DNA of 64,000 nt from a virus: the IMG/VR virus record IMGVR_UViG_3300021138_000021, positions 1 to 64,000 of that record; one strand, written 5' to 3'. A model generated the notes under the pieces. That model searched no databases, was not told the DNA's origin, and was given only the letters and a program-made list of their open reading frames with translations. This document shows, one piece after another, positions 1-64,000 of the stretch (the stretch's first letter is position 1; every line of letters begins with the position of its first letter). The position numbers and the translations under genes are program-made.

Positions 1-622
1 ATATTAGGAAGTAACTACCAACCTGTGTTGTATATGCACCACCGGGCGCCGCACTCAACGAATATTGTGGTATAAATGTTCCACCAGCATTAATTGATAC
101 TATTCCTTTAAAATCAATTTGTATATATTCTGTTGCGTTAGCCGTTGTAGATGTTGTTTGGTTTGCGGCCGCTGAGGTTGCTATAAAAGATACAGGAGTT
201 CCTTGGGGTCCTGTTAAAGCCAAACCGCTTTGGTTTTCTACACCTTGATAAAGTATTGAGTTGACTGTTGCTGTTCCACCAAACAATAAACTCATATTGT
301 GCGATGTTGTGCCAGCGGTTTTGGTCATATATAAAGAACATTCAAACTGGTAAACAATTGACGATGATAAAGTGACACCAACACCAAATAAACTTTGTGC
401 ACCAGTTGAGTTTGAACCTACGTATGCAGTATTTAAAATGTAATACTGCATACCTGGAATAACACCACGCTGAGTTCCCAAAGGAGTGAAGTAGGGTATA
501 CCGCCGTTATACTCCAGTTGTCCTGCAACCGCCGGCGATGACAGCGAGGCAGTAGTTAATGCCAAAGGTGCTATTATTGCTGGTGTAGTTATGCCTGCTG
601 TACCATCTAAAATTATTGACAT
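1..622 (-). CDS. Tail fibre-like structural protein, 3' part missing (continues past window start)
   Basis: The reading frame is open from an ATG at 620-622 to the window edge, so the C-terminus is missing. Its start lies one base after the stop of the upstream gene (TAATATG), which suggests one transcript. The protein is rich in Ser, Thr, Gly and Ala. The segment GVGVTL...YQFE...TAGTT, the block GGTATVN and the segment KGIVSINAGGTFIPQY are shared with the next protein upstream (624-1298), so the two are tandem paralogues. No named domain is recognised. The position at the end of the fibre operon suggests a receptor-binding or fibre-tip protein. Confidence 0.75.
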   Translation of the reverse strand, partial: MSIILDGTAGITTPAIIAPLALTTASLSSPAVAGQLEYNGGIPYFTPLGTQRGVIPGMQYYILNTAYVGSNSTGAQSLFGVGVTLSSSIVYQFECSLYMTKTAGTTSHNMSLLFGGTATVNSILYQGVENQSGLALTGPQGTPVSFIATSAAANQTTSTTANATEYIQIDFKGIVSINAGGTFIPQYSLSAAPGGAYTTQVGSYFLI

Positions 623-623
623 A

Positions 624-1298
624 TTAAGCCCATGTTCCTATACTTGTATTTGATCCACTAGCACCCAATGGTGAGATTTTGAAGTAGCTACCTGCTGCTG
701 TTGTGTATGCTCCGCCCGGTGCAGCACTTAATGTATATTGCGGGATAAATGTTCCGCCTGCGTTAATTGACACGATACCTTTCATAACAGTAAATGTATA
801 TGTTGAAGCTGAAGTTATTGAAGATGTAAAAACAGTTGCGGAGGTTGTGTTGCTATAAAAGAATGCCGGAGCACCTGTTGTGAGGTTTGTGGTGTTGTAT
901 TGAGTTGGTCCATCATATGCGATATTATTTACTGTTGCTGTTCCACCAAAACCCAATGAAATTGTATGAGCCGTTGTGCCAGCAGATTTACTCATGAAGA
1001 AATTTAACTCAAACTGATAAACAGTTGAACCAACTAATGTAACACCAACACCAAAAACACTTTGTGCAGTAGTGGCCTGTGTTCCTGTATAACCTGTTTG
1101 GAGACAATATAACTGTTCTGCTGGAAACATTCCCTTACCCAAACCGTTGACCGTAGCAGATACATATCTACTAGAATCAATTAATAATGAGTTATTACCA
1201 CTACTCTGGAATTGTATTATACCACTACTATCTGCTGTATATTTTATTCCTGGCGTACCTGAGACTACACCGTTGTCTGCGTTAATTATGTTTGACAT
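624..1298 (-). CDS. Tail fibre-like structural protein (paralogue of the downstream gene)
   Basis: 224 aa. The N-terminus (NADNGVVSGTPGIKY) resembles short phage fibre or adhesin leader segments. The rest is a Ser/Thr/Gly-rich beta protein with no signal peptide. From about residue 65 to the end it parallels the downstream protein at 1-622, including GGTATVNNI and KGIVSINAGGTFIPQYTLSA. It lies in the fibre operon between a 309-aa fibre protein and its own paralogue. The function is inferred from context and composition only. Confidence 0.75.
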   Translation of the reverse strand: MSNIINADNGVVSGTPGIKYTADSSGIIQFQSSGNNSLLIDSSRYVSATVNGLGKGMFPAEQLYCLQTGYTGTQATTAQSVFGVGVTLVGSTVYQFELNFFMSKSAGTTAHTISLGFGGTATVNNIAYDGPTQYNTTNLTTGAPAFFYSNTTSATVFTSSITSASTYTFTVMKGIVSINAGGTFIPQYTLSAAPGGAYTTAAGSYFKISPLGASGSNTSIGTWA

Positions 1299-1318
1299 TT
1301 GTTAATCCTGTATACCTT

Positions 1319-2248
1319 TTATAATTCTGCACTCGCTGTGTACAAAAATCCAGACGTTCCACTTAGTAATACGGCAAAATTATCATTAACAGTTGAACCA
1401 CCAGCTGGACCGGCAGCAGACGTTATTGTCCCACTATAACCGGATAAAACAATAGTTGAACTTGCGCGTTTTGTAACTTTATAATATACTACTGCATAAA
1501 CAGTACCGCCAACACTAATCCCACCACCTACTTCATAGTATCGCTGACATAACTGTAACTCGTTAGTAACAGGTCTATAATCAAACCCAGTAGCAACAGC
1601 TCCTGCTTCTAACTGTACGTTACCAATAACCCAAGTTCCACTAGTCTGTGCACCTACTGTTAATACAATTTCAATACCAGTCGTTGCTACACTTGGTACT
1701 GCTATCTGTGCATTGTAATTTGTTAATGTACTAGTTACAGTCCAACTTCCTGTAGCTATTTGTGTACGTGTTGGGCTTGCTAATGTACCAAATGTATCTG
1801 TAGTACTAGCATAATATGCTGTCCATGTTACTGTAGTCAACAAGCTATTTGATAGGTTGACCGATAATGTAGCAGTTTGTCCAGCTAAGTCTGCACTATT
1901 TTGTGCTTCAATACGTTGACCTACACCAATTGCTGTTACACTTGCAGCACCAGTAATTTGCAAATTGTTTAGTATTGGTGTTGTGCCAGCAACTTGTGCG
2001 GCTGTTACGTTTGCACCTGTACAGTATACATAAAATCTATCAACTGTACTATAACCTGCTGCAATGGTACTACCGGCAGTAATAGTTGCACTGGTACCTC
2101 TTTGGGCAACACGCATAGCACCATTTATAATTCTATTTTTAAAGCCAAAGGTATTTGATGATACAATTGATCCAGTAGAGACACCACCAGTAACCGACAA
2201 TGTTGTTGTTGGTGTAATTGAGTCTGCTGCTATTGTTCCATATGCCAT
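1319..2248 (-). CDS. Tail fibre / receptor-binding structural protein
   Basis: 309 aa. Residues about 34-52 (FGFKNRIINGAMRVAQRGTS) match a segment often seen in phage tail fibre and appendage proteins, where an NRIING(A/D)M(R/K)-type motif precedes a carbohydrate-binding-like jelly-roll domain. The central part (VGQRIEAQNSADLAGQTATL, then GNVQLEAGAVATGFDYRP) is the second conserved part of that fold. A sugar-binding role on the host surface is plausible by family analogy. It ends a few bases before the 624-1298 gene and follows the collagen-like fibre gene. Confidence 0.8.
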   Translation of the reverse strand: MAYGTIAADSITPTTTLSVTGGVSTGSIVSSNTFGFKNRIINGAMRVAQRGTSATITAGSTIAAGYSTVDRFYVYCTGANVTAAQVAGTTPILNNLQITGAASVTAIGVGQRIEAQNSADLAGQTATLSVNLSNSLLTTVTWTAYYASTTDTFGTLASPTRTQIATGSWTVTSTLTNYNAQIAVPSVATTGIEIVLTVGAQTSGTWVIGNVQLEAGAVATGFDYRPVTNELQLCQRYYEVGGGISVGGTVYAVVYYKVTKRASSTIVLSGYSGTITSAAGPAGGSTVNDNFAVLLSGTSGFLYTASAEL

Positions 2249-2259
2249 TTGTTATCCTT

Positions 2260-4674
2260 TTATAGTATGACCCATCGTTGTCCACTTGGTATAGTTATAG
2301 TTATACCAGTATTAACAGTAATTGGTCCCACACTAAGTGCATTATAACCAGTTGATAATGTCGTATTGGCCCCTAAAGTGTTTGGTATTGAGAATATTGC
2401 ACTCGTTGAATTATTACCGCCGCCACCGCCACCACCGCCTGATGAGTTAATCGTAACCACACCTGTACCACCAGAAGGTGATATAGTGACGTTAGTACCT
2501 GCAACAATTTGAGTCACACCTGGTATTGTGTTGCCGCTGTATGTGGCAAAAGGACCAGAAATGTCAACCCAGAAATAACTTGTTCCATCATATGTATAAC
2601 GATATGTCACATCTAGTGTTGGATAATACCAAATATCACCAACAGTTGGTGAACTAGGAGCACTTGTCGATGTTGTTGCTCTAACGCCGCCACCAGTAAT
2701 TACACCACCAACGTTAACGTTACCTGTTATTCCTGCACCACCAGAAACAACTAAGGCACCAGTGGTTGTAGTTGTTGATGTTGTTGTGTTTGTTACATAT
2801 AATTGTGATGAACCGTTGACTGTTATAATAGAACCGGTATTTGCTAATGCGTTATTAGCTGTTGCATATGCTAAATTCGCTTGAGCGAAGGCACCATTAG
2901 CAAAAGTTGCGGCACTGGAACCAATAATAAGAGCATTGTTGGCCAACACGAAAGCTGAATTTGCTTCTGTAAATGCGCTGTTTGCTTGGTCATATGCAGG
3001 TTGATAGTTTCCCGCGGCACCTTGTACACCCTGGCTACCCTGTGCTCCTGTGAGACCCTGTGGTCCAGTTGGCCCAGTAGAACCTTGAACACCTTGTGGT
3101 CCTGTAGAACCTTGGACGCCTTGGAAACCTTGAGCACCAACTACACCTTGAAAACCTTGGTTACCTTGTGAACCTTGGGCGCCTTGAGTACCATTTGTAC
3201 CTTGAGGTCCAGTGGCACCTTGAATACCTTGGCTACCTTGTGCACCAGTTAGTCCTTGTGGTCCAGTTGCACCTTGAACACCTTGAGCACCTTGAGCACC
3301 ATTAATACCATATGAGATTAATGTTACTGTGATCCAAATACCAATGCCTGTTGATAGTGTTATATTTCCACCAGAACCTTGCCACACACTTGCTGTGATG
3401 TAGTCTGTAGAACCATTCAAATAAATTGTTCTCGTTGCTTGTAAAGTTACTGGTGCTGTATTATTGGCTGAAGGTTGTTGACTAATACTAATACTATTAT
3501 CGTTTTTGCGAAGTTGAAGATTAGTTTGATTATTTCCAGGCACCGAACCTAAGTCTACACTAGACGTAATTTCATAATAACCAGCAACGTTTGGTGTTAT
3601 TTTATAATTACTTGTGTTTAACCAACCTTGTGGATCAAAATCTGCTGAGCCAAAAGCAACAACAGTATCTGTTCCTGTTGGTATGGTTTGATTGTTGGCT
3701 AATTTTGCTTGTGTGATGTAGTTACTTGGGTTAACACCGGCGGCAGCACCCTGTACGCCCTGGTTACCTTGTGGTCCAGTAGCACCCTGAACACCTTGAA
3801 ATCCTTGAAAACCTTGTGGTCCAGTTGGCCCGGTGGAACCTTGAACACCTTGTGGTCCTGTAGAACCTTGAACACCTTGTGCACCAATGACACCTTGATA
3901 ACCTTGACTGCCCTGTGGTCCTGTATTGCCTTGTACACCCTGAAAACCTTGTGCACCTTGTGCACCAATTGCACCTTGTACACCTTGATTGCCCTGAGGT
4001 CCAGTAGTACCTTGTGGTCCAGTGGAACCTGTGGCACCTTGAGCACCAATTGCACCTTGTACGCCTTGATTGCCCTGAGGTCCAGTAGATCCTTGAACGC
4101 CTTGATATCCTTGGGGACCCTGTGCACCAATTGCACCTTGTACGCCTTGATTGCCCTGAGGTCCAGTAGCACCCTGAATACCTTGAGAACCCTGAACACC
4201 AGTTAAACCTTGATTACCCTGTGGTCCTGTAGGTCCGATATCACCTTGTACACCTTGATTACCCTGAGGTCCTTGAGCACCGATTGCACCCTGTACACCC
4301 TGACTGCCCTGAGGTCCAGTGGATCCTTGAACGCCTTGATATCCTTGAGGTCCCTGTGCACCAGTAGCACCCATAAAACCAATAGTTACAGATTTTGTGG
4401 TGGTACAAGCCGCTACGGTGACACCGTTTGCTCCAGAAATACTTAACGTATCGTTTGGTGTGGTTGCTATTACTAGAGTGCCGTTTGCATTGGCAGTTGA
4501 AAAAGATGGCCCATTATTTGCGCCATAAAAATAAGAAATGTTGCCTTGACTATTTACATAATACAACTTATCGTCGGCAAAGTTAATCGCCAACTCACCA
4601 TTGGCTAGTGAATTCGGTTTAACTCCTGTCGTTCCGGATTTGCGTACTTGAATTGTTGTATTTGCAATAGCCAT
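2260..4674 (-). CDS. Long tail fibre with collagen-like repeats and C1q-like knob
   Basis: 804 aa. The N-terminal ~45 residues (IQVRKSG..., LANGELAINFADDKLYY) are a fibre-attachment segment common in marine and freshwater T4-like phages. Residues about 102-312 are uninterrupted Gly-X-Y collagen-like triplets dominated by GPQG, GVQG and GATG. Residues about 317-450 look like a C1q/TNF-type beta domain (AGYYEI..., YLNGSTDYITASVW). A second collagen segment follows at about 455-555, then an AN-rich heptad stretch (QANSAF, EANSAF) and a Gly/Ser-rich C-terminal domain with a glycine run. The protein is probably a trimeric adhesion fibre. The domain calls come from motif reading and have not been checked by a profile search. 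Confidence 0.9.
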   Translation of the reverse strand: MAIANTTIQVRKSGTTGVKPNSLANGELAINFADDKLYYVNSQGNISYFYGANNGPSFSTANANGTLVIATTPNDTLSISGANGVTVAACTTTKSVTIGFMGATGAQGPQGYQGVQGSTGPQGSQGVQGAIGAQGPQGNQGVQGDIGPTGPQGNQGLTGVQGSQGIQGATGPQGNQGVQGAIGAQGPQGYQGVQGSTGPQGNQGVQGAIGAQGATGSTGPQGTTGPQGNQGVQGAIGAQGAQGFQGVQGNTGPQGSQGYQGVIGAQGVQGSTGPQGVQGSTGPTGPQGFQGFQGVQGATGPQGNQGVQGAAAGVNPSNYITQAKLANNQTIPTGTDTVVAFGSADFDPQGWLNTSNYKITPNVAGYYEITSSVDLGSVPGNNQTNLQLRKNDNSISISQQPSANNTAPVTLQATRTIYLNGSTDYITASVWQGSGGNITLSTGIGIWITVTLISYGINGAQGAQGVQGATGPQGLTGAQGSQGIQGATGPQGTNGTQGAQGSQGNQGFQGVVGAQGFQGVQGSTGPQGVQGSTGPTGPQGLTGAQGSQGVQGAAGNYQPAYDQANSAFTEANSAFVLANNALIIGSSAATFANGAFAQANLAYATANNALANTGSIITVNGSSQLYVTNTTTSTTTTTGALVVSGGAGITGNVNVGGVITGGGVRATTSTSAPSSPTVGDIWYYPTLDVTYRYTYDGTSYFWVDISGPFATYSGNTIPGVTQIVAGTNVTISPSGGTGVVTINSSGGGGGGGGNNSTSAIFSIPNTLGANTTLSTGYNALSVGPITVNTGITITIPSGQRWVIL
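3010..3310 (-). repeat. Collagen-like Gly-X-Y repeat tract, second segment
   Basis: About 100 residues of Gly-X-Y triplets following the C1q-like domain in the same fibre. Several DNA units are nearly identical to those of the first tract, so recombination between the two could delete the knob. Confidence 0.85.
3738..4371 (-). repeat. Collagen-like Gly-X-Y repeat tract, first segment
   Basis: DNA encoding about 210 residues of Gly-X-Y triplets in the long tail fibre. The repeats are degenerate 9- and 18-bp units coding GPQG, GVQGA and GAQG, so the DNA itself is a tandem repeat. Long spurious reading frames appear on both strands here and should be ignored. Collagen-like segments in phage fibres form rigid triple helices and can change in length by recombination. 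Confidence 0.9.
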
Positions 4675-4677
4675 TGT

Positions 4678-5118
4678 TTAAAATGTTCCGCCGTCTTTTA
4701 TTAATGATTCAATTGATGTAATTTCCTCTAAAGGTTTATTATTTAACACACCAATTTTTTTGCGTTTTGCCACAGGAGGTGATTGCAATTCTTCAAGTTT
4801 CTTTGTTAACGATTCAATCTCAAGGTCTTTTTTGGCAACCAATTTTTGACTCTCAATCAGTTGATTTCTGAATGTTTCCAAATGATCTAATTTTTGTTTT
4901 GTAGTTTCGATTGCATTTTTTTCATTCAAAATGCTATTATATTTTTCACTTATTTCTTGTATTTGTGATCTTAAACTTTCGTTTTCCGCATTCAATTCAC
5001 CAATCAGTTCATCCACAAAATTTGCATTTGCCTGTAGATTGACATTACGAAGAATACTTTCAGTTAATGTAGAATTTACAACCTCAACATAATGTTTCAT
5101 AAAACGTTCATTATTCAT
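4678..5118 (-). CDS. Coiled-coil protein with C-terminal DGGTF
   Basis: 146 aa. Residues about 40-115 are a strongly predicted heptad coiled coil (ENESLRSQIQEISEKY, LEIESLTKKLEEL), followed by a basic PPVAKRKKIGV segment. It ends in DGGTF, the same last residues as the neighbouring fibre gene (5153-7102) and close to the DAGTF of the 7136-7423 product. It sits between two fibre genes, so a role as a fibre trimerisation factor or fibre chaperone is possible. No family is recognised. Confidence 0.8.
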   Translation of the reverse strand: MNNERFMKHYVEVVNSTLTESILRNVNLQANANFVDELIGELNAENESLRSQIQEISEKYNSILNEKNAIETTKQKLDHLETFRNQLIESQKLVAKKDLEIESLTKKLEELQSPPVAKRKKIGVLNNKPLEEITSIESLIKDGGTF

Positions 5119-5152
5119 TTCAAACTCCTATTAATCAATTATATAGTCTACG

Positions 5153-7102
5153 TTAGAAAGTGCCTCCGTCAAGAGCAGAAGTCCAAACTGGAACACCAGA
5201 GTTTGTTACAGTTAGAATTTGGTTAGACCATGTTTGATCTGATGAACCTGCGGCGGCCGTAACCTGCATTGCACCTGAACCGTTACCGTATGTGATACCG
5301 TTTGTTGTGAATGACGATACGCCTGTACCACCTTGGCCAACTGTCAGTCCAGAAATCGCAGAGTATGTCAGCGCAGTTGTTCTACCGTATGCATCTACAG
5401 TTACGGATGTTACTGTGCTGTTTGATGCACCAGTGCCTGTTGCAGTGAATGAACTATTAGCAAGAGAACTTAGTGCACCTGTGCCGTTACCAATTAGTAG
5501 ACCACCAGCAGAGAAGAATGCACCACCAGTACCACCGTAAGGTACAGTCAACGCTTGGCTAGTAGAAATAAAACCGTTAGCGTCAATCTTCAACGCATCG
5601 GTTGTTCCATTACTGACAACAAAATGCAATGCATTTGCAGAGGTTGTACCAAGTACAAGGTCTGTTCCGTCAGCATACAAGTAAACGTTGTTTGCTCCGT
5701 TGAATGCACCAACACCAGAGAAGTTTGGTCCATTCATACCGAAGTCACCATACCAATGGTTGTCGGTTGAAATGCCGTTAGAAACAATAAAGTCTACAGA
5801 TGCTTGTGTTCCTGTGTTGGAGTTTTGTAGAACAACTTGTGAGAAACTGTTTGCATCAGTTTGTAACTTACTAAACGCCTGTGAAGCAGAATAGGTTAAT
5901 GTACCAATGTTATACTGTGTAGCGTTTGCAACACCAAGGTTAGGTGTAATGAACGTTGGTGTGTTGTTAAATACAACAGAACCTGAACCAGTTTCGTCAG
6001 TCAACAGCGATGCAAAGTTTGCACTTGATGGTGTGGCCAAGAATGTATTGGCACCAGTTGCCATACCAGTCACGTTAGCCAATGTATAACCAGTAGCAAG
6101 TGACAAATCTGCAATCAGAGAACCCTTAGACAGTCCGGAATAGTTAACGGTGTTTGCTGTTGGGTCTGTAGCCAAGTTCTTGAACAGATAGAAGTTACCT
6201 GCTGAAGTGCCACCAGAACCTTCACGAATCAAACCATGATATGCAATGGAAGCACCTGTGTTAGATTGGCCATAGAAACCAATATCAACTATGTCATTGA
6301 CGATGTTGTTTGCTGCCAGCTTAATCAAGGAGTCGTTTGTTTGAACAACTGCGGTATTTACAAACGTTGTTGCACCTGAAACGATCAAGTTACCAGCAAC
6401 TGTCAGGTCTGTGGAAATAGTTTGCTGACCTGCACTTGATGTATTTGAACGTAAAACTGTAGAATCTGTACCAAAAGTTATTGTGTTTGCTGAAACTGTA
6501 GTAGTAACACCACCACCTTTTTGGAAATAAAATGTGGATCCAGCATTGATTGTGTTACTATTTGTGGTATCCGAAATGCTGAATGATGTTGAAATCGCTG
6601 AAGTGCTAATAGAAGTAACACGACCGTTAGCAGAAATACCAATCACAGGAATTGCTGTTGTAGAACCGTATGTACCAGCAGATAAACCTGCAACAGAATT
6701 TAAAGATGCATTTAATGCTACAGGGTGCTGGCCATCAAACACAACTGCTGATGCCGCAATATCACCACCTGAAATAGAGAAGTTTTGTGGATTTAATAGG
6801 TAACTTGCGGTGTTTGCATTACCTATAATTGTACCTACAATATTTGCAAAAATGTAATTGAATGATGAGTTTCCTGTCGCATCTCTCTTAACAAGAGTAC
6901 CACCGGTTGCATTGTTTGTTGCGGCATCAACTGTGCTGGTGTAATATTGACCACCAATGTTGATTGTTCCGTTACCTGCAACTGTACCAAAATATAATGT
7001 GTTGGAAACGTATGAGTATGCGATTTCACCTGCTTTTAAGGTGCCTGGATTAGTCGTTACGCTCGAACGCTTAATCAGAATACTGGTATTCGAAATGGCC
7101 AT
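5153..7102 (-). CDS. Tail fibre protein
   Basis: 649 aa. The N-terminal segment (ILIKRSS...LKAGEIAYSYVSNTLYFG) is of the same type as that of the 804-aa fibre. The body is a Thr/Ser/Asn/Gly-rich beta-structured shaft. The segment around NDSLIKLAANN...DIGFYGQSN is closely matched in the 1233-aa fibre (7779-11480), so the two share a domain. It ends in DGGTF. A likely Shine-Dalgarno sequence (AGAGGACAT) precedes the ATG, with an AATAAATA box further upstream. Probably a side or distal fibre subunit. Confidence 0.85.
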   Translation of the reverse strand: MAISNTSILIKRSSVTTNPGTLKAGEIAYSYVSNTLYFGTVAGNGTINIGGQYYTSTVDAATNNATGGTLVKRDATGNSSFNYIFANIVGTIIGNANTASYLLNPQNFSISGGDIAASAVVFDGQHPVALNASLNSVAGLSAGTYGSTTAIPVIGISANGRVTSISTSAISTSFSISDTTNSNTINAGSTFYFQKGGGVTTTVSANTITFGTDSTVLRSNTSSAGQQTISTDLTVAGNLIVSGATTFVNTAVVQTNDSLIKLAANNIVNDIVDIGFYGQSNTGASIAYHGLIREGSGGTSAGNFYLFKNLATDPTANTVNYSGLSKGSLIADLSLATGYTLANVTGMATGANTFLATPSSANFASLLTDETGSGSVVFNNTPTFITPNLGVANATQYNIGTLTYSASQAFSKLQTDANSFSQVVLQNSNTGTQASVDFIVSNGISTDNHWYGDFGMNGPNFSGVGAFNGANNVYLYADGTDLVLGTTSANALHFVVSNGTTDALKIDANGFISTSQALTVPYGGTGGAFFSAGGLLIGNGTGALSSLANSSFTATGTGASNSTVTSVTVDAYGRTTALTYSAISGLTVGQGGTGVSSFTTNGITYGNGSGAMQVTAAAGSSDQTWSNQILTVTNSGVPVWTSALDGGTF

Positions 7103-7129
7103 TTAGATGTCCTCTTATTATTATACTTC

Positions 7130-7137
7130 TATTTATT
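7130..7137 (-). promoter_or_regulatory. Possible late promoter box (AATAAATA)
   Basis: AATAAATA differs from the T4 late consensus TATAAATA at one base and lies 28 bp upstream of the ATG of the 649-aa fibre gene. That leaves room for a start site and a Shine-Dalgarno sequence. It overlaps the stop of the preceding small gene. A chance match in AT-rich DNA is possible. Confidence 0.35.
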
Positions 7138-7423
7138 AAAATGTGCCTGCATCAATCACTGCCACATTACCATAAATTTGACCATCCACTGTTAAATTTC
7201 CTGTTATTTCACCACCAGTTATTTGTATTGAAGTGTTTGCGTGAGCATATGCTGAATTTGCCTGCATATACGCTGAATTTGCCTGAGTAAAAGCTGCTTG
7301 GGCTGCCGCATCCGAATTAGATGCACCTTGGAAAACAGTGGCCGCCGCAACTCTTTGTTGAGTTACGGTCGGTATTAACGCACTTATTTTTGGTCCACTT
7401 GAAACTTTTACGTTTATTGCCAT
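7136..7423 (-). CDS. Small fibre-type structural protein with AN repeats
   Basis: 95 aa. After a short N-terminus it has alanine/asparagine heptads (AFTQANSAYMQANSAYAHAN) of the kind found inside the larger fibres of this operon, then a short beta segment (GGEITGNLTVDGQIYGN). It ends in DAGTF, nearly matching the DGGTF ends of the two proteins encoded downstream. It may be a short fibre subunit or adaptor, or a fragment of a longer fibre. Confidence 0.75.
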   Translation of the reverse strand: MAINVKVSSGPKISALIPTVTQQRVAAATVFQGASNSDAAAQAAFTQANSAYMQANSAYAHANTSIQITGGEITGNLTVDGQIYGNVAVIDAGTF

Positions 7424-7431
7424 TTTTCACC

Positions 7432-7779
7432 TTATCTGGTTGTATTTGGTGAAACGTAAATTTGTCCTTCAAGCACCCGAGTTTTTTTGTTGTGTATGTT
7501 ATCTGAAACAACCACATCATATACTAGCTTGCCAACACTGTTTGGAACAACGTTGGATGTAACCGCCGAGTTGGCTGATAGTGTCACTACACCATTGGCT
7601 GAATCGGTGATTGTGGATGTAAATAATATTGCCACGTTTGAAGTGATATAGGAAATCCTAGCCTGTGAGGAAACTGAAAAGTTTGCAAGGTTATACGAAT
7701 TTCCATAATCATCAGTCAAAGTTAACTGTTCGGTGAAATCCGTACCCTTATCCATGTAGATGTCTTGATAAGCAGCCAT
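7432..7779 (-). CDS. Virion structural protein, conserved in T4-like phages
   Basis: 115 aa, predicted all-beta. The N-terminus (DIYMDKGTDFTEQLTLTDDYG) followed by segments on linear gradients and default values resembles a small virion protein type seen beside the fibres of T4-like cyanophages and other environmental myoviruses. Its ATG overlaps the stop of the large fibre gene upstream by one base (TAATG). An Ig-like or baseplate-adaptor fold is possible. No enzymatic motif is visible. Confidence 0.75.
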   Translation of the reverse strand: MAAYQDIYMDKGTDFTEQLTLTDDYGNSYNLANFSVSSQARISYITSNVAILFTSTITDSANGVVTLSANSAVTSNVVPNSVGKLVYDVVVSDNIHNKKTRVLEGQIYVSPNTTR

Positions 7780-10700
7780 TATTGACCTTTCTTAAGTTCA
7801 TCAATCTCCAACTTCAACTCTTTAACTGCTTCAATCAAGATAGCTGAAATTTGTTCATAACGAACTGCCTTGCTAACTTCTCCAGTTTCTAAATCTTTAA
7901 ACTCGTAGACAAGTTCTGGTGCAACTTTTTCAAGTTCTTGAGCAATAACACCAATCATTTTAACATCTGGTTTTTTCTTGTAGTTAAATGTATAACCATT
8001 CAACTGTTCAATCATATCGAGTGCATTTGGAATTCTTTTAATATTTTCTTTTAAGTTAATATCAGAAGGTGATCCAAATGCAGTAACATCACCAAGGAAC
8101 GTAGCACCTCCTGTATTGAAAGATGCAAAGGCTTGTGTTCCATAATTCAAAACAAAATTATTGTATGAAGAAGATATTATTGTTCCGGCAGCAACTGATG
8201 CTGGCTGGATTGTTGTGGTTCCGGCCGCAGGGCCATACAAGAACAACACTCCAGTGTTTGGTGCCTGATTTGAATACCCTTGTGTGCCCAAATACAAAGC
8301 ACCGTTTGCAACTAAAGGACCATTTGTAGTTAATGTACCAGATGCTTGAGCACCTTGTACACCAACACCTAAAGCTGTCACATAAGAGTATGCTCCTGAT
8401 GTAAAGCCCTGTGGACCTTGTGGTCCAGTAGCACCTTGTGAACCAACGGCACCTTGAACACCTTGTGGTCCAGTTGCACCTTGAGTACCTTGAAGACCTT
8501 GTGGTCCTGTAGCACCTTGGAAGCCTGTTGCACCTTGAACTCCTGCCGCTCCTTGTACGCCTTGTGGCCCAGTTGCACCTTGAGTACCTTGAAGACCTTG
8601 TGGTCCAGTTGCACCTTGAGTACCTTGAAGACCTTGTGGTCCTGTAGCACCTTGGAATCCGGTTGCTCCTTGTGCACCAGTAGCACCTTGTGAACCAACG
8701 GCACCTTGAACACCTTGAGATCCTTGGAAACCTGTTGCGCCTTGAACGCCTGCCGCTCCTTGAACACCTTGAGCGCCTTGTGGACCTTGTGCACCACCAG
8801 GACCAGCGTATGCTTGAACACCAATGACACGACCAAAGGAGTCAATATTAATTTGTGGAATCGATAATGGACCACCAACCCAACCGGTTGTCACAGAGGG
8901 GTTCGTCAATGAAGCAATCGAAGTACCGTTGTAATAGGTTATAGTGTTATTTGTAAATGTGGAACTGTTTGTACCACCAGATGCAATACCAATTGCTTGC
9001 GATGCGGTAATAGAACCGGCCGCAATGTTTGCTGACAATGTTGCGTAGTTTGCTGGTGCAATTGTTCCAATGCTATTACTTGTTGGATTGCTTGACAAGC
9101 CCTGGAACAAATAATAATTACCAGCAGATTTTCTTGCAAGACCGGAATATTTTGTTCCTGAGCTTACATATTGTCCATAGAAACCAATGTCAACAGAATC
9201 AGACAGGTTATTTGCGGCCAATTCAATCAATGAATCTACAGTTTGATATGTTGATACGTTGATGTAAGATGATGTTCCATTAACAAATAAGTTTCCTGTT
9301 ATGCCAACGTCACCAGAAATTGTTCCACCAGTTGTATAGAATGTATTCCATGCATTTGCTTGTGTGAACGCCGCATTGGCAAATGTTGCTGTGGTATTCT
9401 GTGCGTTATAGGATGCTTGCGCTAATGTTTGTGCCGCAGTTATTGCTGTGTTCTGTGTATTATCAACACCTTGGATTGTTGTAATATTGCTAGTATGTGT
9501 GTTTGCTAATGTGTATACAGCATTTGCAAATATAGCAGTTGTGTTCTGTGCGTTATAAGATGCTTGTGCTAATGCGTTTGCTGTCTTAACTGCTGTTGCA
9601 GAAGCAACTGTTGTACTACTTGTTGTTGTTACAGAATCGGATAAGTCATTTGACCATAACAGATTATAATAGTTACCAACATAAGAGTTTGCTGTTGCAT
9701 CCCAACGACCATTGGTTTCATTCCAACGAATATAGGAGTTTGCCGCTGTGCCACTTGCAAGGTTGTTTAGTGTTCTAAATGCACCAAACTGAGCGGTTTG
9801 ACCTGAAACTAAAGGTGTACCAGCACTCAGTGTGAATGTTGGTGTGTTATAGATTGTAGTGCCGTTGATCGTGAAATTACCTAAAACACTTAAGCCACCA
9901 GAACCAACTGATAGGTTATAAATGTTTGCACTTGATGTGCTATTCTGCATGTTTAGGTAATAAGGAACATTCAATGTTCCTGATGTTGTCATGTATATGT
10001 TTCCTGCAACACCAATATCTTTAGTGTTTGCTTGACCATTTAATGTTGTTGTACCAGAAACAGTGATTGCAGAGATTGTTTGTGAACCAGTTACAATATT
10101 ATTTGCTAAAATGAAAGCACTATTTGCAAAAGATTGTGCAGAAGAAATGTTGGTGTTTTGAGTTGCATCAACACCTTGAGTTGTCACTGTGTTAGATGAT
10201 GCGCTATTGGCCACAACAAACGATGCATTTGCAAAACCAGCAGTAATGTTTTGTGATGCATATGATGCATTAGCTGTTGTATATGCCGAATTGGCAAAAA
10301 TTGCTGTTGTATTTTGAGCGGTATAAGCCGCATTTGCAAAACCAGCAGTAATGTTTTGTGATGCATATGATGCAACTGCATAAGGTGTAATGTTTATACC
10401 ACCAATAGTAGCACCAGTGTTGACTGTGATTGAGTTGTTAAAGTTTCCTGAACCTGTCACATAAGCATTACCTCCAATACCCAAATCGTTGGTTGTATTG
10501 GCTTGACCTGTTAATGTTGTTTTACCTGAAACATAAGCATTACCAGCAACACCCAAGTCTGCACCAGTGTTGGCTTGACCTGTTAATGTTGTTTTACCTG
10601 AAACATAAGCATTACCACCAATACCTATGTCTGCTACTGTGTTGGCTTTACCTGTCATCGTGGTTGTGCCAGTAATGACTTCGTTACCTGTTACGTAAAT

Positions 10701-11480
10701 ATTACCACCAACACCTAAGTCTGCACCAGTGTTAGCTTGTCCTGTCAATACAGATTTACCTGAAACTGCTAAACTTGCTGAGGTAACTGCGCTGTTTGCA
10801 ATCAAATTGCCTGAATAAGTGTTAGCAACAACACTCAAAGATGCTGTGTTAATTGCTGTATTAGATTGTAGATAGTTTACAGTGGTTTTACCGTATACGT
10901 TTACCGTGTTTTGTGCAACAATATTACCTGTGACCGTTGTATCAAGAGAAATTGCTACGTTACCTTGTAATGTAGAATCTTTTGTTACTGTGAGTGTGTT
11001 TGATAGAACTGTTGGGCCATAAACAGACAGATTGCTTTGTAGGTTTGCGTAACCTGTCACGGTAACGGTGTTTGTAACGTTTACATTACCAGCAACACTT
11101 AAGTAGCCACCCATAACTGTGTTGTTGGATACTTGTAAACTGATGCCGGTATTTGTAGCATACAATTTACCGTTAGCAAACATCACGCCAGATGCCGCCA
11201 AACTTTGTGTTGTGTTTGTTAGATATACTTGGCCACCAACTGTCAAGTTATTATCAATGGATGCAGAAGAACTTGTACCAGTAACTTGTAATTGACCCTG
11301 AATAATAGCGTTGTTACCAACTTGTAAACTTGTTGGACCACCATTCAAAATAAGTTGACCTGAATCTTTTGTCCAGTTAGTTTTACCAATGCTATTGATT
11401 TCATTGGATCCTGCGTTTGTCGCAACAACCCAGTCACCAAAGGTGTTAGCATAACCTAAAATTGGAACTGTATTTGCCAT
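7779..11480 (-). CDS. Giant tail fibre with Peptidase_S74 intramolecular chaperone
   Basis: 1233 aa. From the N-terminus there is a beta-helical shaft of repeated [23 protein letters not shown] units, then AN-rich heptads, a domain shared with the 649-aa fibre ([21 protein letters not shown]), a collagen-like tract at about residues 890-1030, and a tip domain. The last ~95 residues form a Peptidase_S74 domain. It begins at SDINLKENI with the conserved Ser at about 1139 and contains GVIAQELE and a terminal coiled coil. In this family the domain trimerises the fibre and then cuts itself off just before that serine. The mature fibre should therefore end near residue 1138. Confidence 0.93.
8395..8800 (-). 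repeat. Collagen-like repeat tract of the S74 fibre
   Basis: The minus strand encodes Gly-X-Y triplets ([13 protein letters not shown] and variants) with nearly perfect repeats of 27-45 bp. Long shadow frames on both strands come from the repeat. This is an expansion and contraction hotspot. Confidence 0.85.
10440..10770 (-). repeat. Tandem ~72-bp repeats encoding TLTGQAN...GGNAYVSGK
   Basis: Four successive units encode a ~24-residue repeat ([21 protein letters not shown]). Two of the units are almost identical at the DNA level. They build a repetitive beta shaft in the 1233-aa fibre. A second, shorter repeat of [10 protein letters not shown] units lies just downstream, at about 10180-10380. 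Confidence 0.8.
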
Positions 11481-11701
11481 TATTCTTTACCTATAAGTTG
11501 TTTCAGTAGAACTTTTATCTCACTGACATCCGATTTAATGCCATCGATTTCCGACCTTATCTTATTTATTTCTTCTTTTTGGCCTTTAATCACACGAAGT
11601 TTAGCATAATATTCATTTTTTTCAGTATTGTCCACAGGCATAATAGCCATAGTTTGGACATCTCGTACATAATTTGTGCCAGTAACTCTAACCAAAGACA
11701 T
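11480..11701 (-). CDS. Small coiled-coil virion protein
   Basis: 73 aa, starting [14 protein letters not shown]. The longer frame from 11737 would overlap the upstream gene, whereas the ATG at 11699-11701 follows that gene's stop after one base (TAATATG), so I chose it. The N-terminal segment [17 protein letters not shown] is characteristic of a small conserved protein beside the baseplate genes of T4-like environmental phages. The C-terminal half is a charged coiled coil ([20 protein letters not shown]). Possibly a fibre-baseplate linker. Confidence 0.75.
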
Positions 11702-11702
11702 A

Positions 11703-13859
11703 TTAGATTCCTGTTCCTGGTGGTAGAGCCAACGCACGAATATCAGTCAAGAAAGGAACAGTCGTGTTATCGTTTGTAGCCAACACAACTTTAATGGCAA
11801 ATTGAATGAAAGAAGTATATGTTTGTCCGTTTGTACTCAAATAACTAATATTGTTATTTGCTACTCCGCTTGTGTATACACCAGGCGCACATTCATATTC
11901 TAAAAGATTTGTTCTAGAGGTCGAATAATTATTTAGTCCGCCATTTAAAGTGGTCATCAACTGCCAGTTACCATACTCAAATGGTTGTGTATCTTGTGCA
12001 GAAAGAATCTTATAGTAGACGTAAACGTTTGTTCCTAATGGTCGATATGCAGTAAAGAATACACGCAAATCACCAGAATCATTACCTGGAGATAGAACAA
12101 CTTTCTTAGTGAAATATTTTGCTACTGCGTTACCGCCTCTTGGTGACGTTTCACCAGTAACAGTAATAATAGCCTGAGCACCATTTGAGCCTGTAACAGT
12201 TACGGTTGGTGTAGTCAAATAACCAGAACCTGGATTTGTAACGTATACGGAAGTAATAGCTCCAGAGCCGTTTGCTGTTATACCCAACGTTGCAGTATTT
12301 GTACCAACATCAGGTGCGGAAACAGTGACGTTTGAAGAACTTAAGCTAGGATAACTAAGGCCACCACTGATTAGAGAGATGGTGTTGTTGCTAATCCCCA
12401 TGTTATTAATTTGGTAGCGGATTGAATACAACGAAACACCATCATCCGAAATGATTGGAGATACATTAGGATCACTTGTAGACATCGTAGCATACAAAGC
12501 AAACGAATTGCTAGATGCTTTCAATAGTGCACGTTCTCCTTGTCCATCACTTAGGTAAACGTGATCTGGTGTTGGGCTTCCTAATCTACCTGGAGTTATA
12601 GCAGTCTCTGTTGTTGGATTATAACCATTCAATAATGTTGCTTTGTATGTGTAGTTGATTTGTGTTCCGGCAGGAGAAAAGTCTGTTGTCGTTACGTTCA
12701 ACGCATCAACTCTAGCATTTCTACCAAAGTTACCGGTCACTTGTGATACACTATTTGCATCTTGTTTGAAAAGAATATCTTGTGTTCCAAGTTTTCTGAA
12801 CGGTAAATTATTAGGAACAACAAATGGAACTTTTGCAGTACCTGTTGTAAATACACAACGATCAATAACAAACATCAGGTCTTTAGTCTGGTCTGCTGTC
12901 CAAGTGATACCGTTTTGTGATTCGAACAATGAACCAACATATGGTGCAGTACCAATTTTTGTTGGTGTTGATGGGTTTGGATCTGTCGGTAGTGCTTTTG
13001 CTGAAGAAGGAATTGCAATTTGGTTTTGTTGAGCCAAATATAGATTGTAATCTGGTGAACTAGACTTTATAACAAGAGCATATAGAACACCAGATTGTAC
13101 ATAAACAGGTGCTTCAAATTGAAATTCTGTGTATGTGTTTGAATCCAAATAATGTGGTGTAGTGTTTGCATTAACCTGACTTGGCAATAAAGTCACAGTC
13201 GAATAATTCAATGCTGTTCCGCCTGGATAACCATTCACCGTTGGAATAATAGAGACTGTTACTGTTGCGTTTGTTGTAGGTTTGCTTTGGAAAAATAACT
13301 TAACAGAATTTAAGAACAGACCATTAGGATAATTATCTTTAGAAACAATAAATGTTTGTGCAACGGGGTCCCAAGGAGACTTTGTTACGACTGTACTTGA
13401 ATAAGACTGTTGATTTACTTGTGTAAAATTCTGAGCGGCAGAATCAACGGATGGAGAAAAGTCCAACTTCTGTGAAGTTGTGGATAAGCCAGATGCAGTG
13501 AATGTACCTTCAGCAAAAGTTGTTGCAGTTGTAGGATCAGTTGGTACTGTTCTATTGTCAATACGAAACACTCTAGAACCAGTTTGGAATGTGGTTGATG
13601 GCACATTAAAGATGGCAACATAGTTACCACCTTCATCCGTAGTTGGTCTCGAAAGTTTCTGGCCAGATTGAACTGCGCTGTCCAGTTTAGTTAAAGTTCC
13701 GCTGATTGTATAAGTTGAACTAATGTCACCACCAACAAACGAGTTTGTCCCCAAAGACAAATTTACTGGAGCATCCAATGTAACAAGTTTTGTTACAGGA
13801 TCATAAGCGGTTACGTTTGCTGTGTATGTATATGTGGCTACTTTTGTGATTGTTGACAT
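11703..13859 (-). CDS. Baseplate or tail-associated structural protein
   Basis: 718 aa, no enzymatic motif. Segments such as PWDPVAQTFIV...GLFLNSVKLFFQSKP and VPFVVPNNLPFRK resemble the large structural proteins downstream of the DUF4815 protein in T4-like environmental phages. Residues about 500-560 contain GSGYLTTPTVTVTGSNG, a short repeat unit also present in gp6 and gp8 of this phage. It probably connects fibres to the wedge. The exact T4 counterpart is unclear (gp10 is a possibility by position only). Confidence 0.8.
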   Translation of the reverse strand: MSTITKVATYTYTANVTAYDPVTKLVTLDAPVNLSLGTNSFVGGDISSTYTISGTLTKLDSAVQSGQKLSRPTTDEGGNYVAIFNVPSTTFQTGSRVFRIDNRTVPTDPTTATTFAEGTFTASGLSTTSQKLDFSPSVDSAAQNFTQVNQQSYSSTVVTKSPWDPVAQTFIVSKDNYPNGLFLNSVKLFFQSKPTTNATVTVSIIPTVNGYPGGTALNYSTVTLLPSQVNANTTPHYLDSNTYTEFQFEAPVYVQSGVLYALVIKSSSPDYNLYLAQQNQIAIPSSAKALPTDPNPSTPTKIGTAPYVGSLFESQNGITWTADQTKDLMFVIDRCVFTTGTAKVPFVVPNNLPFRKLGTQDILFKQDANSVSQVTGNFGRNARVDALNVTTTDFSPAGTQINYTYKATLLNGYNPTTETAITPGRLGSPTPDHVYLSDGQGERALLKASSNSFALYATMSTSDPNVSPIISDDGVSLYSIRYQINNMGISNNTISLISGGLSYPSLSSSNVTVSAPDVGTNTATLGITANGSGAITSVYVTNPGSGYLTTPTVTVTGSNGAQAIITVTGETSPRGGNAVAKYFTKKVVLSPGNDSGDLRVFFTAYRPLGTNVYVYYKILSAQDTQPFEYGNWQLMTTLNGGLNNYSTSRTNLLEYECAPGVYTSGVANNNISYLSTNGQTYTSFIQFAIKVVLATNDNTTVPFLTDIRALALPPGTGI

Positions 13860-13880
13860 TTATTTTCCAATAATTTTAAC

Positions 13881-13888
13881 TATTTATT
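13881..13888 (-). promoter_or_regulatory. Possible late promoter box (AATAAATA)
   Basis: One mismatch from TATAAATA, 22 bp upstream of the ATG of the 718-aa structural gene, overlapping the stop of the upstream gene. The spacing fits a T4-type late start site. The evidence is weak because AT-rich junctions favour such matches. Confidence 0.3.
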
Positions 13889-16800
13889 AAGCGCCGCCAG
13901 TATCTGTCCATGGCTGCCACCAATCCACATCAACAGAACCAGGACCTGGTGTAGGTGTTGGAGCAGGTGGAACATAAGTGGCGGATACAGTAGAATTGGC
14001 AACCAATTTTGATGTAACAGTTATTTTTGAACCAACATAGAAATTGGAAACATTTGATGCCGTTGATGCGTCAAGTCTAAGTTGAGTCGCACCAGTAAAA
14101 TATGCACCACCATACGGCATCAAAACTTCACTTCCTGCATTTGTGTAATTAACTGGAGGATTAACTGACGTAAACACAATGTTTCCTGAAGAATCAGAAA
14201 TTGTCCAACCGAGAGCTGATGATGTTGAACCAGAACTTGTGGCGGCCCAACCGAAATTTACAGTAGCGGCTGGTGCTGAATATGTAAGTGTGGTTGTTGA
14301 TGCTGGAGTATTGGACAATGAAGTACCAATACTTGAACCGTTTGCATAGAAAGTTGCAGAACCTGATGCACCAACAGTAATTGTGTATGTTCCTGCGGAA
14401 GTAAATGTAACAGGAATTGTTGCATTGTATGATGTGCTATTGTTCGCATCACCCCAAATACCATAGTTATTTAAGAATGTTGAATATCCTTGAACAATTG
14501 GTGTACCATAGAACTGTGTAATTGTATTTGAGTTCAGTGTGTTTGCGTAACCACCACCAACACCGCTGATGGAACCACTTTGGTGTACAGAAGTCAGAGA
14601 GGATGTCGAAACTGTTCCGGATGCGGTTGTTCCTGTGTATGTGCCACTGCTGTTAAAGACTGCATTTTGCAATGTTGTTGTGCCAATAGAATTTGGTGCA
14701 CCAACAATATCAGCAACGTACAAACGAGTTTGTGTTCCGTTTGGATAGTTGTATACCTGAATAACACGAGCAACAGGATAGAATGTGTTTGAGATATAGA
14801 AACCAACCACATCATCTTGGTTAAACACACCTGATACACCAGTCAATTCAATGGTGTTTGGTGAAGTCATGTACTGAGATACATCTTTACCATCAAAGTA
14901 TGTTGACACGTTGGCGTTAACCAACAAACCACCAGCACGAACAATAATTTGTTGTGGGCGAATATATGGAAGAACTGCAATGTTGGTTAGATAACCATTG
15001 TTTGTTCCAAATGTTGATGATGTTGGATTGTATGCACTTGAAGTTGCATTTTGTAATTGGCTAGAATATGTCTGTGTTGTTGTTGCTGTATAACCAACAT
15101 AACCATAAGGGCTTGGGTTGATATTGTGACCAATAACATTCTGTGTTGTTATTGTAGAAGTCGCTGTTCCTGGAAGTGTCTGCCAATCACCAGAGTTAAC
15201 CAAAGTAGAACCACCAGTTGCTTGGTAAACTTGCATTGATGGATCAGTAACCAAAATCGCTGGTGCTTGTTTGTTATCTACCCAATTGTCCATCGGTGGG
15301 TTCATCTGCAACGAACCTTGTTGAACCACAACTGAGAATGGGTTAACAGAAACTGTACTACTTGCTAAAGGTTGAACCACCGCATTTGCTGTTGTGTATG
15401 GCAAAGTATAAATGTTAGTTTGTGTACCATTAATACTATTGATTGCATATGCATTTGTATTTGATAACGTGCCCAAAGAAGCCAATACTACAGGATTTTG
15501 CAACTGGAAATTATTAATATGTTGCATTGCTGTTAACTGATTCTGTCTAACGTTGATGTTAGCCATGTAATCAGCATTTGTTGTGTCAGCAGTTGCAAAG
15601 GATGAGAAGTCATCAACCAAGATACCATTTTTGAAACGGTTCAAACCATTAGAATCTGGAACTTGCAACGATTGTGCGTTTTGTTCCAAAATACTCAACG
15701 ATGTGTAGTATTCTAGATTGTTGATTCTAGACTCTAGGTCTGTAATATCAGACTTGGCCCAACGCTTATGAATAATTCTGTCAACAGATAAGTTTGATTG
15801 TGTACCACCAACACCTTCACCTGGAACATATGCGGTATATGGATCGTGTGACAAGTTTGCAATCACCAATGAACCTGATGGCTCGACTGGTAAAATTGGG
15901 GAAACTGATGGTGTACCCTGTACAATCTGTAAGCTCTTATCTTTTGTCAACACTAATTTGTCTTTACGTGCCAAATAGTAATAATAATTACTTGTGAAGT
16001 TTGATAAGTTTTGTGGAATCAATACACCAATGTCGTTAGTTGCAGACTGGGTTCCTGAATATTCCCAAACATATGCAGTCTGGCCATTTGCACGACAAGG
16101 TCTAAAATCAATACAGTCTGACAACTTATACAAAGTGCCATCTTTTGCTGTATAAGATGGAATTTGTGCATATGCTTCAGGAGAAGTTGATACACCACCA
16201 TAAGTTGAGCCTGATGATTGGTATGATTGAACGCTGAAATAACCATCACCAGAAGATGCTTGAGTGTGAGAGTAGTAATCAAACACAACCAAGATGTTAC
16301 CTATTGGTAAAGGTGAACCTGGAAGCAATGTGATGCACGCATGGTCATAATATGAATCACGTTGACCAGAATCTACAGTGAAGTAGTTTGTAATATCGGT
16401 GTAGCTGGCCAATGAACCTGTTGGATCAGTTCCTCCTACACCAGAGTCAATGATTTTGGTGATTCTCTTAACGTCATTGACATACAATGACATCTTGCCT
16501 GTGGATATACCAGCTTTAGCGATGATAACTTGGCCTTTAGTCAAGTCTTGTTTTGTGTTGGTGTTTATTGAACCGCCAAAAGATGAACTCACATAACTTG
16601 TATTACCTGTAATAAGGTTTTTAGATTTCAAAACATAGTTAGAAGAATCACCAGAACTCACTTGAACATCAGCAATAATTGTTACGTTCTTGTTTGTACC
16701 TACACCAGAACCAACAACAAATGTTGCTGTTGTCTTATCACCAGAAATAGTTACTGTATTACCCGATGATGTAAAATCAAGGATGCTACCAGTTGAATTG

Positions 16801-18749
16801 TCGATAACGATAAACAATTGTTCAGCAGAAGCACCAGATAGTGTACTAGCACCTTCGAAACGTAATGGGCTACTACTGTTACCGGATGTAGCTTGTAATG
16901 TCAGTGTATTACCTGTGAATGTCTTTTGACGATATACTCTTTGTGAATAGTAGCCTGTGTTCGATAACTGTGCAACGTATGGATAACCAACTTGGAACAA
17001 TAACTCTGGTGTTCCTGGGTTATTCAAAATGGTATCACCTGTGGCTAAACCGTTGACTTTACCTGCCGCTGTATTGATACCTGTGTTTGCTGTTAGTGTG
17101 TATGTACCAGAACCAACAGTCTTGACAATAGATTCAACATCGTATTGTTGGAAATTCAACGTGAATGTTGAAGATGATGTTGGTGTAACTGTAAAAAGAT
17201 TATCAACATATGCAGTTTTTGTTGAGCCAACATAGTTAACAATGTTTCTCACATCAGTAATACCACCAGTTGTAACAGAAACGGTTACGTTGTAATAAGC
17301 GTTTGCCACAGCGGAGAATTTACCTGTGGTATCAGTTATAGCAAAAGAGTTTGCTGTGCCTGAAGCAACAGTTCCAGACAATGTGTTATATTGGATATCT
17401 GAAACGTATGCATTGTAAACATAGGTTTTCGTATTAGAACCTGAACCGGAAACATAGGATAGGTTTCTTAAGAAACCAGTTCCTGCTAGAGTAGCAGTAT
17501 ATGTTGTGTTGTTTGTGGTGACAATGTTATCTGGACCAACGCTGTGGAAATCAACTTGTGGTACTGTGCTAATATCAAATACGCCGTTAGCAGTATCTAC
17601 AATGAAGTAATTTCCATAATCCACAAACACCGCATTGTTATTGATGTTTGCTGTAGACTGCGCTCTGTCATTTGTTAGAATGACCTGAGATTGGTTTTCC
17701 ACTCTGTAGCCATGAACATAGGCCACACCTTTACTTACCTTCATGTCATACTTTGATGAAATACCCAAAGAGTTAGCAGAAGGAGTTAGTGCAAAGCCCT
17801 CAACGATATAATCACCATTGGTTTCATAATCACGTTTTGCAAAGTATTCATCGATAGTGGAGTAAACTGTTCCATCAACCTGCTTTACGATGCTACCGTT
17901 TTCAATACGTAACAATTCAATGAAGCCATCATCGTTACCTGGTGTCAATGGTAATGATGTTAGTGTTAGTGTGATAACATAACGATCTGCACCTGGAGCC
18001 TGGTAGTTTGAAGCACCAATAGCTGGATCCAATAACGATGTATCGTTTACATAGTCATAAATTGTTTCGTTGATTTGTAGACCAACTCGAAAAGAAGGTG
18101 TATTATCGTATTTGTCCAACACAATAGTTTGTGGAGAAACATCAACAAAGTTACCAATACTATATGTTTGACCGTTTGTTTCTGAAACAGAATAACCATT
18201 TACAATGTAGAATGTTCCGTTTGCAACCGATGCGGTAGAAGATAGACCGGTTGAACTTCCTGTTGATAGTGATGAAGTTGCAATTGTTGCGTAAATCGTG
18301 GTTTGCAATGTTGTGGTTGCAATTGTCATTCCATCAGTGAATTGTGCACCAGACAAGTAGCTAACAACCAAAGTTGGTGGATCACCAACAACTGTACCGA
18401 CTGTGGTTGTTTCGACAGTTGCGATAACTTTTGCAAGAACTACTCCAGAAGTGTCTTGAATGATTTGATTTGCAAAGTCGGCGGCCGTAACTGTGCCTCC
18501 GCTAGGATTTGTTGGATTTAACTTTAAGTAATAGCAGTTTAAGTTGGTTGTAACTTGACCACCAGCTACTGGTGTGTTTTGTGAGAAAATTGAGGATGCA
18601 AAACTAGAAACTTGGTTCTGTAAAATCGTTTGTGATTGAGTTAATTCACGAGCCTGTACAGCAAACCCCGGTTTAAATAGTATACGGTGGAAGTTTTTTG
18701 TTGGGTCAAAGTCATCGTAGTATGGACCAACGTTAAAATTTAGAGACAT
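13887..18749 (-). CDS. Large DUF4815-type structural protein
   Basis: 1620 aa. The N-terminus (FNVGPYYDDFDPTKNFHRIL, then KPGFAVQARELTQSQTILQNQ) is the hallmark of DUF4815 proteins, large baseplate-associated proteins of environmental T4-like phages. The rest is beta-rich with Ser/Thr/Asn bias. A coiled-coil-like segment near residues 1000-1030 (DLESRINNLEYYTSLSILEQ) resembles a trimer register. The C-terminus ends in a Pro-rich segment (PPAPTPTPGPGSVDVDWWQP). Probably a baseplate-to-fibre hub. The role is inferred from family and position. Confidence 0.88.
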   Translation of the reverse strand: MSLNFNVGPYYDDFDPTKNFHRILFKPGFAVQARELTQSQTILQNQVSSFASSIFSQNTPVAGGQVTTNLNCYYLKLNPTNPSGGTVTAADFANQIIQDTSGVVLAKVIATVETTTVGTVVGDPPTLVVSYLSGAQFTDGMTIATTTLQTTIYATIATSSLSTGSSTGLSSTASVANGTFYIVNGYSVSETNGQTYSIGNFVDVSPQTIVLDKYDNTPSFRVGLQINETIYDYVNDTSLLDPAIGASNYQAPGADRYVITLTLTSLPLTPGNDDGFIELLRIENGSIVKQVDGTVYSTIDEYFAKRDYETNGDYIVEGFALTPSANSLGISSKYDMKVSKGVAYVHGYRVENQSQVILTNDRAQSTANINNNAVFVDYGNYFIVDTANGVFDISTVPQVDFHSVGPDNIVTTNNTTYTATLAGTGFLRNLSYVSGSGSNTKTYVYNAYVSDIQYNTLSGTVASGTANSFAITDTTGKFSAVANAYYNVTVSVTTGGITDVRNIVNYVGSTKTAYVDNLFTVTPTSSSTFTLNFQQYDVESIVKTVGSGTYTLTANTGINTAAGKVNGLATGDTILNNPGTPELLFQVGYPYVAQLSNTGYYSQRVYRQKTFTGNTLTLQATSGNSSSPLRFEGASTLSGASAEQLFIVIDNSTGSILDFTSSGNTVTISGDKTTATFVVGSGVGTNKNVTIIADVQVSSGDSSNYVLKSKNLITGNTSYVSSSFGGSINTNTKQDLTKGQVIIAKAGISTGKMSLYVNDVKRITKIIDSGVGGTDPTGSLASYTDITNYFTVDSGQRDSYYDHACITLLPGSPLPIGNILVVFDYYSHTQASSGDGYFSVQSYQSSGSTYGGVSTSPEAYAQIPSYTAKDGTLYKLSDCIDFRPCRANGQTAYVWEYSGTQSATNDIGVLIPQNLSNFTSNYYYYLARKDKLVLTKDKSLQIVQGTPSVSPILPVEPSGSLVIANLSHDPYTAYVPGEGVGGTQSNLSVDRIIHKRWAKSDITDLESRINNLEYYTSLSILEQNAQSLQVPDSNGLNRFKNGILVDDFSSFATADTTNADYMANINVRQNQLTAMQHINNFQLQNPVVLASLGTLSNTNAYAINSINGTQTNIYTLPYTTANAVVQPLASSTVSVNPFSVVVQQGSLQMNPPMDNWVDNKQAPAILVTDPSMQVYQATGGSTLVNSGDWQTLPGTATSTITTQNVIGHNINPSPYGYVGYTATTTQTYSSQLQNATSSAYNPTSSTFGTNNGYLTNIAVLPYIRPQQIIVRAGGLLVNANVSTYFDGKDVSQYMTSPNTIELTGVSGVFNQDDVVGFYISNTFYPVARVIQVYNYPNGTQTRLYVADIVGAPNSIGTTTLQNAVFNSSGTYTGTTASGTVSTSSLTSVHQSGSISGVGGGYANTLNSNTITQFYGTPIVQGYSTFLNNYGIWGDANNSTSYNATIPVTFTSAGTYTITVGASGSATFYANGSSIGTSLSNTPASTTTLTYSAPAATVNFGWAATSSGSTSSALGWTISDSSGNIVFTSVNPPVNYTNAGSEVLMPYGGAYFTGATQLRLDASTASNVSNFYVGSKITVTSKLVANSTVSATYVPPAPTPTPGPGSVDVDWWQPWTDTGGA

Positions 18750-18758
18750 TTTATTCCT

Positions 18759-20177
18759 TTAGTATCCTAAAATAAACTTGAATTGTTCGATTCCGTCATC
18801 GCTACGGGAAACTCCAACTCTGTTTTCTATGTATGTGATTAGCCCGGAGAAAGGTATCATTGTAGGTGTTGATTCTGAAAACAAAACTCTTGATGCTCCG
18901 GACGTTTGTCCAATAACAGATTGACCTATAACCGGTGTGCCATATGTATTTATGACTTGTAATAGATTGGATGAGCTATTGAAACTCAAAACTGTACCAG
19001 AAAACAACAAATTTCCATTGTTGTCTATTTGTTTTACTATCTCATCAGAAACATAAATGTTGCCTGCACCAGCAGAAAGTAAGAACTGTGTTGCAAGATT
19101 GTAGATAGAACCAGTCGCTGGGATTGCTCCTGTTGTACCAACTACTTGTGGATTAATGAGTAAACCAACTTGTCTATAAGTTACACCTGCGGTTGGAATA
19201 ACTCCATTTTCTGTACCATTAAATTCCACAGCAAACATGATATTTGAACAACCCAATTCAGAAATTGGATCATATGCATGGCCACCAACTGGTGATGTGG
19301 GTGCAATTGCGGTTACTGGTGTAGTATTGGTTGCAAGAAACTTCATGTTTGAAGATGTATATGCATTTACCACTACGTTAGCGTATGTGTAATTGTTTCC
19401 AGCATTAGTCACCACAATGTCTTTAATTACACCACCAACAATTTGTGATGATGTGATAGACCCGGTTGCACCTTGACCGTCACCTGTTACAGTAACAGTT
19501 ATAAATTGGTTGAGAGCATCGTAACCCGATCCTCCGTTTGTCACGTTAATGGCTTCAATGTCACCCCAACCAGCATTTGTTAAGTATGGTTGTGGAGTGT
19601 TTGCACCAACGGGAACAGGCATCCAAGTAGAGTCCATGAATCGATTTTTCAAGCCTGCATCGATAGTATACATGTATTTCCACTTATAAAGGTCTGTGCC
19701 CTGATAAATGTTGTTTGTGCCATAAGAACCTGGCTGAAAGAATGGTTCTGAAGTGGATAAGCCACCATTGTTATTTGCCAAACATTTGAAGACTTGGTCA
19801 AAACGATTCTTAACGTAGAAGTTATTCACTAAGAAGCCGTTGGCATCTTTTGCTTGTACACCGACATTATCTGCATACGCAAAATAGTTTGTATTATTGG
19901 CCCAATTGATACGTTGAATAACAGGACTCAAATTGCTTGAGTTAATCAACTTGGCAGCAAACATATTTTTGAAAACTTTCTTCAAATATGCTTGGTCATC
20001 TGTTGGTTGTGAGGGTGTTTCTACACCATTAATGACTGGCCAAGAATCTTCTTGACCCAAAAACGCATAAATTGAACCAATAGAACTTCCTTGCACTGTT
20101 GCAGAAGGAAGGTAATACTCAAGTTCAACTTGAGAAACTTTTGCGTATGAAGTGAGTTTGTTTAGATTGTATGCCAT
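18759..20177 (-). CDS. 8: Baseplate wedge subunit gp8
   Basis: 472 aa. It has the T4 gp8 layout. An N-terminal region (GQEDSWP...PPT-like segment) is followed by a central VFKCL...PFFQPG...YKWKYMYTIDAG block that parallels the YRCL...GYVWEYLFEIP block of T4 gp8. The C-terminal SGLITYIENRVGV parallels SGEMIYMENRPPI. It is larger than T4 gp8 (334 aa) because of inserted Gly-rich beta units (GGSGYDALNQFITVTVTGDG). gp8 dimers join the gp10-gp7-gp8-gp6-gp53-gp25 wedge, and genes for most of those partners lie next to it. Confidence 0.85.
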   Translation of the reverse strand: MAYNLNKLTSYAKVSQVELEYYLPSATVQGSSIGSIYAFLGQEDSWPVINGVETPSQPTDDQAYLKKVFKNMFAAKLINSSNLSPVIQRINWANNTNYFAYADNVGVQAKDANGFLVNNFYVKNRFDQVFKCLANNNGGLSTSEPFFQPGSYGTNNIYQGTDLYKWKYMYTIDAGLKNRFMDSTWMPVPVGANTPQPYLTNAGWGDIEAINVTNGGSGYDALNQFITVTVTGDGQGATGSITSSQIVGGVIKDIVVTNAGNNYTYANVVVNAYTSSNMKFLATNTTPVTAIAPTSPVGGHAYDPISELGCSNIMFAVEFNGTENGVIPTAGVTYRQVGLLINPQVVGTTGAIPATGSIYNLATQFLLSAGAGNIYVSDEIVKQIDNNGNLLFSGTVLSFNSSSNLLQVINTYGTPVIGQSVIGQTSGASRVLFSESTPTMIPFSGLITYIENRVGVSRSDDGIEQFKFILGY

Positions 20178-20187
20178 GATTTATTTA

Positions 20188-21879
20188 TTAGCTGTAGGAC
20201 ACTTGACAGTATGTATTTGCTTGGTCACCATCGATACTGAAATACTTAATGTACGCAGAATGTAGTGATGTCAGTGTAAATGATGTAGCACCAATAGTTG
20301 AATTATTAGCTAAACAACCGTGTGTGATTGTGTGATTTGAACCGCCGCCGGTATCTGTGTTTGTTATCCAAACTTCAACAATTTTACCTGCTTTAAATCC
20401 AGATAATGAAATTGTTGTTGTTGCATTAGTTTTAAAATAATATACTGAGTTATTTGCAATATCAATTGCCAAAGAAGTTGTGATACTAGACAATACGTTT
20501 GGTGTCAACACAAATCCTTTTTGCGGATTAACTTCACCGGTAAATGCCACATCTGTTGCATTAAATGTTGCAATCTGGTTCAATGTATTTGTGCCGGCAA
20601 TCATATTGAAAAATTGAATCTGAGAGCCTCTAGCAGAATCTGTGTAATTTTCAATAGCAACAACATCAATACGACCTACACCTAAGGGTGCAAAGCCTGT
20701 TGTTCCGTAACCGTTACCTGAAAATCTTGCTAAAACGTCACCAGTTTGAACCGCAGATGGATAAGCAACATTACCTCTAGCAGAACGTCCAGCATATACA
20801 ACATAAGTGTTTGCACCATACGAATCAGTAACAATACGAGAAGAAACGTTTTGCTTACCCGAAATATGGATCATGTAACCATCTTGTGATGGTACTGCTA
20901 CGTTTGGTGTTGCTGTAATTGTAAGTGCCGCTTGTGTTGCGGAGAAACTGGTGTTAGTCAATACAACCTGAGCGTTCATGTTAACGATACCAGCAACGTT
21001 CAATGTACCTGTAATGTTGGCAGTGCCGTTTGCTGTGGTTGTTCCATTAACAATCAGGTTGCCTGTAGTTATTGCACCGGTAGTTGATTGAATTCCTGAA
21101 GCGATAACGTTACCTGTGACAGTCAAATCACCAGCAAAAGTACCTGTTGTGTTTGCAAGTGCATTGTTTGCTTTGTTAAATGCCGCTTGGATGCTGGTGT
21201 TTTGTGTTAGGTCAACCTGTGCTTGTGTCGCAATGTTGTTTGCATTCGTGTTAGCAGATGCAAATGCAGCCTGTGAATAAGCTAATGGAGCGGCCGCAGT
21301 GGCCTGTGTTGTGTTATCACCAAAAACAATATATGATTGTGTGTTTAATGACAATCCATTTGCAGTAATCTTGGCTGAAATGTTGTTTGAATATTGGCCA
21401 CCAACCGCAAACACAACGTTTGTTCCTGGATTTGCAGTACCTAATACTAAATTACCTGTTGGTCCAGTGCCTGGTCCATCTACAATCAGATAACCATCGT
21501 ATGGGAATTGTGATGTTTGGCCTAATGGTACTGGATTCCAAATAGAATTGTTTATGCCAAGATCAATATAACCACCACTGTCAGTTCCGTTGTCGGCTGT
21601 CAACACCATATCTGATGCACCGTTCGGATTGAAGTTCTGCACATTAATCTGAATAAAATTTGGATTGCTGTTGGAGAATTGTGCAACAGTATTTTGTAAC
21701 AATACTGGATTTGTTCCAACATTCAACACTTCATTTGAAAACAATCCTTGTGCCAATGTATGTGCAGTAAATTGACCGGTAACTCCTGAAGGAACATCCA
21801 CACCAGCAAATAAAGTATTTGCGGTGTTTGAGTTAATTGTTGAAATGATTGGAAGTTGCGAAATCTTTATTTGTGACAT
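20188..21879 (-). CDS. Tail fibre-like protein between gp7 and gp8
   Basis: 563 aa. The N-terminus (SQIKISQLP...NTANTLFAGVD) is a phage fibre-type leader. There is an AN-rich heptad region near residues 195-245 and a beta shaft of NLIVNGTTTANGTANITG-type units. The C-terminal domain (about 470-563) is beta-rich, containing GFKAGKIVEVWITNTDTGG. The location inside the wedge operon suggests a fibre or wedge-attached spike. No closer assignment is possible. Confidence 0.8.
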   Translation of the reverse strand: MSQIKISQLPIISTINSNTANTLFAGVDVPSGVTGQFTAHTLAQGLFSNEVLNVGTNPVLLQNTVAQFSNSNPNFIQINVQNFNPNGASDMVLTADNGTDSGGYIDLGINNSIWNPVPLGQTSQFPYDGYLIVDGPGTGPTGNLVLGTANPGTNVVFAVGGQYSNNISAKITANGLSLNTQSYIVFGDNTTQATAAAPLAYSQAAFASANTNANNIATQAQVDLTQNTSIQAAFNKANNALANTTGTFAGDLTVTGNVIASGIQSTTGAITTGNLIVNGTTTANGTANITGTLNVAGIVNMNAQVVLTNTSFSATQAALTITATPNVAVPSQDGYMIHISGKQNVSSRIVTDSYGANTYVVYAGRSARGNVAYPSAVQTGDVLARFSGNGYGTTGFAPLGVGRIDVVAIENYTDSARGSQIQFFNMIAGTNTLNQIATFNATDVAFTGEVNPQKGFVLTPNVLSSITTSLAIDIANNSVYYFKTNATTTISLSGFKAGKIVEVWITNTDTGGGSNHTITHGCLANNSTIGATSFTLTSLHSAYIKYFSIDGDQANTYCQVSYS

Positions 21880-21882
21880 TTT

Positions 21883-24800
21883 TTATCCTATTAGAAGGGT
21901 GTTTCCGTCTTCTGTTATTAATACTTGTCCATTTTCTGTTGTCAATTCCAAATAATATTGTGTTCCGACTGGACCAAAAATCTGAATGTTGTCATATAAT
22001 GAAGTGAAAGTTCTTCCAATTGAAATTAAACCGTTTGCGCCGCTTGTTAATGGGCCGCTCAATACGACAACACTCTCTGCAACGTTTGATGATGCCGCTA
22101 TGGAAGTTACTGTCTGAGAACTTCCATTAACGTAAAGTGTATCTCCAACACGAATAACATCAGCAATCTTCAAATCTGTATTGCTATAGTCGCCGTTATT
22201 AACAATGTCATAATTTCCAGTCAATGTTGATATATTTATGACATAATTGTTGCCTGCCTGAGCATAACCTGTAGCAACGTTTGCAAAATAAGTCCAAACG
22301 TTGTCTTGAACTGTAACGTTGTTACCATCAACTGCTGTAACCAAAGAACTAATGACGTCAGTAAATCCGCTACCATATGTGAAACTTATAGTTGAACTGT
22401 TTGCAACAAAGATGTTTGCTAGGTTTGCACCTAATAAGTTTGTGAAACTGATAATGTTGTTACTTGGACTTGCAAATGTACCTGCTGTAATCTGTGCTGT
22501 TATACCTGAATTTGTGTAGTATGAAACAGGTTCACCACTAAACAACGCATCTTCCGTATAGAAGTTCATAGCATTGTTAGACTCCATTGCAATTCTACCA
22601 AGAACTTGCATACCTGTTGGATGTAGCAAGTTCAACAATACATCACGATACTTTTCAATTTCTTTGGATAATGTCAGTTGATATGTGAAATTGTTGTAAA
22701 TCTTACTTTGTAGAACATCATAAGAGCTTGGTTGGCCAGATGAATCTAAATATTGTCCTTGTCCAATCACAAGACCATCTAAGAATTTGGAGTTTGCTTT
22801 TGCGTGGCCATCACCATACGTGATAACACCATTAGCCGAATCAAAACGGCTATTGTTTGCTGAGTTATCGAATGTAGTGTTGTGTATTGTTGTGTAACCG
22901 CTAACCAAATTCATTGAAGCATTCTTAGAATCAATCTTCAAAGGAACAATAATACCTGCTGTATTCTGCTTAGGTATTGAGTTATAGTTGAACACACGCA
23001 TCTGATAGATTGTGTTTGCAGGATTTGCATTAGGTTGTAATACAAACAACGAATCGACAGTTGCAATATATGATGCAACGTTAATGTTTGCACCCTGATA
23101 GATTTTATCTCCAGCCGCAGGCAACAATGTAAGGTTGACGTTGGAAACAATTAAGTCCTGTACTACCAATGATACATTAGGTGCGGCAATATAGTCTTCG
23201 CCGTTATCTACCACGTTAATTGTTGTGATAGAACCAACTCGGTTTGAAACTTGAGTGAATGTTGCTCCAGTCCCCAGATAACCAGGAACATACATCGATG
23301 TGTTTGCTTTGTAGAAATTTCTATTGGTGAAATTTGTAGAAGCGTTAGATGTTAGGTATAATGTATTTGAGTTTGCAACAGAACTAACTAGACCAATAAT
23401 CACATTTGAGTTTGAAACCAGGTAAGAACCAGCTTTAACTTGTGTTACAAAATCTGTTCCGGTGCCTGTAACTTTTGTACTTGTGTTGGTTGTAGTAACG
23501 TTACCTGATGCAAGGTTTGCGACTGCTACAGTCGGTAAACCATTAATGTAACCAAGGCCACCAATTGGATAATTTCCTGATGGGTCTGCTTTGTATGCTA
23601 CTGTTTGAATTGTACCATTCGCATTAACCATTGTGACGTTAGCGTAAGCACCAAAACCTGAACCGCCAATCAGAAGAATTGTATCACCGTTTGAAAAGTT
23701 TCGGCCACCATCCACAATTTTGATTGGTGCAAGAATACCCAAGTTTGCAAGATTTGTCTGTGTATATGCGTCCGTTGTATATTCAGATATGGCTTGAACA
23801 GTAGGTTGTTGGTTCAAACCACCACCCTGATTTTGTACAACAATTGATGAAATTGGATATGTTGCAAAACCACCAAACGTAAACGCATTAGCCAGTGTGG
23901 TGTTTGCGTTTGCATTTAAGTTGTTTGCAAATTGGTAGCTCTGTTGAGTCCAAAGGTGTGTTGCTGAATTGTAAGTGTTTGCACCAGAACTTGTGGCAAT
24001 GTTACCGATATAATGATATTGTTTTAACTGGATACTATCCAGTGGAATCATACTGACATTGGCCTGTCCATTAGGATCCAATGCACCTACAGTAGCAATC
24101 GGTGTCTGTGGTGAATCACCAATCAAATTTGTGAATAGTATTTGTGTGTTTGCTCCACCAATAAGAGTATTGGATGGAGAAAGTGTATACCCGTAACCTT
24201 CAGTGTCAACTGTAATACGCTGAATCGAACCTGATGTAACTGTGCCAACTTCTGCTGTTGCACCTATAGGAAAAGCAACGTTTGGATTTAAACCTCCATA
24301 GACAACAACTGGATCGTTGGTTTGATAGGTTAAACCTCTATTGTTTGGATCAATATTGATTTGACTGATCTGTCCAACAATAAGTGCAGTAAGAGTTTCT
24401 GCATTTAATGTACCTTTGGGTACAATTTGACCATTCAAAAAGTAAACCGGTTGGTTTCTGTTATCAACCACCGTAACAGTTTCACCCGATTGAAACAAAC
24501 GTTCAATATTGGAGATAAAAACTTCTGTTTTAAGACCATCAAAAATTGCATTTTCAACTGTTGCAATAGACTTTGATAAGTTACCAAACAGTCTTAAATT
24601 GTTTATTATTAAGAAGTTTGGATCATCCGTAGCAAGTTTTAGACTTTTAGGTACATACCACTTACCTGCTGACGCTTTAAGAACAACATCTTTGGTATAA
24701 AAGAAGTCTACATCAGAGTTGTATAATACACGAAATAAAAACTGATAAGATGCTGGCGTACCTTTGTTTTGATACAACTGCTTTGCAATTTTGATTGCTT

Positions 24801-25062
24801 TTGTTTTGTCTGCCAGTATATCCTGTGGAAAATACGACATGAAATCGTTAACAAAATAATGTAAGAACTGTTCTGTGGTTGTATCCACATCCATATAGTT
24901 CAATAAATTCTTTGTAACATCTAATGTGTTGCCATTTTGTTCCATCCATTCATAGTATGCTTGAAGGAATAGAACAAAATTTGCGTAGTTAGGATCATCC
25001 CGGATGAACTCAGGGAGTTGGTACGGAACCAGTAACGATGTTTTCTGATTGCTCTGTATCAT
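21883..25062 (-). CDS. 7: Baseplate wedge subunit gp7
   Basis: 1059 aa, close to T4 gp7 (1032 aa). Residues about 11-130 contain FLQAYYEWMEQ and NKGTPASYQFLFRVLYNSDV, which match the FCEAYIQYL and TKGIEASYKFLFKVLYNEEV segments found near the C-terminus of T4 gp7. Further on, LLHPTGMQVLGRI parallels the T4 FVHPVGFGF segment. Compared with T4 the conserved core lies at the N-terminus, with a long beta-rich insertion in between, so the domain order differs. It acts in the wedge with gp6, gp8, gp25 and gp53. Confidence 0.85.
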   Translation of the reverse strand: MIQSNQKTSLLVPYQLPEFIRDDPNYANFVLFLQAYYEWMEQNGNTLDVTKNLLNYMDVDTTTEQFLHYFVNDFMSYFPQDILADKTKAIKIAKQLYQNKGTPASYQFLFRVLYNSDVDFFYTKDVVLKASAGKWYVPKSLKLATDDPNFLIINNLRLFGNLSKSIATVENAIFDGLKTEVFISNIERLFQSGETVTVVDNRNQPVYFLNGQIVPKGTLNAETLTALIVGQISQINIDPNNRGLTYQTNDPVVVYGGLNPNVAFPIGATAEVGTVTSGSIQRITVDTEGYGYTLSPSNTLIGGANTQILFTNLIGDSPQTPIATVGALDPNGQANVSMIPLDSIQLKQYHYIGNIATSSGANTYNSATHLWTQQSYQFANNLNANANTTLANAFTFGGFATYPISSIVVQNQGGGLNQQPTVQAISEYTTDAYTQTNLANLGILAPIKIVDGGRNFSNGDTILLIGGSGFGAYANVTMVNANGTIQTVAYKADPSGNYPIGGLGYINGLPTVAVANLASGNVTTTNTSTKVTGTGTDFVTQVKAGSYLVSNSNVIIGLVSSVANSNTLYLTSNASTNFTNRNFYKANTSMYVPGYLGTGATFTQVSNRVGSITTINVVDNGEDYIAAPNVSLVVQDLIVSNVNLTLLPAAGDKIYQGANINVASYIATVDSLFVLQPNANPANTIYQMRVFNYNSIPKQNTAGIIVPLKIDSKNASMNLVSGYTTIHNTTFDNSANNSRFDSANGVITYGDGHAKANSKFLDGLVIGQGQYLDSSGQPSSYDVLQSKIYNNFTYQLTLSKEIEKYRDVLLNLLHPTGMQVLGRIAMESNNAMNFYTEDALFSGEPVSYYTNSGITAQITAGTFASPSNNIISFTNLLGANLANIFVANSSTISFTYGSGFTDVISSLVTAVDGNNVTVQDNVWTYFANVATGYAQAGNNYVINISTLTGNYDIVNNGDYSNTDLKIADVIRVGDTLYVNGSSQTVTSIAASSNVAESVVVLSGPLTSGANGLISIGRTFTSLYDNIQIFGPVGTQYYLELTTENGQVLITEDGNTLLIG

Positions 25063-25065
25063 TTA

Positions 25066-27147
25066 TTAACTTCTTTTTGCATTAACCGTTACTGCTACAG
25101 CACTTGGATCATATGGATCGATAGTGATGATCTTGTTGTATGTTGAAGAAATGATGTTTGTTGTTGGCTGTACAGAAAGTGCCAGTTCACCCAATGGATT
25201 ATTCACATCAATTGGATTAAAATTATTCAATGTAACAATTCCATTTATGTAGTCAACTGTTCCAGCATTATTATTAACTGTAACTTGTCCTTTGACAGGA
25301 TCGTTATAATAAGTCTTCAAAGTTCCATATTGGTTGAACAATACAACTTCTAATTGAGCACCTTGGCCTGTAGTATCACCAATGGCAGGCGTAACTGTTG
25401 CTACTGCACCAGAATAGCCTGTTCCACCATTCGTTACAGTGACACTCGTTACACGACCATTCACAAGTACGGCTGTTGCAGTTGCACCAGTTCCATCACC
25501 TGTAATCGTTATTGTTGGTGTTGCTGAGTAACTATAGCCAGTATTGACAACAGAAATTGAAGAAACGTTGCTTGTGAAAACAGGAATTTCTTCAAAGTAT
25601 ACATTAAGTAGTGTATTTGTTGGATTTGCTGGGTCTGTTGTTGTGAAACCAGGATAACTTGTTATACCTGAACCAAATGTTCCTCGTTTCAATGGAACAT
25701 TATAATTTAATGTATATGTTGTTGGAGTACCAAGTGTTGGGTAAAACTTCTTTTGTAAATTAACTGTAAATTCTGAAGATATGATTGACCTATCGGACGA
25801 ATTGATAGCACTCAACAGATCATAAGAACTGAAAGTAGAGTTGAATGTGTTCAAGTTTGTTGAAGAATAATTGTATATTGCGTTCTGTATTGTTGTTTGC
25901 AATGAACTAGAAGTCAAGGTTGTCATTGAAGGTGTATACAACACATTTGCGGTTATTTGCATGTATGTGTAATCGGGATCAACAATAATTGGCTCAACAG
26001 TCATAACGCTGATTGGTTTAATGACTTCACTAATCAATAATTGTTTCTGTGTTGGTGTCAAACTATAACCACCAGTTGGTTTCAATGCAATATACACTTG
26101 GCCATATACAGGAGGATTGTTTTCTTCACCACCCCAAACCGATACAGCATCAAACTGGACACCAATATTATTTTGCTGAATGATGTTGATATAATCGTTC
26201 TTGCTGACTGCACGGCCTTGTGAAGCAAACGCTTTTGGAGCCTGGAATTTGATAGAATCGATTGATTCTTTATCTTTACCTTGAGTAGCCGCTTGATAAG
26301 TTGTTACTGTTGGTTGATTTGGATTGCCTAAATTGTCCATCAATTGGAAACTATCTGCTAAACCACCAGCAGTTCCTTTTGTGGAGATGTAATTGACAAT
26401 AACAATGTTACCATCAGACAACTGTTGGCCCAATACGCCGTCACCAAAATAGATTTGGTAGTTGCCATCGACAGCCTCTTGTAAGAAATATACGGTATCT
26501 GTTGGTGTTAAGCTCAAATAGTCTGTGGTAGGACTAAAGATTTGATATGATGAGTTTGACGATGATTGTTGGACTCTAACAACCAAAGTTGATGTATCGA
26601 TACCAGCATCAGGTATCTCAAACAAATATTGAGGATTTGATGTTGAATCTACAGTATAGGTGTAAGTTGCAACAGTACCTTGCTTTAGCTCCACACCCGC
26701 AAATGTGGCAGTATTTGCTGTAACACCTACAGTATATGTGTCTGTTGTCACATATGGATAGTGTGTACCATCAGGCATAACACCTGAAATAAAGTTTGTA
26801 TACTTTGGAATAGTAAAGTTTGTGGTTGTAATTCCACTGAAAGAAAGATTGATCTGTGCAACAGGAGCCACAGCAGATTGTGGCACATAGTTCATTAGCT
26901 TTGCATGTGACACAACCGAAGAACGTTGTATTGCTGAGTCTAAGAACATCTCATTTGCAACCATGTTCAAATAATAAGCATTGTATTGCGTATTATAGGT
27001 CAATACATCCAACAGAGTGGACATTGCAGAACCTGAAAAGTTATAGTCTTTAAAGGTGTCCTGTGATTGCAAATAACTTATGAAATTTTTCTTGATGTCA
27101 CCAAAATCTAAATTAGCAACTTGAATATTTGTATTAGAGTTGGACAT
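25066..27147 (-). CDS. 6: Baseplate wedge subunit gp6 (baseplate J-like)
   Basis: 693 aa (T4 gp6 is 660 aa). The N-terminal region is typical of gp6/baseplate J-like proteins: [16 protein letters not shown], then [33 protein letters not shown]. The centre has [15 protein letters not shown] and the J-type [14 protein letters not shown] segment. A Gly-rich beta insertion ([17 protein letters not shown]) lies near residues 545-585. gp6 forms the iris-like ring that drives baseplate opening. The ATG overlaps the end of an upstream homing endonuclease gene by 14 bp. Confidence 0.93.
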
Positions 27148-27751
27148 TTTGGAGCACCTGTTCTTTTCTGTTTTTCCACCAAAGTTTCATACGTTCTTGG
27201 TGAGCTTTTTGACGATTTGTGTCTGTTTTATATTTTTCTTGACTTATTTTTCCTGCACGACCCGCAAGTTCACTCACATCATCACGCATTTTTCTTTTTT
27301 TTGATTGTTTTTCTCTTGTTTCAATACGTGTTTTTTGACCGTGATTCCAAGAAATTTTTCCATAAAAATGGCTATTCTCTCCACTATTTGATTTGCCAAT
27401 TTTTTCTTTAGTTTCTAATGTGTGTGATAAACCGGTTCTAGATTTATTTCCTGTGGTTTTAAGACTTATTTTTTCTTTGGTTTCTGATGATGGATTAATC
27501 AAACCTTCACCACCATCTGTCAGATTTCTCAATATACCGGTATTATTATCTTTACGTCCATACCACCTTATGTAGAATCTCTCCAAAGCTAGAGCACCAA
27601 GCTCGGTTAGTTTTTTTTCCATTATAATAATTCTTGATAGGTCTTTTGGTAATTTTACATTATGGTCTTTGTTCCAAGCTCTCCGACCTTTACCTTTTCC
27701 TATGTAATAAGGAGACCCATCTTCTCTAAGATATGCATATATGTAATACAT
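27134..27751 (-). CDS. GIY-YIG homing endonuclease inserted between gp25 and gp6
   Basis: 205 aa. The GIY-YIG core is at residues about 2-70: YYIYAYLR, then [14 protein letters not shown], and the helix [15 protein letters not shown] carrying the expected catalytic Glu. Next come NUMOD3-like helices ([33 protein letters not shown]) and a basic C-terminus for DNA binding. It is co-directional with the baseplate operon. Its ATG overlaps the gp25 stop (TAATG) and its end overlaps the gp6 start, so it probably relies on translational coupling. Unlike the four antiparallel endonuclease genes it has no TATAAATA leader. It is a close relative of the products at 41273-41956 and 56793-57389. Confidence 0.92.
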
Positions 27752-28143
27752 TATCTGGACCTCTGTAGAATTAAATTAACCGCTGTAGGTGATGTGTTAT
27801 TACCAATGTAGAAAGATAAATCAATCAAAAATGTATTGCCGTCTGTGTTTGGATTTACAGTCAAAGAGTTGATTTGCACCCTTGGCTCATAGTTGGTGAT
27901 GACATTTCGTATTTCTGTTTCTAAAATACCTGCTGTCAGGCTTGTGGTCGGTTCAAACAAAATAGCATTGATGTTTGAACCAAGGTTTGGTTGAAATGGT
28001 CTATCATAGAAGTTTGTCAATAGCAAATTTCTTACTGATGCAATCACCGACTGGTCATCATAACGCAAAGCAATATCCCCCGAAACCGGCACACGGTTAA
28101 AGGTTAAGTCGATGTCTGCGTAGATTCTGTTTAATTTTGCCAT
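27751..28143 (-). CDS. 25: Baseplate wedge subunit gp25
   Basis: 130 aa (T4 gp25 is 132 aa). It is a GPW/gp25 family protein with the conserved EPR motif at residues 86-88 ([10 protein letters not shown]), preceded by [21 protein letters not shown]. The family forms the sheath-initiating part of the wedge core with gp6 and gp53. It lies directly downstream of gp5 in the operon. The next gene, an endonuclease, starts on its stop codon. Confidence 0.95.
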
Positions 28144-28150
28144 CTTCTAT

Positions 28151-29131
28151 TTATCTTGGTTTGCCAGTAGTATCGGTGCCAACTTTTACTCCTGTGTGTA
28201 TGTGATTATCAAGACTGATGCCACTTCCTACCACATCACCTGTTGCATTAATAGAACCAGTAACTGTAACATCTCCGGCAACATTTAAGTTTCCAGTTAA
28301 ATCGAATTCGGATGCTTTTGCTATAACTTTTCCTGTAGTATTTAAGGTAACATTTCCATTTACAGTCAAATTGCAATTCCCAGAAATACTAACGAAGTTT
28401 GTTCCTGCCACAATTTCATAGTTATCAGCAACAATCTTTGTCACTTTTGATCCATCTGGATGAATTTCAGTGAAAGTACCCATTCTATGCGCCAAATGTA
28501 TTCTTTCAGCACCTTTGGTGTCATCCATCTCAAACACATGTCCAGATTCAGTTTCGGTTACTTGGTTGTATGGTTGAACTGCCGCATATGCTGACTTTGG
28601 TTGTGACCAGGATGATCCATCCGCAGTGTTCACATTGGTGGTGAGGTCTGCATCTTCTCTAGCGATAATTGTTTCTTGGATCTTTTCGTTTCGGTATAAA
28701 CGGCTGGTTGTCGGTTCATTTAATAAATTTGGATACAAACTTGCCGTTCCACCAAAAGGTACAGGTGCTTTAGCTAATTGTTCTGGTGTCCTTGGGTCTG
28801 AAAAGCCAGCTCCTTGAATTGGTCCAGTAACTGGAATGCCAGGAATAACACCAAAATAGAAAGGAAATTGGCCTGATTCTGAGTCCATAAACAAGCCGAC
28901 AACATAATCACCTTCTCTTGGTGTTTTATGTGTTTGTGTTGTGTTACCGGACAGAATTGGTGCAACCCAAGGTAAATCTTCACAAGGAATTAGTTGTTTA
29001 TTGTCTGTATGCCAACCAAAAATTCTAATTTGGCATCTACCTAATTTTAATGGATCTATGCGATTTTCAACCACACCCATCCACCAAACACAACCATTTA
29101 AACCGGCAAAGTTATTAACCATTTTTGTCAT
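28151..29131 (-). CDS. 5: Baseplate central spike gp5-like, without lysozyme domain
   Basis: 326 aa against 575 in T4 gp5. The N-terminal OB-fold (about 1-110) is recognisable from NRIDPLKLGRCQIRIFGWH, LPWVAPIL and GDYVVGLFMDSESGQFPFYFGV. The C-terminal part is a short beta-helix with repeats (LTVNGNVTLNTTG, LTGNLNVAGDVTVTGSINATG) that ends in a tip with His310-x-His312. Such an HxH pair binds iron at the apex of P2 gpV-like spikes. The lysozyme domain of T4 gp5 is absent. A muralytic domain is instead seen in the 474-aa tail protein at 36195. The ATG overlaps the stop of the gp27-like gene. Confidence 0.9.
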   Translation of the reverse strand: MTKMVNNFAGLNGCVWWMGVVENRIDPLKLGRCQIRIFGWHTDNKQLIPCEDLPWVAPILSGNTTQTHKTPREGDYVVGLFMDSESGQFPFYFGVIPGIPVTGPIQGAGFSDPRTPEQLAKAPVPFGGTASLYPNLLNEPTTSRLYRNEKIQETIIAREDADLTTNVNTADGSSWSQPKSAYAAVQPYNQVTETESGHVFEMDDTKGAERIHLAHRMGTFTEIHPDGSKVTKIVADNYEIVAGTNFVSISGNCNLTVNGNVTLNTTGKVIAKASEFDLTGNLNVAGDVTVTGSINATGDVVGSGISLDNHIHTGVKVGTDTTGKPR

Positions 29132-30489
29132 TTTGTAATTCCTTTCACAGTATTACCCCAAATCTGTGAATTATTATCAACGGCCGCATACAATGTTGTT
29201 GTGCTTTCTTTAGCCAATTCAAGAACGGTTCTATATTCATGTACTGTTAACATGTGTCTAACTGCTGTAATCAAGTAATTGCCAGAATAAAAATCATCAG
29301 GTTCTTTTTTATCTGGATCTTTAGATAACAAGTTGAATGTTATAACACGACCAACAGTTAAACCTGGATCTCCGGGCACAGAAATCTTAATTCTTGTATA
29401 GTTCAATAGTGGCAACTGTGCTGAACGATAAGGGATATAAGTCTCAGCAAAGATGTCGTGTGCAACACCACCGTTAGTTTTAACGTAACTTGAATCTGTC
29501 TGATTGTAATTTGAAAATACCAACTTCAACACAGCCTGTGATGTTTGATTAAGGTTATCACTAAACCTATTCTTCATGTTGTTTGTTATGGGATTTCCAT
29601 TCAACGTCTTTGCTGTCTTGGAATAGTTACCATAATCAAAGTTTGTTATTCTATATCTGCGTAACAAAGGATCAACCGAGATCAATTGGTTTGCAAAGAC
29701 ACCAGAGTTGATGGCTCCTAAAGTGTCATAAGAATCCAATATCTCATACGTCAACGCATTGTAAACTCTTTGTGTTATTGTCTGTGTTTGTTGATTAACG
29801 TTCTTTGGATTAAAACTGTATGCATTATAGACAGTCTGACCAATCAAAGATTGAATTGATCTGAAATTATAACCAAACTTATCTTCATAGAACAATAAAT
29901 CGGAACCATACTTTGTGCTATCTGGTCTAGCATATGTTGACATCCAATTGATAGCATCGAAAGGTTTTAAGTTTGGAACAATAAAATCATATACACCAAA
30001 AGTCTGCTCAAACACACCAAGTTTGTTGTCAGGCACTTTTAGATAATCTTTTAGAATATTTTTTACGTTTGATGTTATGTCTTGTGCTTTGTATGACTTG
30101 CTAATTTTATACTGTTCTGATAGAATCAATTCTTCAGAACAAAAGTATAATGAATAGGTTTCTGTGTTACCTTCATTCTCAGGTGTACGTTTTGCTACCT
30201 TGAACACACGAAATATCTTATCAATGATGTTTGTTGTATCATCTACTTTACCAAATGTCATTCTAATGAACTCGTTGCCGTTCATGTGTAACTTCTCAAT
30301 ATAACCGGTAGCATCAACCAACATTAGATAACCAGATGCTGTACTGGTGAACAAGTCTTCGTTATAAGACAGTTCAACCATAATGTTCTTAACATCAAAT
30401 GCACTAACTGCTGTCAGTAATGTCAAATTTATTAAGGTATAGTCATTAGGATAAACTATACCTGGTTTAGGTAACTGTGTATCCGCCAT
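29128..30489 (-). CDS. 27: Baseplate hub protein, gp27-like
   Basis: 453 aa (T4 gp27 is 391 aa). It is encoded immediately before gp5, as expected for the hub trimer that holds the spike. Features include a beta-rich N-terminal half (DVKNIMVELSYNEDLFTSTASGYLML, GNEFIRMTFGK), a middle part resembling hub tail-tube-like domains (VYDFIVPNLKPFDAINWMSTYA), and a C-terminal TYIPYRSAQLPLLNYTRIKISVPGD... segment typical of hub proteins that contain a VgrG/gpD-like fold. The identity rests on position and general pattern. A profile search would settle it. Confidence 0.7.
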   Translation of the reverse strand: MADTQLPKPGIVYPNDYTLINLTLLTAVSAFDVKNIMVELSYNEDLFTSTASGYLMLVDATGYIEKLHMNGNEFIRMTFGKVDDTTNIIDKIFRVFKVAKRTPENEGNTETYSLYFCSEELILSEQYKISKSYKAQDITSNVKNILKDYLKVPDNKLGVFEQTFGVYDFIVPNLKPFDAINWMSTYARPDSTKYGSDLLFYEDKFGYNFRSIQSLIGQTVYNAYSFNPKNVNQQTQTITQRVYNALTYEILDSYDTLGAINSGVFANQLISVDPLLRRYRITNFDYGNYSKTAKTLNGNPITNNMKNRFSDNLNQTSQAVLKLVFSNYNQTDSSYVKTNGGVAHDIFAETYIPYRSAQLPLLNYTRIKISVPGDPGLTVGRVITFNLLSKDPDKKEPDDFYSGNYLITAVRHMLTVHEYRTVLELAKESTTTLYAAVDNNSQIWGNTVKGITK

Positions 30490-31148
30490 TATTGACTCAT
30501 TAGAGAAGTAAATTGTTTTTCAAATTGTGAAACATAAATCGAATTCACCAAACTAATGTTGCGTTTAGCTTCATTCTGTTGCAACTCATAATCATAAATT
30601 GACTGTGTGTACTTGTTTGTCACTTGTGATACGACTGCACCACCAGGGAAAGAAGCCTGACTTGTGTTTACTGGAACATTAGCATATGCGGCAGAATCAA
30701 TTATATAAATTGTGGTGTTTGGTGTCTGTGAAAGGTTATCAGATACAGTTACAGACTTAACATAGTTTTGTATTGTGCCCTGAGTATAGGCCATAACTTG
30801 AGATGGTGTTACCGTATTTGCAGAAATGTGTAATGCATTTGCTGTTGCAGGTGTATACTTGTCAACAATGTAATCTTGGAATAGATTTGGACTCATTGGC
30901 CAATTCCATTGTGGATCAATGATTTGATTTGCGAACAAGACAATCCAGTAACGATAAGAATCACCATAATACTTCTCAGCAATGATCTCTGGTGTATCAC
31001 CTTCTTGGATGTCATAGCTATAAAACAACAATGGATTGTTCAATAGACTTGGAACAATCTCGGAACGCAACATGATGTTTGTTAGAACTACGTTGTTTCC
31101 TACGTAGTCTATTGTTGCTATCTGTGGAAAACTTTGAAAGTATTTCAT
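30489..31148 (-). CDS. 53: Baseplate wedge subunit gp53
   Basis: 219 aa (T4 gp53 is 196 aa). The motif block EGDTPEIIAEKYYGDSYRYW followed by IVLFANQIIDPQWNWPMS is the LysM-like core of gp53 (PEELANAIYGNPQLYWVLL...NDNYDPYYGW in T4). A C-terminal helical part (YELQQNEAKRNISLVNSIYV) matches the T4 helix that packs on the wedge. It lies between the gp48-like cap and the gp27-like hub. Confidence 0.93.
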   Translation of the reverse strand: MKYFQSFPQIATIDYVGNNVVLTNIMLRSEIVPSLLNNPLLFYSYDIQEGDTPEIIAEKYYGDSYRYWIVLFANQIIDPQWNWPMSPNLFQDYIVDKYTPATANALHISANTVTPSQVMAYTQGTIQNYVKSVTVSDNLSQTPNTTIYIIDSAAYANVPVNTSQASFPGGAVVSQVTNKYTQSIYDYELQQNEAKRNISLVNSIYVSQFEKQFTSLMSQ

Positions 31149-32317
31149 TATCTTAGGCCTGTAGCATCGCTATTGTTGAAACCTTTTTGTAGTCTTGCTC
31201 TATCAACAATTTCAGTTTCTCTAAATTGTAATGTTAGTGTTGTTTGTACTGGTGCACCATCAGTGTGAGCCGCAAAGCCATTTGGAGCAAAGTTAACATC
31301 GATTCCCTCAAGCACACAATCTGCATACTTCGGCAAGAATGTATTTTCTTTTCCTTTAGACATAAAAGAAATAGAAAATAGAGAAGGAGGAATCAAATAC
31401 ATGCTTTGGCTCGATACTGTTGCACCAGATGTGAGTGTTGGTGCCGCATGGAATTTAAAGGTGTGAATGATCTCGTTGACAGTTTTTGCTTCTTGTTGTG
31501 ACTTTGGGCTAAAAACAAAAGACAAAGAGAAACTTCTCATGCCTAAACCTTTGTACAACATTTGTACTTGTGGGTTGACAGCATAACCTTGGCCTTGTAG
31601 TAATATATTACCGAGTTCTGCACCTGTTCCAAACTTACCACTTATAGTATTTGTAATCAGCCCAATGGCTGCCGGGTCTGTAGAAATAGAACCCCAAACT
31701 TTTTTTGCTGTCTGCACATCTACACCACCACCTGATGCGGCATCGATGCCCTTACCTGCCAATTGATCGATTGCTCTGAGTGTGTTGATTGTTGAACCTA
31801 ATTCATCAGTCAAGTTAACTTCATTATACTGTGCATTATATTGTGCAACTAGGCTATCTGGCATATACAAAGAGATAACTGCACCTAAATTTACAACAGA
31901 TGGTTTGATGGCTATGCCTTCTTCAAAACCTGTAGCAATTCCCTGTATTGTTGTTCCTCCCAAGTTCGATAACTCAGGAGATACGCTTCCGGCCACTGTG
32001 TTTATGCCGTTAACGATAGCTTTACCAATTTCTGTGTTAGCCGCTTGTCTAATTGCATCACCTAATCTATTACCATTAATTAATGTCAAATTAGGACCAC
32101 TTTTAACTGCACCCTCATAAGTCGCAGGAACGACCTGCTTTATGGCAAATGTCACGTAATGTGATTTTGTGGCATCCGTAGACAACTCTGTAGGATAATT
32201 TAGTGTTGTGAGTGCTTTGCTGCCATACAATGCTGCCAATGGTCCGCTGGCCACGCTACCTAGTTTGCCTGGAAGTGCTACACCACCTACGGATGTTGGA
32301 ATTGATATGGATGCCAT
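31148..32317 (-). CDS. 48: Baseplate tail-tube cap/initiator, gp48/gp54-like
   Basis: 389 aa. The C-terminal ~150 residues match the tail-tube-like fold shared by gp48 and gp54: RSFSLSFVFSPKSQQEAKTV, IIHTFKFHAAP, PPSLFSISF and a Cys-x3-Gly-Ile-x-Val segment followed by PVQTTLTLQFRETEIV. The N-terminal half is Gly/Ala-rich and may be flexible. T4 has two such proteins (gp48 cap, gp54 initiator) and only one is seen in this window, so the symbol is provisional. It is the first gene of the minus-strand baseplate operon and diverges from gp4. Confidence 0.8.
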   Translation of the reverse strand: MASISIPTSVGGVALPGKLGSVASGPLAALYGSKALTTLNYPTELSTDATKSHYVTFAIKQVVPATYEGAVKSGPNLTLINGNRLGDAIRQAANTEIGKAIVNGINTVAGSVSPELSNLGGTTIQGIATGFEEGIAIKPSVVNLGAVISLYMPDSLVAQYNAQYNEVNLTDELGSTINTLRAIDQLAGKGIDAASGGGVDVQTAKKVWGSISTDPAAIGLITNTISGKFGTGAELGNILLQGQGYAVNPQVQMLYKGLGMRSFSLSFVFSPKSQQEAKTVNEIIHTFKFHAAPTLTSGATVSSQSMYLIPPSLFSISFMSKGKENTFLPKYADCVLEGIDVNFAPNGFAAHTDGAPVQTTLTLQFRETEIVDRARLQKGFNNSDATGLR

Positions 32318-32344
32318 TTAGTTCTCTAAAAAAGATTATACATA

Positions 32345-32352
32345 TATTTATG
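32345..32352 (-). promoter_or_regulatory. Possible late promoter box (CATAAATA) for the baseplate operon
   Basis: One base away from TATAAATA and 28 bp upstream of the ATG of the first baseplate gene. It overlaps the start codon region of gp4 on the other strand. The position at the head of an operon supports a promoter. The mismatch lowers confidence. Confidence 0.4.
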
Positions 32353-32787
32353 GCTTATTCTGGAAGATTTATCCCCAAGAATCCACAAAAGTATGTGGGT
32401 GACTATACTAACATTATTTATCGCTCAACCTGGGAAGCGAAGGTTATGACACATCTCGATAAAGAGCCTTATATAATTTCATGGGCGTCAGAGGAACTAG
32501 TCATTCCTTATATATCTCCTGTTGATGGTAGAAAACACCGCTACTTTCCTGATTTTCTGGTGAAATATAGAACAAAAGATAATAAATTAAAAACTATGCT
32601 AATTGAAGTTAAGCCACTTAAACAAACAAAAGAACCCACTCAGCGCAAAAGAAAGACCAAACAGTATCTAAATGAGGTGATGACTTGGGGAGTAAATCAA
32701 GCCAAATGGTCTGCCGCAAAGGAATTTTGTCTAGATAGAGGATGGGAATTTCAGATATGGACAGAAAAAGAACTAGGAATTTCTTAA
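32350..32787 (+). CDS. 4: Head completion nuclease gp4
   Basis: 145 aa (T4 gp4 is 150 aa), start chosen at MAYSGRFIPKNPQKY, which matches the T4 N-terminus MAYSGK...PKNP.KY. The core NIIYRSTWEAKVMTHLD, then the YFPDFLVKY and MLIEVKPL segments, forms a PD-(D/E)XK-like nuclease signature (E in the first helix, D in PDF, ExK). gp4 prepares filled heads for tail joining. The upstream part of the open frame is shadow. Its last codons overlap, tail to tail, an antiparallel endonuclease-derived gene. Confidence 0.93.
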   Translation: MAYSGRFIPKNPQKYVGDYTNIIYRSTWEAKVMTHLDKEPYIISWASEELVIPYISPVDGRKHRYFPDFLVKYRTKDNKLKTMLIEVKPLKQTKEPTQRKRKTKQYLNEVMTWGVNQAKWSAAKEFCLDRGWEFQIWTEKELGIS

Positions 32788-33222
32788 AGATTTGCAGTTG
32801 TCGAAATGATACCTTTTCAGTGAGCTTCTAGCACCTATTAGACCACAGTGTGGACAAACTGTAGTTATTTTCTTTTTACCTTTCATGCCTGCCGGTTTAC
32901 CTTTTCTAGTTTCCAACATTTTTACTATAGATTCAGGCCTTTGTTTTTTACCCAATTGAGCTAAACTCATCTTCTTTCTTGTTTCATCGGTGGCTTTTTT
33001 GCCTAATCTTGCGGCCGCCATTTTTTTCTTAGATTCTTCTGAATGTTTTTTACGCCACCTAGGACTAGATTCGCCTCTCAATATGCAGTTACTGGATGGA
33101 ACTGATGAAGTTTCAAAAATTTGGTCACCAACGTTCATTTCTTGGTATGCGACATCGAATGCTTTGGAAAGTGATAAATTTAAAGAATCAAATTCTTTTT
33201 GAGATAGCTTATAAATAATCAT
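32773..33222 (-). CDS. Homing-endonuclease-derived DNA-binding protein (no nuclease core seen)
   Basis: 149 aa from the ATG at 33220-33222, the start that fits the conserved leader. No GIY-YIG or HNH core is visible. From about residue 45 there are NUMOD3-type units (SEESKKKMAAARLGKK, TDETRKKMSLAQLGKK, MLETRKGKPAG), then a C2HC zinc finger (C123-x2-C126-x12-H139-x3-C143). It keeps the TATAAATA-hairpin leader of the active-looking cassettes, so it is probably a degenerate or nuclease-less member. It is antiparallel to its neighbours gp4 and the gp2-like gene. Confidence 0.8.
   Translation of the reverse strand: MIIYKLSQKEFDSLNLSLSKAFDVAYQEMNVGDQIFETSSVPSSNCILRGESSPRWRKKHSEESKKKMAAARLGKKATDETRKKMSLAQLGKKQRPESIVKMLETRKGKPAGMKGKKKITTVCPHCGLIGARSSLKRYHFDNCKSLRNS
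33210..33217 (+). promoter_or_regulatory. Outward late promoter TATAAATA inside the endonuclease start, facing the gp2-like gene
   Basis: A perfect TATAAATA on the plus strand lies antisense to codons 3-5 (Ile-Tyr-Lys) of the minus-strand cassette gene. A start about 7 bases on would give a ~70-nt leader to the gp2-like gene at 33294. Equivalent outward boxes lie in the first codons of the other three antiparallel cassettes. Confidence 0.6.
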
Positions 33223-33290
33223 ACTGATACGGTTCTTTCGTGTTAGGGTGTATGCGGTCTGACCACCGGCGATACACACTTATTTATAAA
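33220..33290 (-). promoter_or_regulatory. Endonuclease cassette leader A: TATAAATA + hairpin + CTAACA
   Basis: The late promoter TATAAATA is at 33281-33288. The transcript would begin with a hairpin whose arms GTGTAT/ATACAC are extended by GC/GC after a bulged C. CCCTAACA and a purine-rich stretch then lead to the ATG at 33222. The same order occurs in leaders B, C and D, with compensated base changes in the arms. Confidence 0.8.
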
Positions 33291-33293
33291 GAA

Positions 33294-33917
33294 ATGACCA
33301 CATCCAAACTCACCTCACTAGCAGAACAAAAAGCGGCGGCAGGACATAAAACTATGTCTCGTGATGCTGTGGCTTGGTTGCAGGAAAAGATTGACGAGAT
33401 CAAAAGGCCGTCAACAATACCATCTACAATCAATAAAGAAACATTTAGACAGACATCCCAGTTTCGTATTGGAATGATGTATTGTTTCTATTATGATCCT
33501 AAAACCAAGGCAGACATGCCATATTGGGATAGATTCCCAATGGTTTTGATTTTGGAAAGATATAATGATGGTTTCATGGGTCTGAATCTGCACTATTTAC
33601 CAGTCAAGTTCCGTATTGCGTTCTTGTCCAAACTGATGAAATATGCACAGTTGACAGCAGAGAACGACATTAGACGTATGAGAATATCCTACGACATCCT
33701 GGAAGCATCCAAGAAGTATGCGGAGTTTAGGCCTTGTCTGAAACGATACCTGTTTAATCATGTTCGTTCCAGAATGTTGACAATCCAACCGAATGAGTGG
33801 GATGTGGCAACAATGTTACCAATACAGCAATTTAGAGGTGCAAAACCACAAAAAGTGTGGAGAGATTCGGTATTGGAGTGGAAAGATCACATGAAACACT
33901 TTAACTCAGAAGAATAA
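33294..33917 (+). CDS. DNA end protector / head-tail completion protein, gp2-like (tentative)
   Basis: 207 aa from the ATG at 33294 (MTTSKLTSLAEQKAAAG). The upstream extension of the frame runs through the cassette leader and is unlikely to be used. The block YCFYYDPKTKADMPYWDRFP, then GFMGLNLHYLPVKFR, resembles the DNA end protector gp2 annotated in T4-like environmental phages. In T4, gene 2 also lies near gene 4. The protein is basic, as expected for a DNA-terminus or neck protein. The assignment is from memory of family motifs, and a tail completion protein is the alternative. Confidence 0.75.
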   Translation: MTTSKLTSLAEQKAAAGHKTMSRDAVAWLQEKIDEIKRPSTIPSTINKETFRQTSQFRIGMMYCFYYDPKTKADMPYWDRFPMVLILERYNDGFMGLNLHYLPVKFRIAFLSKLMKYAQLTAENDIRRMRISYDILEASKKYAEFRPCLKRYLFNHVRSRMLTIQPNEWDVATMLPIQQFRGAKPQKVWRDSVLEWKDHMKHFNSEE

Positions 33918-33919
33918 AA

Positions 33920-34591
33920 ATGCCATCAAGTATTACAGATTTTCTTGGTTCGTTTAAGACCGATATTGCAAGACCAAATAGGTTTGATGTTACTATTCCT
34001 GCTCCGCTGCCAATGTTGTACTATTTGTCAACAAGTAGAAATTTGACATTACGCTGTGAGTCTGCTCAGTTACCTAGCAGAACCTTTGCAACAGCAGACC
34101 AGAAAATCGGTTCAAACCCAATCGAAAAACATGCTTACCAATCGAACTACAATGAGTCTGAGATGACATTCATTGTTTCGGATGATATGTCTGAGAAGAT
34201 TTTCTTTGATGCATGGATGGAATACATCAACCCAACAATGTCTTTTGATTTCAACTATAGAAATGATTACATCTCTACCTTGACAGTCAATCAGTATGGT
34301 GTTGATAACAAATTAACATACTCCATCAACCTGATCGATGCGTTTCCAGTTTCAGTCAACCAATTGGACTTGGATTGGTCTAATGATGGACACCACAAAT
34401 TAACTGTTGTCTTCGCTTACAGATACTGGCAAAACAACTCTATACAGAAATTTGGTGACAGTGCACTACAGTATGGAATTACACAAGTTCTTAATTCAAC
34501 TGGCGGCCTAACCGGATTTACAGATAATAACATTGTTAACGAGAAGAATGTAATATTGCAAGAAGGACCAAAACTTGAGTCTTATTACTAA
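33920..34591 (+). CDS. 19: Tail tube protein gp19
   Basis: 223 aa (T4 gp19 is 163 aa). The N-terminus (SITDFLGSFKTDIARPNRFDV) with LTLRCESAQLPSRTFATAD and the later IFFDAWMEYINP and LIDAFPVSVNQLDLDWSN blocks are the standard gp19/T4-type tube signature. The extra ~50 residues are C-terminal (GLTGFTDNNIV...). Tube hexamers stack on the gp48/gp54 initiator. It follows the gp2-like gene after two bases and precedes gp26. Confidence 0.95.
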   Translation: MPSSITDFLGSFKTDIARPNRFDVTIPAPLPMLYYLSTSRNLTLRCESAQLPSRTFATADQKIGSNPIEKHAYQSNYNESEMTFIVSDDMSEKIFFDAWMEYINPTMSFDFNYRNDYISTLTVNQYGVDNKLTYSINLIDAFPVSVNQLDLDWSNDGHHKLTVVFAYRYWQNNSIQKFGDSALQYGITQVLNSTGGLTGFTDNNIVNEKNVILQEGPKLESYY

Positions 34592-34610
34592 TTGATTTGA
34601 AGGAGATATA

Positions 34611-35333
34611 ATGGCTTTACCAAAAATTGATGCGCCGATCTATGAATTGACTTTACCGCTGTCTAAGAAGCATATTCGCTTTAGACCTTTTCTGGTGAAA
34701 GAGCAACGTAACCTAATGATGGCCATGGAATCTGACGATAAAGAGACTATGGAAAAGAACATCAAACAAGTTTTACATAACTGTACCTTGACAGAGAATG
34801 TTGACATTGATTCTCTTCCTATTGTGGACGTTGAATACTATTTCATCCAGTTAAGAGCGAGATCGGTCGGTGAAGTTGTTGAAAACAAATATCGCTGTGA
34901 GAATATCGTAGACGATAAGGCTTGTGGCAATATGATGGATGTTAAGTTTAATTTGTTAGATATTAAAGTTGACCACAATGATATTAAAGATGAGATTCAA
35001 CTAACAGACAGAATCAGTATCAAGTTGGCCTATCCAAAGTTTTCTGTGTTGGATGCATCAAAGAATATTGAGACTGCAACCGATATGGCGTTTGAAATGA
35101 TTATCAGTAGTATCGTTAACATTTATGATGGTGAACAATTCTATTATGCGAATGAGGTTGCAAGAGAAGAATTAATTGAGTTTGTAGAATCATTGAACAC
35201 TGAGCAATTTAGTAAGATTGAAGAATTTTTTGACAATTTACCTAAATTAAATAAAACAATTGAGATGGACTGTGGTAAGTGTGGTTTCCACCATACGATT
35301 GAGGTGGAGGGTCTCGAAAATTTTTTCGGGTAA
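34611..35333 (+). CDS. 26: Baseplate hub assembly protein gp26-like (frame 0 product)
   Basis: 240 aa (T4 gp26 is 208 aa). It belongs to the T4 baseplate protein (gp26) family: residues about 1-40 LTLPLSKKHIRFRPFLVKEQ, a CENIVDDKACGN cysteine pair, and a C-terminal CGKCGFHHTIEVEGLENFFG with a second Cys pair that may bind zinc. A very strong Shine-Dalgarno sequence (AAGGAGATATA) precedes the ATG. The 3' end carries a slippery heptamer and an open -1 frame (see next entries), which suggests it works like a G/GT-type tail assembly chaperone. Confidence 0.88.
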   Translation: MALPKIDAPIYELTLPLSKKHIRFRPFLVKEQRNLMMAMESDDKETMEKNIKQVLHNCTLTENVDIDSLPIVDVEYYFIQLRARSVGEVVENKYRCENIVDDKACGNMMDVKFNLLDIKVDHNDIKDEIQLTDRISIKLAYPKFSVLDASKNIETATDMAFEMIISSIVNIYDGEQFYYANEVAREELIEFVESLNTEQFSKIEEFFDNLPKLNKTIEMDCGKCGFHHTIEVEGLENFFG

Positions 35334-35518
35334 TCTTCCGTCATGATACATTAAGGAACTATTATACAACCAACTTTGCATTGATTCAGCATCACAAGTA
35401 TAGTTTGACGGAGCTAGAAAATATGATGCCATGGGAGCGTGAAATTTACGTTAGTATGCTTGCTCAATATATTGAAGAAGAAAATGCCAAGATTAAAGAG
35501 CGACAAAATTCAAGATGA
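35303..35518 (+). CDS. Extension produced by -1 frameshift from gp26 (tail assembly chaperone T-like; gp51 position)
   Basis: This frame is open from 35303 to the stop at 35516-35518 and lies in -1 relative to gp26. It contains no ATG, GTG or TTG where one would be needed before its conserved part. It encodes NYYTTNFALIQHHKYSLTEL, then ENMMPWEREIYVSML and AQYIEEENAKIKERQNSR. The PWERE-Y segment with a helical tail is what one sees in frameshifted tail assembly chaperone extensions. The fusion would be about 300 aa. Its last bases overlap the end of antiparallel endonuclease gene B. Confidence 0.7.
   Translation, partial: GGGSRKFFRVIFRHDTLRNYYTTNFALIQHHKYSLTELENMMPWEREIYVSMLAQYIEEENAKIKERQNSR
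35306..35324 (+). promoter_or_regulatory. Programmed -1 frameshift site (SD-like GGAGG + A AAT TTT)
   Basis: In the gp26 frame the codons read GAA AAT TTT TTC GGG TAA. The heptamer A AAT TTT (35318-35324) allows both tRNAs to slip to AAA TTT in the -1 frame. A Shine-Dalgarno-like GGAGG (35306-35310) lies 7 nt upstream, a known stimulator of -1 slippage. No strong downstream hairpin is apparent. Confidence 0.7.
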
Positions 35519-36112
35519 TTTGAATTTGCATTTTTCAAAATGGTGTCTAAACATGATTGAGCCTTTTCCATTTTTACCACAATGTGGACACACTCTTTCA
35601 GTTTTTTGATGTAAAACCACTTTTTCACGACTTGATGTGTTTTGAAAATTGTGTTTACCTTCTTTGATTAGTCTATTTGCTCTTTCGGTAACATTTTGAA
35701 TATTTGTTATAGGATTTATTCCCAATTCTTTATATTTTTTCCACTGTTGTCTCTGTACGTCACCACTTAATAGGTGGTGTTTACCTTCTTTTACCAACTT
35801 CAACTGCACCCTTCTAGGTATTTGCTTGGTTGCAGGATCACCTTTTTTGAAACCGTGTGATCCTTTAGACCAATTCATACAATTTGGTTTACCGTAGTGT
35901 TCATCTAGGTATTTTTCCTCTAAGTGTTTTAATTTCTCTATGGAATCCGCATATTCCACTATTTCTCGGGTAAGTTCTTTTTTATTTTTTATGCTTTTCA
36001 CCCATTTACCAGAACCCAAATATCCATCATTTAAGTTATCGGTGGAATGGCGACCATAATAGTAGTTTCCGTTTTTGTGGATAGTTTTATATATTATATG
36101 ATAAATAGTCAT
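35510..36112 (-). CDS. Seg-type GIY-YIG homing endonuclease with C2HC finger
   Basis: 200 aa from the ATG at 36110-36112, chosen because the conserved leader ends there. The N-terminal core is of the T4 Seg type (YHIIYKTIHKNG, NYYYGRHSTDNLNDGYLGSG), followed by a helix with LEEKYLDEHYG. Two helix-turn-helix-like units (LKLVKEGKHHLLSG, ANRLIKEGKHNFQNTSS) are followed by a C2HC finger at the end (C175-x2-C178-x12-H191-x3-C195). It is antiparallel to the structural operon and placed between gp26/frameshift extension and the 474-aa tail protein. Its stop overlaps the frameshift ORF by 9 bp. Confidence 0.9.
   Translation of the reverse strand: MTIYHIIYKTIHKNGNYYYGRHSTDNLNDGYLGSGKWVKSIKNKKELTREIVEYADSIEKLKHLEEKYLDEHYGKPNCMNWSKGSHGFKKGDPATKQIPRRVQLKLVKEGKHHLLSGDVQRQQWKKYKELGINPITNIQNVTERANRLIKEGKHNFQNTSSREKVVLHQKTERVCPHCGKNGKGSIMFRHHFEKCKFKSS
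36100..36107 (+). promoter_or_regulatory. Outward late-promoter-like box GATAAATA facing the 474-aa tail gene
   Basis: GATAAATA on the plus strand is antisense to the Ile-Tyr codons of the endonuclease start. It would supply a late transcript for the gene starting at 36195, which the cassette separates from its operon. One mismatch from the T4 consensus. Confidence 0.45.
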
Positions 36113-36182
36113 GCTGATACGGTTCTTTCGTGTTAGAGTGTATGCGGAGGTGAGAGTCTGGCGATACACAATTATTTATAAG
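36110..36182 (-). promoter_or_regulatory. Endonuclease cassette leader B: TATAAATA + hairpin + CTAACA
   Basis: TATAAATA is at 36173-36180, followed by a GTGTAT(C)GC...GCATACAC hairpin, then TCTAACA and the purine-rich stretch before the ATG at 36112. It is almost identical to leader A apart from the hairpin loop, although the encoded proteins are unrelated outside the zinc finger. Confidence 0.8.
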
Positions 36183-36194
36183 AAAAAAACGTAG

Positions 36195-37619
36195 ATGAAC
36201 AACAAGTCACAATTAGAATCAGTAATCGGTGAGTTGAAAGGCCAAAATAGTAAAGAATTGGAAGCCCAACGAGCCGCTATTGACAAGCAAATTGTTGATA
36301 TGATTGTGAAACAAACTGCAATGAATGTGGAAGATATAGTAAAAGGTTTGTCAAAGCGTAAGAAAACGGCTAAGCAAGTATCACCACAATCAAATATGGC
36401 CAACAAAGTTGGTAATGTAAACGCCAACTTTTACGTTGATGCTGTCACCGTTAGCAAGCCTAAACTACGAACAGGTGACAGTGCGGCCAACATCGGTGCA
36501 AAAATCTATGCTGTAATGAAGCAAGATATAGAAGATCGTAAGTTGCGTTCTGAATTGGATAAAAATAAAGAACAAGAACTATTCGAAGAAGAACAAAGAA
36601 GACAAGAAGAACTGATTGCCACCATCGAGAATGCCAAAAAGGGTGTAAAGGCTCAAAAGCCTAAAAAAGAATTACCGCCTAGAGATGAGAAGGGTAGGTT
36701 CATGAAGAAGGAGCCTGAGGCTAAAAAAGCTGAAGCTCCTGCACAAAAGTCAGCAACAACAGAAACACCAACAGCTAAACCGGCAACTGCAAAACCGGTG
36801 GAAGCACCGGCACCTAAACCAGTGTCTGCTAGTCCAACAAAACCTCCAGTTTCTACTGGTGGCGTTTCTACAGCCGCTAAAGTAGCTACAGGTGTTGCTA
36901 TTGGTGCCGCGGCCGCAACAGCAATAAAAAGAATAGTTGAAGTTGGTAAGGGCTACAACATAGTTGAATTGCAATCTGGTGAAATAGTCAAAAAAGAAGG
37001 TGTTTGGAACTGGAGAAATAATAATCCAGGTAACATCGAATATGGCGATTTTGCTTTATCGAATGGTGCAATTCCGTACGCTCATGGAAAAAATAAACCA
37101 CAAACACCTGAAGAAAGATTTGCAATTTTTCCAACATATGAAGCTGGTCGTGCGGCCAAAGCTAAGTTGATTTTTGAAGGTAAAAATTATAGAGATTTAA
37201 ATATTGATGATGCAATCGCTAGATATGCACCTGCAAAAGAAAAAGCTAATGATACTCCTGCTTATCAGAAAGCTGTCAGAGATGCTGTTGGTCTTCCTGA
37301 AGAAAAATTGAAGACTATGAGAATGCGTGATTTTAATGAACAACAGCGAACATTAATATTAGATGCTATGCAAAAGAGAGAGGGTTATGGATCAGGTAAA
37401 AAAGAATCTAAACTCCTATCATCACCAAATGTTAAAATAGATTCCGGTGAAAATCTTATTAAATCTTCCAATGAGAATAAAGATTTAAAATCATCCACTA
37501 AAGGCACCAACGTTGCAATAGATAATACAAAAACAACAGTCATATCTTCAGGTGGTTCATCACCACAAACAATTAGAACACCAACACCTTCAGAGAGACC
37601 AGCAATCATAGGCGGATAA
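36195..37619 (+). CDS. Tail hub/tape-measure-region protein with muralytic domain
   Basis: 474 aa. The N-terminal ~150 residues are a charged coiled coil (EDRKLRSELDKNKEQELFEEEQ). A Pro/Ala/Lys-rich linker (about 165-225) and a short hydrophobic Ala/Gly segment (about 228-245) follow. Residues about 265-400 form a peptidoglycan-hydrolase-like domain (WNWRNNNPGNIEYGDF, ERFAIFPTYEAGRAA, IDDAIARYAPAKEKANDT, AYQKAV) seen in virion-associated muralytic proteins. It ends with a segment shared with the next gene (IDNTKTTVISSGGSS). It lies where T4 has hub genes 28 and 29. It may replace the missing gp5 lysozyme in cell-wall penetration. Confidence 0.8.
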   Translation: MNNKSQLESVIGELKGQNSKELEAQRAAIDKQIVDMIVKQTAMNVEDIVKGLSKRKKTAKQVSPQSNMANKVGNVNANFYVDAVTVSKPKLRTGDSAANIGAKIYAVMKQDIEDRKLRSELDKNKEQELFEEEQRRQEELIATIENAKKGVKAQKPKKELPPRDEKGRFMKKEPEAKKAEAPAQKSATTETPTAKPATAKPVEAPAPKPVSASPTKPPVSTGGVSTAAKVATGVAIGAAAATAIKRIVEVGKGYNIVELQSGEIVKKEGVWNWRNNNPGNIEYGDFALSNGAIPYAHGKNKPQTPEERFAIFPTYEAGRAAKAKLIFEGKNYRDLNIDDAIARYAPAKEKANDTPAYQKAVRDAVGLPEEKLKTMRMRDFNEQQRTLILDAMQKREGYGSGKKESKLLSSPNVKIDSGENLIKSSNENKDLKSSTKGTNVAIDNTKTTVISSGGSSPQTIRTPTPSERPAIIGG

Positions 37620-37620
37620 A

Positions 37621-39096
37621 ATGGCAAACGATAAAATGACATATCAACGTGCACAAAGGCTGAAAAATGTAGGCCTTGGCAGATTAATGGTTGACAGAAT
37701 CGTGTCTGGTCAAGGCGTTGGTCGTTCTATTAAGTCTGCTATCTCAGATAAGACTACAGCAAAATTCACACGTATGAAAGAAAAGTTTGATCCATTGAAC
37801 ATCGGCAAGATGTTTGGTGGAAGACTAGGTGCTTATGCTGTTGGTAAAATGACTGGCCGTAGAGAAGAAGATATTGCATACTTCACTGGTGCAAGAGTTC
37901 GTTCTAGTGCCCTAGAAAGTATGAAGGTGAACCCTCTAGTTACAAAAATACCTGAGGGTGATAAAAGAAGTATGAAGAAGAATGACGGGCTTGCTGATGT
38001 GATGGCTCGCATTTATAATTTGATTAAGACAAACTCAGAAGAACTAAAGATACAAAGTGAAATTGATAAGAATTTGAATGTTGATAGAGAGAAGCAACGT
38101 GAAAAATGGCATTCTGAATTGATTAAAGCACTTACTGGAGTTGGTAGTAAAACTACGACAGCAACACCAGTCAAAAAGGGTGGATTTTTAGATGATATAA
38201 TGGATTTTATTGAAGGTTCTATAGCAAAAGTTAAAGATTTTTTTAAACCTGTATTAGACTTCTTTGGAAAAATAAAAGAAATTTTTGGTGAGGGTGTACT
38301 TGCGGCTTTTGGTTTACTTAAAAGTTTGTTAGCTAATCCATTCATACAAAGACTTGCTGGAGGTGTAGCATTAGGTGTATTGATTGCCGAAGCTATAAAA
38401 TTTGGCGTTGGCAAGGCAATGGGTGCCGCACAAGATTCGAGTGAAGAACTTGGTGGACCAGAAGCCAGAGCAATTACTGAATCTATACAGAACTCCGAAA
38501 ATCGAGATCAACTATCAGAAATGCCAGGTTCTTCTGATCCTGAATATGAACAGAAGCAGGAAAAATTAAAGTCTGCGATTAGAAAAAAACAATCAGCGAT
38601 TGAAAAATACTTGAATTCCAAAGGTTACACCAAAAAGGGTGAGGAGAAAAATGGAAGATTTATATTTGCGGATAGTAAAGGTAATCAACCTCCACCAGAA
38701 TTATTGAACGAGGCTTCAGACTTATACAATTCTGGTAACATGCCCACGGTTACTGCAACAAAAGCAACACCTTTACCTGTCGGTGTTACGCCATCAACTG
38801 CTGGTGCCGGTCGAGGTACCATGTCGGCTGAACAATATTCTATCCCAACTACAGCCGCACCGATGCCTCCAGCACCAGCATCTACAGGAACTCGTGTGCA
38901 GTCGGCAATCAGTCAAAATATTAGTATGAATCTTGACCAGGATACAGCCAAAATCGTCACGATTGATAATTCTAAGACTGTGAATGCATCTGGTGGTTCT
39001 TCTGCTCCTGCGATCAGTATGGACAGTTCCGTAACAGTTCGTACGGATGATCCGACACTGAAGAACATTTTTAAGAGTCTGACCAGACAGACATAA
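37621..39096 (+). CDS. Putative tape-measure or tail hub protein
   Basis: 491 aa. A basic N-terminal region (SIKSAISDKTTAKFTRMKEK) precedes a coiled coil (NLIKTNSEELKIQSEIDKN). Hydrophobic/amphipathic helices at about residues 195-285 (GFLDDIMDFIEGSIAKVKDF, VLAAFGLLKSL, GGVALGVLIAEAIKFGVG) are what tape-measure proteins use near the membrane. The C-terminal IDNSKTVNASGGSSAPAI matches the end of the preceding protein. It starts one base after that gene's stop. At this length it could be the gp29 equivalent, but no specific motif proves it. Confidence 0.75.
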   Translation: MANDKMTYQRAQRLKNVGLGRLMVDRIVSGQGVGRSIKSAISDKTTAKFTRMKEKFDPLNIGKMFGGRLGAYAVGKMTGRREEDIAYFTGARVRSSALESMKVNPLVTKIPEGDKRSMKKNDGLADVMARIYNLIKTNSEELKIQSEIDKNLNVDREKQREKWHSELIKALTGVGSKTTTATPVKKGGFLDDIMDFIEGSIAKVKDFFKPVLDFFGKIKEIFGEGVLAAFGLLKSLLANPFIQRLAGGVALGVLIAEAIKFGVGKAMGAAQDSSEELGGPEARAITESIQNSENRDQLSEMPGSSDPEYEQKQEKLKSAIRKKQSAIEKYLNSKGYTKKGEEKNGRFIFADSKGNQPPPELLNEASDLYNSGNMPTVTATKATPLPVGVTPSTAGAGRGTMSAEQYSIPTTAAPMPPAPASTGTRVQSAISQNISMNLDQDTAKIVTIDNSKTVNASGGSSAPAISMDSSVTVRTDDPTLKNIFKSLTRQT

Positions 39097-39097
39097 A

Positions 39098-39120
39098 AAA
39101 CCCGCACTAGGCGGGTTCTT
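39098..39120 (+). terminator. Bidirectional intrinsic terminator
   Basis: AAAAAACCCGC-ACTAG-GCGGGTTCTT: a 7-bp stem with an A-run before and a T-rich run after. It separates the convergent tail operon (plus) and the gp32 operon (minus) and can work in both directions. Confidence 0.9.
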
Positions 39121-39142
39121 AACCTATCGAATTCGAGAGGGT

Positions 39143-40036
39143 TTAATCTTCTGCTAACTTAGAGAAGTAGGCCAAATCATCATCTTCTGTTGGGTCAACA
39201 AAACCAGTATCTTCAGCATCTACTTTAGGTGCTTTACGAGCCTGTTCTTTGATGGTTTCAACAGTAGTCTTGGCAACTGGTGTGTCACCATTCAGACCGA
39301 GAACCTTTTCAAGGCGACCTTTCAGGTCATCATAAGACTTGAATTCTTTGTCTGCTGTCAAGTCTTTCAACGACAATTCAGACTTCCAAATCTTTTCCAA
39401 CTTGTCTTCATCATCGGACAAAGCCGATGGTGATGCAAATTCAGACTTGTCATAGTTCTGGTAGCCTGCGACCTTAGTGATACGCAGTTTGAAGTTTGCA
39501 CCAGTCCACAAGTCGAATGGGTTGATTGCAACTTCATCTTCAAAAGCTGGATTCATAGCACCAGTGATCTTCTCAAAAATCTTTGCACCGAACTTGAACA
39601 ATTTAACTTGTCCTTCATTCTCTGGATGCTTAGGATCAGAAACGATATACACGTTTGCAATGTAGTTCAGTTTACGCTTTTGCTTACGAACGATTTCCTT
39701 GTTGGCCTCAATGCCAGAGTTCCACAATTTGTTGTTGTGTTCACATACAGGACATTGTTCGTTCTTGGTTGTCAGGCAGTTATCAATCAGCCAGCCACCA
39801 GGACCTTGGAAGCCGTGAGAGAATACTTTTGCCCATGGGAGAGAGTCATCACCATCGACTGCTGGTGTTGGGAGAAAACGGATGACGGCTGAACCGTTAC
39901 CTGCTTTATCTACCTCAGGGCGCCAGTAATTTTCTTTACTGTCAGTACCTGCTGAGGATGCATTGAGTTGCTCAATGGCTTTAGATAGTTTGTCGAGGTT
40001 GCCAGATTGGCGTTTAAGATTTGCAAATGAACTCAT
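39143..40036 (-). CDS. 32: Single-stranded DNA-binding protein gp32
   Basis: 297 aa (T4 gp32 is 301 aa). The basic N-terminus (SSFANLKRQSGNLDKL) corresponds to the cooperativity region. The OB core contains a zinc site with ligands at His74-x12-Cys87-x7-Cys95-x2-Cys98, like the H-C-C-C site of T4 (AKVFSHG...CLTT, CPVCEHN). The C-terminal tail is strongly acidic (DAEDTGFVDPTEDDDLAY) and would recruit gp59 and other replication proteins. It is the last gene of the gp33-gp59-nucleotidase-gp32 operon and ends at the bidirectional terminator. Confidence 0.95.
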   Translation of the reverse strand: MSSFANLKRQSGNLDKLSKAIEQLNASSAGTDSKENYWRPEVDKAGNGSAVIRFLPTPAVDGDDSLPWAKVFSHGFQGPGGWLIDNCLTTKNEQCPVCEHNNKLWNSGIEANKEIVRKQKRKLNYIANVYIVSDPKHPENEGQVKLFKFGAKIFEKITGAMNPAFEDEVAINPFDLWTGANFKLRITKVAGYQNYDKSEFASPSALSDDEDKLEKIWKSELSLKDLTADKEFKSYDDLKGRLEKVLGLNGDTPVAKTTVETIKEQARKAPKVDAEDTGFVDPTEDDDLAYFSKLAED

Positions 40037-40107
40037 GATTTTCCTTTATAAACGGAGTATTAAAAAATATTAACGGATTATCCACATTGTACATAATATA
40101 TCCATAT

Positions 40108-40602
40108 TTAGGTACGCCCTAGGAGTGTACTTAACATGGCGATGGTTGTCAATGCATCTGTGTGATGAATTGCCACTCCACCTGCTTTTCTCCAATCATC
40201 GATAACGGATTGAGTGTCATCAATGATAATGGATTCTGGATCAGCAAACTTGTATTTCAGTGCTTTACCTGGTACAAAGTTAGCTGGATAATTGATACCA
40301 TGCCGATCAAGCCAAATAGTCTTTTGGCGAGAAATTGCTACATGGTTGTCTTGTCGTGCAGTAGAAGAAAGAATCTCTACTGGAACACCTGTGGTGTTGA
40401 GATAGGATAGTAATTGCTTGGCGTCTGGCATCATATCCAGTGTAGCAAACTGGCCAGACTTGATGAATTCAGCAAAGAATTTACCAAACTGTTTCTTTTT
40501 GTCTGCATCTTCTGGACTAATCTTATGCAATTCTTTATAACGTTTTGCAAAGTCGGCAATCACACCATCAAGGTCCAAATAGATTTTCTTAAACTTATGC
40601 AT
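40108..40602 (-). CDS. HAD-family 5'-nucleotidase or phosphatase
   Basis: 164 aa. Motif I is D10-L-D12-G-V (IYLDLDGVIADF), motif II is the Ser/Thr in EILSSTA (about 80), and motif IV is IIIDDT (about 127). The length and the DLDGV sequence fit deoxyribonucleotidase-like HAD proteins common in phages, which dephosphorylate deoxynucleoside monophosphates. Its ATG overlaps the gp59 stop by 8 bp, so it sits within the replication operon and probably takes part in nucleotide turnover. The exact substrate cannot be read from the sequence. Confidence 0.88.
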   Translation of the reverse strand: MHKFKKIYLDLDGVIADFAKRYKELHKISPEDADKKKQFGKFFAEFIKSGQFATLDMMPDAKQLLSYLNTTGVPVEILSSTARQDNHVAISRQKTIWLDRHGINYPANFVPGKALKYKFADPESIIIDDTQSVIDDWRKAGGVAIHHTDALTTIAMLSTLLGRT

Positions 40603-41200
40603 GTTCTGTAACCACTTCTTTCAAAATGTTTTTAAATTTTACCTTATCATAGGTAACGAATGGTGTATACTTTTCACTTTTTAGGCGCCAATTGGGCCAA
40701 ATAATATCATCACTTATCTTTCTATTCCACATGGGAAAGAAATTCATTATATCATTCAGTATAACCATCGTTTCAATTGAGATTGTACCAGACATCACTT
40801 CACGGAGAAGAATTGGATGTTGACCATCTTTGACAATCAACATCTGTTCTGGTGAATCATTTCCTATGAGACCGAGTATATCATTCTCAAACACATAGGT
40901 CAAGCTCTGGTTGGTTTTTTGCCACTTTTTATATGCAACTTCACCTTCTGGTCCGGTCATTTCACCAACCCAAGTCGAATCACCGTAAATGAAGTTGGCC
41001 AAATAAAAGTTACGCAATTCGTCCAGTGAATACTTACGGGACAATTTGTAGAATTGGTATTTTGCTTTGTTCTTTAAAAAGTTATCCTGTGACACATTAG
41101 TTTTTCCGTTATATCGGAAATAATCATAGGATTTAGAGGTGAAGTGCAACTTCATTGCAGAATAAAGTTTGTACGCTTCGAAACCAGTATTTTCTGTCAT
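40595..41200 (-). CDS. 59: Helicase loader gp59
   Basis: 201 aa (T4 gp59 is 217 aa). The N-terminal AYKLYSAMKLHFTSKSYDYF, followed by YNGK..., parallels the VYKLYLMIKQHMNGKYDVIK start of T4 gp59. Further matches are YQFYKLSRKYSLDELRNFYL (T4 FFQKLSEKYKLKELALIFIS) and the ISIETMVILNDIMNFF segment (T4 ISFETFILLDSFLNII). It loads gp41 helicase on gp32-coated DNA, and gp32 is encoded two genes downstream. A GIY-YIG cassette separates it from gp33. Confidence 0.93.
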   Translation of the reverse strand: MTENTGFEAYKLYSAMKLHFTSKSYDYFRYNGKTNVSQDNFLKNKAKYQFYKLSRKYSLDELRNFYLANFIYGDSTWVGEMTGPEGEVAYKKWQKTNQSLTYVFENDILGLIGNDSPEQMLIVKDGQHPILLREVMSGTISIETMVILNDIMNFFPMWNRKISDDIIWPNWRLKSEKYTPFVTYDKVKFKNILKEVVTEHA

Positions 41201-41204
41201 ATCT

Positions 41205-41275
41205 ATTATAAATAAGTGTGGGTCGCCAAGTTCCCGCTTGCACCCACTCTAACATTGTAAAGGAATGTCAGCATG
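41205..41275 (+). promoter_or_regulatory. Endonuclease cassette leader C: TATAAATA + hairpin + CTAACA
   Basis: TATAAATA is at 41207-41214. The hairpin arms are GTGGGT(C)GC and GCACCCAC, so two base pairs differ from leaders A and B but stay paired (T-A to G-C, A-T to G-C). TCTAACA, an AAAGGA Shine-Dalgarno sequence and TCAGC precede the ATG at 41273. Confidence 0.8.
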
Positions 41276-41956
41276 GATATTTATTCCAAAACCAACACAC
41301 CACCCGGATCTTATGTTTATGCATATCTACGTCCAGATAATACACCATATTATTTTGGAAAAGGTCAAAAAACACGAGCTTGGTTAAAATCTAAAAAAGA
41401 AATTAAGCCACCAAAAGATAAATCACGAGTCATAATTGTTGAATGCAATTTAACTGAAGTTGGAGCACTAGCTTTGGAACGCCGAATGATAAGATGGTAT
41501 GGTAGAATTGACATAGGCACAGGAATATTAAGAAATAAAACCGATGGAGGTGATGGTGTAGAGAATTATAAACATACACAAGAAACCTTAAATAAAATTT
41601 CAGGTATGAATAGTATCCACTATAACAAATCTCCGTGGAATAAGGGAATGAAAGGTTTCAATTTAGGTTTTAAACACACGGAGAACTCTATCAAAAAAAT
41701 GTTAGGACCAAAAAGTTCGGAACATAAAACTAATATTTCAAACGGTAGAAAAGGGATGATTTTTTCAGAACACCATAAACAGAATTTATCAAATTCGAAA
41801 AAAGGCAAACCTATACCGAAAAAGAGAAAAAGAATAATGACACCTTTTGGATTATTTGAATCAGTAACAACAGCGGCCGAATTTATGAATTGTACAAAGT
41901 CCAATATTTCTTCCAAATTAAAAAGAAAACCGGATGAATATTATATCATACAATAG
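41273..41956 (+). CDS. GIY-YIG homing endonuclease inserted between gp33 and gp59
   Basis: 227 aa. The GIY-YIG core is at residues about 13-95 ([39 protein letters not shown]). NUMOD3-like helices follow ([43 protein letters not shown]) and then a NUMOD1-type C-terminal unit ([20 protein letters not shown]) for DNA recognition. It is antiparallel to gp33 and gp59. Its 3' end overlaps the gp33 stop by 11 bp. It is related to the products at 27134 and 56793, but the first ~12 residues are different and carry only the conserved Ile-Tyr. Confidence 0.93.
41278..41285 (-). promoter_or_regulatory. Outward late-promoter-like box AATAAATA facing gp59
   Basis: AATAAATA on the minus strand is antisense to the Ile-Tyr codons of endonuclease C. 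It would start transcription through the leader hairpin towards gp59 at 41200. One mismatch from consensus. Confidence 0.4.
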
Positions 41957-42170
41957 GTAACCGGCTCGACTTTTTAATCAGATTAACAGATTGAGCTTCT
42001 TCTTTGATACGTGCTTTGAGGTGTGAAGAAATCAAGGTTGCGGCAACTTCTACCTCGATACCCGATTCTTCACAATACTGGACGATTGCTTCCATACAAT
42101 GAACATTATACAGATCGGCAATCTCCTCAATCTTCAAAGAGAACTCACGGATTTCATCTTTAGTAGGCAT
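41946..42170 (-). CDS. 33: Late transcription coactivator gp33
   Basis: 74 aa. The sequence pattern ([52 protein letters not shown]) matches the short gp33 found in T4-like cyanophages and other environmental relatives. gp33 bridges host RNA polymerase and the sliding clamp for transcription from TATAAATA promoters, which are seen in this window. The ATG overlaps the stop of the upstream membrane protein gene. Its tail overlaps the end of endonuclease C. Confidence 0.88.
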
Positions 42171-42385
42171 TATTTTTTACCCATTGAATATGCAATGCAC
42201 ACGGCATTAGCATTCGTTTCATATGCACATTTAACCGAGATAGGATCAATACCTCGTTGAATAGCAGATTCAATGTTTTTTGCCATATTGTTACGATCAT
42301 TGATGTTATAAATCGTATATGCGGCCACAATCGAACACAATGTGATGATTAGAGTAACACAAATTGTAGTAAAGTCTTTATTCAT
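42170..42385 (-). CDS. Small single-pass membrane protein
   Basis: 71 aa from MNKDFTTICVT. This start follows a Shine-Dalgarno sequence (AAAGGAATC), and the longer frame would run deep into the upstream gene. Residues about 7-27 form a transmembrane helix (TICVTLIITLCSIVAAYTIY), followed by a charged segment and two cysteines (KCAYETNANAVCIAYSMGKK). It lies between a SleB-type hydrolase and gp33. Because it is next to the hydrolase it could take part in lysis as a holin- or spanin-like protein, but no family is recognised. Confidence 0.7.
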   Translation of the reverse strand: MNKDFTTICVTLIITLCSIVAAYTIYNINDRNNMAKNIESAIQRGIDPISVKCAYETNANAVCIAYSMGKK

Positions 42386-42941
42386 ACTGTATGATTCCTT
42401 TGTTTCGGTCAATTTCGTCTTTGCTGTTTCGGTAAAAGATGTGTCTTCCAATTTTGTCTACCTTTTCTAGTTTCCAACCGGGATGAACATAATCAGCATG
42501 GTAATACGTTGCACCACCAGTGACATCTTCAAGATGTTCAAAGTTGATAACCATATTAACTGCTAACTCCCGAATCTCATTATATAACGAGGTGTCACGT
42601 ACTGTCAAGCGTCTATCGGTAATCTTCTTCTCACAGTACCACGAGAACTGGCAAGTCTTACCAGTTTTTTGGGTCACCACTCCACATATGTCGTTTGCAT
42701 AATTCCCAGTTTGAAGCCTGTTAATCGTAACGAAAGCAACGGCTTTCTGGCCATCAAGTGGCTCAGTAGCGGCTTCAAAGTACATGTTATCTGCGAGGCA
42801 AGTGATTTGCTTTTGTGTCTCTTTATCGAGAGAATCGAAACTCGCTTTGAAAGGTAAATTGTAAATGTTTACGTTTACCATTGAGAGGAATATAACGACA
42901 GCGGAGAATGCCATGGTTAAAAGTATTGGTTTACTTTTCAT
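42378..42941 (-). CDS. Cell-wall hydrolase, SleB/CwlJ (Hydrolase_2) type; probable endolysin
   Basis: 187 aa. An N-terminal hydrophobic segment (about 6-24, ILLTMAFSAVVIFLSMVNV) can act as a signal-anchor. The domain at about 45-175 has the Hydrolase_2 pattern: CLADNMYFEAATEPLDGQKA with the putative catalytic Glu56, VAFVTINRL, CQFSWYCE (97-104) and GATYYHADYVHPGW. Such enzymes cleave peptidoglycan, and many phages use them for lysis. The neighbour downstream is a small membrane protein. A signal-anchor endolysin is a reasonable reading. Confidence 0.88.
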   Translation of the reverse strand: MKSKPILLTMAFSAVVIFLSMVNVNIYNLPFKASFDSLDKETQKQITCLADNMYFEAATEPLDGQKAVAFVTINRLQTGNYANDICGVVTQKTGKTCQFSWYCEKKITDRRLTVRDTSLYNEIRELAVNMVINFEHLEDVTGGATYYHADYVHPGWKLEKVDKIGRHIFYRNSKDEIDRNKGIIQYE

Positions 42942-42951
42942 GTATCTTCCT

Positions 42952-42987
42952 AAAAAATATGGTGGTTTTTAGAGAACCACCAAAAAA
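42952..42987 (-). terminator. Intrinsic terminator after the outer-membrane protein gene
   Basis: On the minus strand the sequence reads GGTGGTT-loop-AACCACC followed by ATATTTTTTA. The 7-bp stem (42961-42967 and 42975-42981) with a T-run lies just after the stop of the 180-aa protein. Confidence 0.8.
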
Positions 42988-42997
42988 CTCATTCAGC

Positions 42998-43540
42998 TTA
43001 GAAAGCTACAGTGATACCTGCACCGATTGCTTTTTCCTGAATAGTTTGCTGAGAAAGGGATACACCCACATTCAAAGCAACTTTAGAAGCAACAGGAACG
43101 CTATAAGAAGCGAACTCAACTGTTTGCTTTGGATTACCAGCATGGAAGTTTACACGGGTTTTTACACCACCAAGCAAGAAACCTGGACCAACTTGTGTAC
43201 CAGCGGTAACACCAACAAGCCCATACTCAAACTGTCCATTAACTGCGCCGTTTTTACCGTTGTCATAACCTACACCAGCGAATGGTGTAAATGCTCCAAC
43301 AGCTTTACCTGCTGTCAATTCAAGGCTATTGTACATGCCAGAATTGTCAGCATAACGTGCTGTACGTGACTGTAGGCCGAATTGAATACCACCAATTTCT
43401 TTACCTGCACGGACGTATTCAGCAACAGATTTTTGCTTGGTAGCACGATCTGTAACCTGGTCTACGTCAATAGACACGAAATCAGCCGCTGAGGCTGCGA
43501 ATGCTACGAATGCCAAAGTGGCGATTGCGATCTTTTTCAT
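42998..43540 (-). CDS. Secreted outer-membrane beta-barrel-like protein
   Basis: 180 aa. A clear Sec signal peptide (MKKIAIATLAFVAFAASA, cleaved before Ala19) is followed by a beta-rich chain with alternating hydrophobic segments (EIGGIQFGLQSRTARY, FTPFAGVGYDNG, FEYGLVGVTAGTQV, FLLGGVKTRVNF, KVALNVGVSLSQQ) ending in the C-terminal phenylalanine (VAF) read by the BAM machinery. This architecture fits a small OmpA/porin-like barrel. The strong Shine-Dalgarno sequence (AAAGGAG) and own terminator suggest high expression. It may change host surface properties, for example by masking a receptor. It is unusual in a T4-like genome. Confidence 0.85.
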   Translation of the reverse strand: MKKIAIATLAFVAFAASAADFVSIDVDQVTDRATKQKSVAEYVRAGKEIGGIQFGLQSRTARYADNSGMYNSLELTAGKAVGAFTPFAGVGYDNGKNGAVNGQFEYGLVGVTAGTQVGPGFLLGGVKTRVNFHAGNPKQTVEFASYSVPVASKVALNVGVSLSQQTIQEKAIGAGITVAF

Positions 43541-43564
43541 TAAAACTCCTTTAAGTTAAACATA

Positions 43565-43739
43565 GTAGTAGGCTTATTCTGTTACTAGGAAAACCTACGA
43601 GCAAACCCTAGCAACCTTTAATTAGGCAGCAATGCGGAACTTTTCATCGTTTGCATTTATTTTGATTTAGTGTTTACGTCAACTCTGACGGATAGCCTGA
43701 ATATCTTACTCTTTACCCTGTCGAAACCAATGCAGGCCC
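43565..43739 (-). other. tmRNA coding piece with tag frame and pseudoknot
   Basis: It begins GGGCCTG and continues with the D-like loop GGTTTCGACAGGG. The tag frame is 43622-43654 on the minus strand: GCA AAC GAT GAA AAG TTC, then CGC ATT GCT GCC TAA, giving ANDEKFRIAA. A pseudoknot follows: stem 1 is GTTGCTAGG with CCTAGTAAC (43607-43615/43581-43589), and stem 2 is GTAGG (43594-43598) in the loop with CCTAC (43568-43572). Confidence 0.88.
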
Positions 43740-43826
43740 ATTAAAGTATACTATGTGATGTATTGCAACATCTTCTAAACCGTTCCTTGAGCCCACTGAA
43801 GGGTATTTACGGACTCTAATATACTT
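43740..43826 (-). other. tmRNA intervening segment removed during processing
   Basis: 87 nt between CCA and the mature 5' end. Its ends carry the inverted repeat AAGTATA (43820-43826) and TATACTT (43744-43750), which extends the acceptor helix of the precursor. The segment has no reading frame of note. Confidence 0.75.
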
Positions 43827-43860
43827 TGGTGGACCTGGTGGGAGTCGAACCCACGTCCAG
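43827..43860 (-). other. tmRNA acceptor piece: T-arm, acceptor strand and CCA
   Basis: CTGGACGTGGGTTCGACTCC followed by CACCAGGTCCACCA. The T stem is 5 bp, and the 7-nt acceptor strand pairs with the coding piece at 43733-43739. The piece extends further 5' (to higher coordinates), up to about 43890, by an uncertain length. Confidence 0.9.
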
Positions 43861-43893
43861 AACACTTTTCTTATACCAAGTTTACTATCATTA

Positions 43894-44025
43894 TTAGCGC
43901 ACCGATTCGGTGTGCTTACCTTTAAGCGACTTCTTCAATAACTTCATCCAAAACTTTTTAGCCTTTTCCAAGTTATGTTGTAACTCGGCCCGGTTTAATT
44001 TTTGAACTAACTTTTTGACTTTCAT
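43894..44025 (-). CDS. 43-aa lysine-rich small protein upstream of tmRNA
   Basis: MKVKKLVQKLNRAELQHNLE is followed by a basic amphipathic helix (KAKKFWMKLLKKSLKG) and a short tail. Its ATG overlaps the stop of the upstream exported protein (ATGA), typical of translational coupling and the main reason to accept it. The end of the frame contains a hairpin (CACCGA/TCGGTG, 43899-43917) that could mark the 5' border of the tmRNA precursor. No family is recognised. It could bind RNA or membranes. It could also be non-coding leader of the tmRNA. Confidence 0.5.
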   Translation of the reverse strand: MKVKKLVQKLNRAELQHNLEKAKKFWMKLLKKSLKGKHTESVR

Positions 44026-44321
44026 TGCTTAATAAGTACCTCTTGCATCACACCATTTATCAAGGTGTGTTCTTTACGATACAATACACCATTAATGACA
44101 ACCATATTTGGGTCAGTAATGATCTGTGGTTGTTGTACTACTACAGGTGGTTGAACTATCACATTGGGACGTGACAATTCATAACCGATAACACCACCAA
44201 TTAATGCTGGTGCAACCCATCCACCATAAGAACGGTAGCAACAACCACCGTGCCAATGTGCAGATGCAGAACCTGCCATCAGAAGAACAACAATTCCTAA
44301 AATTTTCGATTTCATGGACAT
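44022..44321 (-). CDS. Small exported protein
   Basis: 99 aa from MSMKSKILG. The start is chosen because of the AAAGGA Shine-Dalgarno sequence and because a signal peptide then sits at the N-terminus (IVVLLMAGSASA, cleavage before His). The mature part has HWHGGCCYRSYGGW, a hydrophobic Gly-rich stretch (APALIGGVIGYEL), a Pro/Val/Gln segment and a beta-hairpin-like end (VVINGVLYRKEHTLINGVMQ). It resembles small host-type periplasmic proteins of unknown function. The next frame overlaps its stop. Confidence 0.75.
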   Translation of the reverse strand: MSMKSKILGIVVLLMAGSASAHWHGGCCYRSYGGWVAPALIGGVIGYELSRPNVIVQPPVVVQQPQIITDPNMVVINGVLYRKEHTLINGVMQEVLIKQ

Positions 44322-44346
44322 ATTATATCCTTTCTTGGAGAGTTTG

Positions 44347-45000
44347 TCAACCATTTTCTTTATAGAAAGTGATGTATTCCAATAAGGTATTTATGTGATC
44401 CTCTGTTTTTTCAATAAAAACGAGAGGTTCCGAGTTCTCCACAGCCATGATAATGACTATTTGGTCTATTCCACGTCCAATGAGTTCTTCATACATGCAA
44501 GCATATGCAACACATTGTGCAAAGTAGGAATCAATGTCTTCCTTTTTCTTGATGCGCTTAGATGTCTTGAAGTCAATTACAGACAAGACACCATCAAATT
44601 CAGCAATACAATCAACACGTCCGGCCATGCCTAGTTGTAATGACCACAGTGCACATTCTTGGTAATGAATGTTGTTGATGCGATTTAGGTGTGGTTTTAG
44701 TGGTAGGAACAACTCCAACGCATCAGGCATGATCTTCCCTAGCGGTTCATTGTTCAGATAACGTTCACACAAGGTATGTACGTTGGTACCTCTGGATGAT
44801 GCTTTCTTCGATACTCGATTGGCTTCTTCATTGCCAACACGTTTACGCCACTCCATGATGGCCTGTTTACCTTTTGCACCAATAACGGTTGTAACAGATG
44901 GAAGTTTTACACCGTCTGGTGTTGTGTAGTATCTTCTGCCATCAGGAAAAGTCTGCGATTTTAAGTCGGCAAGGACTTTAGGTGGGCAATAATTAAACAT
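44347..45000 (-). CDS. PD-(D/E)XK exonuclease, RecB/MGME1-like
   Basis: 217 aa. Motifs in order: SVTTVIGAKGKQAIMEWRKR, RGTNVHTLCERYL with His75, Glu115, then GRVDCIAEFDGVLSVIDFKT with Asp130 and the Asp143-x-Lys145 pair. This is the RecB-type nuclease fold of phage and mitochondrial-type single-strand exonucleases. A role in recombination, repair or host DNA breakdown is likely. It is transcribed with the genes upstream of the tmRNA. The metal-binding residues all appear intact. Confidence 0.88.
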   Translation of the reverse strand: MFNYCPPKVLADLKSQTFPDGRRYYTTPDGVKLPSVTTVIGAKGKQAIMEWRKRVGNEEANRVSKKASSRGTNVHTLCERYLNNEPLGKIMPDALELFLPLKPHLNRINNIHYQECALWSLQLGMAGRVDCIAEFDGVLSVIDFKTSKRIKKKEDIDSYFAQCVAYACMYEELIGRGIDQIVIIMAVENSEPLVFIEKTEDHINTLLEYITFYKENG

Positions 45001-45008
45001 AATTTAAA

Positions 45009-45578
45009 TCATTCATCTAGGAATCTTACTATATCATCTTTAAAAGAGACTGTCAAGGATATTCTAGGAAATTTATTGGTTTTACAAAAAACTGTATGTG
45101 GAGTTGATGTCCTGAGAATTGTGGGTTGTATTAGTTCTACGGACGTAACTGGTGTTAGTGCGTTTCTCAATTCGGAAGACCAAAATTTACTGCCACCTTG
45201 TGTTGATTGGTGTGTGTTAAAGACTTCAGGAGACAATTCAAAGAAAGCAGTATGAGAACCTTCACAATTTAATATAGGAATGTTTAATCTAGCCATCTTG
45301 TCTTGGTTTTTTCCTATCGTATGATCTATGTGTAATGTACTGGAATCCCACGACAACAATAGGATTGACACCTCATTGATTTCTCCAAATTGAGCTGTGC
45401 TTTCAACTAACTCAGGAAAATATAAATCAATATCTTCTGGTGAAACTGGATTCCAAAATGTGTTATTTTTTAACAACTCGTGTCTTGGCCTTGTGTGATA
45501 AACTGTGTTGAAGTAACTATTTACTTTTTCTGTCCATTTGGTGAAATCACCTATGTCTACTTGTTTCCAATATTTCAT
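45009..45578 (-). CDS. 2OG-Fe(II) oxygenase-like protein 1 (divergent paralogue)
   Basis: 189 aa. Putative iron ligands are His83-x-Asp85 (STLHIDHT) and His161 (RTSTPHTVF), with a 2-oxoglutarate-binding Arg172 (FPRISLTVSF) and the shared core RLNIPILNCEGSHTAFFEL. It differs from the three upstream paralogues at the N-terminus. The substrate is unknown. Known relatives hydroxylate proteins, nucleic acid bases or small molecules. It is the last gene of an oxygenase operon. Confidence 0.82.
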   Translation of the reverse strand: MKYWKQVDIGDFTKWTEKVNSYFNTVYHTRPRHELLKNNTFWNPVSPEDIDLYFPELVESTAQFGEINEVSILLLSWDSSTLHIDHTIGKNQDKMARLNIPILNCEGSHTAFFELSPEVFNTHQSTQGGSKFWSSELRNALTPVTSVELIQPTILRTSTPHTVFCKTNKFPRISLTVSFKDDIVRFLDE

Positions 45579-45579
45579 T

Positions 45580-46179
45580 TTATTTTTCCAATTTTACACC
45601 AAGTCTGTTGACTTCTTCAAGTGTTAACTCGGGCCAAAACTTTAACGTACACATAAGTCTTTTCTTATTGAGGGTAATTCTTCTGTGTGGAATAGTTGTG
45701 TTGATTAACATCGGTCCAGTAATCTCTGCTAAGTGTGTTGGTTCCGCATTTTGGTCTGTTGCAACCGCAGGAACTCTAAGTAAATCATTACTTAGTTGGC
45801 CAGGTCTTTTCTTTTGTTCTGCGAATATAACTGGAACATCATACCATGCAGTGTAAGTTCCTGAGTAGTCTAGCAATGGTATATTGAGTGAGTATTTTAT
45901 ATGTTTGTCGTATGCATCCACATGTATCGTATGTTCTTTATTTGGCATAGGAAACAAAGATTTATGTAACTTATCATATAGACCAAGTTGTTTCAAATAT
46001 TCATTCAATGTTGGAGTATACTGTATAAAATTTTGCCTATAGTATTGGTAAAACAATTCTCCATTGTGACTGACTACACAATTCTCAGAAACATATATCA
46101 GTTCTTTTTGAATTTGTTCCAAGTTTGGTATATCCAAATAAGAGTAGTACCAACTAGGGTAATCTGGTGTATAAGTCAA
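45580..46179 (-). CDS. 2OG-Fe(II) oxygenase-like protein 2
   Basis: 199 aa. The N-terminal signature YYSYLDIPNLEQIQKEL is shared with the next two genes. Putative ligands are His86-x-Asp88 (TIHVDAYD) and His165 (NTTIPHRRI), with Arg174. The core SLNIPLLDYSGTYTAWYD is common to the family. One base separates it from the downstream paralogue. All predicted metal ligands are kept, so it is probably active. Confidence 0.82.
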   Translation of the reverse strand: MTYTPDYPSWYYSYLDIPNLEQIQKELIYVSENCVVSHNGELFYQYYRQNFIQYTPTLNEYLKQLGLYDKLHKSLFPMPNKEHTIHVDAYDKHIKYSLNIPLLDYSGTYTAWYDVPVIFAEQKKRPGQLSNDLLRVPAVATDQNAEPTHLAEITGPMLINTTIPHRRITLNKKRLMCTLKFWPELTLEEVNRLGVKLEK

Positions 46180-46188
46180 GATTGATCC

Positions 46189-46824
46189 TTACAGTTTGAC
46201 ACCAAACCTAGAAAGTTCTTCATACGTTAACTCAGGTGTAAACCTAATTCCGGCTAGAAGTCTATCTAGACTTGTTGCTCTACCAACATGCATAATAGAT
46301 GTATTCAATATTGCTGGTTGAGTGTAATATAGCCTGTCAATTTCTGTTAAACCTTCCATGGTATGTGCATATGCAGTTCTAGTTTCAGGTCCATAATAAA
46401 CATCACTACCAATCTCTTTATCATAAAAGGCTGTGTAACTATCTTCCGCATCAATCAGAGGTATGTTCAATGAGTATCTGATTCCGATTGTTGGTTCAAA
46501 CGAATCTGCATGTGGTAATGATGTGTTAATATCTAGGCCACCAGAGATTGAAAATAAAACTCGCATAAACTTATGCAGTAGCCCTAAGCCATCAATATAT
46601 TCTAAAAGTTTAGGGCAATTTTTTACATCTTGCTTGTACACATTCACGTAGAAAGGAGAAAACTGTTTTCTTGGAGCATCAGACTTAAACAGAGTTATCA
46701 ATTCTTTTTCGATAGTTTTCAAATTTGGTATATCGGTGTAACTATAACGCCAGTGTGTGTCAATAGGTTGGTACTTACCGAGTTTCATTTTTGCGGTAAC
46801 AATATTTCCATAATCAATCGACAT
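46189..46824 (-). CDS. 2OG-Fe(II) oxygenase-like protein 3
   Basis: 211 aa from MSIDYGN (46824). This ATG has the Shine-Dalgarno sequence AAAGGATTTGTA and overlaps the preceding gene by only 11 bp. The upstream ATG at 46848 is less likely. N-terminal signature YSYTDIPNLKTIEKEL. Putative ligands His105-x-Asp107 (SLPHADSF) and His179 (NTSIMHVG), with Arg188. Core RYSLNIPLIDAEDSYTAFYD. Third member of the tandem array. Confidence 0.82.
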   Translation of the reverse strand: MSIDYGNIVTAKMKLGKYQPIDTHWRYSYTDIPNLKTIEKELITLFKSDAPRKQFSPFYVNVYKQDVKNCPKLLEYIDGLGLLHKFMRVLFSISGGLDINTSLPHADSFEPTIGIRYSLNIPLIDAEDSYTAFYDKEIGSDVYYGPETRTAYAHTMEGLTEIDRLYYTQPAILNTSIMHVGRATSLDRLLAGIRFTPELTYEELSRFGVKL

Positions 46825-47428
46825 TACAAATCCTTTGAACTTCGGCATCTGTTAGGTCGGGAAGAAATCTAATGCCCGATAATATACGAGTCGGACAATT
46901 GTGTATTCCTCTGTGTGGAATGGACGTATTAACTAACATGGGACGAACCGTTTCAACTCTACACATCTCGGTCGCCAATTCTTCATCTAAAAGTGCATAG
47001 TGCTTTAACTGTTTTACACCCGAACTAAGAACTTTTTCTACTAAAAATCTTACCTGTCCCTTATACCAAACCGTATGTGTATTTTCACAATCAAGCAGTG
47101 GTATGTTTAATGAGTGTGTGATTCTTTTGTCTATGTGGTCAATGTGGATATTAGATTTTTGAAGTGGTGTTCCTGGTGCGTTTTTAGCAGAAAAAAGAAT
47201 ATAATGCAACTTTTCATGTAAACCAACACTCTTTAGATATTCATATAAATTGGGAACATAATCAACCACATCTTTTGTGAAATAGGCGGAATAGTGTATT
47301 TGTGTCAGTGAACTAGGGCTAACGTTCTCTCTTACAAATAAAAGTTCTTCTTTTATTTTTTCCAAATTTGGTATATTAACATATGAATAGTACCAATTCG
47401 GCTTATTTGGATTATATTCTAAAATCAT
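46814..47428 (-). CDS. 2OG-Fe(II) oxygenase-like protein 4
   Basis: 204 aa. N-terminal signature YYSYVNIPNLEKIKEEL. Putative ligands His95-x-Asp97 (NIHIDHID) and His172 (NTSIPHRGI), with Arg181. Core THSLNIPLLDCENTHTVWY. Its ATG overlaps the stop of the cupin-like gene (ATGA). First of the four tandem paralogues in transcription order. Confidence 0.82.
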   Translation of the reverse strand: MILEYNPNKPNWYYSYVNIPNLEKIKEELLFVRENVSPSSLTQIHYSAYFTKDVVDYVPNLYEYLKSVGLHEKLHYILFSAKNAPGTPLQKSNIHIDHIDKRITHSLNIPLLDCENTHTVWYKGQVRFLVEKVLSSGVKQLKHYALLDEELATEMCRVETVRPMLVNTSIPHRGIHNCPTRILSGIRFLPDLTDAEVQRICNVD

Positions 47429-47925
47429 TTCAATCTAAAAGAAACTGATTTTGAATGAGAAGTGATTGTAACGTCCTCACTCTCGACATTTATAATTGCA
47501 GGAGCGGCAGCATCAAAATCACCACGACTTGAATGTATAGTTACTAGGCCTGATGCTACGAATATGTGGTTACCTTTTGCTACATCAAAGGTCTCGCCAT
47601 TATTTTTGCGAAAGATGTTTATGTCTAATGGAGCCTTATCTGTTCTACTCATACAGTAATACAGAATTTCTTCTTCTATGATGTTATTGTATTTTCCTTT
47701 CGGTAAGACATCCAACTCACGAGAGAATGTATCAGGATATCTTGTGACAAACAAACTACCATCTTCTCTATAAGTGTTTGTTAAGCCTTTCACATAATAC
47801 CAAGATGCGGCCAGCTTATCTCGTTCTCTATCAGACTCAGCTTCGGTACGAATGGTGTCTCCTGGGAGTCCAGTAACTTCAAAGATAGTGAATTCACCGT
47901 CAACAATTTTTTTAAACTTAATCAT
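47425..47925 (-). CDS. Cupin-like protein of the oxygenase operon
   Basis: 166 aa. The C-terminal half has a cupin-like beta pattern (NIFRKNNGETFDVAKGNHIF, ASGLVTIHS). The N-terminal half is charged (TEAESDRERDKL, then LAASWYYVKGLTNTY). There is no clear metal-binding HxH pair, so it may bind rather than convert a ligand. It overlaps both neighbours by 4 bp (ATGA), so it is translated with the oxygenases and the acetyltransferase. Function not recognised. Confidence 0.72.
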   Translation of the reverse strand: MIKFKKIVDGEFTIFEVTGLPGDTIRTEAESDRERDKLAASWYYVKGLTNTYREDGSLFVTRYPDTFSRELDVLPKGKYNNIIEEEILYYCMSRTDKAPLDINIFRKNNGETFDVAKGNHIFVASGLVTIHSSRGDFDAAAPAIINVESEDVTITSHSKSVSFRLK

Positions 47926-48371
47926 TTCAACACTTTCCCAACAATAATGTCTTCTGTTATGTATCCCATTCTCTTTAGAATTGGTACAAAGTTGTTTGAC
48001 TCTTTAATGTGCCATGTGATCTTGTCTACACCACATTCTTTTATTTTTGATTCACAATACTTGATGAACTTTACACCAGTCATACCTTGACGGTATTTCT
48101 TATCGATATACAGTAGATCATTGGCCGCACATATGGTGCTTTTATAATGCAACATTGGTGTTATGATAAACACTGCATATCCAATCAATACATGTTCATC
48201 CGTTCTTAATGTATACACCTTTAGTTGATTCTTTGCTTCTAAAGACAAATAACGTTCGTAGTCTGGATCTAATGGGATCGTTTCTTTGTGTAGAGCTAAC
48301 TCATCATAATGTATTTCAAGAAAGTCTTTTCTATTAAGGATCGTATCAGACTTTTCTTCACTGTAAATCAT
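47922..48371 (-). CDS. GNAT-family N-acetyltransferase
   Basis: 149 aa. The GNAT core is visible: VYTLRTDEHVLIGYAVFII (beta strands), LLYIDKKYRQGMTGVKFIKY corresponding to the acetyl-CoA loop and helix (RxxGxxG-like RQGMTG), then VDKITWHIKESNNFVPILKR and the MGYITEDII end. Phage GNATs of this type modify proteins, peptides or small molecules. Position between a cupin-like and a TauD-like gene suggests a shared modification pathway. The substrate is unknown. Confidence 0.87.
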   Translation of the reverse strand: MIYSEEKSDTILNRKDFLEIHYDELALHKETIPLDPDYERYLSLEAKNQLKVYTLRTDEHVLIGYAVFIITPMLHYKSTICAANDLLYIDKKYRQGMTGVKFIKYCESKIKECGVDKITWHIKESNNFVPILKRMGYITEDIIVGKVLK

Positions 48372-48372
48372 T

Positions 48373-49278
48373 TTAAACCTCTAATAAATTCAGTGCCGTT
48401 TCTTTAAATGATACATCAATGTTAGAATAATCTAAAGTTGCTCGGTGTAACATTCTTTTTTCAATGTGTTCAAACTCATTACGTTTATGTATGCCCAACC
48501 ATTGGTCAGCAAGCACAACATCACCGTCTTCCCATTCATGTTTATATCTTACGTTTTTAGTGTGTGTGATTGTATATTTCAATTTTTCAAGAAGTGTTTT
48601 ACTATCTTCGATGCTCATTCCAACAAATTTACCAAATTGTAAGAAAGATAGAAACAAGCCTTCTGTGCCAAATTGATTTTTGTGTATTAGATATGGAAGA
48701 TCGGCTTCAGATTTATACATGGACTTTCTTACGGTAGTTCCGTATAAGTCAAGCATTGTTTGGTCCCATCTACCGGTTTGGTCGTGTTCATGTAACACTT
48801 GTAGATTCATTTGTTCCAATTTGGTTTTGAAAATTGGATTCAAAGAGTTCCACACGATAGAATGATTGGTGAAATTGGTTATACTGCCCTTAACACCAGA
48901 TACTCCTCGCAAGTATAGCACCGGTTTTCTATCGGGGTCTTCAATTGCATCGGCGTGCCAATGTAACTCTTTAGTCAAGGGAAACATGCCGATGTGCACA
49001 CCATCTTTGTCTTTTTGGCCAGATACCCTACGTAGAATTCTTTCTGAGTTATCGATTACTACAGACTTAACGTTTGGATTATCTGCGGCAGGTGTGCCAA
49101 AACGTTTTAAGAATTTTACTTCTTGTTCGACTGTTAGATGTTCTTGATTTTTAATTACGACTACAGCCCTAGTACCAACCAAGCAACCGATGATATTAAC
49201 TTCTTCATCCGTCAAATTGTTTAAATCAACATCTTCAATCTTAACTGTCCAACCATTTTTCAAGGTTGTCAACTTCAT
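48373..49278 (-). CDS. TauD/TfdA-type 2OG-Fe(II) dioxygenase
   Basis: 301 aa. The iron triad is well placed: His108-x-Asp110 (ELHWHADAIED), distal His264 (LGIHKRNEF), and the 2-oxoglutarate-binding Arg279 15 residues later (LHRATLDY). The N-terminal RAVVVIKNQ...FLKRFGTPA is the usual TauD start. The family hydroxylates small molecules, releasing sulfite, amines and so on, and also acts in natural product pathways. Inside the oxygenase/acetyltransferase operon it may act on a nucleotide, amino acid or peptide. Confidence 0.9.
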   Translation of the reverse strand: MKLTTLKNGWTVKIEDVDLNNLTDEEVNIIGCLVGTRAVVVIKNQEHLTVEQEVKFLKRFGTPAADNPNVKSVVIDNSERILRRVSGQKDKDGVHIGMFPLTKELHWHADAIEDPDRKPVLYLRGVSGVKGSITNFTNHSIVWNSLNPIFKTKLEQMNLQVLHEHDQTGRWDQTMLDLYGTTVRKSMYKSEADLPYLIHKNQFGTEGLFLSFLQFGKFVGMSIEDSKTLLEKLKYTITHTKNVRYKHEWEDGDVVLADQWLGIHKRNEFEHIEKRMLHRATLDYSNIDVSFKETALNLLEV

Positions 49279-49279
49279 A

Positions 49280-49984
49280 TTATATCTCCAGTTTTGTCAC
49301 CTTACTATCATCAACCATATATTTGGAATGCTGTATCATTAACTTGACACGTTCTTCTTGGCTTTGAGGCATTTTGATGGCCATCTTTTCGGTTGCACGT
49401 TTTCTACGTTCCAGCTTCTTCTCTAAATCTGGAGTCCAATCGAACCATTTCGGTGCACGCCATTGATGTTCTTGTTTGTCGAATTGGGTTGCTGCCTCAT
49501 CATATTCAAACTTTTTGTTTTCTAGATAACATTTACCAAAATTCTTAGCACAAGTCTCACAGACATTTTCGCATTTCTTAGGTTTAAAGAACCATGGGTG
49601 CCTTTTGAAACCATGACAGAAAATGGTTGTTGTTACTGGTTCAACTGAAACGATTGTGTGAACATCGTTGTGATCCATTTTGATTACATCACCAGCTTTG
49701 CGTACAATGTCCACACCATTTAAGTTTTCTGTATATGAACCAGAAACCATAAAAGAAACAGTTGGCCATGGGTGTTCATGATCTACACCACCATCAGGTT
49801 TATAAGGCCTGATGAATTCATGGATAAAAATGTTTGGTAAGTTTGCGATCCATCGAGTATCTTCTGGATCTTCTTTATAGAATACAAAGTATCGGTTGAA
49901 CATGACATTACCTGCCGGATCAACCAACACTGTTTTTCTACCATGTCGTTCTAAGAATCTTAGAAACTTATTGAGAATGCCCAT
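49280..49984 (-). CDS. Cupin protein with Cys cluster
   Basis: 234 aa. Residues about 65-130 form a cupin (HEHPWPTVSFMVSGSYTENL, RKAGDVIKMDHNDVHTIVSV) with the metal-ligand candidates His69, His71 and His108. Next, FKRHPWFFKPKKCENVCETC and GKC give a C-x3-C-x2-C-x6-C cluster suited to zinc or an iron-sulfur centre. The C-terminus is basic and helical (LEKKLERRKRATEKMAIKM). The combination of cupin and cysteine cluster is unusual. It is co-transcribed with the TauD-like gene. Confidence 0.8.
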   Translation of the reverse strand: MGILNKFLRFLERHGRKTVLVDPAGNVMFNRYFVFYKEDPEDTRWIANLPNIFIHEFIRPYKPDGGVDHEHPWPTVSFMVSGSYTENLNGVDIVRKAGDVIKMDHNDVHTIVSVEPVTTTIFCHGFKRHPWFFKPKKCENVCETCAKNFGKCYLENKKFEYDEAATQFDKQEHQWRAPKWFDWTPDLEKKLERRKRATEKMAIKMPQSQEERVKLMIQHSKYMVDDSKVTKLEI

Positions 49985-49987
49985 ATA

Positions 49988-50356
49988 TTACACAGTTTGT
50001 GTTGGAATTGTACTTGCTTCAGGCATTCTCAATGTTGGATCATCCACAGGAGTGTTAACCACAGGTACCATACTATGTGCATCTTCATGTACAGTTCCTA
50101 CAAGAGATTTACGCATAGTAGCATCAAAATTCTTTGCGAGTTCTTGTTGTTTCCAGTAGTGTTGAGGGCTGCAAGATGCTAAACGAGATAGTATCTTTTC
50201 TTCGGTCTGAGCATCAGTATCTTCTAATGAAATGGTAATAGCAAATTCGATATTTTGGTAAGTTGTGTTGTCTGTAGGTCTATATTCTACAAGATAAGTG
50301 CCATCTTCATGATACTTTTTGATTTCCATCGTGAATGGTATAAGTGTGTTGTCCAT
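49988..50356 (-). CDS. Small conserved protein, paralogue of the upstream gene
   Basis: 122 aa. The segment ILSRLASCSPQHYWKQQELA followed by FDATMRKSLVGTVHEDA is shared with the 106-aa protein at 50369-50689. The N-terminal FTMEIKKYHEDGTYLVEYRP is also matched. It has an extended Pro/Thr-rich C-terminus. Similar small proteins flank adhesin genes in environmental T4-like phages. The pair follows an adhesin-like gene here, so fibre assembly is a guess. Confidence 0.72.
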   Translation of the reverse strand: MDNTLIPFTMEIKKYHEDGTYLVEYRPTDNTTYQNIEFAITISLEDTDAQTEEKILSRLASCSPQHYWKQQELAKNFDATMRKSLVGTVHEDAHSMVPVVNTPVDDPTLRMPEASTIPTQTV

Positions 50357-50368
50357 TATTGTTCCTTT

Positions 50369-50689
50369 TTATGATCCTAATAAATTTTTAGGCATGAGTT
50401 CCTGAGCATTTTCAAATACTGAACCTACTAACGATTTTCTTTTCGAGTCATCAAATTTTTTAGATTCAATCTCATAATTCCAAAAATCCTGTGGACTACC
50501 CCCAGCGAGTCTAGAAATAATTTCTTCTTTTGAGGGTGATGGTGATTCGTGGTATGGCAAAGTTACTCCATATGTATATGGTGCCAAATTAGGATCTTTT
50601 GGAATGTATTCCACAAAGAAAGTTCCATCAAATTTATAGTCTTTAATCACCATCTTAAATGGCACAAAATTTCGTTCTGTTTCGTTCAT
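50369..50689 (-). CDS. Small conserved protein, paralogue of the downstream gene
   Basis: 106 aa. FKMVIKDYKFDGTFFVEYIP and IISRLAGGSPQDFWNYEIES, then RKSLVGSVFENA, match the 122-aa neighbour, so the two arose by tandem duplication. No known domain, no signal peptide. The gene lies directly downstream of a late-promoter-driven adhesin-like gene. Confidence 0.72.
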   Translation of the reverse strand: MNETERNFVPFKMVIKDYKFDGTFFVEYIPKDPNLAPYTYGVTLPYHESPSPSKEEIISRLAGGSPQDFWNYEIESKKFDDSKRKSLVGSVFENAQELMPKNLLGS

Positions 50690-50707
50690 AATAATAAAAT
50701 CTCCAAA

Positions 50708-51352
50708 TTAACCGTAATAGTTTAAGTATCCCCCATATGTTCCAGAAGAGGGAAATGTATATGTAGGATTAGTCCACCAGGTTCGAACAGTACCGGATGT
50801 GTAAGTTGCATTCCTAGCACTTCTTGCAAAAACTACACCATGGTATGCTTCATAAAAAGCAATATAATCCAAATCGGTATCTTGTGGAGCTGAAGGTCCT
50901 TTTAAAGCGAGAATTATTCTGGAGCCGTTTTGTTGGTCATAATAAAGTCCAACAATCTGATATGCTCCACGAAATGTAGTAAACGATGATGATGATATTG
51001 AACCATAGGCTCCCGCGACATTAAATGGATTGCTGGCGGCTGCAAGGGAATAACCAGATACAGAATAAGTAGACTTGCCGCTGGCATAAGACGAGCTACC
51101 AAAAGTTATGTTAAATGACAATCTCTTGTAACCATAAACATTCCAAAGTTGTGAAAATGATATTTGGCCAGAAGTGGGTACAGAAGTATTGCTGCCCAAA
51201 CCAGAAACGTTAGGTATATACGTTCCACCGAGATAATAGTTACTTATAGCCACGTTAGTGGTTAAAAAACCCGCATAACTGGATCCTAAAGAGGATTGTC
51301 CTATATCCCCAGCTAACCTGATTTGTCCACTTGAAGGTGTCATTTTACTCAA
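50708..51352 (-). CDS. Adhesin or fibre-tip-like structural protein
   Basis: 214 aa, very rich in Ser, Gly, Tyr, Thr and Ala. The N-terminal TPSSGQIRLAGDIGQSSLGS and later TSGQISFSQLWNVYGYKRL are typical of small adhesins and fibre tips of T4-like phages. The remainder resembles a glycine-rich beta domain. A perfect late promoter box TATAAATA lies 27 bp upstream of the ATG, so it is expected to be expressed late as a virion protein. Confidence 0.78.
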   Translation of the reverse strand: MSKMTPSSGQIRLAGDIGQSSLGSSYAGFLTTNVAISNYYLGGTYIPNVSGLGSNTSVPTSGQISFSQLWNVYGYKRLSFNITFGSSSYASGKSTYSVSGYSLAAASNPFNVAGAYGSISSSSFTTFRGAYQIVGLYYDQQNGSRIILALKGPSAPQDTDLDYIAFYEAYHGVVFARSARNATYTSGTVRTWWTNPTYTFPSSGTYGGYLNYYG

Positions 51353-51378
51353 TTCCTATTATTAAAATAATCCTACAG

Positions 51379-51386
51379 TATTTATA
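51379..51386 (-). promoter_or_regulatory. T4-type late promoter TATAAATA
   Basis: A perfect TATAAATA 27 bp upstream of the adhesin-like gene, overlapping the phoH stop. A short AT hairpin (ATTATT/AATAAT) follows, and then AGGAAT as the ribosome binding site. Confidence 0.7.
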
Positions 51387-52146
51387 AGCCCTTCTGGTCA
51401 CATGCAACAATCCACGACTTCACCAAACTTGAACGAACAATGTCATCAGGTGTAAATGAAATCTCACTATATTCATCCATCGAACGTGCGACAGCTAGGA
51501 AATCTGACAATCCAGATATATCATTACGACTCTTAATCAAATCATTCTGTTTCAAATCACCAACAAAAATGATCTTCGATCTATGGCCAACACGAGAGAT
51601 AACTGAATTCAACTCGTGAAACGTCATAGACTGGCACTCATCTACGATAATAATAGAATTATCAATAGAAATACCTCTAATAGCAGTAGTAGATATGAAT
51701 CTAGCATAACCCTGTTCTTTCAATCTATCCCATGCATCTTTACGTCCGAAAAGTGTCTCACAAATCTCTTTGTATGGCACTTCATAAATCTCCATCTTTT
51801 CTTCCAATGTACCAGGAACAAAACCTTGGTCTCTAACCTGAACTGCTGAACGGACAACAACCACATGTTCAAACGGATTGCTCTTGTCTAAAACTTCTTC
51901 TATTGCACGATATAGTGCTAAGAATGTTTTACCTACACCTGGTGAACCTAACAGTCCTAAGAAATAATCTCCTCTTTTATATGCATCAAAAAACTTTTGT
52001 TGATTCGCTGTCAACGCCTCAAAAGTTTTCAAGTGGTCTAATTTAATTTTTAATGCGTTAGATGTGACTGGTTGATGAATATATGTAACATCACTTTCAG
52101 CCAAATCATCACGCTTCTGTAATGCAGTTTTTCTATTGCTTGCCAT
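51382..52146 (-). CDS. phoH: PhoH-like ATPase
   Basis: 254 aa from MASNRKTALQ. The ATG at 52144-52146 has a Shine-Dalgarno sequence (AAGGAAAG), and the longer frame overlaps a separate small gene. Walker A is GSPGVGKT (67-74) and Walker B is IIIVDECQ (165-172), with a downstream FVGDLKQND sensor-type motif and SSLVKSW. PhoH proteins are P-loop ATPases widespread in T4-like phages of aquatic bacteria. Their role, possibly RNA handling, is not settled. Confidence 0.9.
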   Translation of the reverse strand: MASNRKTALQKRDDLAESDVTYIHQPVTSNALKIKLDHLKTFEALTANQQKFFDAYKRGDYFLGLLGSPGVGKTFLALYRAIEEVLDKSNPFEHVVVVRSAVQVRDQGFVPGTLEEKMEIYEVPYKEICETLFGRKDAWDRLKEQGYARFISTTAIRGISIDNSIIIVDECQSMTFHELNSVISRVGHRSKIIFVGDLKQNDLIKSRNDISGLSDFLAVARSMDEYSEISFTPDDIVRSSLVKSWIVACDQKGL

Positions 52147-52177
52147 TGAAACTTTCCTTGCTGGTTGTTTATGAGTT

Positions 52178-52324
52178 TTATTTGGAAGTTTTGTTGTAGA
52201 CAGGTGTATCCTTTCTAAGCAGTACAGGGACTTTTGGTTGATTTTTCTTCTTAACTTGTTGTTGATAAACTGGTGGTTTGTAGTAACCACCGCCAAGAAG
52301 TGCGGGAATTTGTTGATTTACCAT
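52178..52324 (-). CDS. Small basic Pro/Gln-rich protein between HNH gene and phoH
   Basis: 48 aa (MVNQQIPALLGGGYYKPPVY, then QQQVKKKNQPKVPVLLRK). Its ATG overlaps the stop of the HNH endonuclease (TAATG), and it ends 32 bp before phoH. The HNH gene appears to have inserted just in front of it. No family known. The evidence is the overlap and the reading frame. Confidence 0.55.
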   Translation of the reverse strand: MVNQQIPALLGGGYYKPPVYQQQVKKKNQPKVPVLLRKDTPVYNKTSK

Positions 52325-52959
52325 TATATTTTATGTGACCTAGTATGTTGGGTGAAATTACCTTTTCCTGAAATTTTCCGACCACATATACCACAATCAA
52401 ATTTTTCTACATTTTTTTGGGATTCGGACATTTTTTTTCTAGTTTCTTCACTAACTTTTCTACCTAAACAATACTTATTACCCAAGTTTGCTTTTCTGCT
52501 GGCTTCAATAACATGGTTTGGTCTTTTTTTACCAAATAAGGGGTGTTTATCTCCAACCCTTAGTCTATTGGAATTTCTAACAGATTCTCTGGCTTTTTCT
52601 GAGACAAATCTACCAGTCATGGTTTTTGACATATTTTCTTTTTGTTTTTCACGTATTTTTTCAAATGTTGAAAAATTTATATTAGTTCTTTTTTCATCTT
52701 TATAACGTATGTTTAATTTCCAAAAAGCATAATTCATTTTTCTAGAATTATCACCTTCACACATTTTTGTTAAAAGGTGATGCACGACATAATGTTCTTT
52801 TGGTGTTAAATTCACTAAATTGCACTTGTTGTTTTTGCCACCCATAGATTTTGGTAGAATGTGGTGTTTCTCATAGTAAACACCCTCGACCAACTTTCTA
52901 TTTTTGGCTTTATGCACAATAGAATTATATCTTTCAGTGTATTTGTTGACCAAAAACAT
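52324..52959 (-). CDS. HNH homing endonuclease with NUMOD3 units and C2H2 finger
   Basis: 211 aa. The HNH core is at about residues 28-65 (YYEKHHILPKSMGGKNNKCN, LVNLTPKEHYVVHHLL), with His32/His33 and a later Asn/His. NUMOD3-like helices follow (GDKHPLFGKKRPNHVIEASR, KVSEETRKKMSESQK). The C-terminus is a C2H2 zinc finger, Cys189-x2-Cys192-x12-His205-x3-His209. It is co-directional with its neighbours and uses TAATG overlap. It lacks the TATAAATA-hairpin leader. Confidence 0.92.
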   Translation of the reverse strand: MFLVNKYTERYNSIVHKAKNRKLVEGVYYEKHHILPKSMGGKNNKCNLVNLTPKEHYVVHHLLTKMCEGDNSRKMNYAFWKLNIRYKDEKRTNINFSTFEKIREKQKENMSKTMTGRFVSEKARESVRNSNRLRVGDKHPLFGKKRPNHVIEASRKANLGNKYCLGRKVSEETRKKMSESQKNVEKFDCGICGRKISGKGNFTQHTRSHKI

Positions 52960-52964
52960 ATGTT

Positions 52965-53249
52965 TTAATATTCTTTGATATTATGGCCGGAAGATTTGTG
53001 TCCAGCCATTGTGTTGCCTGGAATTGTTGCTTTCATTCGGTCAATCACATACTTTTCAAATGTGCTGTCTTTTTTACCAATACCAGGAGTGCTTAGCCGT
53101 GAACCATCAGACATGACAGGAAGGTCTTCGGCAGCAAAGTACCGTTCAAGATGTGGATTGGATTCCTTGAATTCATCCAATTTGGTGTATGACATAGTGT
53201 GAATTTCTACTTCACCTGTGTCTTTGTTTAGAAAATCATAACGGGGCAT
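52965..53249 (-). CDS. Conserved small phage protein
   Basis: 94 aa from MPRYDFLNK, chosen for the Shine-Dalgarno sequence GGAGTGG and 14-bp overlap. The N-terminus YDFLNKDTGEVEIHTMSYTK, then LDEFKESNPHLERYF, is the layout of FmdB-like small proteins, but the usual CxxC zinc ribbon is missing. The C-terminus is KATIPGNTMAGHKSSGHNIK. Regulatory function is a guess. The HNH gene follows after 5 bp. Confidence 0.75.
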   Translation of the reverse strand: MPRYDFLNKDTGEVEIHTMSYTKLDEFKESNPHLERYFAAEDLPVMSDGSRLSTPGIGKKDSTFEKYVIDRMKATIPGNTMAGHKSSGHNIKEY

Positions 53250-53799
53250 GAAACCACTCCGGGACATTACGAGAGTTAATCTTACCTGACCATTTGGCCA
53301 AGTGCTGCTTATTATTTATGTAGTAATTGTGATATGACTTGATAGAACTACCGGCAACTTTGACATGTTCAGGCATTGCAGGTGTAGGTTCTGTGAATTC
53401 TACATGTGCAGGAATGTTCAACGGTGGGTACATTAGTTCATCAACAAGACCAGTTTCTTGGCACTTGTGGACTTTACCATAGCGGTAGGTGTATTCGGTG
53501 CAGAGTGCTTCTAACAATTTCCACAGAAAGACATAATTTGCATACGACTTACGTACCCATATGGCAGAAGGATGGTTGATATGGGTTGCCTTATATAGTT
53601 TACCTTCACGGTCATCAGGAAGAACCCACCGGCGCATCATACGACCAGAAGCAGACTTGCCTGTAGATTCTGTGCCGTCAATCACCCGGTGCGCTGTGGA
53701 CAAGAGTTGGCTATATTCCAAGACCATTTTAATCGTATGCTTATCCGCATGTTGTTGTGCACAAATTACCGGGTCGGAATTAAGATAAAAAATATTCAT
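53236..53799 (-). CDS. Conserved phage protein of unknown function
   Basis: 187 aa. The pattern MNIFYLNSDPVICAQQHADK, then HTIKMVLEYSQLLSTAHRVI and the later HPSAIWVRKSYANYVFLWKL, with an SYHNYYINNKQHLAKW end, belongs to a protein family widespread in large phages. It is rich in conserved His, Trp and Tyr. I recall no proven function. A role in nucleotide or DNA metabolism is possible from the neighbour MazG. Confidence 0.8.
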   Translation of the reverse strand: MNIFYLNSDPVICAQQHADKHTIKMVLEYSQLLSTAHRVIDGTESTGKSASGRMMRRWVLPDDREGKLYKATHINHPSAIWVRKSYANYVFLWKLLEALCTEYTYRYGKVHKCQETGLVDELMYPPLNIPAHVEFTEPTPAMPEHVKVAGSSIKSYHNYYINNKQHLAKWSGKINSRNVPEWFHAPL

Positions 53800-53843
53800 T
53801 TCTGATTCTCTTTCAAAGTTTTATAAAAATTACCAATCATAAA

Positions 53844-54119
53844 TTATTCATAAAAAATGTTAGACCATTTCTTGAGTTTAGCAATTTTGTTGTCTGTTGC
53901 AATACTTACTTGTTCACTTCCTACCAGATTAAACTGAATGCATAGGTCAATCATTGCTTGCAGGTCACCTAGTTCTTCTGCTAGATGCTCTCGATTGGTC
54001 TTAGGTTTACCAGGTTTAAAGTTGTCTATACCAAATCGGTTAATCTTACTGATAGCAACAATTACCTCTGCACATTCTTCTTGCGTAATGTCGAGGATTT
54101 CTTTCTCTTTTGAATTCAT
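53844..54119 (-). CDS. MazG-like nucleotide pyrophosphohydrolase
   Basis: 91 aa, all alpha. The catalytic pattern is TQEECAEVIVAISKINRF (EExxE-like) followed by EHLAEELGDLQAMIDLCI (ExxD), which coordinates magnesium in the MazG/all-alpha NTP pyrophosphatase family. The enzyme removes pyrophosphate from (d)NTPs and may affect nucleotide pools or stringent signalling during infection. It is shorter than full MazG and represents one domain. Confidence 0.85.
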   Translation of the reverse strand: MNSKEKEILDITQEECAEVIVAISKINRFGIDNFKPGKPKTNREHLAEELGDLQAMIDLCIQFNLVGSEQVSIATDNKIAKLKKWSNIFYE

Positions 54120-54122
54120 ATA

Positions 54123-54272
54123 TCACCAGTGTCGGATTACTCCGGCTATAATAAAAAGGTTGGTCATAACTGATGATAACACAATTACGGTACGAATGCA
54201 AGCAATTTTATTGGATTCATCATCAGATTTGCCACTTTTTTCGCCTAGTGCCGATGCCCACAGTCTCCACAT
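54123..54272 (-). CDS. Small membrane protein (MWRLWA family)
   Basis: 49 aa. MWRLWASALGEKSGKSDDES is followed by a transmembrane segment (CIRTVIVLSSVMTNLFIIAG) and IRHW. Short proteins beginning MW(R/K)LWAKALGEKSG are common in T4-like environmental phages. It starts one base from the end of the upstream 99-aa membrane protein. Function unknown. Confidence 0.7.
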   Translation of the reverse strand: MWRLWASALGEKSGKSDDESNKIACIRTVIVLSSVMTNLFIIAGVIRHW

Positions 54273-54273
54273 A

Positions 54274-54573
54274 TCAACTCAACAGGTAACGCCCTAGCCC
54301 ATATGCATCGATACTGATGAGTAGTGCATAGTTGACCATTAATCCGAAAGATCCACGAGTCCATGCACAGTAGAATGTAGAACAACATCCAGCAATGAAG
54401 ATGGAATACAATGGAATAACTGGAATATCCGGCACCGTGGCCGCAAAGATAATCGAACTGATGAGACTACAGGTCCAAGAAAAGATTTCTAAAAAGAATC
54501 TGATCCTGTTTGACCTGTAATCCTGTGCGATATAATTTCCGATGTTGTTAAAAACATCTTTCACTCGATTCAT
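54274..54573 (-). CDS. Conserved multi-pass membrane protein
   Basis: 99 aa with three predicted transmembrane helices (about residues 26-46 FFLEIFSWTCSLISSIIFAA, 51-70, and 75-98). DYRSNRIRFFLEIFSW and WTRGSFGLMVNYALLISIDAYG are conserved in small membrane proteins of T4-like phages. It forms a pair with the next small membrane protein. It probably sits in the inner membrane. The role is unknown. Confidence 0.78.
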   Translation of the reverse strand: MNRVKDVFNNIGNYIAQDYRSNRIRFFLEIFSWTCSLISSIIFAATVPDIPVIPLYSIFIAGCCSTFYCAWTRGSFGLMVNYALLISIDAYGLGRYLLS

Positions 54574-54587
54574 AATAACCTTTTAAT

Positions 54588-56051
54588 TTAGCACCAGACT
54601 CTAAAATTAGATAGTGCGTTTGGATGTTTCTTGTCAAATGGGCGCTTGAACAACTCATTCTTATCTTCTTCAGGGCGCCATGTGGTTTCCACAAATGGAA
54701 CTGGACCAAGATAAGGTAATGCATGTTCTAGCACAAACTCATGTGGTAATGATTCAGGCTCAACATAGCCACGGCGTGGATTCTGAATAGCCCACATCAT
54801 TTCACCAAGAATTGTAGCAACGACCTGTAAAGATGTTGCATTCTCACCAGGAATCAATCTACGTGCTTCCTTGATGTCTAACTGTGAACCGTGCCAGTAT
54901 GATTTACCATTCTTGCAAATCAATAGGACACCTAGTTCATCCATACCGCCAACGATTTCATCTTTGACGATACGGTGTTCTTTCTGCATATCCAATTCTT
55001 TACCACGCAACTCATGCACCGATGCAATAGCGGCATCAGTTGGTTGATAGCAGTAATAAACTGAAGGACGGAACTTACCATCAGCAGTCTCAAAGTATTC
55101 AGACATTGTGATGGCTTCTGAGTGTTGTACCAAAAAACCATTGTATGGACCACCGTTTGGCACCCATGACTTGACCAATACAGTTAGACCAGGTTGATGT
55201 AAGAATGCCGCATGGCCTTGAATTGTACCACCCTCAAGTTCTTTTGGTTCATGTGTACCATAACCCATCTCAGCGGGTGCACGGCCTTCAGCCCAGAATC
55301 CCTCACAAGACCATGTGTTAGTGAATTCATCTTTTAGTTTAGGCTGATTAATAACCTGTGTGTCACGTTCAGCAATGTGTACAACTTCCACACCCATTTT
55401 CTTCATCAATTGTGCCCAACCTTCTTTATCAGTTGGAGCCTCAACCTTACGACCAGCTTTCTCAGCAATCTTTAATAGTGCGGCTTTTGTCAGATATGTT
55501 ACAAGACCAGGGTTAGCACCACCGGTAGCAACAATTGTAGGACCATTAGGATACTTAGCGGCAATCTCACGGATGTGTTTGTGAGTGTGGTACAGAGTAC
55601 GATCAGCCATATTAGGTATTTTCTCGTCCTGCATGTGCCCCCAGCGTTCCAATGATGTGTTTACATACATTACATCATTCTGTAAGCACCATTCAATGAT
55701 GGCATGTGCGGCAATGTTAAGTGAAACGTCAATAATGAATGAGCCAGGCTCAGTATATGCTTTAAGAGTGGCTTCCAAATTGTTTGGTAGAATCTCTTTC
55801 TTTACATACTTTACACCATTATTTGCGTTACGCTTACGGAAAAGTTTACCATGATTGTCTTTCTCAATCACAGTAACTTTCTTTGGATCATTGGTGATGT
55901 GCTTTAGAACTAATGGCAACATGGCTTGTCCGACTGAGCCATAGCCAATAATTAAGATTTTTTTGTCGAAATTTGCGTGGTTTGATGCTTTTTTAGGTTT
56001 GGCCGCCTCGTTTAGGTTAGCGGTAAACTTAGTAAAACTCTTTAATGTCAT
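54588..56051 (-). CDS. hss: Homospermidine synthase-like enzyme
   Basis: 487 aa (bacterial enzymes about 480). The Rossmann motif IIGYGSVGQAMLPLVLKHI (34-52), FIIDVSLNIAAHAIIEWCLQ, the VMYVNTSLERWGH segment and VATGGANPGLVTYLTKAAL are characteristic of bacterial homospermidine synthase. The enzyme builds homospermidine from putrescine and/or spermidine with NAD+. The N-terminal ~25 residues, MTLKSFTKFTANLNEAAKPK, precede the enzyme proper and look like a T4-type capsid-targeting propeptide with an L-x-E cleavage site (Leu13-Asn-Glu15). An AATAAATA box and a hairpin lie upstream. Confidence 0.88.
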   Translation of the reverse strand: MTLKSFTKFTANLNEAAKPKKASNHANFDKKILIIGYGSVGQAMLPLVLKHITNDPKKVTVIEKDNHGKLFRKRNANNGVKYVKKEILPNNLEATLKAYTEPGSFIIDVSLNIAAHAIIEWCLQNDVMYVNTSLERWGHMQDEKIPNMADRTLYHTHKHIREIAAKYPNGPTIVATGGANPGLVTYLTKAALLKIAEKAGRKVEAPTDKEGWAQLMKKMGVEVVHIAERDTQVINQPKLKDEFTNTWSCEGFWAEGRAPAEMGYGTHEPKELEGGTIQGHAAFLHQPGLTVLVKSWVPNGGPYNGFLVQHSEAITMSEYFETADGKFRPSVYYCYQPTDAAIASVHELRGKELDMQKEHRIVKDEIVGGMDELGVLLICKNGKSYWHGSQLDIKEARRLIPGENATSLQVVATILGEMMWAIQNPRRGYVEPESLPHEFVLEHALPYLGPVPFVETTWRPEEDKNELFKRPFDKKHPNALSNFRVWC

Positions 56052-56092
56052 TGTAAACTCCGGGATAATTTGCTTATTACCCCGTATTTATT
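56051..56092 (-). promoter_or_regulatory. Possible late promoter and 5' hairpin of homospermidine synthase
   Basis: On the minus strand AATAAATA (56085-56092) is followed by CGGGGTAAT-AAGCAA-ATTATCCCG, an almost perfect hairpin that would start near the 5' end of the transcript, then GGAG and the ATG. The Shine-Dalgarno sequence touches the hairpin base, so translation could depend on its opening. Confidence 0.5.
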
Positions 56093-56098
56093 CCCGTT

Positions 56099-56491
56099 TT
56101 AACCTAGGGATGACGAGGTTGTGCCGATAACTGACTTTGGACGGCCTGGTCCACGCTTCTGTTCTGCTTTAGCGGCTTCCTGTTCAACTTGTGGGCGTGG
56201 AGTAGTCTCAGCATCAGAAATGAATCGTGGATGTTGTTCCAATTGTTGCTTAGGCATACTTTCGATACGCTTTGCAATCATTTCAGGTGAAACAGTCTCA
56301 AGGACAAACTGATGGAACAATGCATAAGAGTCGGATACCTTCATAGATGTCTTACCACCAACAGCAGCCGCATCAGGGAAGAACAATGCACAACCACCTG
56401 AAGCAAGCGGTGCAATTTCCATAACGGTTTCAAGATTAATAATCACTTTGCAATTCTTCTCAAGAGAATGGACTTCTATAAATAGGGACAT
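56099..56491 (-). CDS. AT-hook-containing small protein
   Basis: 130 aa. The N-terminal ~80 residues form a compact domain (LEKNCKVIINLETVMEIAPL, GGCALFFPD). The C-terminus has a charged linker (AEQKRGPGRPKSVIG) with an AT-hook core (RGPGRPK), which binds the minor groove of AT-rich DNA. Its stop precedes homospermidine synthase by about 50 bp. Probably a DNA-binding or nucleoid-type protein. The family is not recognised. Confidence 0.75.
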   Translation of the reverse strand: MSLFIEVHSLEKNCKVIINLETVMEIAPLASGGCALFFPDAAAVGGKTSMKVSDSYALFHQFVLETVSPEMIAKRIESMPKQQLEQHPRFISDAETTPRPQVEQEAAKAEQKRGPGRPKSVIGTTSSSLG

Positions 56492-56520
56492 AATTTTCCT
56501 TTCAAATAACGGACAAATAT

Positions 56521-56697
56521 TTAGTCGTTTCCACCTGGCTTACCCATGATGTGACGTTCAACTGAGTTAGCATAAATCTCAGCATTGACCATGGCTTTTT
56601 TCCATTCGGCACGTTGATCTTTGTCTTTGTAACGGCCTAAGCGCAAAGATGATTTCAATGCCTTGGACATTTTGTAAGTTGCGGGTCTTTTAATCAT
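56521..56697 (-). CDS. Small basic protein
   Basis: 58 aa: MIKRPATYKMSKALKSSLRL, then GRYKDKDQRAEWKKAMVNAE and IYANSVERHIMGKPGG. The Shine-Dalgarno sequence (AAAGGTAA) fits. The composition resembles small conserved T4-like proteins (YKMSK...LGRYKD). It lies between the AT-hook protein and endonuclease cassette D, on the opposite strand to the latter. Confidence 0.65.
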   Translation of the reverse strand: MIKRPATYKMSKALKSSLRLGRYKDKDQRAEWKKAMVNAEIYANSVERHIMGKPGGND

Positions 56698-56713
56698 AAT
56701 TTACCTTTCAAAT

Positions 56714-56795
56714 GATATAAATAAGGGTGTAGGTCACGGAACTGGGAATTCCCACCTACTCTATGTCAAATTCTAACATAAGGACACAGCACATG
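56714..56795 (+). promoter_or_regulatory. Endonuclease cassette leader D: TATAAATA + hairpin + CTAACA
   Basis: TATAAATA is at 56716-56723, then a hairpin with arms GTAGGT/ACCTAC, the same position as in leaders A-C with different but compensated bases. A 10-15 nt insertion precedes TTCTAACA and AAGGACACAGC before the ATG at 56793. Confidence 0.8.
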
Positions 56796-57389
56796 TCAAG
56801 TATTTATTACATCTATGCCTATCTCCGTAAAAACGGTTCACCTTATTACATTGGTAAAGGTAAAGAAGATAGAGCATGGAAACACACAAAAAATGATGTA
56901 ATACATCCACCAAAAGATAAATCCAAAATCGTTATTATGGAAGGTAATCTTACCGAAATTGGTGCTTTTGCTCTTGAACGCAGATATATCCGCTGGTGGG
57001 GAAGAAAAGATAAAAAAACTGGTATACTTAGAAATCGTACTGATGGGGGTGATGGCGGAACTGGTATTGTTGTTGCCGAAAAAAATAAATTATATGGTGA
57101 CAAAAATCCATGCCGTAGAAATGATGTGAGAATTAAACTTAAAAAAATTGTAAAATCACACTGGGAAAATAATACTCAAAGAAAACTCTTACAATCGATT
57201 AGGACTTCTGGTGTAAATAATCCTTGTTATGGATTGACGGCATCAAAAAATCCAAATGCAAAAGGTGTTATTGATCCGAATGGCATTATTTTTGGAAGTT
57301 TACTTGATGCAGCAATTCATCACAATGTTACTTATTACACCATATCCAAATGGTGCAAGAAAAATAAAAATAACTGGAAGTACGCATAA
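56793..57389 (+). CDS. GIY-YIG homing endonuclease (cassette D)
   Basis: 198 aa from [15 protein letters not shown]. The GIY-YIG core ([34 protein letters not shown]) lies in the first ~75 residues. A basic region ([20 protein letters not shown]) and a NUMOD1-like C-terminus ([32 protein letters not shown]) follow. The core strongly resembles the enzymes at 27134 and 41273. It is antiparallel to both neighbours, and its 3' end overlaps 90 bp of the next minus-strand gene. Confidence 0.93.
56801..56808 (-). promoter_or_regulatory. Outward late-promoter-like box AATAAATA facing the 58-aa gene
   Basis: AATAAATA on the minus strand, antisense to the Ile-Tyr codons of cassette D. It would drive the gene at 56697 through the leader. 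One mismatch from consensus. Confidence 0.4.
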
Positions 57390-57563
57390 AATTATCGACC
57401 AAATTTTTGCTGGTTTGCGATAGTATTCCAATTCCATTTTTATGAAATCCCGCTGTGCAAGAATCATTGGTTGGCATTCAGATTCACCACCAAGCATCAT
57501 GATGGTCTTTTCGTGTTCAGCCAATCGTTCTTTGGCCGACCAATAGTGAAAGATAGAAAGCAT
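57300..57563 (-). CDS. Small membrane protein whose 3' third is antisense to endonuclease D
   Basis: 87 aa. The N-terminal ~50 residues are a soluble charged region ([20 protein letters not shown]). Residues about 54-78 are a transmembrane helix ([20 protein letters not shown]). From about residue 59 the coding sequence lies opposite the conserved end of the endonuclease gene, so the helix is largely encoded by the reverse complement of that domain. The original C-terminus may have been replaced on insertion. Its ATG overlaps the upstream stop (TAATG). Confidence 0.6.
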
Positions 57564-58066
57564 TATAGAAAACCCTGTTCGTTTTGTGGTGGTGATTTTG
57601 GTTCCGCATCCGATTGACGATACTCATAGATTGGTTTATCAGGTACGGTGTAAGGGAAAGTTACAGTAACTCTTGAGTCTCGGCTAGTGTAATATGTTTT
57701 TACAGCATTGCCATCTTCATCTTTATACCATTCCCAAAAGACCTTGCCGTCAATGTTGTATGCTTCACCGTCTTTACCTTCTTTGAATACGGAAGACAAT
57801 CTTTTATTTTGATAAGTGGTTGTTCCACTATATTCACTAACATCACACCATTCATCATCTTCGCCAGTCAACGGTGTCAATGGTTTGAATGACAACAGTT
57901 TGCTTAGAATATCAATTGCATATTGAGCAGAGAAACCAGAATGTCCTTCATCAGAAAACTCTTTAATCATATGCAGAATATGCTTACGCATCATTCTATT
58001 GTATTCATCTTCTTCAGTTAGACCAATAAGGTCCAATTCACTCTCAGCATAAGATAATAAACTCAT
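57563..58066 (-). CDS. Conserved T4-like phage protein
   Basis: 167 aa from MSLLSYAESELDLIG. The 14-residue longer start is less likely because it lies deep in the upstream gene. The segment LTEEDEYNRMMRKHILHMIK, EFSDEGHSGFSAQYAIDILS, KLLSFKPLTPLTGEDDEW is typical of a very widespread small phage protein. No function is known. It is co-transcribed with the next gene. Confidence 0.8.
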   Translation of the reverse strand: MSLLSYAESELDLIGLTEEDEYNRMMRKHILHMIKEFSDEGHSGFSAQYAIDILSKLLSFKPLTPLTGEDDEWCDVSEYSGTTTYQNKRLSSVFKEGKDGEAYNIDGKVFWEWYKDEDGNAVKTYYTSRDSRVTVTFPYTVPDKPIYEYRQSDAEPKSPPQNEQGFL

Positions 58067-58067
58067 T

Positions 58068-58871
58068 TCAATTCCCATCCCAATTTTTATACCAACGTCT
58101 GAATGCATCTTTCATAGATTCATCCTCTTTCCAATCACATGACCAACCCATCATGCCACCTTTCCATGAACCCGCACGAGGTCCAAGTTCGGTGTCAGAA
58201 TCACAATCAACGACCCTTCGAACGTGTTTGAATATTGGCAACCAACGTGTCCATTTTGGACGCCATTCACGTTCTTCACCAGTCAATCTAATCTTTGCTT
58301 TTTGGTTTACACCATCTTTAGTCCAGTGGTCTATTTCAACAAACTCAGCAAACAAGTCTTCTGCGGACTGTTCCCCTTTAACACTAGGCCACTCAAATAC
58401 CTCATACCAGAGAAGGTGTTTATCATCTTTCTTTTTAGGATAACTATTTCGCCAAAGTAAATCACCATCTGGATACAATAGGTCGTGACGTACAATCTCT
58501 AGGCGCCATGGATAACTGAATAATTTTGAATGGTCTGAATTTTCTGGATCATCACGAGTCCAATTACCTGGTTGAATACCATAATAGGTGTGTAGTCCAT
58601 CAGGTGTAAATGTGAATCCGTATTCTTTACGAATCTCTTCCATGAATCCACATGGACCTTCTTTGTCTTTGTTCCATGACATATTGGTTGTATCAATCCA
58701 CTTTTCTTTTGGTTTGAACAACTCAGGAATTTTCCACCACCATGAATGCTTGAACAAACAAATATTAAATGTGCAATAAGGCTTTTCATGGTGCTCACGT
58801 TCATAAGGATTACGTACAGCAATACCGAATGACCAGTAATCACGTTTGTAATATTCAAAGTTTTTTCTCAA
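58068..58871 (-). CDS. Conserved T4-like phage protein, Trp-rich
   Basis: 267 aa. Aromatic-rich with FKHSWWWKIPELFKPKEKWI, GFTFTPDGLHTYYGIQPG, PWRLEIVRHDLLYPDGDLLW and the KAKIRLTGEEREWRPKWTRW block, then RAGSWKGGMMGWSCDWKEDE. Proteins of this pattern occur in many aquatic T4-like phages. No enzyme motif is recognised. The gene is two bases from its downstream neighbour. Confidence 0.8.
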   Translation of the reverse strand: MRKNFEYYKRDYWSFGIAVRNPYEREHHEKPYCTFNICLFKHSWWWKIPELFKPKEKWIDTTNMSWNKDKEGPCGFMEEIRKEYGFTFTPDGLHTYYGIQPGNWTRDDPENSDHSKLFSYPWRLEIVRHDLLYPDGDLLWRNSYPKKKDDKHLLWYEVFEWPSVKGEQSAEDLFAEFVEIDHWTKDGVNQKAKIRLTGEEREWRPKWTRWLPIFKHVRRVVDCDSDTELGPRAGSWKGGMMGWSCDWKEDESMKDAFRRWYKNWDGN

Positions 58872-58888
58872 TTTCAGTCACCTTATTT

Positions 58889-59089
58889 TCACCCATAACG
58901 ACTTCCTTTTTGTCCTGGTTCATTACTATTTGTACATTCTAATGTGTGGTCTGTTGCCTTAGGGCAACGTTTATTGCCACAATTAGGACACACAATGAAG
59001 ATAGACATGGTTAGTGGCCAACCATTCTTGTCCTTCTTCTTGTGCATACAATTATAACAACCACAATCGGGTTTGTCAACCTCACTCAT
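58889..59089 (-). CDS. Small Cys-rich (zinc-binding) protein
   Basis: 66 aa from MSEVDKPDCGCYNC, start from the Shine-Dalgarno sequence (AGGATTAT). The C-x-C-x2-C cluster near the N-terminus and CPNCGNKRCP in the middle suggest zinc binding. KWPLTMSIFIVCPNCG-type sequence is common in aquatic phages. It overlaps the end of the 84-aa gene upstream. Confidence 0.72.
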   Translation of the reverse strand: MSEVDKPDCGCYNCMHKKKDKNGWPLTMSIFIVCPNCGNKRCPKATDHTLECTNSNEPGQKGSRYG

Positions 59090-59336
59090 CATATAATCCT
59101 GATTGTTCAAATCGTTGTTCTTGAATTGTTTTCTCACCCATTGACTTACGAGGATTCATACACAATACACATTTTGGATCACCACAGTTAACTGCATTGA
59201 CTTTAGCATAACGATGTGATTCATATTGGTCAACAGGAACACCATGTGCTTTAGCAACCTTCATGTTATGTTTGATTGCTGTTTCTTCTTGATGCAGGCG
59301 TTTAGAATGCTTAATACGATCTTCTTCTTTACTCAT
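59082..59336 (-). CDS. Small conserved Cys-containing protein
   Basis: 84 aa. MSKEEDRIKHSKRLHQEETA, IKHNMKVAKAHGVPVDQYES, then CGDPKCVLCMNPRK (CxxxxCxxC), a pattern known from small phage proteins that precede the Trp-rich protein. Basic, probably DNA- or RNA-associated. Its start lies inside the end of the small upstream gene (8 bp). Confidence 0.78.
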   Translation of the reverse strand: MSKEEDRIKHSKRLHQEETAIKHNMKVAKAHGVPVDQYESHRYAKVNAVNCGDPKCVLCMNPRKSMGEKTIQEQRFEQSGLYDE

Positions 59337-59472
59337 AGCCGTTCCTTTTCATATAGAATAACAAGTTTATGTAGTATTTGAACCTGATTGGTTCTTGTTC
59401 AGGATTAGGTAAAGAGTCACCAAACATCTTTACTAAATCACGGCCAATTTCTTCTAATTGCTGGTCAGTCAT
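59329..59472 (-). CDS. Small protein, 47 aa
   Basis: MTDQQLEEIGRDLVKMFGDS, LPNPEQEPIRFKYYINLLFY, MKRNGYE. The ATG overlaps the stop of the SGNH hydrolase (ATGA), and the end overlaps the next start by 8 bp. Helical and charged. No family known. The overlaps on both sides support coding. Confidence 0.65.
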   Translation of the reverse strand: MTDQQLEEIGRDLVKMFGDSLPNPEQEPIRFKYYINLLFYMKRNGYE

Positions 59473-59873
59473 TTTGTGCTATTTGCAAGTTCCCTATAAC
59501 CTGTTGTCGTTGGATGAATGTGGTCTCTTGCCCATTTGGTGTTGACTAAAACAGTATCACCAAATTCATGTGCAACACGGCGAACAATTTGAACAGCCTC
59601 AAACCTCGATTCACGATTAGGTTCAATCCAAAATACTTTAGGGTTACCTAAGATTTTGGTGCGAATGTTCATCAGTGTACCATATGTGTCTGCACTTGTC
59701 AAGTCATTTGTGCTTAGGCTAATGATAACGGTATTTGCGGACAGGTCTTTATTGCCGAACTTTTTGTTCCATCCATGTGAGGTGATACCTGTCTGTGCAT
59801 ATGCAACACATTCGGGCCTCATCATGTGAGTACCTACGGCAATAGAGTCACCGATTACTAGACATTCAATCAT
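59469..59873 (-). CDS. Small SGNH-type hydrolase
   Basis: 134 aa. The Ser10 nucleophile lies in GDSIAVG (8-14), the oxyanion Asn56 in SLSTNDLTS, and the Asp117-x2-His120 pair in RDHIHPTTTGY. All key blocks of SGNH/GDSL hydrolases are present in the right order, but the protein is shorter than usual (180-220 aa). Such enzymes remove acyl groups from sugars or lipids. It may act on the host surface polysaccharide or a metabolite. No signal peptide is seen. Confidence 0.82.
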   Translation of the reverse strand: MIECLVIGDSIAVGTHMMRPECVAYAQTGITSHGWNKKFGNKDLSANTVIISLSTNDLTSADTYGTLMNIRTKILGNPKVFWIEPNRESRFEAVQIVRRVAHEFGDTVLVNTKWARDHIHPTTTGYRELANSTK

Positions 59874-59882
59874 TTTTTATCC

Positions 59883-60104
59883 TTAACAATAATATACTGG
59901 TTTGGGACTACGATACACTTCAACGGTATCTAACATATTCTTTGCTCTGGTTACAGCAAGTTCTTTTGCTCTTTCATCAGGAAGATACTCAGATACTTTA
60001 TATGTCCATTCATGTTTCCAAAACAACCAATTCTTATAGAATACAACATATTCTTGCATGTGTGCATCATACACAACCTTTGTTTGTTTAAAGAGAGATT
60101 TCAT
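59883..60104 (-). CDS. Small conserved hypothetical protein
   Basis: 73 aa. MKSLFKQTKVVYDAHMQEYV, then FYKNWLFWKHEWTYKVSEYL and ERAKELAVTRAKNML: a short beta-hairpin with aromatic residues followed by a helix, as in small phage proteins of this region. ATGA overlap with the upstream gene. No function known. Confidence 0.72.
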   Translation of the reverse strand: MKSLFKQTKVVYDAHMQEYVVFYKNWLFWKHEWTYKVSEYLPDERAKELAVTRAKNMLDTVEVYRSPKPVYYC

Positions 60105-60298
60105 TCTTCAACTCCGAAAGTATTTTTAACTAAAACCCAATGTGGTCGAGCAGTATGCCCCTTGGCCCGGTAGTATCCTTTTGTGCCCAATGGCAAAGTT
60201 GCGATTAGGTCATCAGCATCCGCTGGGTCAGCAAACTTTACTGCCCAGTACCATCCATTACGGTTTAATCTCTTGTTTGTAACTCGTTCGGCATTCAT
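60101..60298 (-). CDS. Small conserved hypothetical protein
   Basis: 65 aa. MNAERVTNKRLNRNGWYWAV, FADPADADDLIATLPL, RPHWVLVKNTFGVEE. Compact alpha/beta with conserved Trp. Overlaps both neighbours (TAATG and ATGA). No family known to me. Confidence 0.7.
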   Translation of the reverse strand: MNAERVTNKRLNRNGWYWAVKFADPADADDLIATLPLGTKGYYRAKGHTARPHWVLVKNTFGVEE

Positions 60299-60516
60299 TA
60301 CTTTACTCCGAAATGTTTTTGTAATGCTTCCAAGTAATCGTCAGTGCCAAGATGTTGATTACCATTATCAAGTTTGTTGTAAATGCCCACACATTCCTTC
60401 ACAATCAACTCGGCGAACTTTACTTCTCTGGGCATCAACCGTGTCATGTCAAATCCATTTGCCTCACCTACAATCATCCCAGCCTCTATAGCAAGTTCTT
60501 TAATTCGTTCGTTCAT
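60298..60516 (-). CDS. Small helical protein (NERIKELA family)
   Basis: 72 aa from MNERIKELAIEAG; the longer frame runs into the previous gene. FAELIVKECVGIYNKL and a terminal DYLEALQKHFGVK. Related to the product at 63236-63457 (KERIKEIALQAG...FADLLIDECIRAI). Proteins starting MNERIKELAxxAG are very common in T4-like phages and often present in several copies per genome. Function unknown. Confidence 0.78.
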   Translation of the reverse strand: MNERIKELAIEAGMIVGEANGFDMTRLMPREVKFAELIVKECVGIYNKLDNGNQHLGTDDYLEALQKHFGVK

Positions 60517-60517
60517 A

Positions 60518-61219
60518 TTAGTCCCACAATCCTCTAAAATACCGGCCAAAAAGTCTCAAACCATTATTAATACGGTCTTCAACTACTTTCATTCCATCAT
60601 AGTCACATTTATATGTATGGTTTGGACCTTCAACCATTTGGAACATGGTTGCTTTGCCATTTTCGTTCCATTCACACGCTTTGCTTCCCCAATCCATAAC
60701 ACCACTACGGTAAGCATCTTGCCATGAATCATCAGCAAGGTGTTCGAACGCAAAAATCATTTCATCCAAGACCCAATCCCAACGGTCGTGAATATCACAT
60801 TGAACCTTTTGTAAATCTGGATCATGGTAGAAGTCAAAAGATTTTTGATCTTCATATTCTTCATGGTCAATCGTTCTCATTGATTCTGGAACATCTTCCA
60901 TATCAACAGGAGCAGAACCATGTTTAGTTGCCTTCAATTGCTTCAACATCGGTAGAATGATTGGTGTCAATGTGCCGTCCATGTTCCATGTGTCGTAGTT
61001 GTCAATCTTCACATAATTGATTCTTGGGTGCACGATGTCTAAGAACTTCTGCCATGCTTGGCAAATTGGATTAAGAAAGTTTACCCATTTGGTATACTTG
61101 CTACCTTTTTCTTCAAGGTCATAGAATACGTCATGATCTTTTTCCCAAAAACACACATTCTTTAGAATAGTGTATGGGCTTAACCAATGATTACGATAGT
61201 TTGAGATGTAGACTTTCAT
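60518..61219 (-). CDS. Conserved T4-like phage protein
   Basis: 233 aa. The block RINYVKIDNYDTWNMDGTLT, PIILPMLKQLKATKHGSAPV and the WVLDEMIFAFEHLADDSWQD segment belong to a protein widespread in marine and freshwater T4-like phages. Acidic/aromatic, no enzyme motif known. Its ATG overlaps the stop of the upstream gene (ATGA). Confidence 0.82.
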   Translation of the reverse strand: MKVYISNYRNHWLSPYTILKNVCFWEKDHDVFYDLEEKGSKYTKWVNFLNPICQAWQKFLDIVHPRINYVKIDNYDTWNMDGTLTPIILPMLKQLKATKHGSAPVDMEDVPESMRTIDHEEYEDQKSFDFYHDPDLQKVQCDIHDRWDWVLDEMIFAFEHLADDSWQDAYRSGVMDWGSKACEWNENGKATMFQMVEGPNHTYKCDYDGMKVVEDRINNGLRLFGRYFRGLWD

Positions 61220-61650
61220 GTAATTTCTTTCAATTCAAAAATATAGTGGCCACCACGGCGTGATTGTACCCAATTAAGATGCCACATCCAATCATTCTTT
61301 TGCATTGCATGTATGATTGCTTCATTGCCAGACCAACCGGCAGTGGAGATGTGATAGCGATAACACATTTCATCTTTCCGCCAGTCGTGTGGTTCTTCAC
61401 CCTCACCCCAACCCCATGAACTCAGATGCCAAAGTGATTTGATAAACTCAAACCAACCTTTTGGATCATTCCAATACCAATTCTCAATAATAATCAATGC
61501 ATCATCTGTCGGATAACCATCTTCATCCAACATATCTTTATCGATATGTTCATTGTATAGTTTTTTCCAATTGGCAATGTCTTCTTCCATTTGAAGTTGA
61601 GCATTTTCCTTGATTTCTTCACGAGATGGTTTGGCTTTTTCGATGGCCAT
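61216..61650 (-). CDS. Hypothetical Trp-rich protein
   Basis: 144 aa from MAIEKAKPSREEIKEN; the longer frame lies in the phosphoesterase gene. The N-terminal part is helical and charged. The C-terminal part is aromatic-rich (ENWYWNDPKGWFEFIKSLWH, LSSWGWGEGEEPHDWRK, NDWMWHLNW). It starts just after the upstream stop. No family recognised. Confidence 0.75.
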   Translation of the reverse strand: MAIEKAKPSREEIKENAQLQMEEDIANWKKLYNEHIDKDMLDEDGYPTDDALIIIENWYWNDPKGWFEFIKSLWHLSSWGWGEGEEPHDWRKDEMCYRYHISTAGWSGNEAIIHAMQKNDWMWHLNWVQSRRGGHYIFELKEIT

Positions 61651-61651
61651 A

Positions 61652-62485
61652 TCAAACCTCAATATACTGCAATTTAAAAGTATCGGCAACATCTTCATAG
61701 TTTGCATATCCTCTCGGCCGGCAAACAATACGAGTGGAACCAATCATATAATCGAACGTATCATGTGTATGGCCATGAGTCCATACTTTAATCATAGGAC
61801 GATCCAAGATAAAGTCTGACAAGTCGGAACTATATGCACCATTGACCATTACATCACCTTGATATTTTGGCTTAGTGGACATTTTAGATGGTGCATGATG
61901 TCCAACAACCACAAACTTTCCAGTGACATTATCTTTAGTGACTTCATCAATCACTTTCAACATGGCCTTGTGTTCTTCAACAGACTGTTCAGGACTAAAC
62001 TTAGATGTGCGAGTGTGGAAGTTACCATCAGAATCACGGAAGTGAACAGGACGTGCAGAGTCTTCAATGATACGATAATCATTCATGTAACCCTTGATAC
62101 CAAACAAGGTACTAGGGTCTTCTTTGTTCATATCAGTCCAAAGAGTACCTGCGATAAAGGTCACATCACCAATGTGAATGAATTCTTTTTCCATCACATG
62201 AATGTTAGGCAGTTCAGCCAATGCTTCTTTTAATTGATTATATGATTTAGCAAAGTCACCATGATAATGCTCATGGTTACCCATAATGTAAATCACATCT
62301 TTGAATTGTTCAGAGCAATGAGTAAAGAATTTCATCCAGATTTCACTGCGCTCAGTATTTTTATGCCACAAATCTTTAGCAAGGCAAATATCACCGGACA
62401 GCACCAATACATCAGCACCTTCGGTGTTGTTCAATTCAAGTGTTTCAAACTCCAAATGGAGGTCTGAGCATAGTGCAAATTTCAT
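61652..62485 (-). CDS. Calcineurin-like metallophosphoesterase
   Basis: 277 aa. All five metal blocks are present: Asp8-x-His10 (CSDLHLE), GD (VLSGDIC, 30s), GNHE (69-72), GHH (VVVGHHAP, about 197) and GHTH (WTHGHTHDTF, about 240). Such enzymes hydrolyse phosphodiesters or monoesters with two metal ions. In T4-like phages similar proteins occur in early regions. Cyclic nucleotides or RNA could be substrates, but this cannot be read from the sequence. Confidence 0.9.
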   Translation of the reverse strand: MKFALCSDLHLEFETLELNNTEGADVLVLSGDICLAKDLWHKNTERSEIWMKFFTHCSEQFKDVIYIMGNHEHYHGDFAKSYNQLKEALAELPNIHVMEKEFIHIGDVTFIAGTLWTDMNKEDPSTLFGIKGYMNDYRIIEDSARPVHFRDSDGNFHTRTSKFSPEQSVEEHKAMLKVIDEVTKDNVTGKFVVVGHHAPSKMSTKPKYQGDVMVNGAYSSDLSDFILDRPMIKVWTHGHTHDTFDYMIGSTRIVCRPRGYANYEDVADTFKLQYIEV

Positions 62486-62486
62486 T

Positions 62487-62636
62487 TTAATCGTCCGTTT
62501 TAATGCTTACCATGAAGCAGAGTGTCATAAGGAACCACCAGCCTGACCAATTGTGGAATTCCACAAGGTATGCAGTGCCGGCAAGTATGGCTAGATTGTA
62601 ACACAGTACCAGTGCAATGTCAAGGGTATCTTTCAT
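62487..62636 (-). CDS. Small two-helix membrane protein
   Basis: 49 aa: MKDTLDIALVLCYNLAILAG, TAYLVEFHNWSGWWFLMTLC, FMVSIKTDD. Two hydrophobic helices separated by a short loop. The ATG overlaps the stop of the upstream 105-aa gene. No family known. Confidence 0.65.
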   Translation of the reverse strand: MKDTLDIALVLCYNLAILAGTAYLVEFHNWSGWWFLMTLCFMVSIKTDD

Positions 62637-62950
62637 AGCGCCATTTCAAATCGTTTGATGGAATCCCAACGGAATGAACGCCATGCTTGAGCCTCGATGT
62701 CAAAAACGGCCAGGGCGTCCTTGGATTTCTGACGAACTTCACCGACCTCTGCGGCTTCTTTTTGGATTGGTGGGAAATGTTGTTCGTCCAGTGTGCACTT
62801 CATAACACGCTCATCACCATTTTTCTTGGTGAAGGTGATAGTGCAAATAGAGGTGTTCAGGCAACTCTTAAGCCATTGGCGGGCCACTTCATCAGCAAAC
62901 AACTCCGCCGTTACTTTATCAGATTCTAATTTAATTTCACTTGCAGTCAT
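62633..62950 (-). CDS. Small conserved SH3-like protein
   Basis: 105 aa. CTITFTKKNGDERVMKCTLD, EVRQKSKDALAVFDIEAQAW, RSFRWDSIKRFEM is the pattern of a small phage family with a beta-barrel fold that ends in VFD...WR.FR.D.I, common in T4-like genomes. Function unknown. Confidence 0.8.
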   Translation of the reverse strand: MTASEIKLESDKVTAELFADEVARQWLKSCLNTSICTITFTKKNGDERVMKCTLDEQHFPPIQKEAAEVGEVRQKSKDALAVFDIEAQAWRSFRWDSIKRFEMAL

Positions 62951-62965
62951 AATATAATCTCCGTA

Positions 62966-63226
62966 TCACTTGTTTAACATAAACTTTTTCAGAACCAACT
63001 TTGCATCACTAAAATCTTCAATCTCATTGTGATTGTGGGATAGGAACGAATCTTCTGTGAACCTACTGCCTGCCTCTTCCATTTCCCTTTTATACATTCT
63101 CATAATCTCATTCGCATAACGAATATCATCTTCGCTGGCTTGTTGCATGAATCTCATCAGACCAATACTACCCAATGACATCAAAAATCTAACATTACGT
63201 AAGTCGTGTTCTGTTAATCGATCCAT
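62966..63226 (-). CDS. Hypothetical helical protein
   Basis: 86 aa. MDRLTEHDLRNVRFLMSLGS, IGLMRFMQQASEDDIRYANE, IMRMYKREMEEAG; helical with a Met-rich core. Similar small proteins (NLxFLLSLxxExLxxWY-type) are widespread in T4-like phages. Function unknown. Confidence 0.75.
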   Translation of the reverse strand: MDRLTEHDLRNVRFLMSLGSIGLMRFMQQASEDDIRYANEIMRMYKREMEEAGSRFTEDSFLSHNHNEIEDFSDAKLVLKKFMLNK

Positions 63227-63235
63227 TTAATTTCC

Positions 63236-63457
63236 TTACATTAGAATTTTTTTAATGTGTTCAATACATTCAGCCTTAGTACCATCAGATTGTGCAATAT
63301 CAAAACTAGTGTAGCAATGATGATTAGGTGTTTCTTGTATTGCTCTAATACATTCATCAATCAATAGGTCTGCAAACTTCTGTAATAGATCGCCACCAAC
63401 ATCAGGGTAATGGCTACCACCAGCCTGCAACGCAATTTCTTTAATACGTTCTTTCAT
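63236..63457 (-). CDS. Small helical protein (KERIKEIA family)
   Basis: 73 aa, paralogue of the product at 60298-60516. MKERIKEIALQAGGSHYPDV, FADLLIDECIRAIQETPN and CIEHIKKILM. Position 2-12 and FA(D/E)LIxxEC are shared. An AATAAATA box lies 23 bp upstream, overlapping the stop of the previous small gene. Confidence 0.78.
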   Translation of the reverse strand: MKERIKEIALQAGGSHYPDVGGDLLQKFADLLIDECIRAIQETPNHHCYTSFDIAQSDGTKAECIEHIKKILM

Positions 63458-63482
63458 TGTTGTTCACCATCAAATTTAATAT

Positions 63483-63632
63483 TTATTCTTCTATCTTATT
63501 ACCAAACTCAAATGCAATATAGAACAAAGAGTAAGCACAAGACATCATCCATTCTTGATTATACAAACCGACAGTTGCACCAATAAAACAAGAAAGACCA
63601 AAAACAATTCTCAAAGCATCAAGTGAACTCAT
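63483..63632 (-). CDS. Small membrane protein
   Basis: 49 aa: MSSLDALRIVFGLSCFIGAT, VGLYNQEWMMSCAYSLFYIA, FEFGNKIEE. Two hydrophobic helices. The ATG overlaps the stop of the next gene upstream (TGATG). No family known. Confidence 0.65.
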   Translation of the reverse strand: MSSLDALRIVFGLSCFIGATVGLYNQEWMMSCAYSLFYIAFEFGNKIEE

Positions 63633-63835
63633 CATTCACCTCCATAGTAATGGATAATCTTTGTCAATGCCTTGATAAGTTTCTTGTTACGGACAATATC
63701 TTCAGGATGCAACCACGAGAGTTCTTCCTCATTTGCTCGCAATTCTTCAGTGAGGTATGCACGTTGGTCAATCAAACCAGCCAAAATAATACCATCAGCC
63801 ACTTCATAAGGAATCACTATACCTTTTTCGTTCAT
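63632..63835 (-). CDS. Small conserved hypothetical protein
   Basis: 67 aa. MNEKGIVIPYEVADGIILAG, LIDQRAYLTEELRANEEELS, EDIVRNKKLIKALTKIIHYY. A short amphipathic helical protein resembling the small proteins of T4-like phages (VTxEVADxIxxxxLKxxxxxL). ATGA overlap with the partial gene upstream. Confidence 0.75.
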   Translation of the reverse strand: MNEKGIVIPYEVADGIILAGLIDQRAYLTEELRANEEELSWLHPEDIVRNKKLIKALTKIIHYYGGE

Positions 63836-64000
63836 ACTGTTTCCAATTCATCTACAATGATTTCTGTTGGATTAACTTCAACAGTTTTATTTACTGATTC
63901 GGCTGATTTACGACCAACAAAACGGCCATCGGCATTGAAATCTTGTGGGTTCATCAATTGATAGGATGATACCGCTCGCCCATTTTTTTGAACACGTATG
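63832..64000 (-). CDS. Partial conserved protein, 5' end outside the window
   Basis: Only the C-terminal ~55 residues lie here (VQKNGRAVSSYQLMNPQDFN, ADGRFVGRKSAESVNKTV). The frame is open to the window edge, so the start is missing. The RVQKNG...YQLMN pattern hints at a small DNA-associated protein of T4-like phages. This is not certain. Confidence 0.65.
   Translation of the reverse strand, partial: IRVQKNGRAVSSYQLMNPQDFNADGRFVGRKSAESVNKTVEVNPTEIIVDELETV

Follow-up and report, generated by a model that had tools for sequence, protein, structure and literature searches.

Permuted tmRNA is known from three bacterial lineages, and a 2025 database holds 79 bacteriophage tmRNA sequences (PMC11915505). 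Buchholz et al. 2022 distinguished 133 phage tmRNA structures; 53 are two-piece, 50 of these being aquatic, and permuted tmRNA occurs in 17 of the 47 contigs that cluster with Melnitz, a T4-like Methylophilales phage (MZ577097, Kyanoviridae). These two-piece RNAs are the same kind of gene as the one reported here, and mosaic structure is not described in the passages considered (PMC9004378). Other virulent phages with tmRNA include mycobacteriophages Bxz1 and Cali, among others, and Bacillus phage G; these are listed as ordinary ssrA and none is termed permuted, in contrast to the gene studied here, while the RNA of DS6A amounts to scarcely more than a tRNA-like domain (PMC4131195). An initial annotation of the locus had rated its novelty too highly, since permuted phage tmRNA was published as a kind in 2022 and our own partial scan of IMG/VR yielded dozens of further examples. 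What is apparently new, on a provisional view, is the mosaicism of the gene, which the initial annotation had overlooked together with its recombination with the tmRNAs of related phages; a literature search covering mainly open-access papers, and no bioRxiv preprints, turned up no description of mosaicism in tmRNA genes.

The DNA analysed is a 64 kb stretch (the window) of a 67.7 kb virus record from a lake. A scan of the window against Rfam at gathering thresholds returned two matches in total, both on the minus strand at the tmRNA locus: tmRNA_permuted (RF04321; 43889-43622, 134.7 bits against a cut-off of 47, E 3.1e-26, model positions 1-213 covered) and beta_tmRNA (RF01850; 43964-43557, 125 bits against a cut-off of 84, E 1.2e-37), the latter being the top model of the tmRNA clan. 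ARAGORN, as an independent method, placed a permuted tmRNA with the tag ANDEKFRIAA at c[43531,43919] and called no other tRNA or tmRNA in the window. The permuted gene is real, and chance is excluded. The permuted ssrA order that the initial annotation had read from the minus strand at 43562-43890 is thus borne out by both covariance models and by ARAGORN, with the coordinates correct to within a few bases.

Along the minus strand the gene runs from the P2 5' strand through the T-arm, the acceptor 3' strand, A plus CCA, the spacer, the acceptor 5' strand and the D-loop (GGTTTCGAC) to the P2 3' strand, the tag and stop, an element resembling an H-type pseudoknot, and then the next gene. The acceptor half (43827..43889) comprises the P2 5' strand (43889-43885), a T-arm with the loop TTCGACT, the acceptor 3' strand (43837-43831) and, as the initial annotation had stated, an encoded CCA (43829-43827). 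The coding half (43622..43739) opens with the acceptor 5' strand GGGCCTG (43739-43733), has its P2 3' strand at 43695-43691, and ends with the tag and stop at 43654-43622; resume codon, in-frame tag and stop codon are all present. The full pairing of the two 7-nt acceptor strands, also proposed earlier, is found in the sequence: GGGCCUG pairs with CAGGUCC at 7/7 positions, the alanine-identity pair G3-U70 among them, across a spacer of 87 nt (43740..43826). The spacer ends pair in turn, lengthening the acceptor stem, and excision of the spacer is expected; by extrapolation from bacterial homologues, the transcript would mature into two RNA pieces. A 3' H-type pseudoknot is predicted at 43568..43611, with CTAGG/CCTAG (43611-43607, 43589-43585) and GTAGG/CCTAC (43598-43594, 43572-43568) as its putative stems.

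The window virus is a T4-like phage, as had been proposed, with homologues of gp32, gp59, gp33, gp6 and gp25 alongside an exonuclease and a cell-wall hydrolase. Upstream of the tmRNA, on the same minus strand, lie a PDDEXK exonuclease gene (44347..45000; phrog_298, E 1.6e-72; PF12705), a small signal-peptide-like ORF of up to 110 aa (44022..44354), the real start of which is probably the ATG at 44321 or 44315, past the promoter described below, and a strongly basic micro-ORF of 43 aa (MKVKKLVQKLNRAELQHNLEKAKKFWMKLLKKSLKGKHTESVR; 43894..44025) that stops 4 nt short of the P2 strand. The micro-ORF is kept in the close relatives L207, L032, L134, L127 and L144 and has no Pfam match; that it might be linked to tmRNA function is a mere thought. 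Downstream, the next gene (42998..43540) encodes a 180-aa protein whose sequence has a signal peptide and resembles an outer-membrane barrel, with neither a Pfam nor a PHROG match; it is followed, by homology, by a gp33-like late-transcription coactivator (41946..42170), the gp59 helicase loader (40595..41200) and the gp32 single-strand DNA-binding protein (39143..40036), all minus. Farther off on the minus strand, a saccharopine dehydrogenase-like protein with both its N- and C-terminal domains (54588-56051) is a metabolic gene of a sort seldom seen in viruses, and four successive ORFs of ~190-220 aa at 45009-47428 resemble tandem paralogues; three of these start alike (PNLEQIQKEL, PNLKTIEKEL and PNLEKIKEEL), and the one that was searched has no Pfam match.

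The same slot is occupied by a permuted tmRNA in 30/30 informative relatives, a set defined as the viral contigs that encode a close gp32 and extend at least 4.19 kb upstream of it (28 found by a structure-based search, L142 and L157 by Rfam); ARAGORN by itself overlooks several of these genes. Where measured, the tmRNA lies 1.4-3.8 kb upstream of gp32, and the relatives' tmRNAs score mostly as beta-type in Rfam. Synteny with phage relatives shows that the gene belongs to the virus, in keeping with the initial annotation. A search for smpB, with a positive control in ten bacterial genomes, gave no hit in the window's virus record or in nine further records from phages, one of them Melnitz; these ten phage records are mostly metagenome fragments or of unknown completeness, with Melnitz a complete genome, and smpB is likely to be truly missing from these phages.

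Melnitz resembles the window phage in having a permuted tmRNA without smpB and in its gene order (PDDEXK nuclease, two small ORFs, SsrA, gp33, gp59, ThyX, gp32), which matches the window's slot; Buchholz et al. place its ssrA next to an early promoter (PMC9004378). The Melnitz tmRNA is alpha-type (RF01849, 106.7 bits; tag ANDNYVPVDYALAA), whereas that of the window is beta-type, and a glutamine riboswitch (RF01739) lies behind the Melnitz ssrA, whereas no Rfam riboswitch, RF01739 included, matches anywhere in the window. In gene order, standard T-loop, P2 and the tag ANDE(K/R)F..., the window gene is like the permuted beta_tmRNA of betaproteobacteria (RF01850, for example Rhodocyclus tenuis). 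In the bacterial family sampled, the genes reach scores of up to ~280 bits, compared with 125 for the window; the acceptor of those inspected is uniformly CACCTCC, and in many of them CCA is not encoded (CCACCC or CCACCT), while the phage genes are more varied. The standard-loop pattern was matched in 13 of the 42 genomes of the sampled bacterial family and a looser acceptor pattern in a single genome, that of Rhodocyclus tenuis; an exact 38-mer of the window T-arm had no match in the genome contigs searched. Among named phages, the one blastn match to the window tmRNA is short and lies in Synechococcus phage BUCT-ZZ01 (ON615601; our L002/L282). This public freshwater cyanophage genome contains an unannotated permuted tmRNA at ~116965-117027 with the tag ANDETFSMALAA; the gp33-gp59-gp32 slot was not seen across the 18 kb inspected around it.

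A sigma-70 type promoter with a 12/12 match (TTGACA-17-TATAAT; 44322..44350, minus) stands 459 nt upstream of the window tmRNA, and a terminator-like hairpin with a T-run (42960..42982, minus) marks the end of the unit, after the gene for the 180-aa protein. Sigma-70 sites matching at 11/12 or better occur within 600 nt upstream in 96 of 179 distinct phage loci, against 3.2 in shuffles, and in 31 of 146 downstream control stretches; 54 of the 96 upstream sites start 33-47 nt ahead of the gene, which would set the transcription start near its 5' end. The T4 late promoter TATAAATA was also considered; it is absent at the gene, and in the window it is no commoner than chance. Host-type promoters in T4-like phages usually serve early genes. 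Because a sigma-70 promoter is read by host RNA polymerase, the phage tmRNA is probably expressed early.

Phage tmRNAs as a set comprise a dozen acceptors and three T-loop classes, one of which, TGCGAAT/TGCAAAT with G55, is found in 61 phage genes (for example L178 and L183); TGCGAAT had no match in 399 genomes of the Burkholderiales order (Rhodocyclus order). For 132 distinct phage genes the acceptor strands were placed by outside anchors, with pairing not demanded. All seven pairs form in 128 of the 132, against 6% for halves drawn from different genes, and G3-U70 is present in every one of the 128 paired genes. Pairs G1-C72, G2-C71, G3-U70 and G7-C66 are invariant, while pairs 4 to 6 vary on both sides. 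Bases 18 and 55 are in contact at the tRNA elbow. Among 205 phage genes, a D-loop GG goes with U55 in 133 and AG with G55 in 66, the D-loop dinucleotide being another in 6, and there is no case of G55 alongside GG. The spacer ends show complementarity of at least 7 bp in 49% of within-gene comparisons, against 8% between genes, which fits a processing hairpin. The 3' pseudoknot complementarity over all phages is weak (32% versus 17%, in fixed windows) and was not relied on. Such covariation, as read from aligned sequences, supports a functional tmRNA. As a separate observation, unusually long tags of ~26-31 residues, all with ANADTFDFSAMSFTGN, occur in the viral permuted tmRNAs L016, L022, L033, L038, L054, L058 and L063, and the same group also includes L064, L069, L076, L089, L115 and L116; a second long-tag family (ANANTFEYF...) is present in L009, L027, L055, L092 and L107.

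In 49 viral contigs with the exact window P2 strand, T-arm, acceptor, spacer and tag segments occur in many combinations. L128 and L127 are identical over 245 nt to the left and 421 nt to the right, and their T-arm, spacer and acceptor are merely 30-75% alike. L339 and L314 agree in P2, in the spacer (97% identical) and, over 259 exactly matching nt, in the tag half, and differ in the T-arm with the acceptor 3' strand and in the acceptor 5' strand with the D-loop, one being alpha-type and the other standard. Between L318 and L339, the tRNA domain and spacer are identical, tag and pseudoknot diverge, and agreement then resumes; L012 and L040 match exactly over the tRNA domain and spacer and have unlike P2 regions. 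The window itself is 97-99% alike to L205 for more than 1 kb downstream and mostly 30-85% alike within the cassette. A 40-column mosaic index was dropped, because the set had been picked by a shared 25-mer and gaps inflate the value, and was replaced by a test on loci that also hold gp59, in which a mosaic pair has one tmRNA segment at least 93% alike and another at most 68% alike. There were 306 such pairs among 3916 for the tmRNA, against 1 for thirds of gp59 and 0 for gp33, the hydrolase and the nuclease; the short segments limit the precision of these counts, and the pairs counted are non-independent events. Identity of the tRNA domain is uncorrelated with that of gp59 (rho -0.03), while neighbouring genes correlate among themselves (rho 0.33-0.57). 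Mapped onto a tree of gp59 from 86 phages, T-loop class requires at least 22 changes (mean of 32.6 with shuffled labels) and the acceptor 37 (shuffled, 47), and two pairs with identical gp59, L032/L136 and L313/L355, differ in T-loop class. The tRNA-like domain, the spacer and the tag/pseudoknot segment are thus exchanged independently between phages with long identical flanks, and the swaps include alpha-type for standard T-loops, with acceptor pairing, the 18-55 contact and G3-U70 preserved. A search for donors of a different backbone gave none for the two spacers chosen, the window's own included. L419 carries the P2 motif TTGCTGTATGAAGCAAAGAGAAA twice on its minus strand (4679-4701 and 5549-5571), 870 nt apart in a single phage contig; this would mark a second tmRNA copy, possibly partial, that could act as a recombination partner.

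All the swapped pairs derive from metagenomes, and some of the shared anchors are short (~13 nt on the D-loop/TTCGAC side), so that chimeric contigs fused at conserved motifs have to be considered. Such assembly chimeras are unlikely, to the point that we give them very little weight, because identical swapped alleles turn up in separate datasets (the L128 type in four, the L134 type in three and the L127 type in two) and the sequence on both sides matches the recipient over hundreds of bases, which would require two joins per case. Every hybrid, moreover, has full acceptor pairing and a matched 18-55 contact, both of which random joins would break, and the neighbouring genes are nearly free of mosaicism. 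The whole-genome mosaicism of T4-like phages could be a partial cause of the disagreement with the gp59 tree, but not of swaps within a gene between identical flanks. Since T4-like phages recombine at a high rate, the exchanges require no new machinery. The window also contains ORFs that resemble free-standing GIY-YIG endonucleases, judged by their first residues, at 27134-27751 (with a NUMOD3 motif), 41273-41956 and 56763-57389. One of them is less than 2 kb away from the tmRNA, and genes of this type might favour local conversion. The joint change of both tRNA halves around a retained spacer suggests that hybrids with mismatched halves do not persist. More tentatively, and with the balance of our judgement against it, the phage tmRNA may be under diversifying selection, the co-adapted tRNA-like halves serving as a swappable cassette that would evade a host or rival-phage factor hitting the tmRNA or its DNA, or would suit the SmpB and AlaRS of different hosts; the permuted order would ease such swaps, because both acceptor strands and both loops sit on one short segment.

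With respect to function, we consider it likely that the locus encodes a functional, betaproteobacterial-type permuted phage tmRNA, long-standing in a freshwater T4-like group, that works with host SmpB and AlaRS in rescue and tagging and has been diversified by phage-phage recombination. In such a scheme, host RNA polymerase would transcribe the gene from the sigma-70 promoter, probably early, and host tRNA-processing enzymes would excise the spacer, leaving an acceptor piece and a coding piece that stay paired through P2 and the acceptor stem. Charging would be by host AlaRS via G3-U70, and host SmpB and EF-Tu would bring it to ribosomes stalled on cut or incomplete mRNA; the tag ANDEKFRIAA would direct the product to ClpXP-type proteolysis and the freed ribosome would return to phage mRNAs. 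The gene evolves as a mosaic in this group, with recombination between phages swapping the pair of co-adapted tRNA-like halves, the spacer and the segment of tag and pseudoknot. A use for rescue in T4-like phages is plausible, because E. coli tmRNA stays abundant throughout T4 infection while tRNAs of like stability are degraded, which led the authors of that study to suggest that ribosomes are kept available (PMC9697503). The phage RNA might instead titrate SmpB or EF-Tu and so block host trans-translation, as proposed for the RNA of DS6A, which has the tRNA-like domain (TLD) only; strong tmRNA inhibition is reported for tagless TLD-type RNA (PMC4131195; PMC11915505), and a strong early-type promoter would be compatible with a decoy. 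We regard this as improbable, given that a decoy has no use for a tag and that the window tmRNA retains an intact resume site, in-frame tag and stop, with tags ending in AA in 194 of the 205 phage genes; the universal G3-U70 likewise argues against an inhibitor. A drifted tag might let tagged proteins escape or pass to another protease, a redirection that the initial annotation had raised and that finds some encouragement in the variable tag endings of close relatives (RIAA, RLAA, LMAA, ILAA and ALAA). The A-N start and AA end are retained throughout these changes, however, 174 of the 205 tags end in LAA, IAA ends also occur in bacterial permuted tmRNAs of the same type (L285, L287, L289, L292 and L293), and the window's own tag is of the ordinary ANDE...AA form, all of which makes redirection a highly improbable reading. 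Least credible of all is a recently acquired host gene carried as a functionless passenger: phages are well known to integrate at the ssrA of their hosts, and ssrA fragments can be carried by prophages (discussed in PMC9004378), but the slot of the gene is fixed across Melnitz and the 30 informative relatives, and a dead copy would decay rather than maintain a covarying structure, an in-frame tag and, frequently, a promoter directly upstream.

The type of a tmRNA is a poor guide to phage ancestry or to a host jump, because near-identical phages hold alpha-type or standard-type domains in the same gene. Buchholz et al. 2022 argue for a host transition from the alpha-type tmRNA of Melnitz, which infects an OM43 host (PMC9004378); this inference of a passage from SAR11 to OM43, one of two lines of evidence, is weakened by the swapping of alpha-type and standard domains in this slot among near-identical phages, while the second line, the phage tRNA genes, is untouched. 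The mosaic cassettes amount to natural swap experiments on which parts of a tmRNA must match, namely the acceptor pairs and base 18 with base 55. Permuted tmRNA is a stable gene in a fixed place across a wide group of freshwater T4-like phages; with this stable slot and probable early expression, ribosome rescue seems to be among the regular functions of phages.
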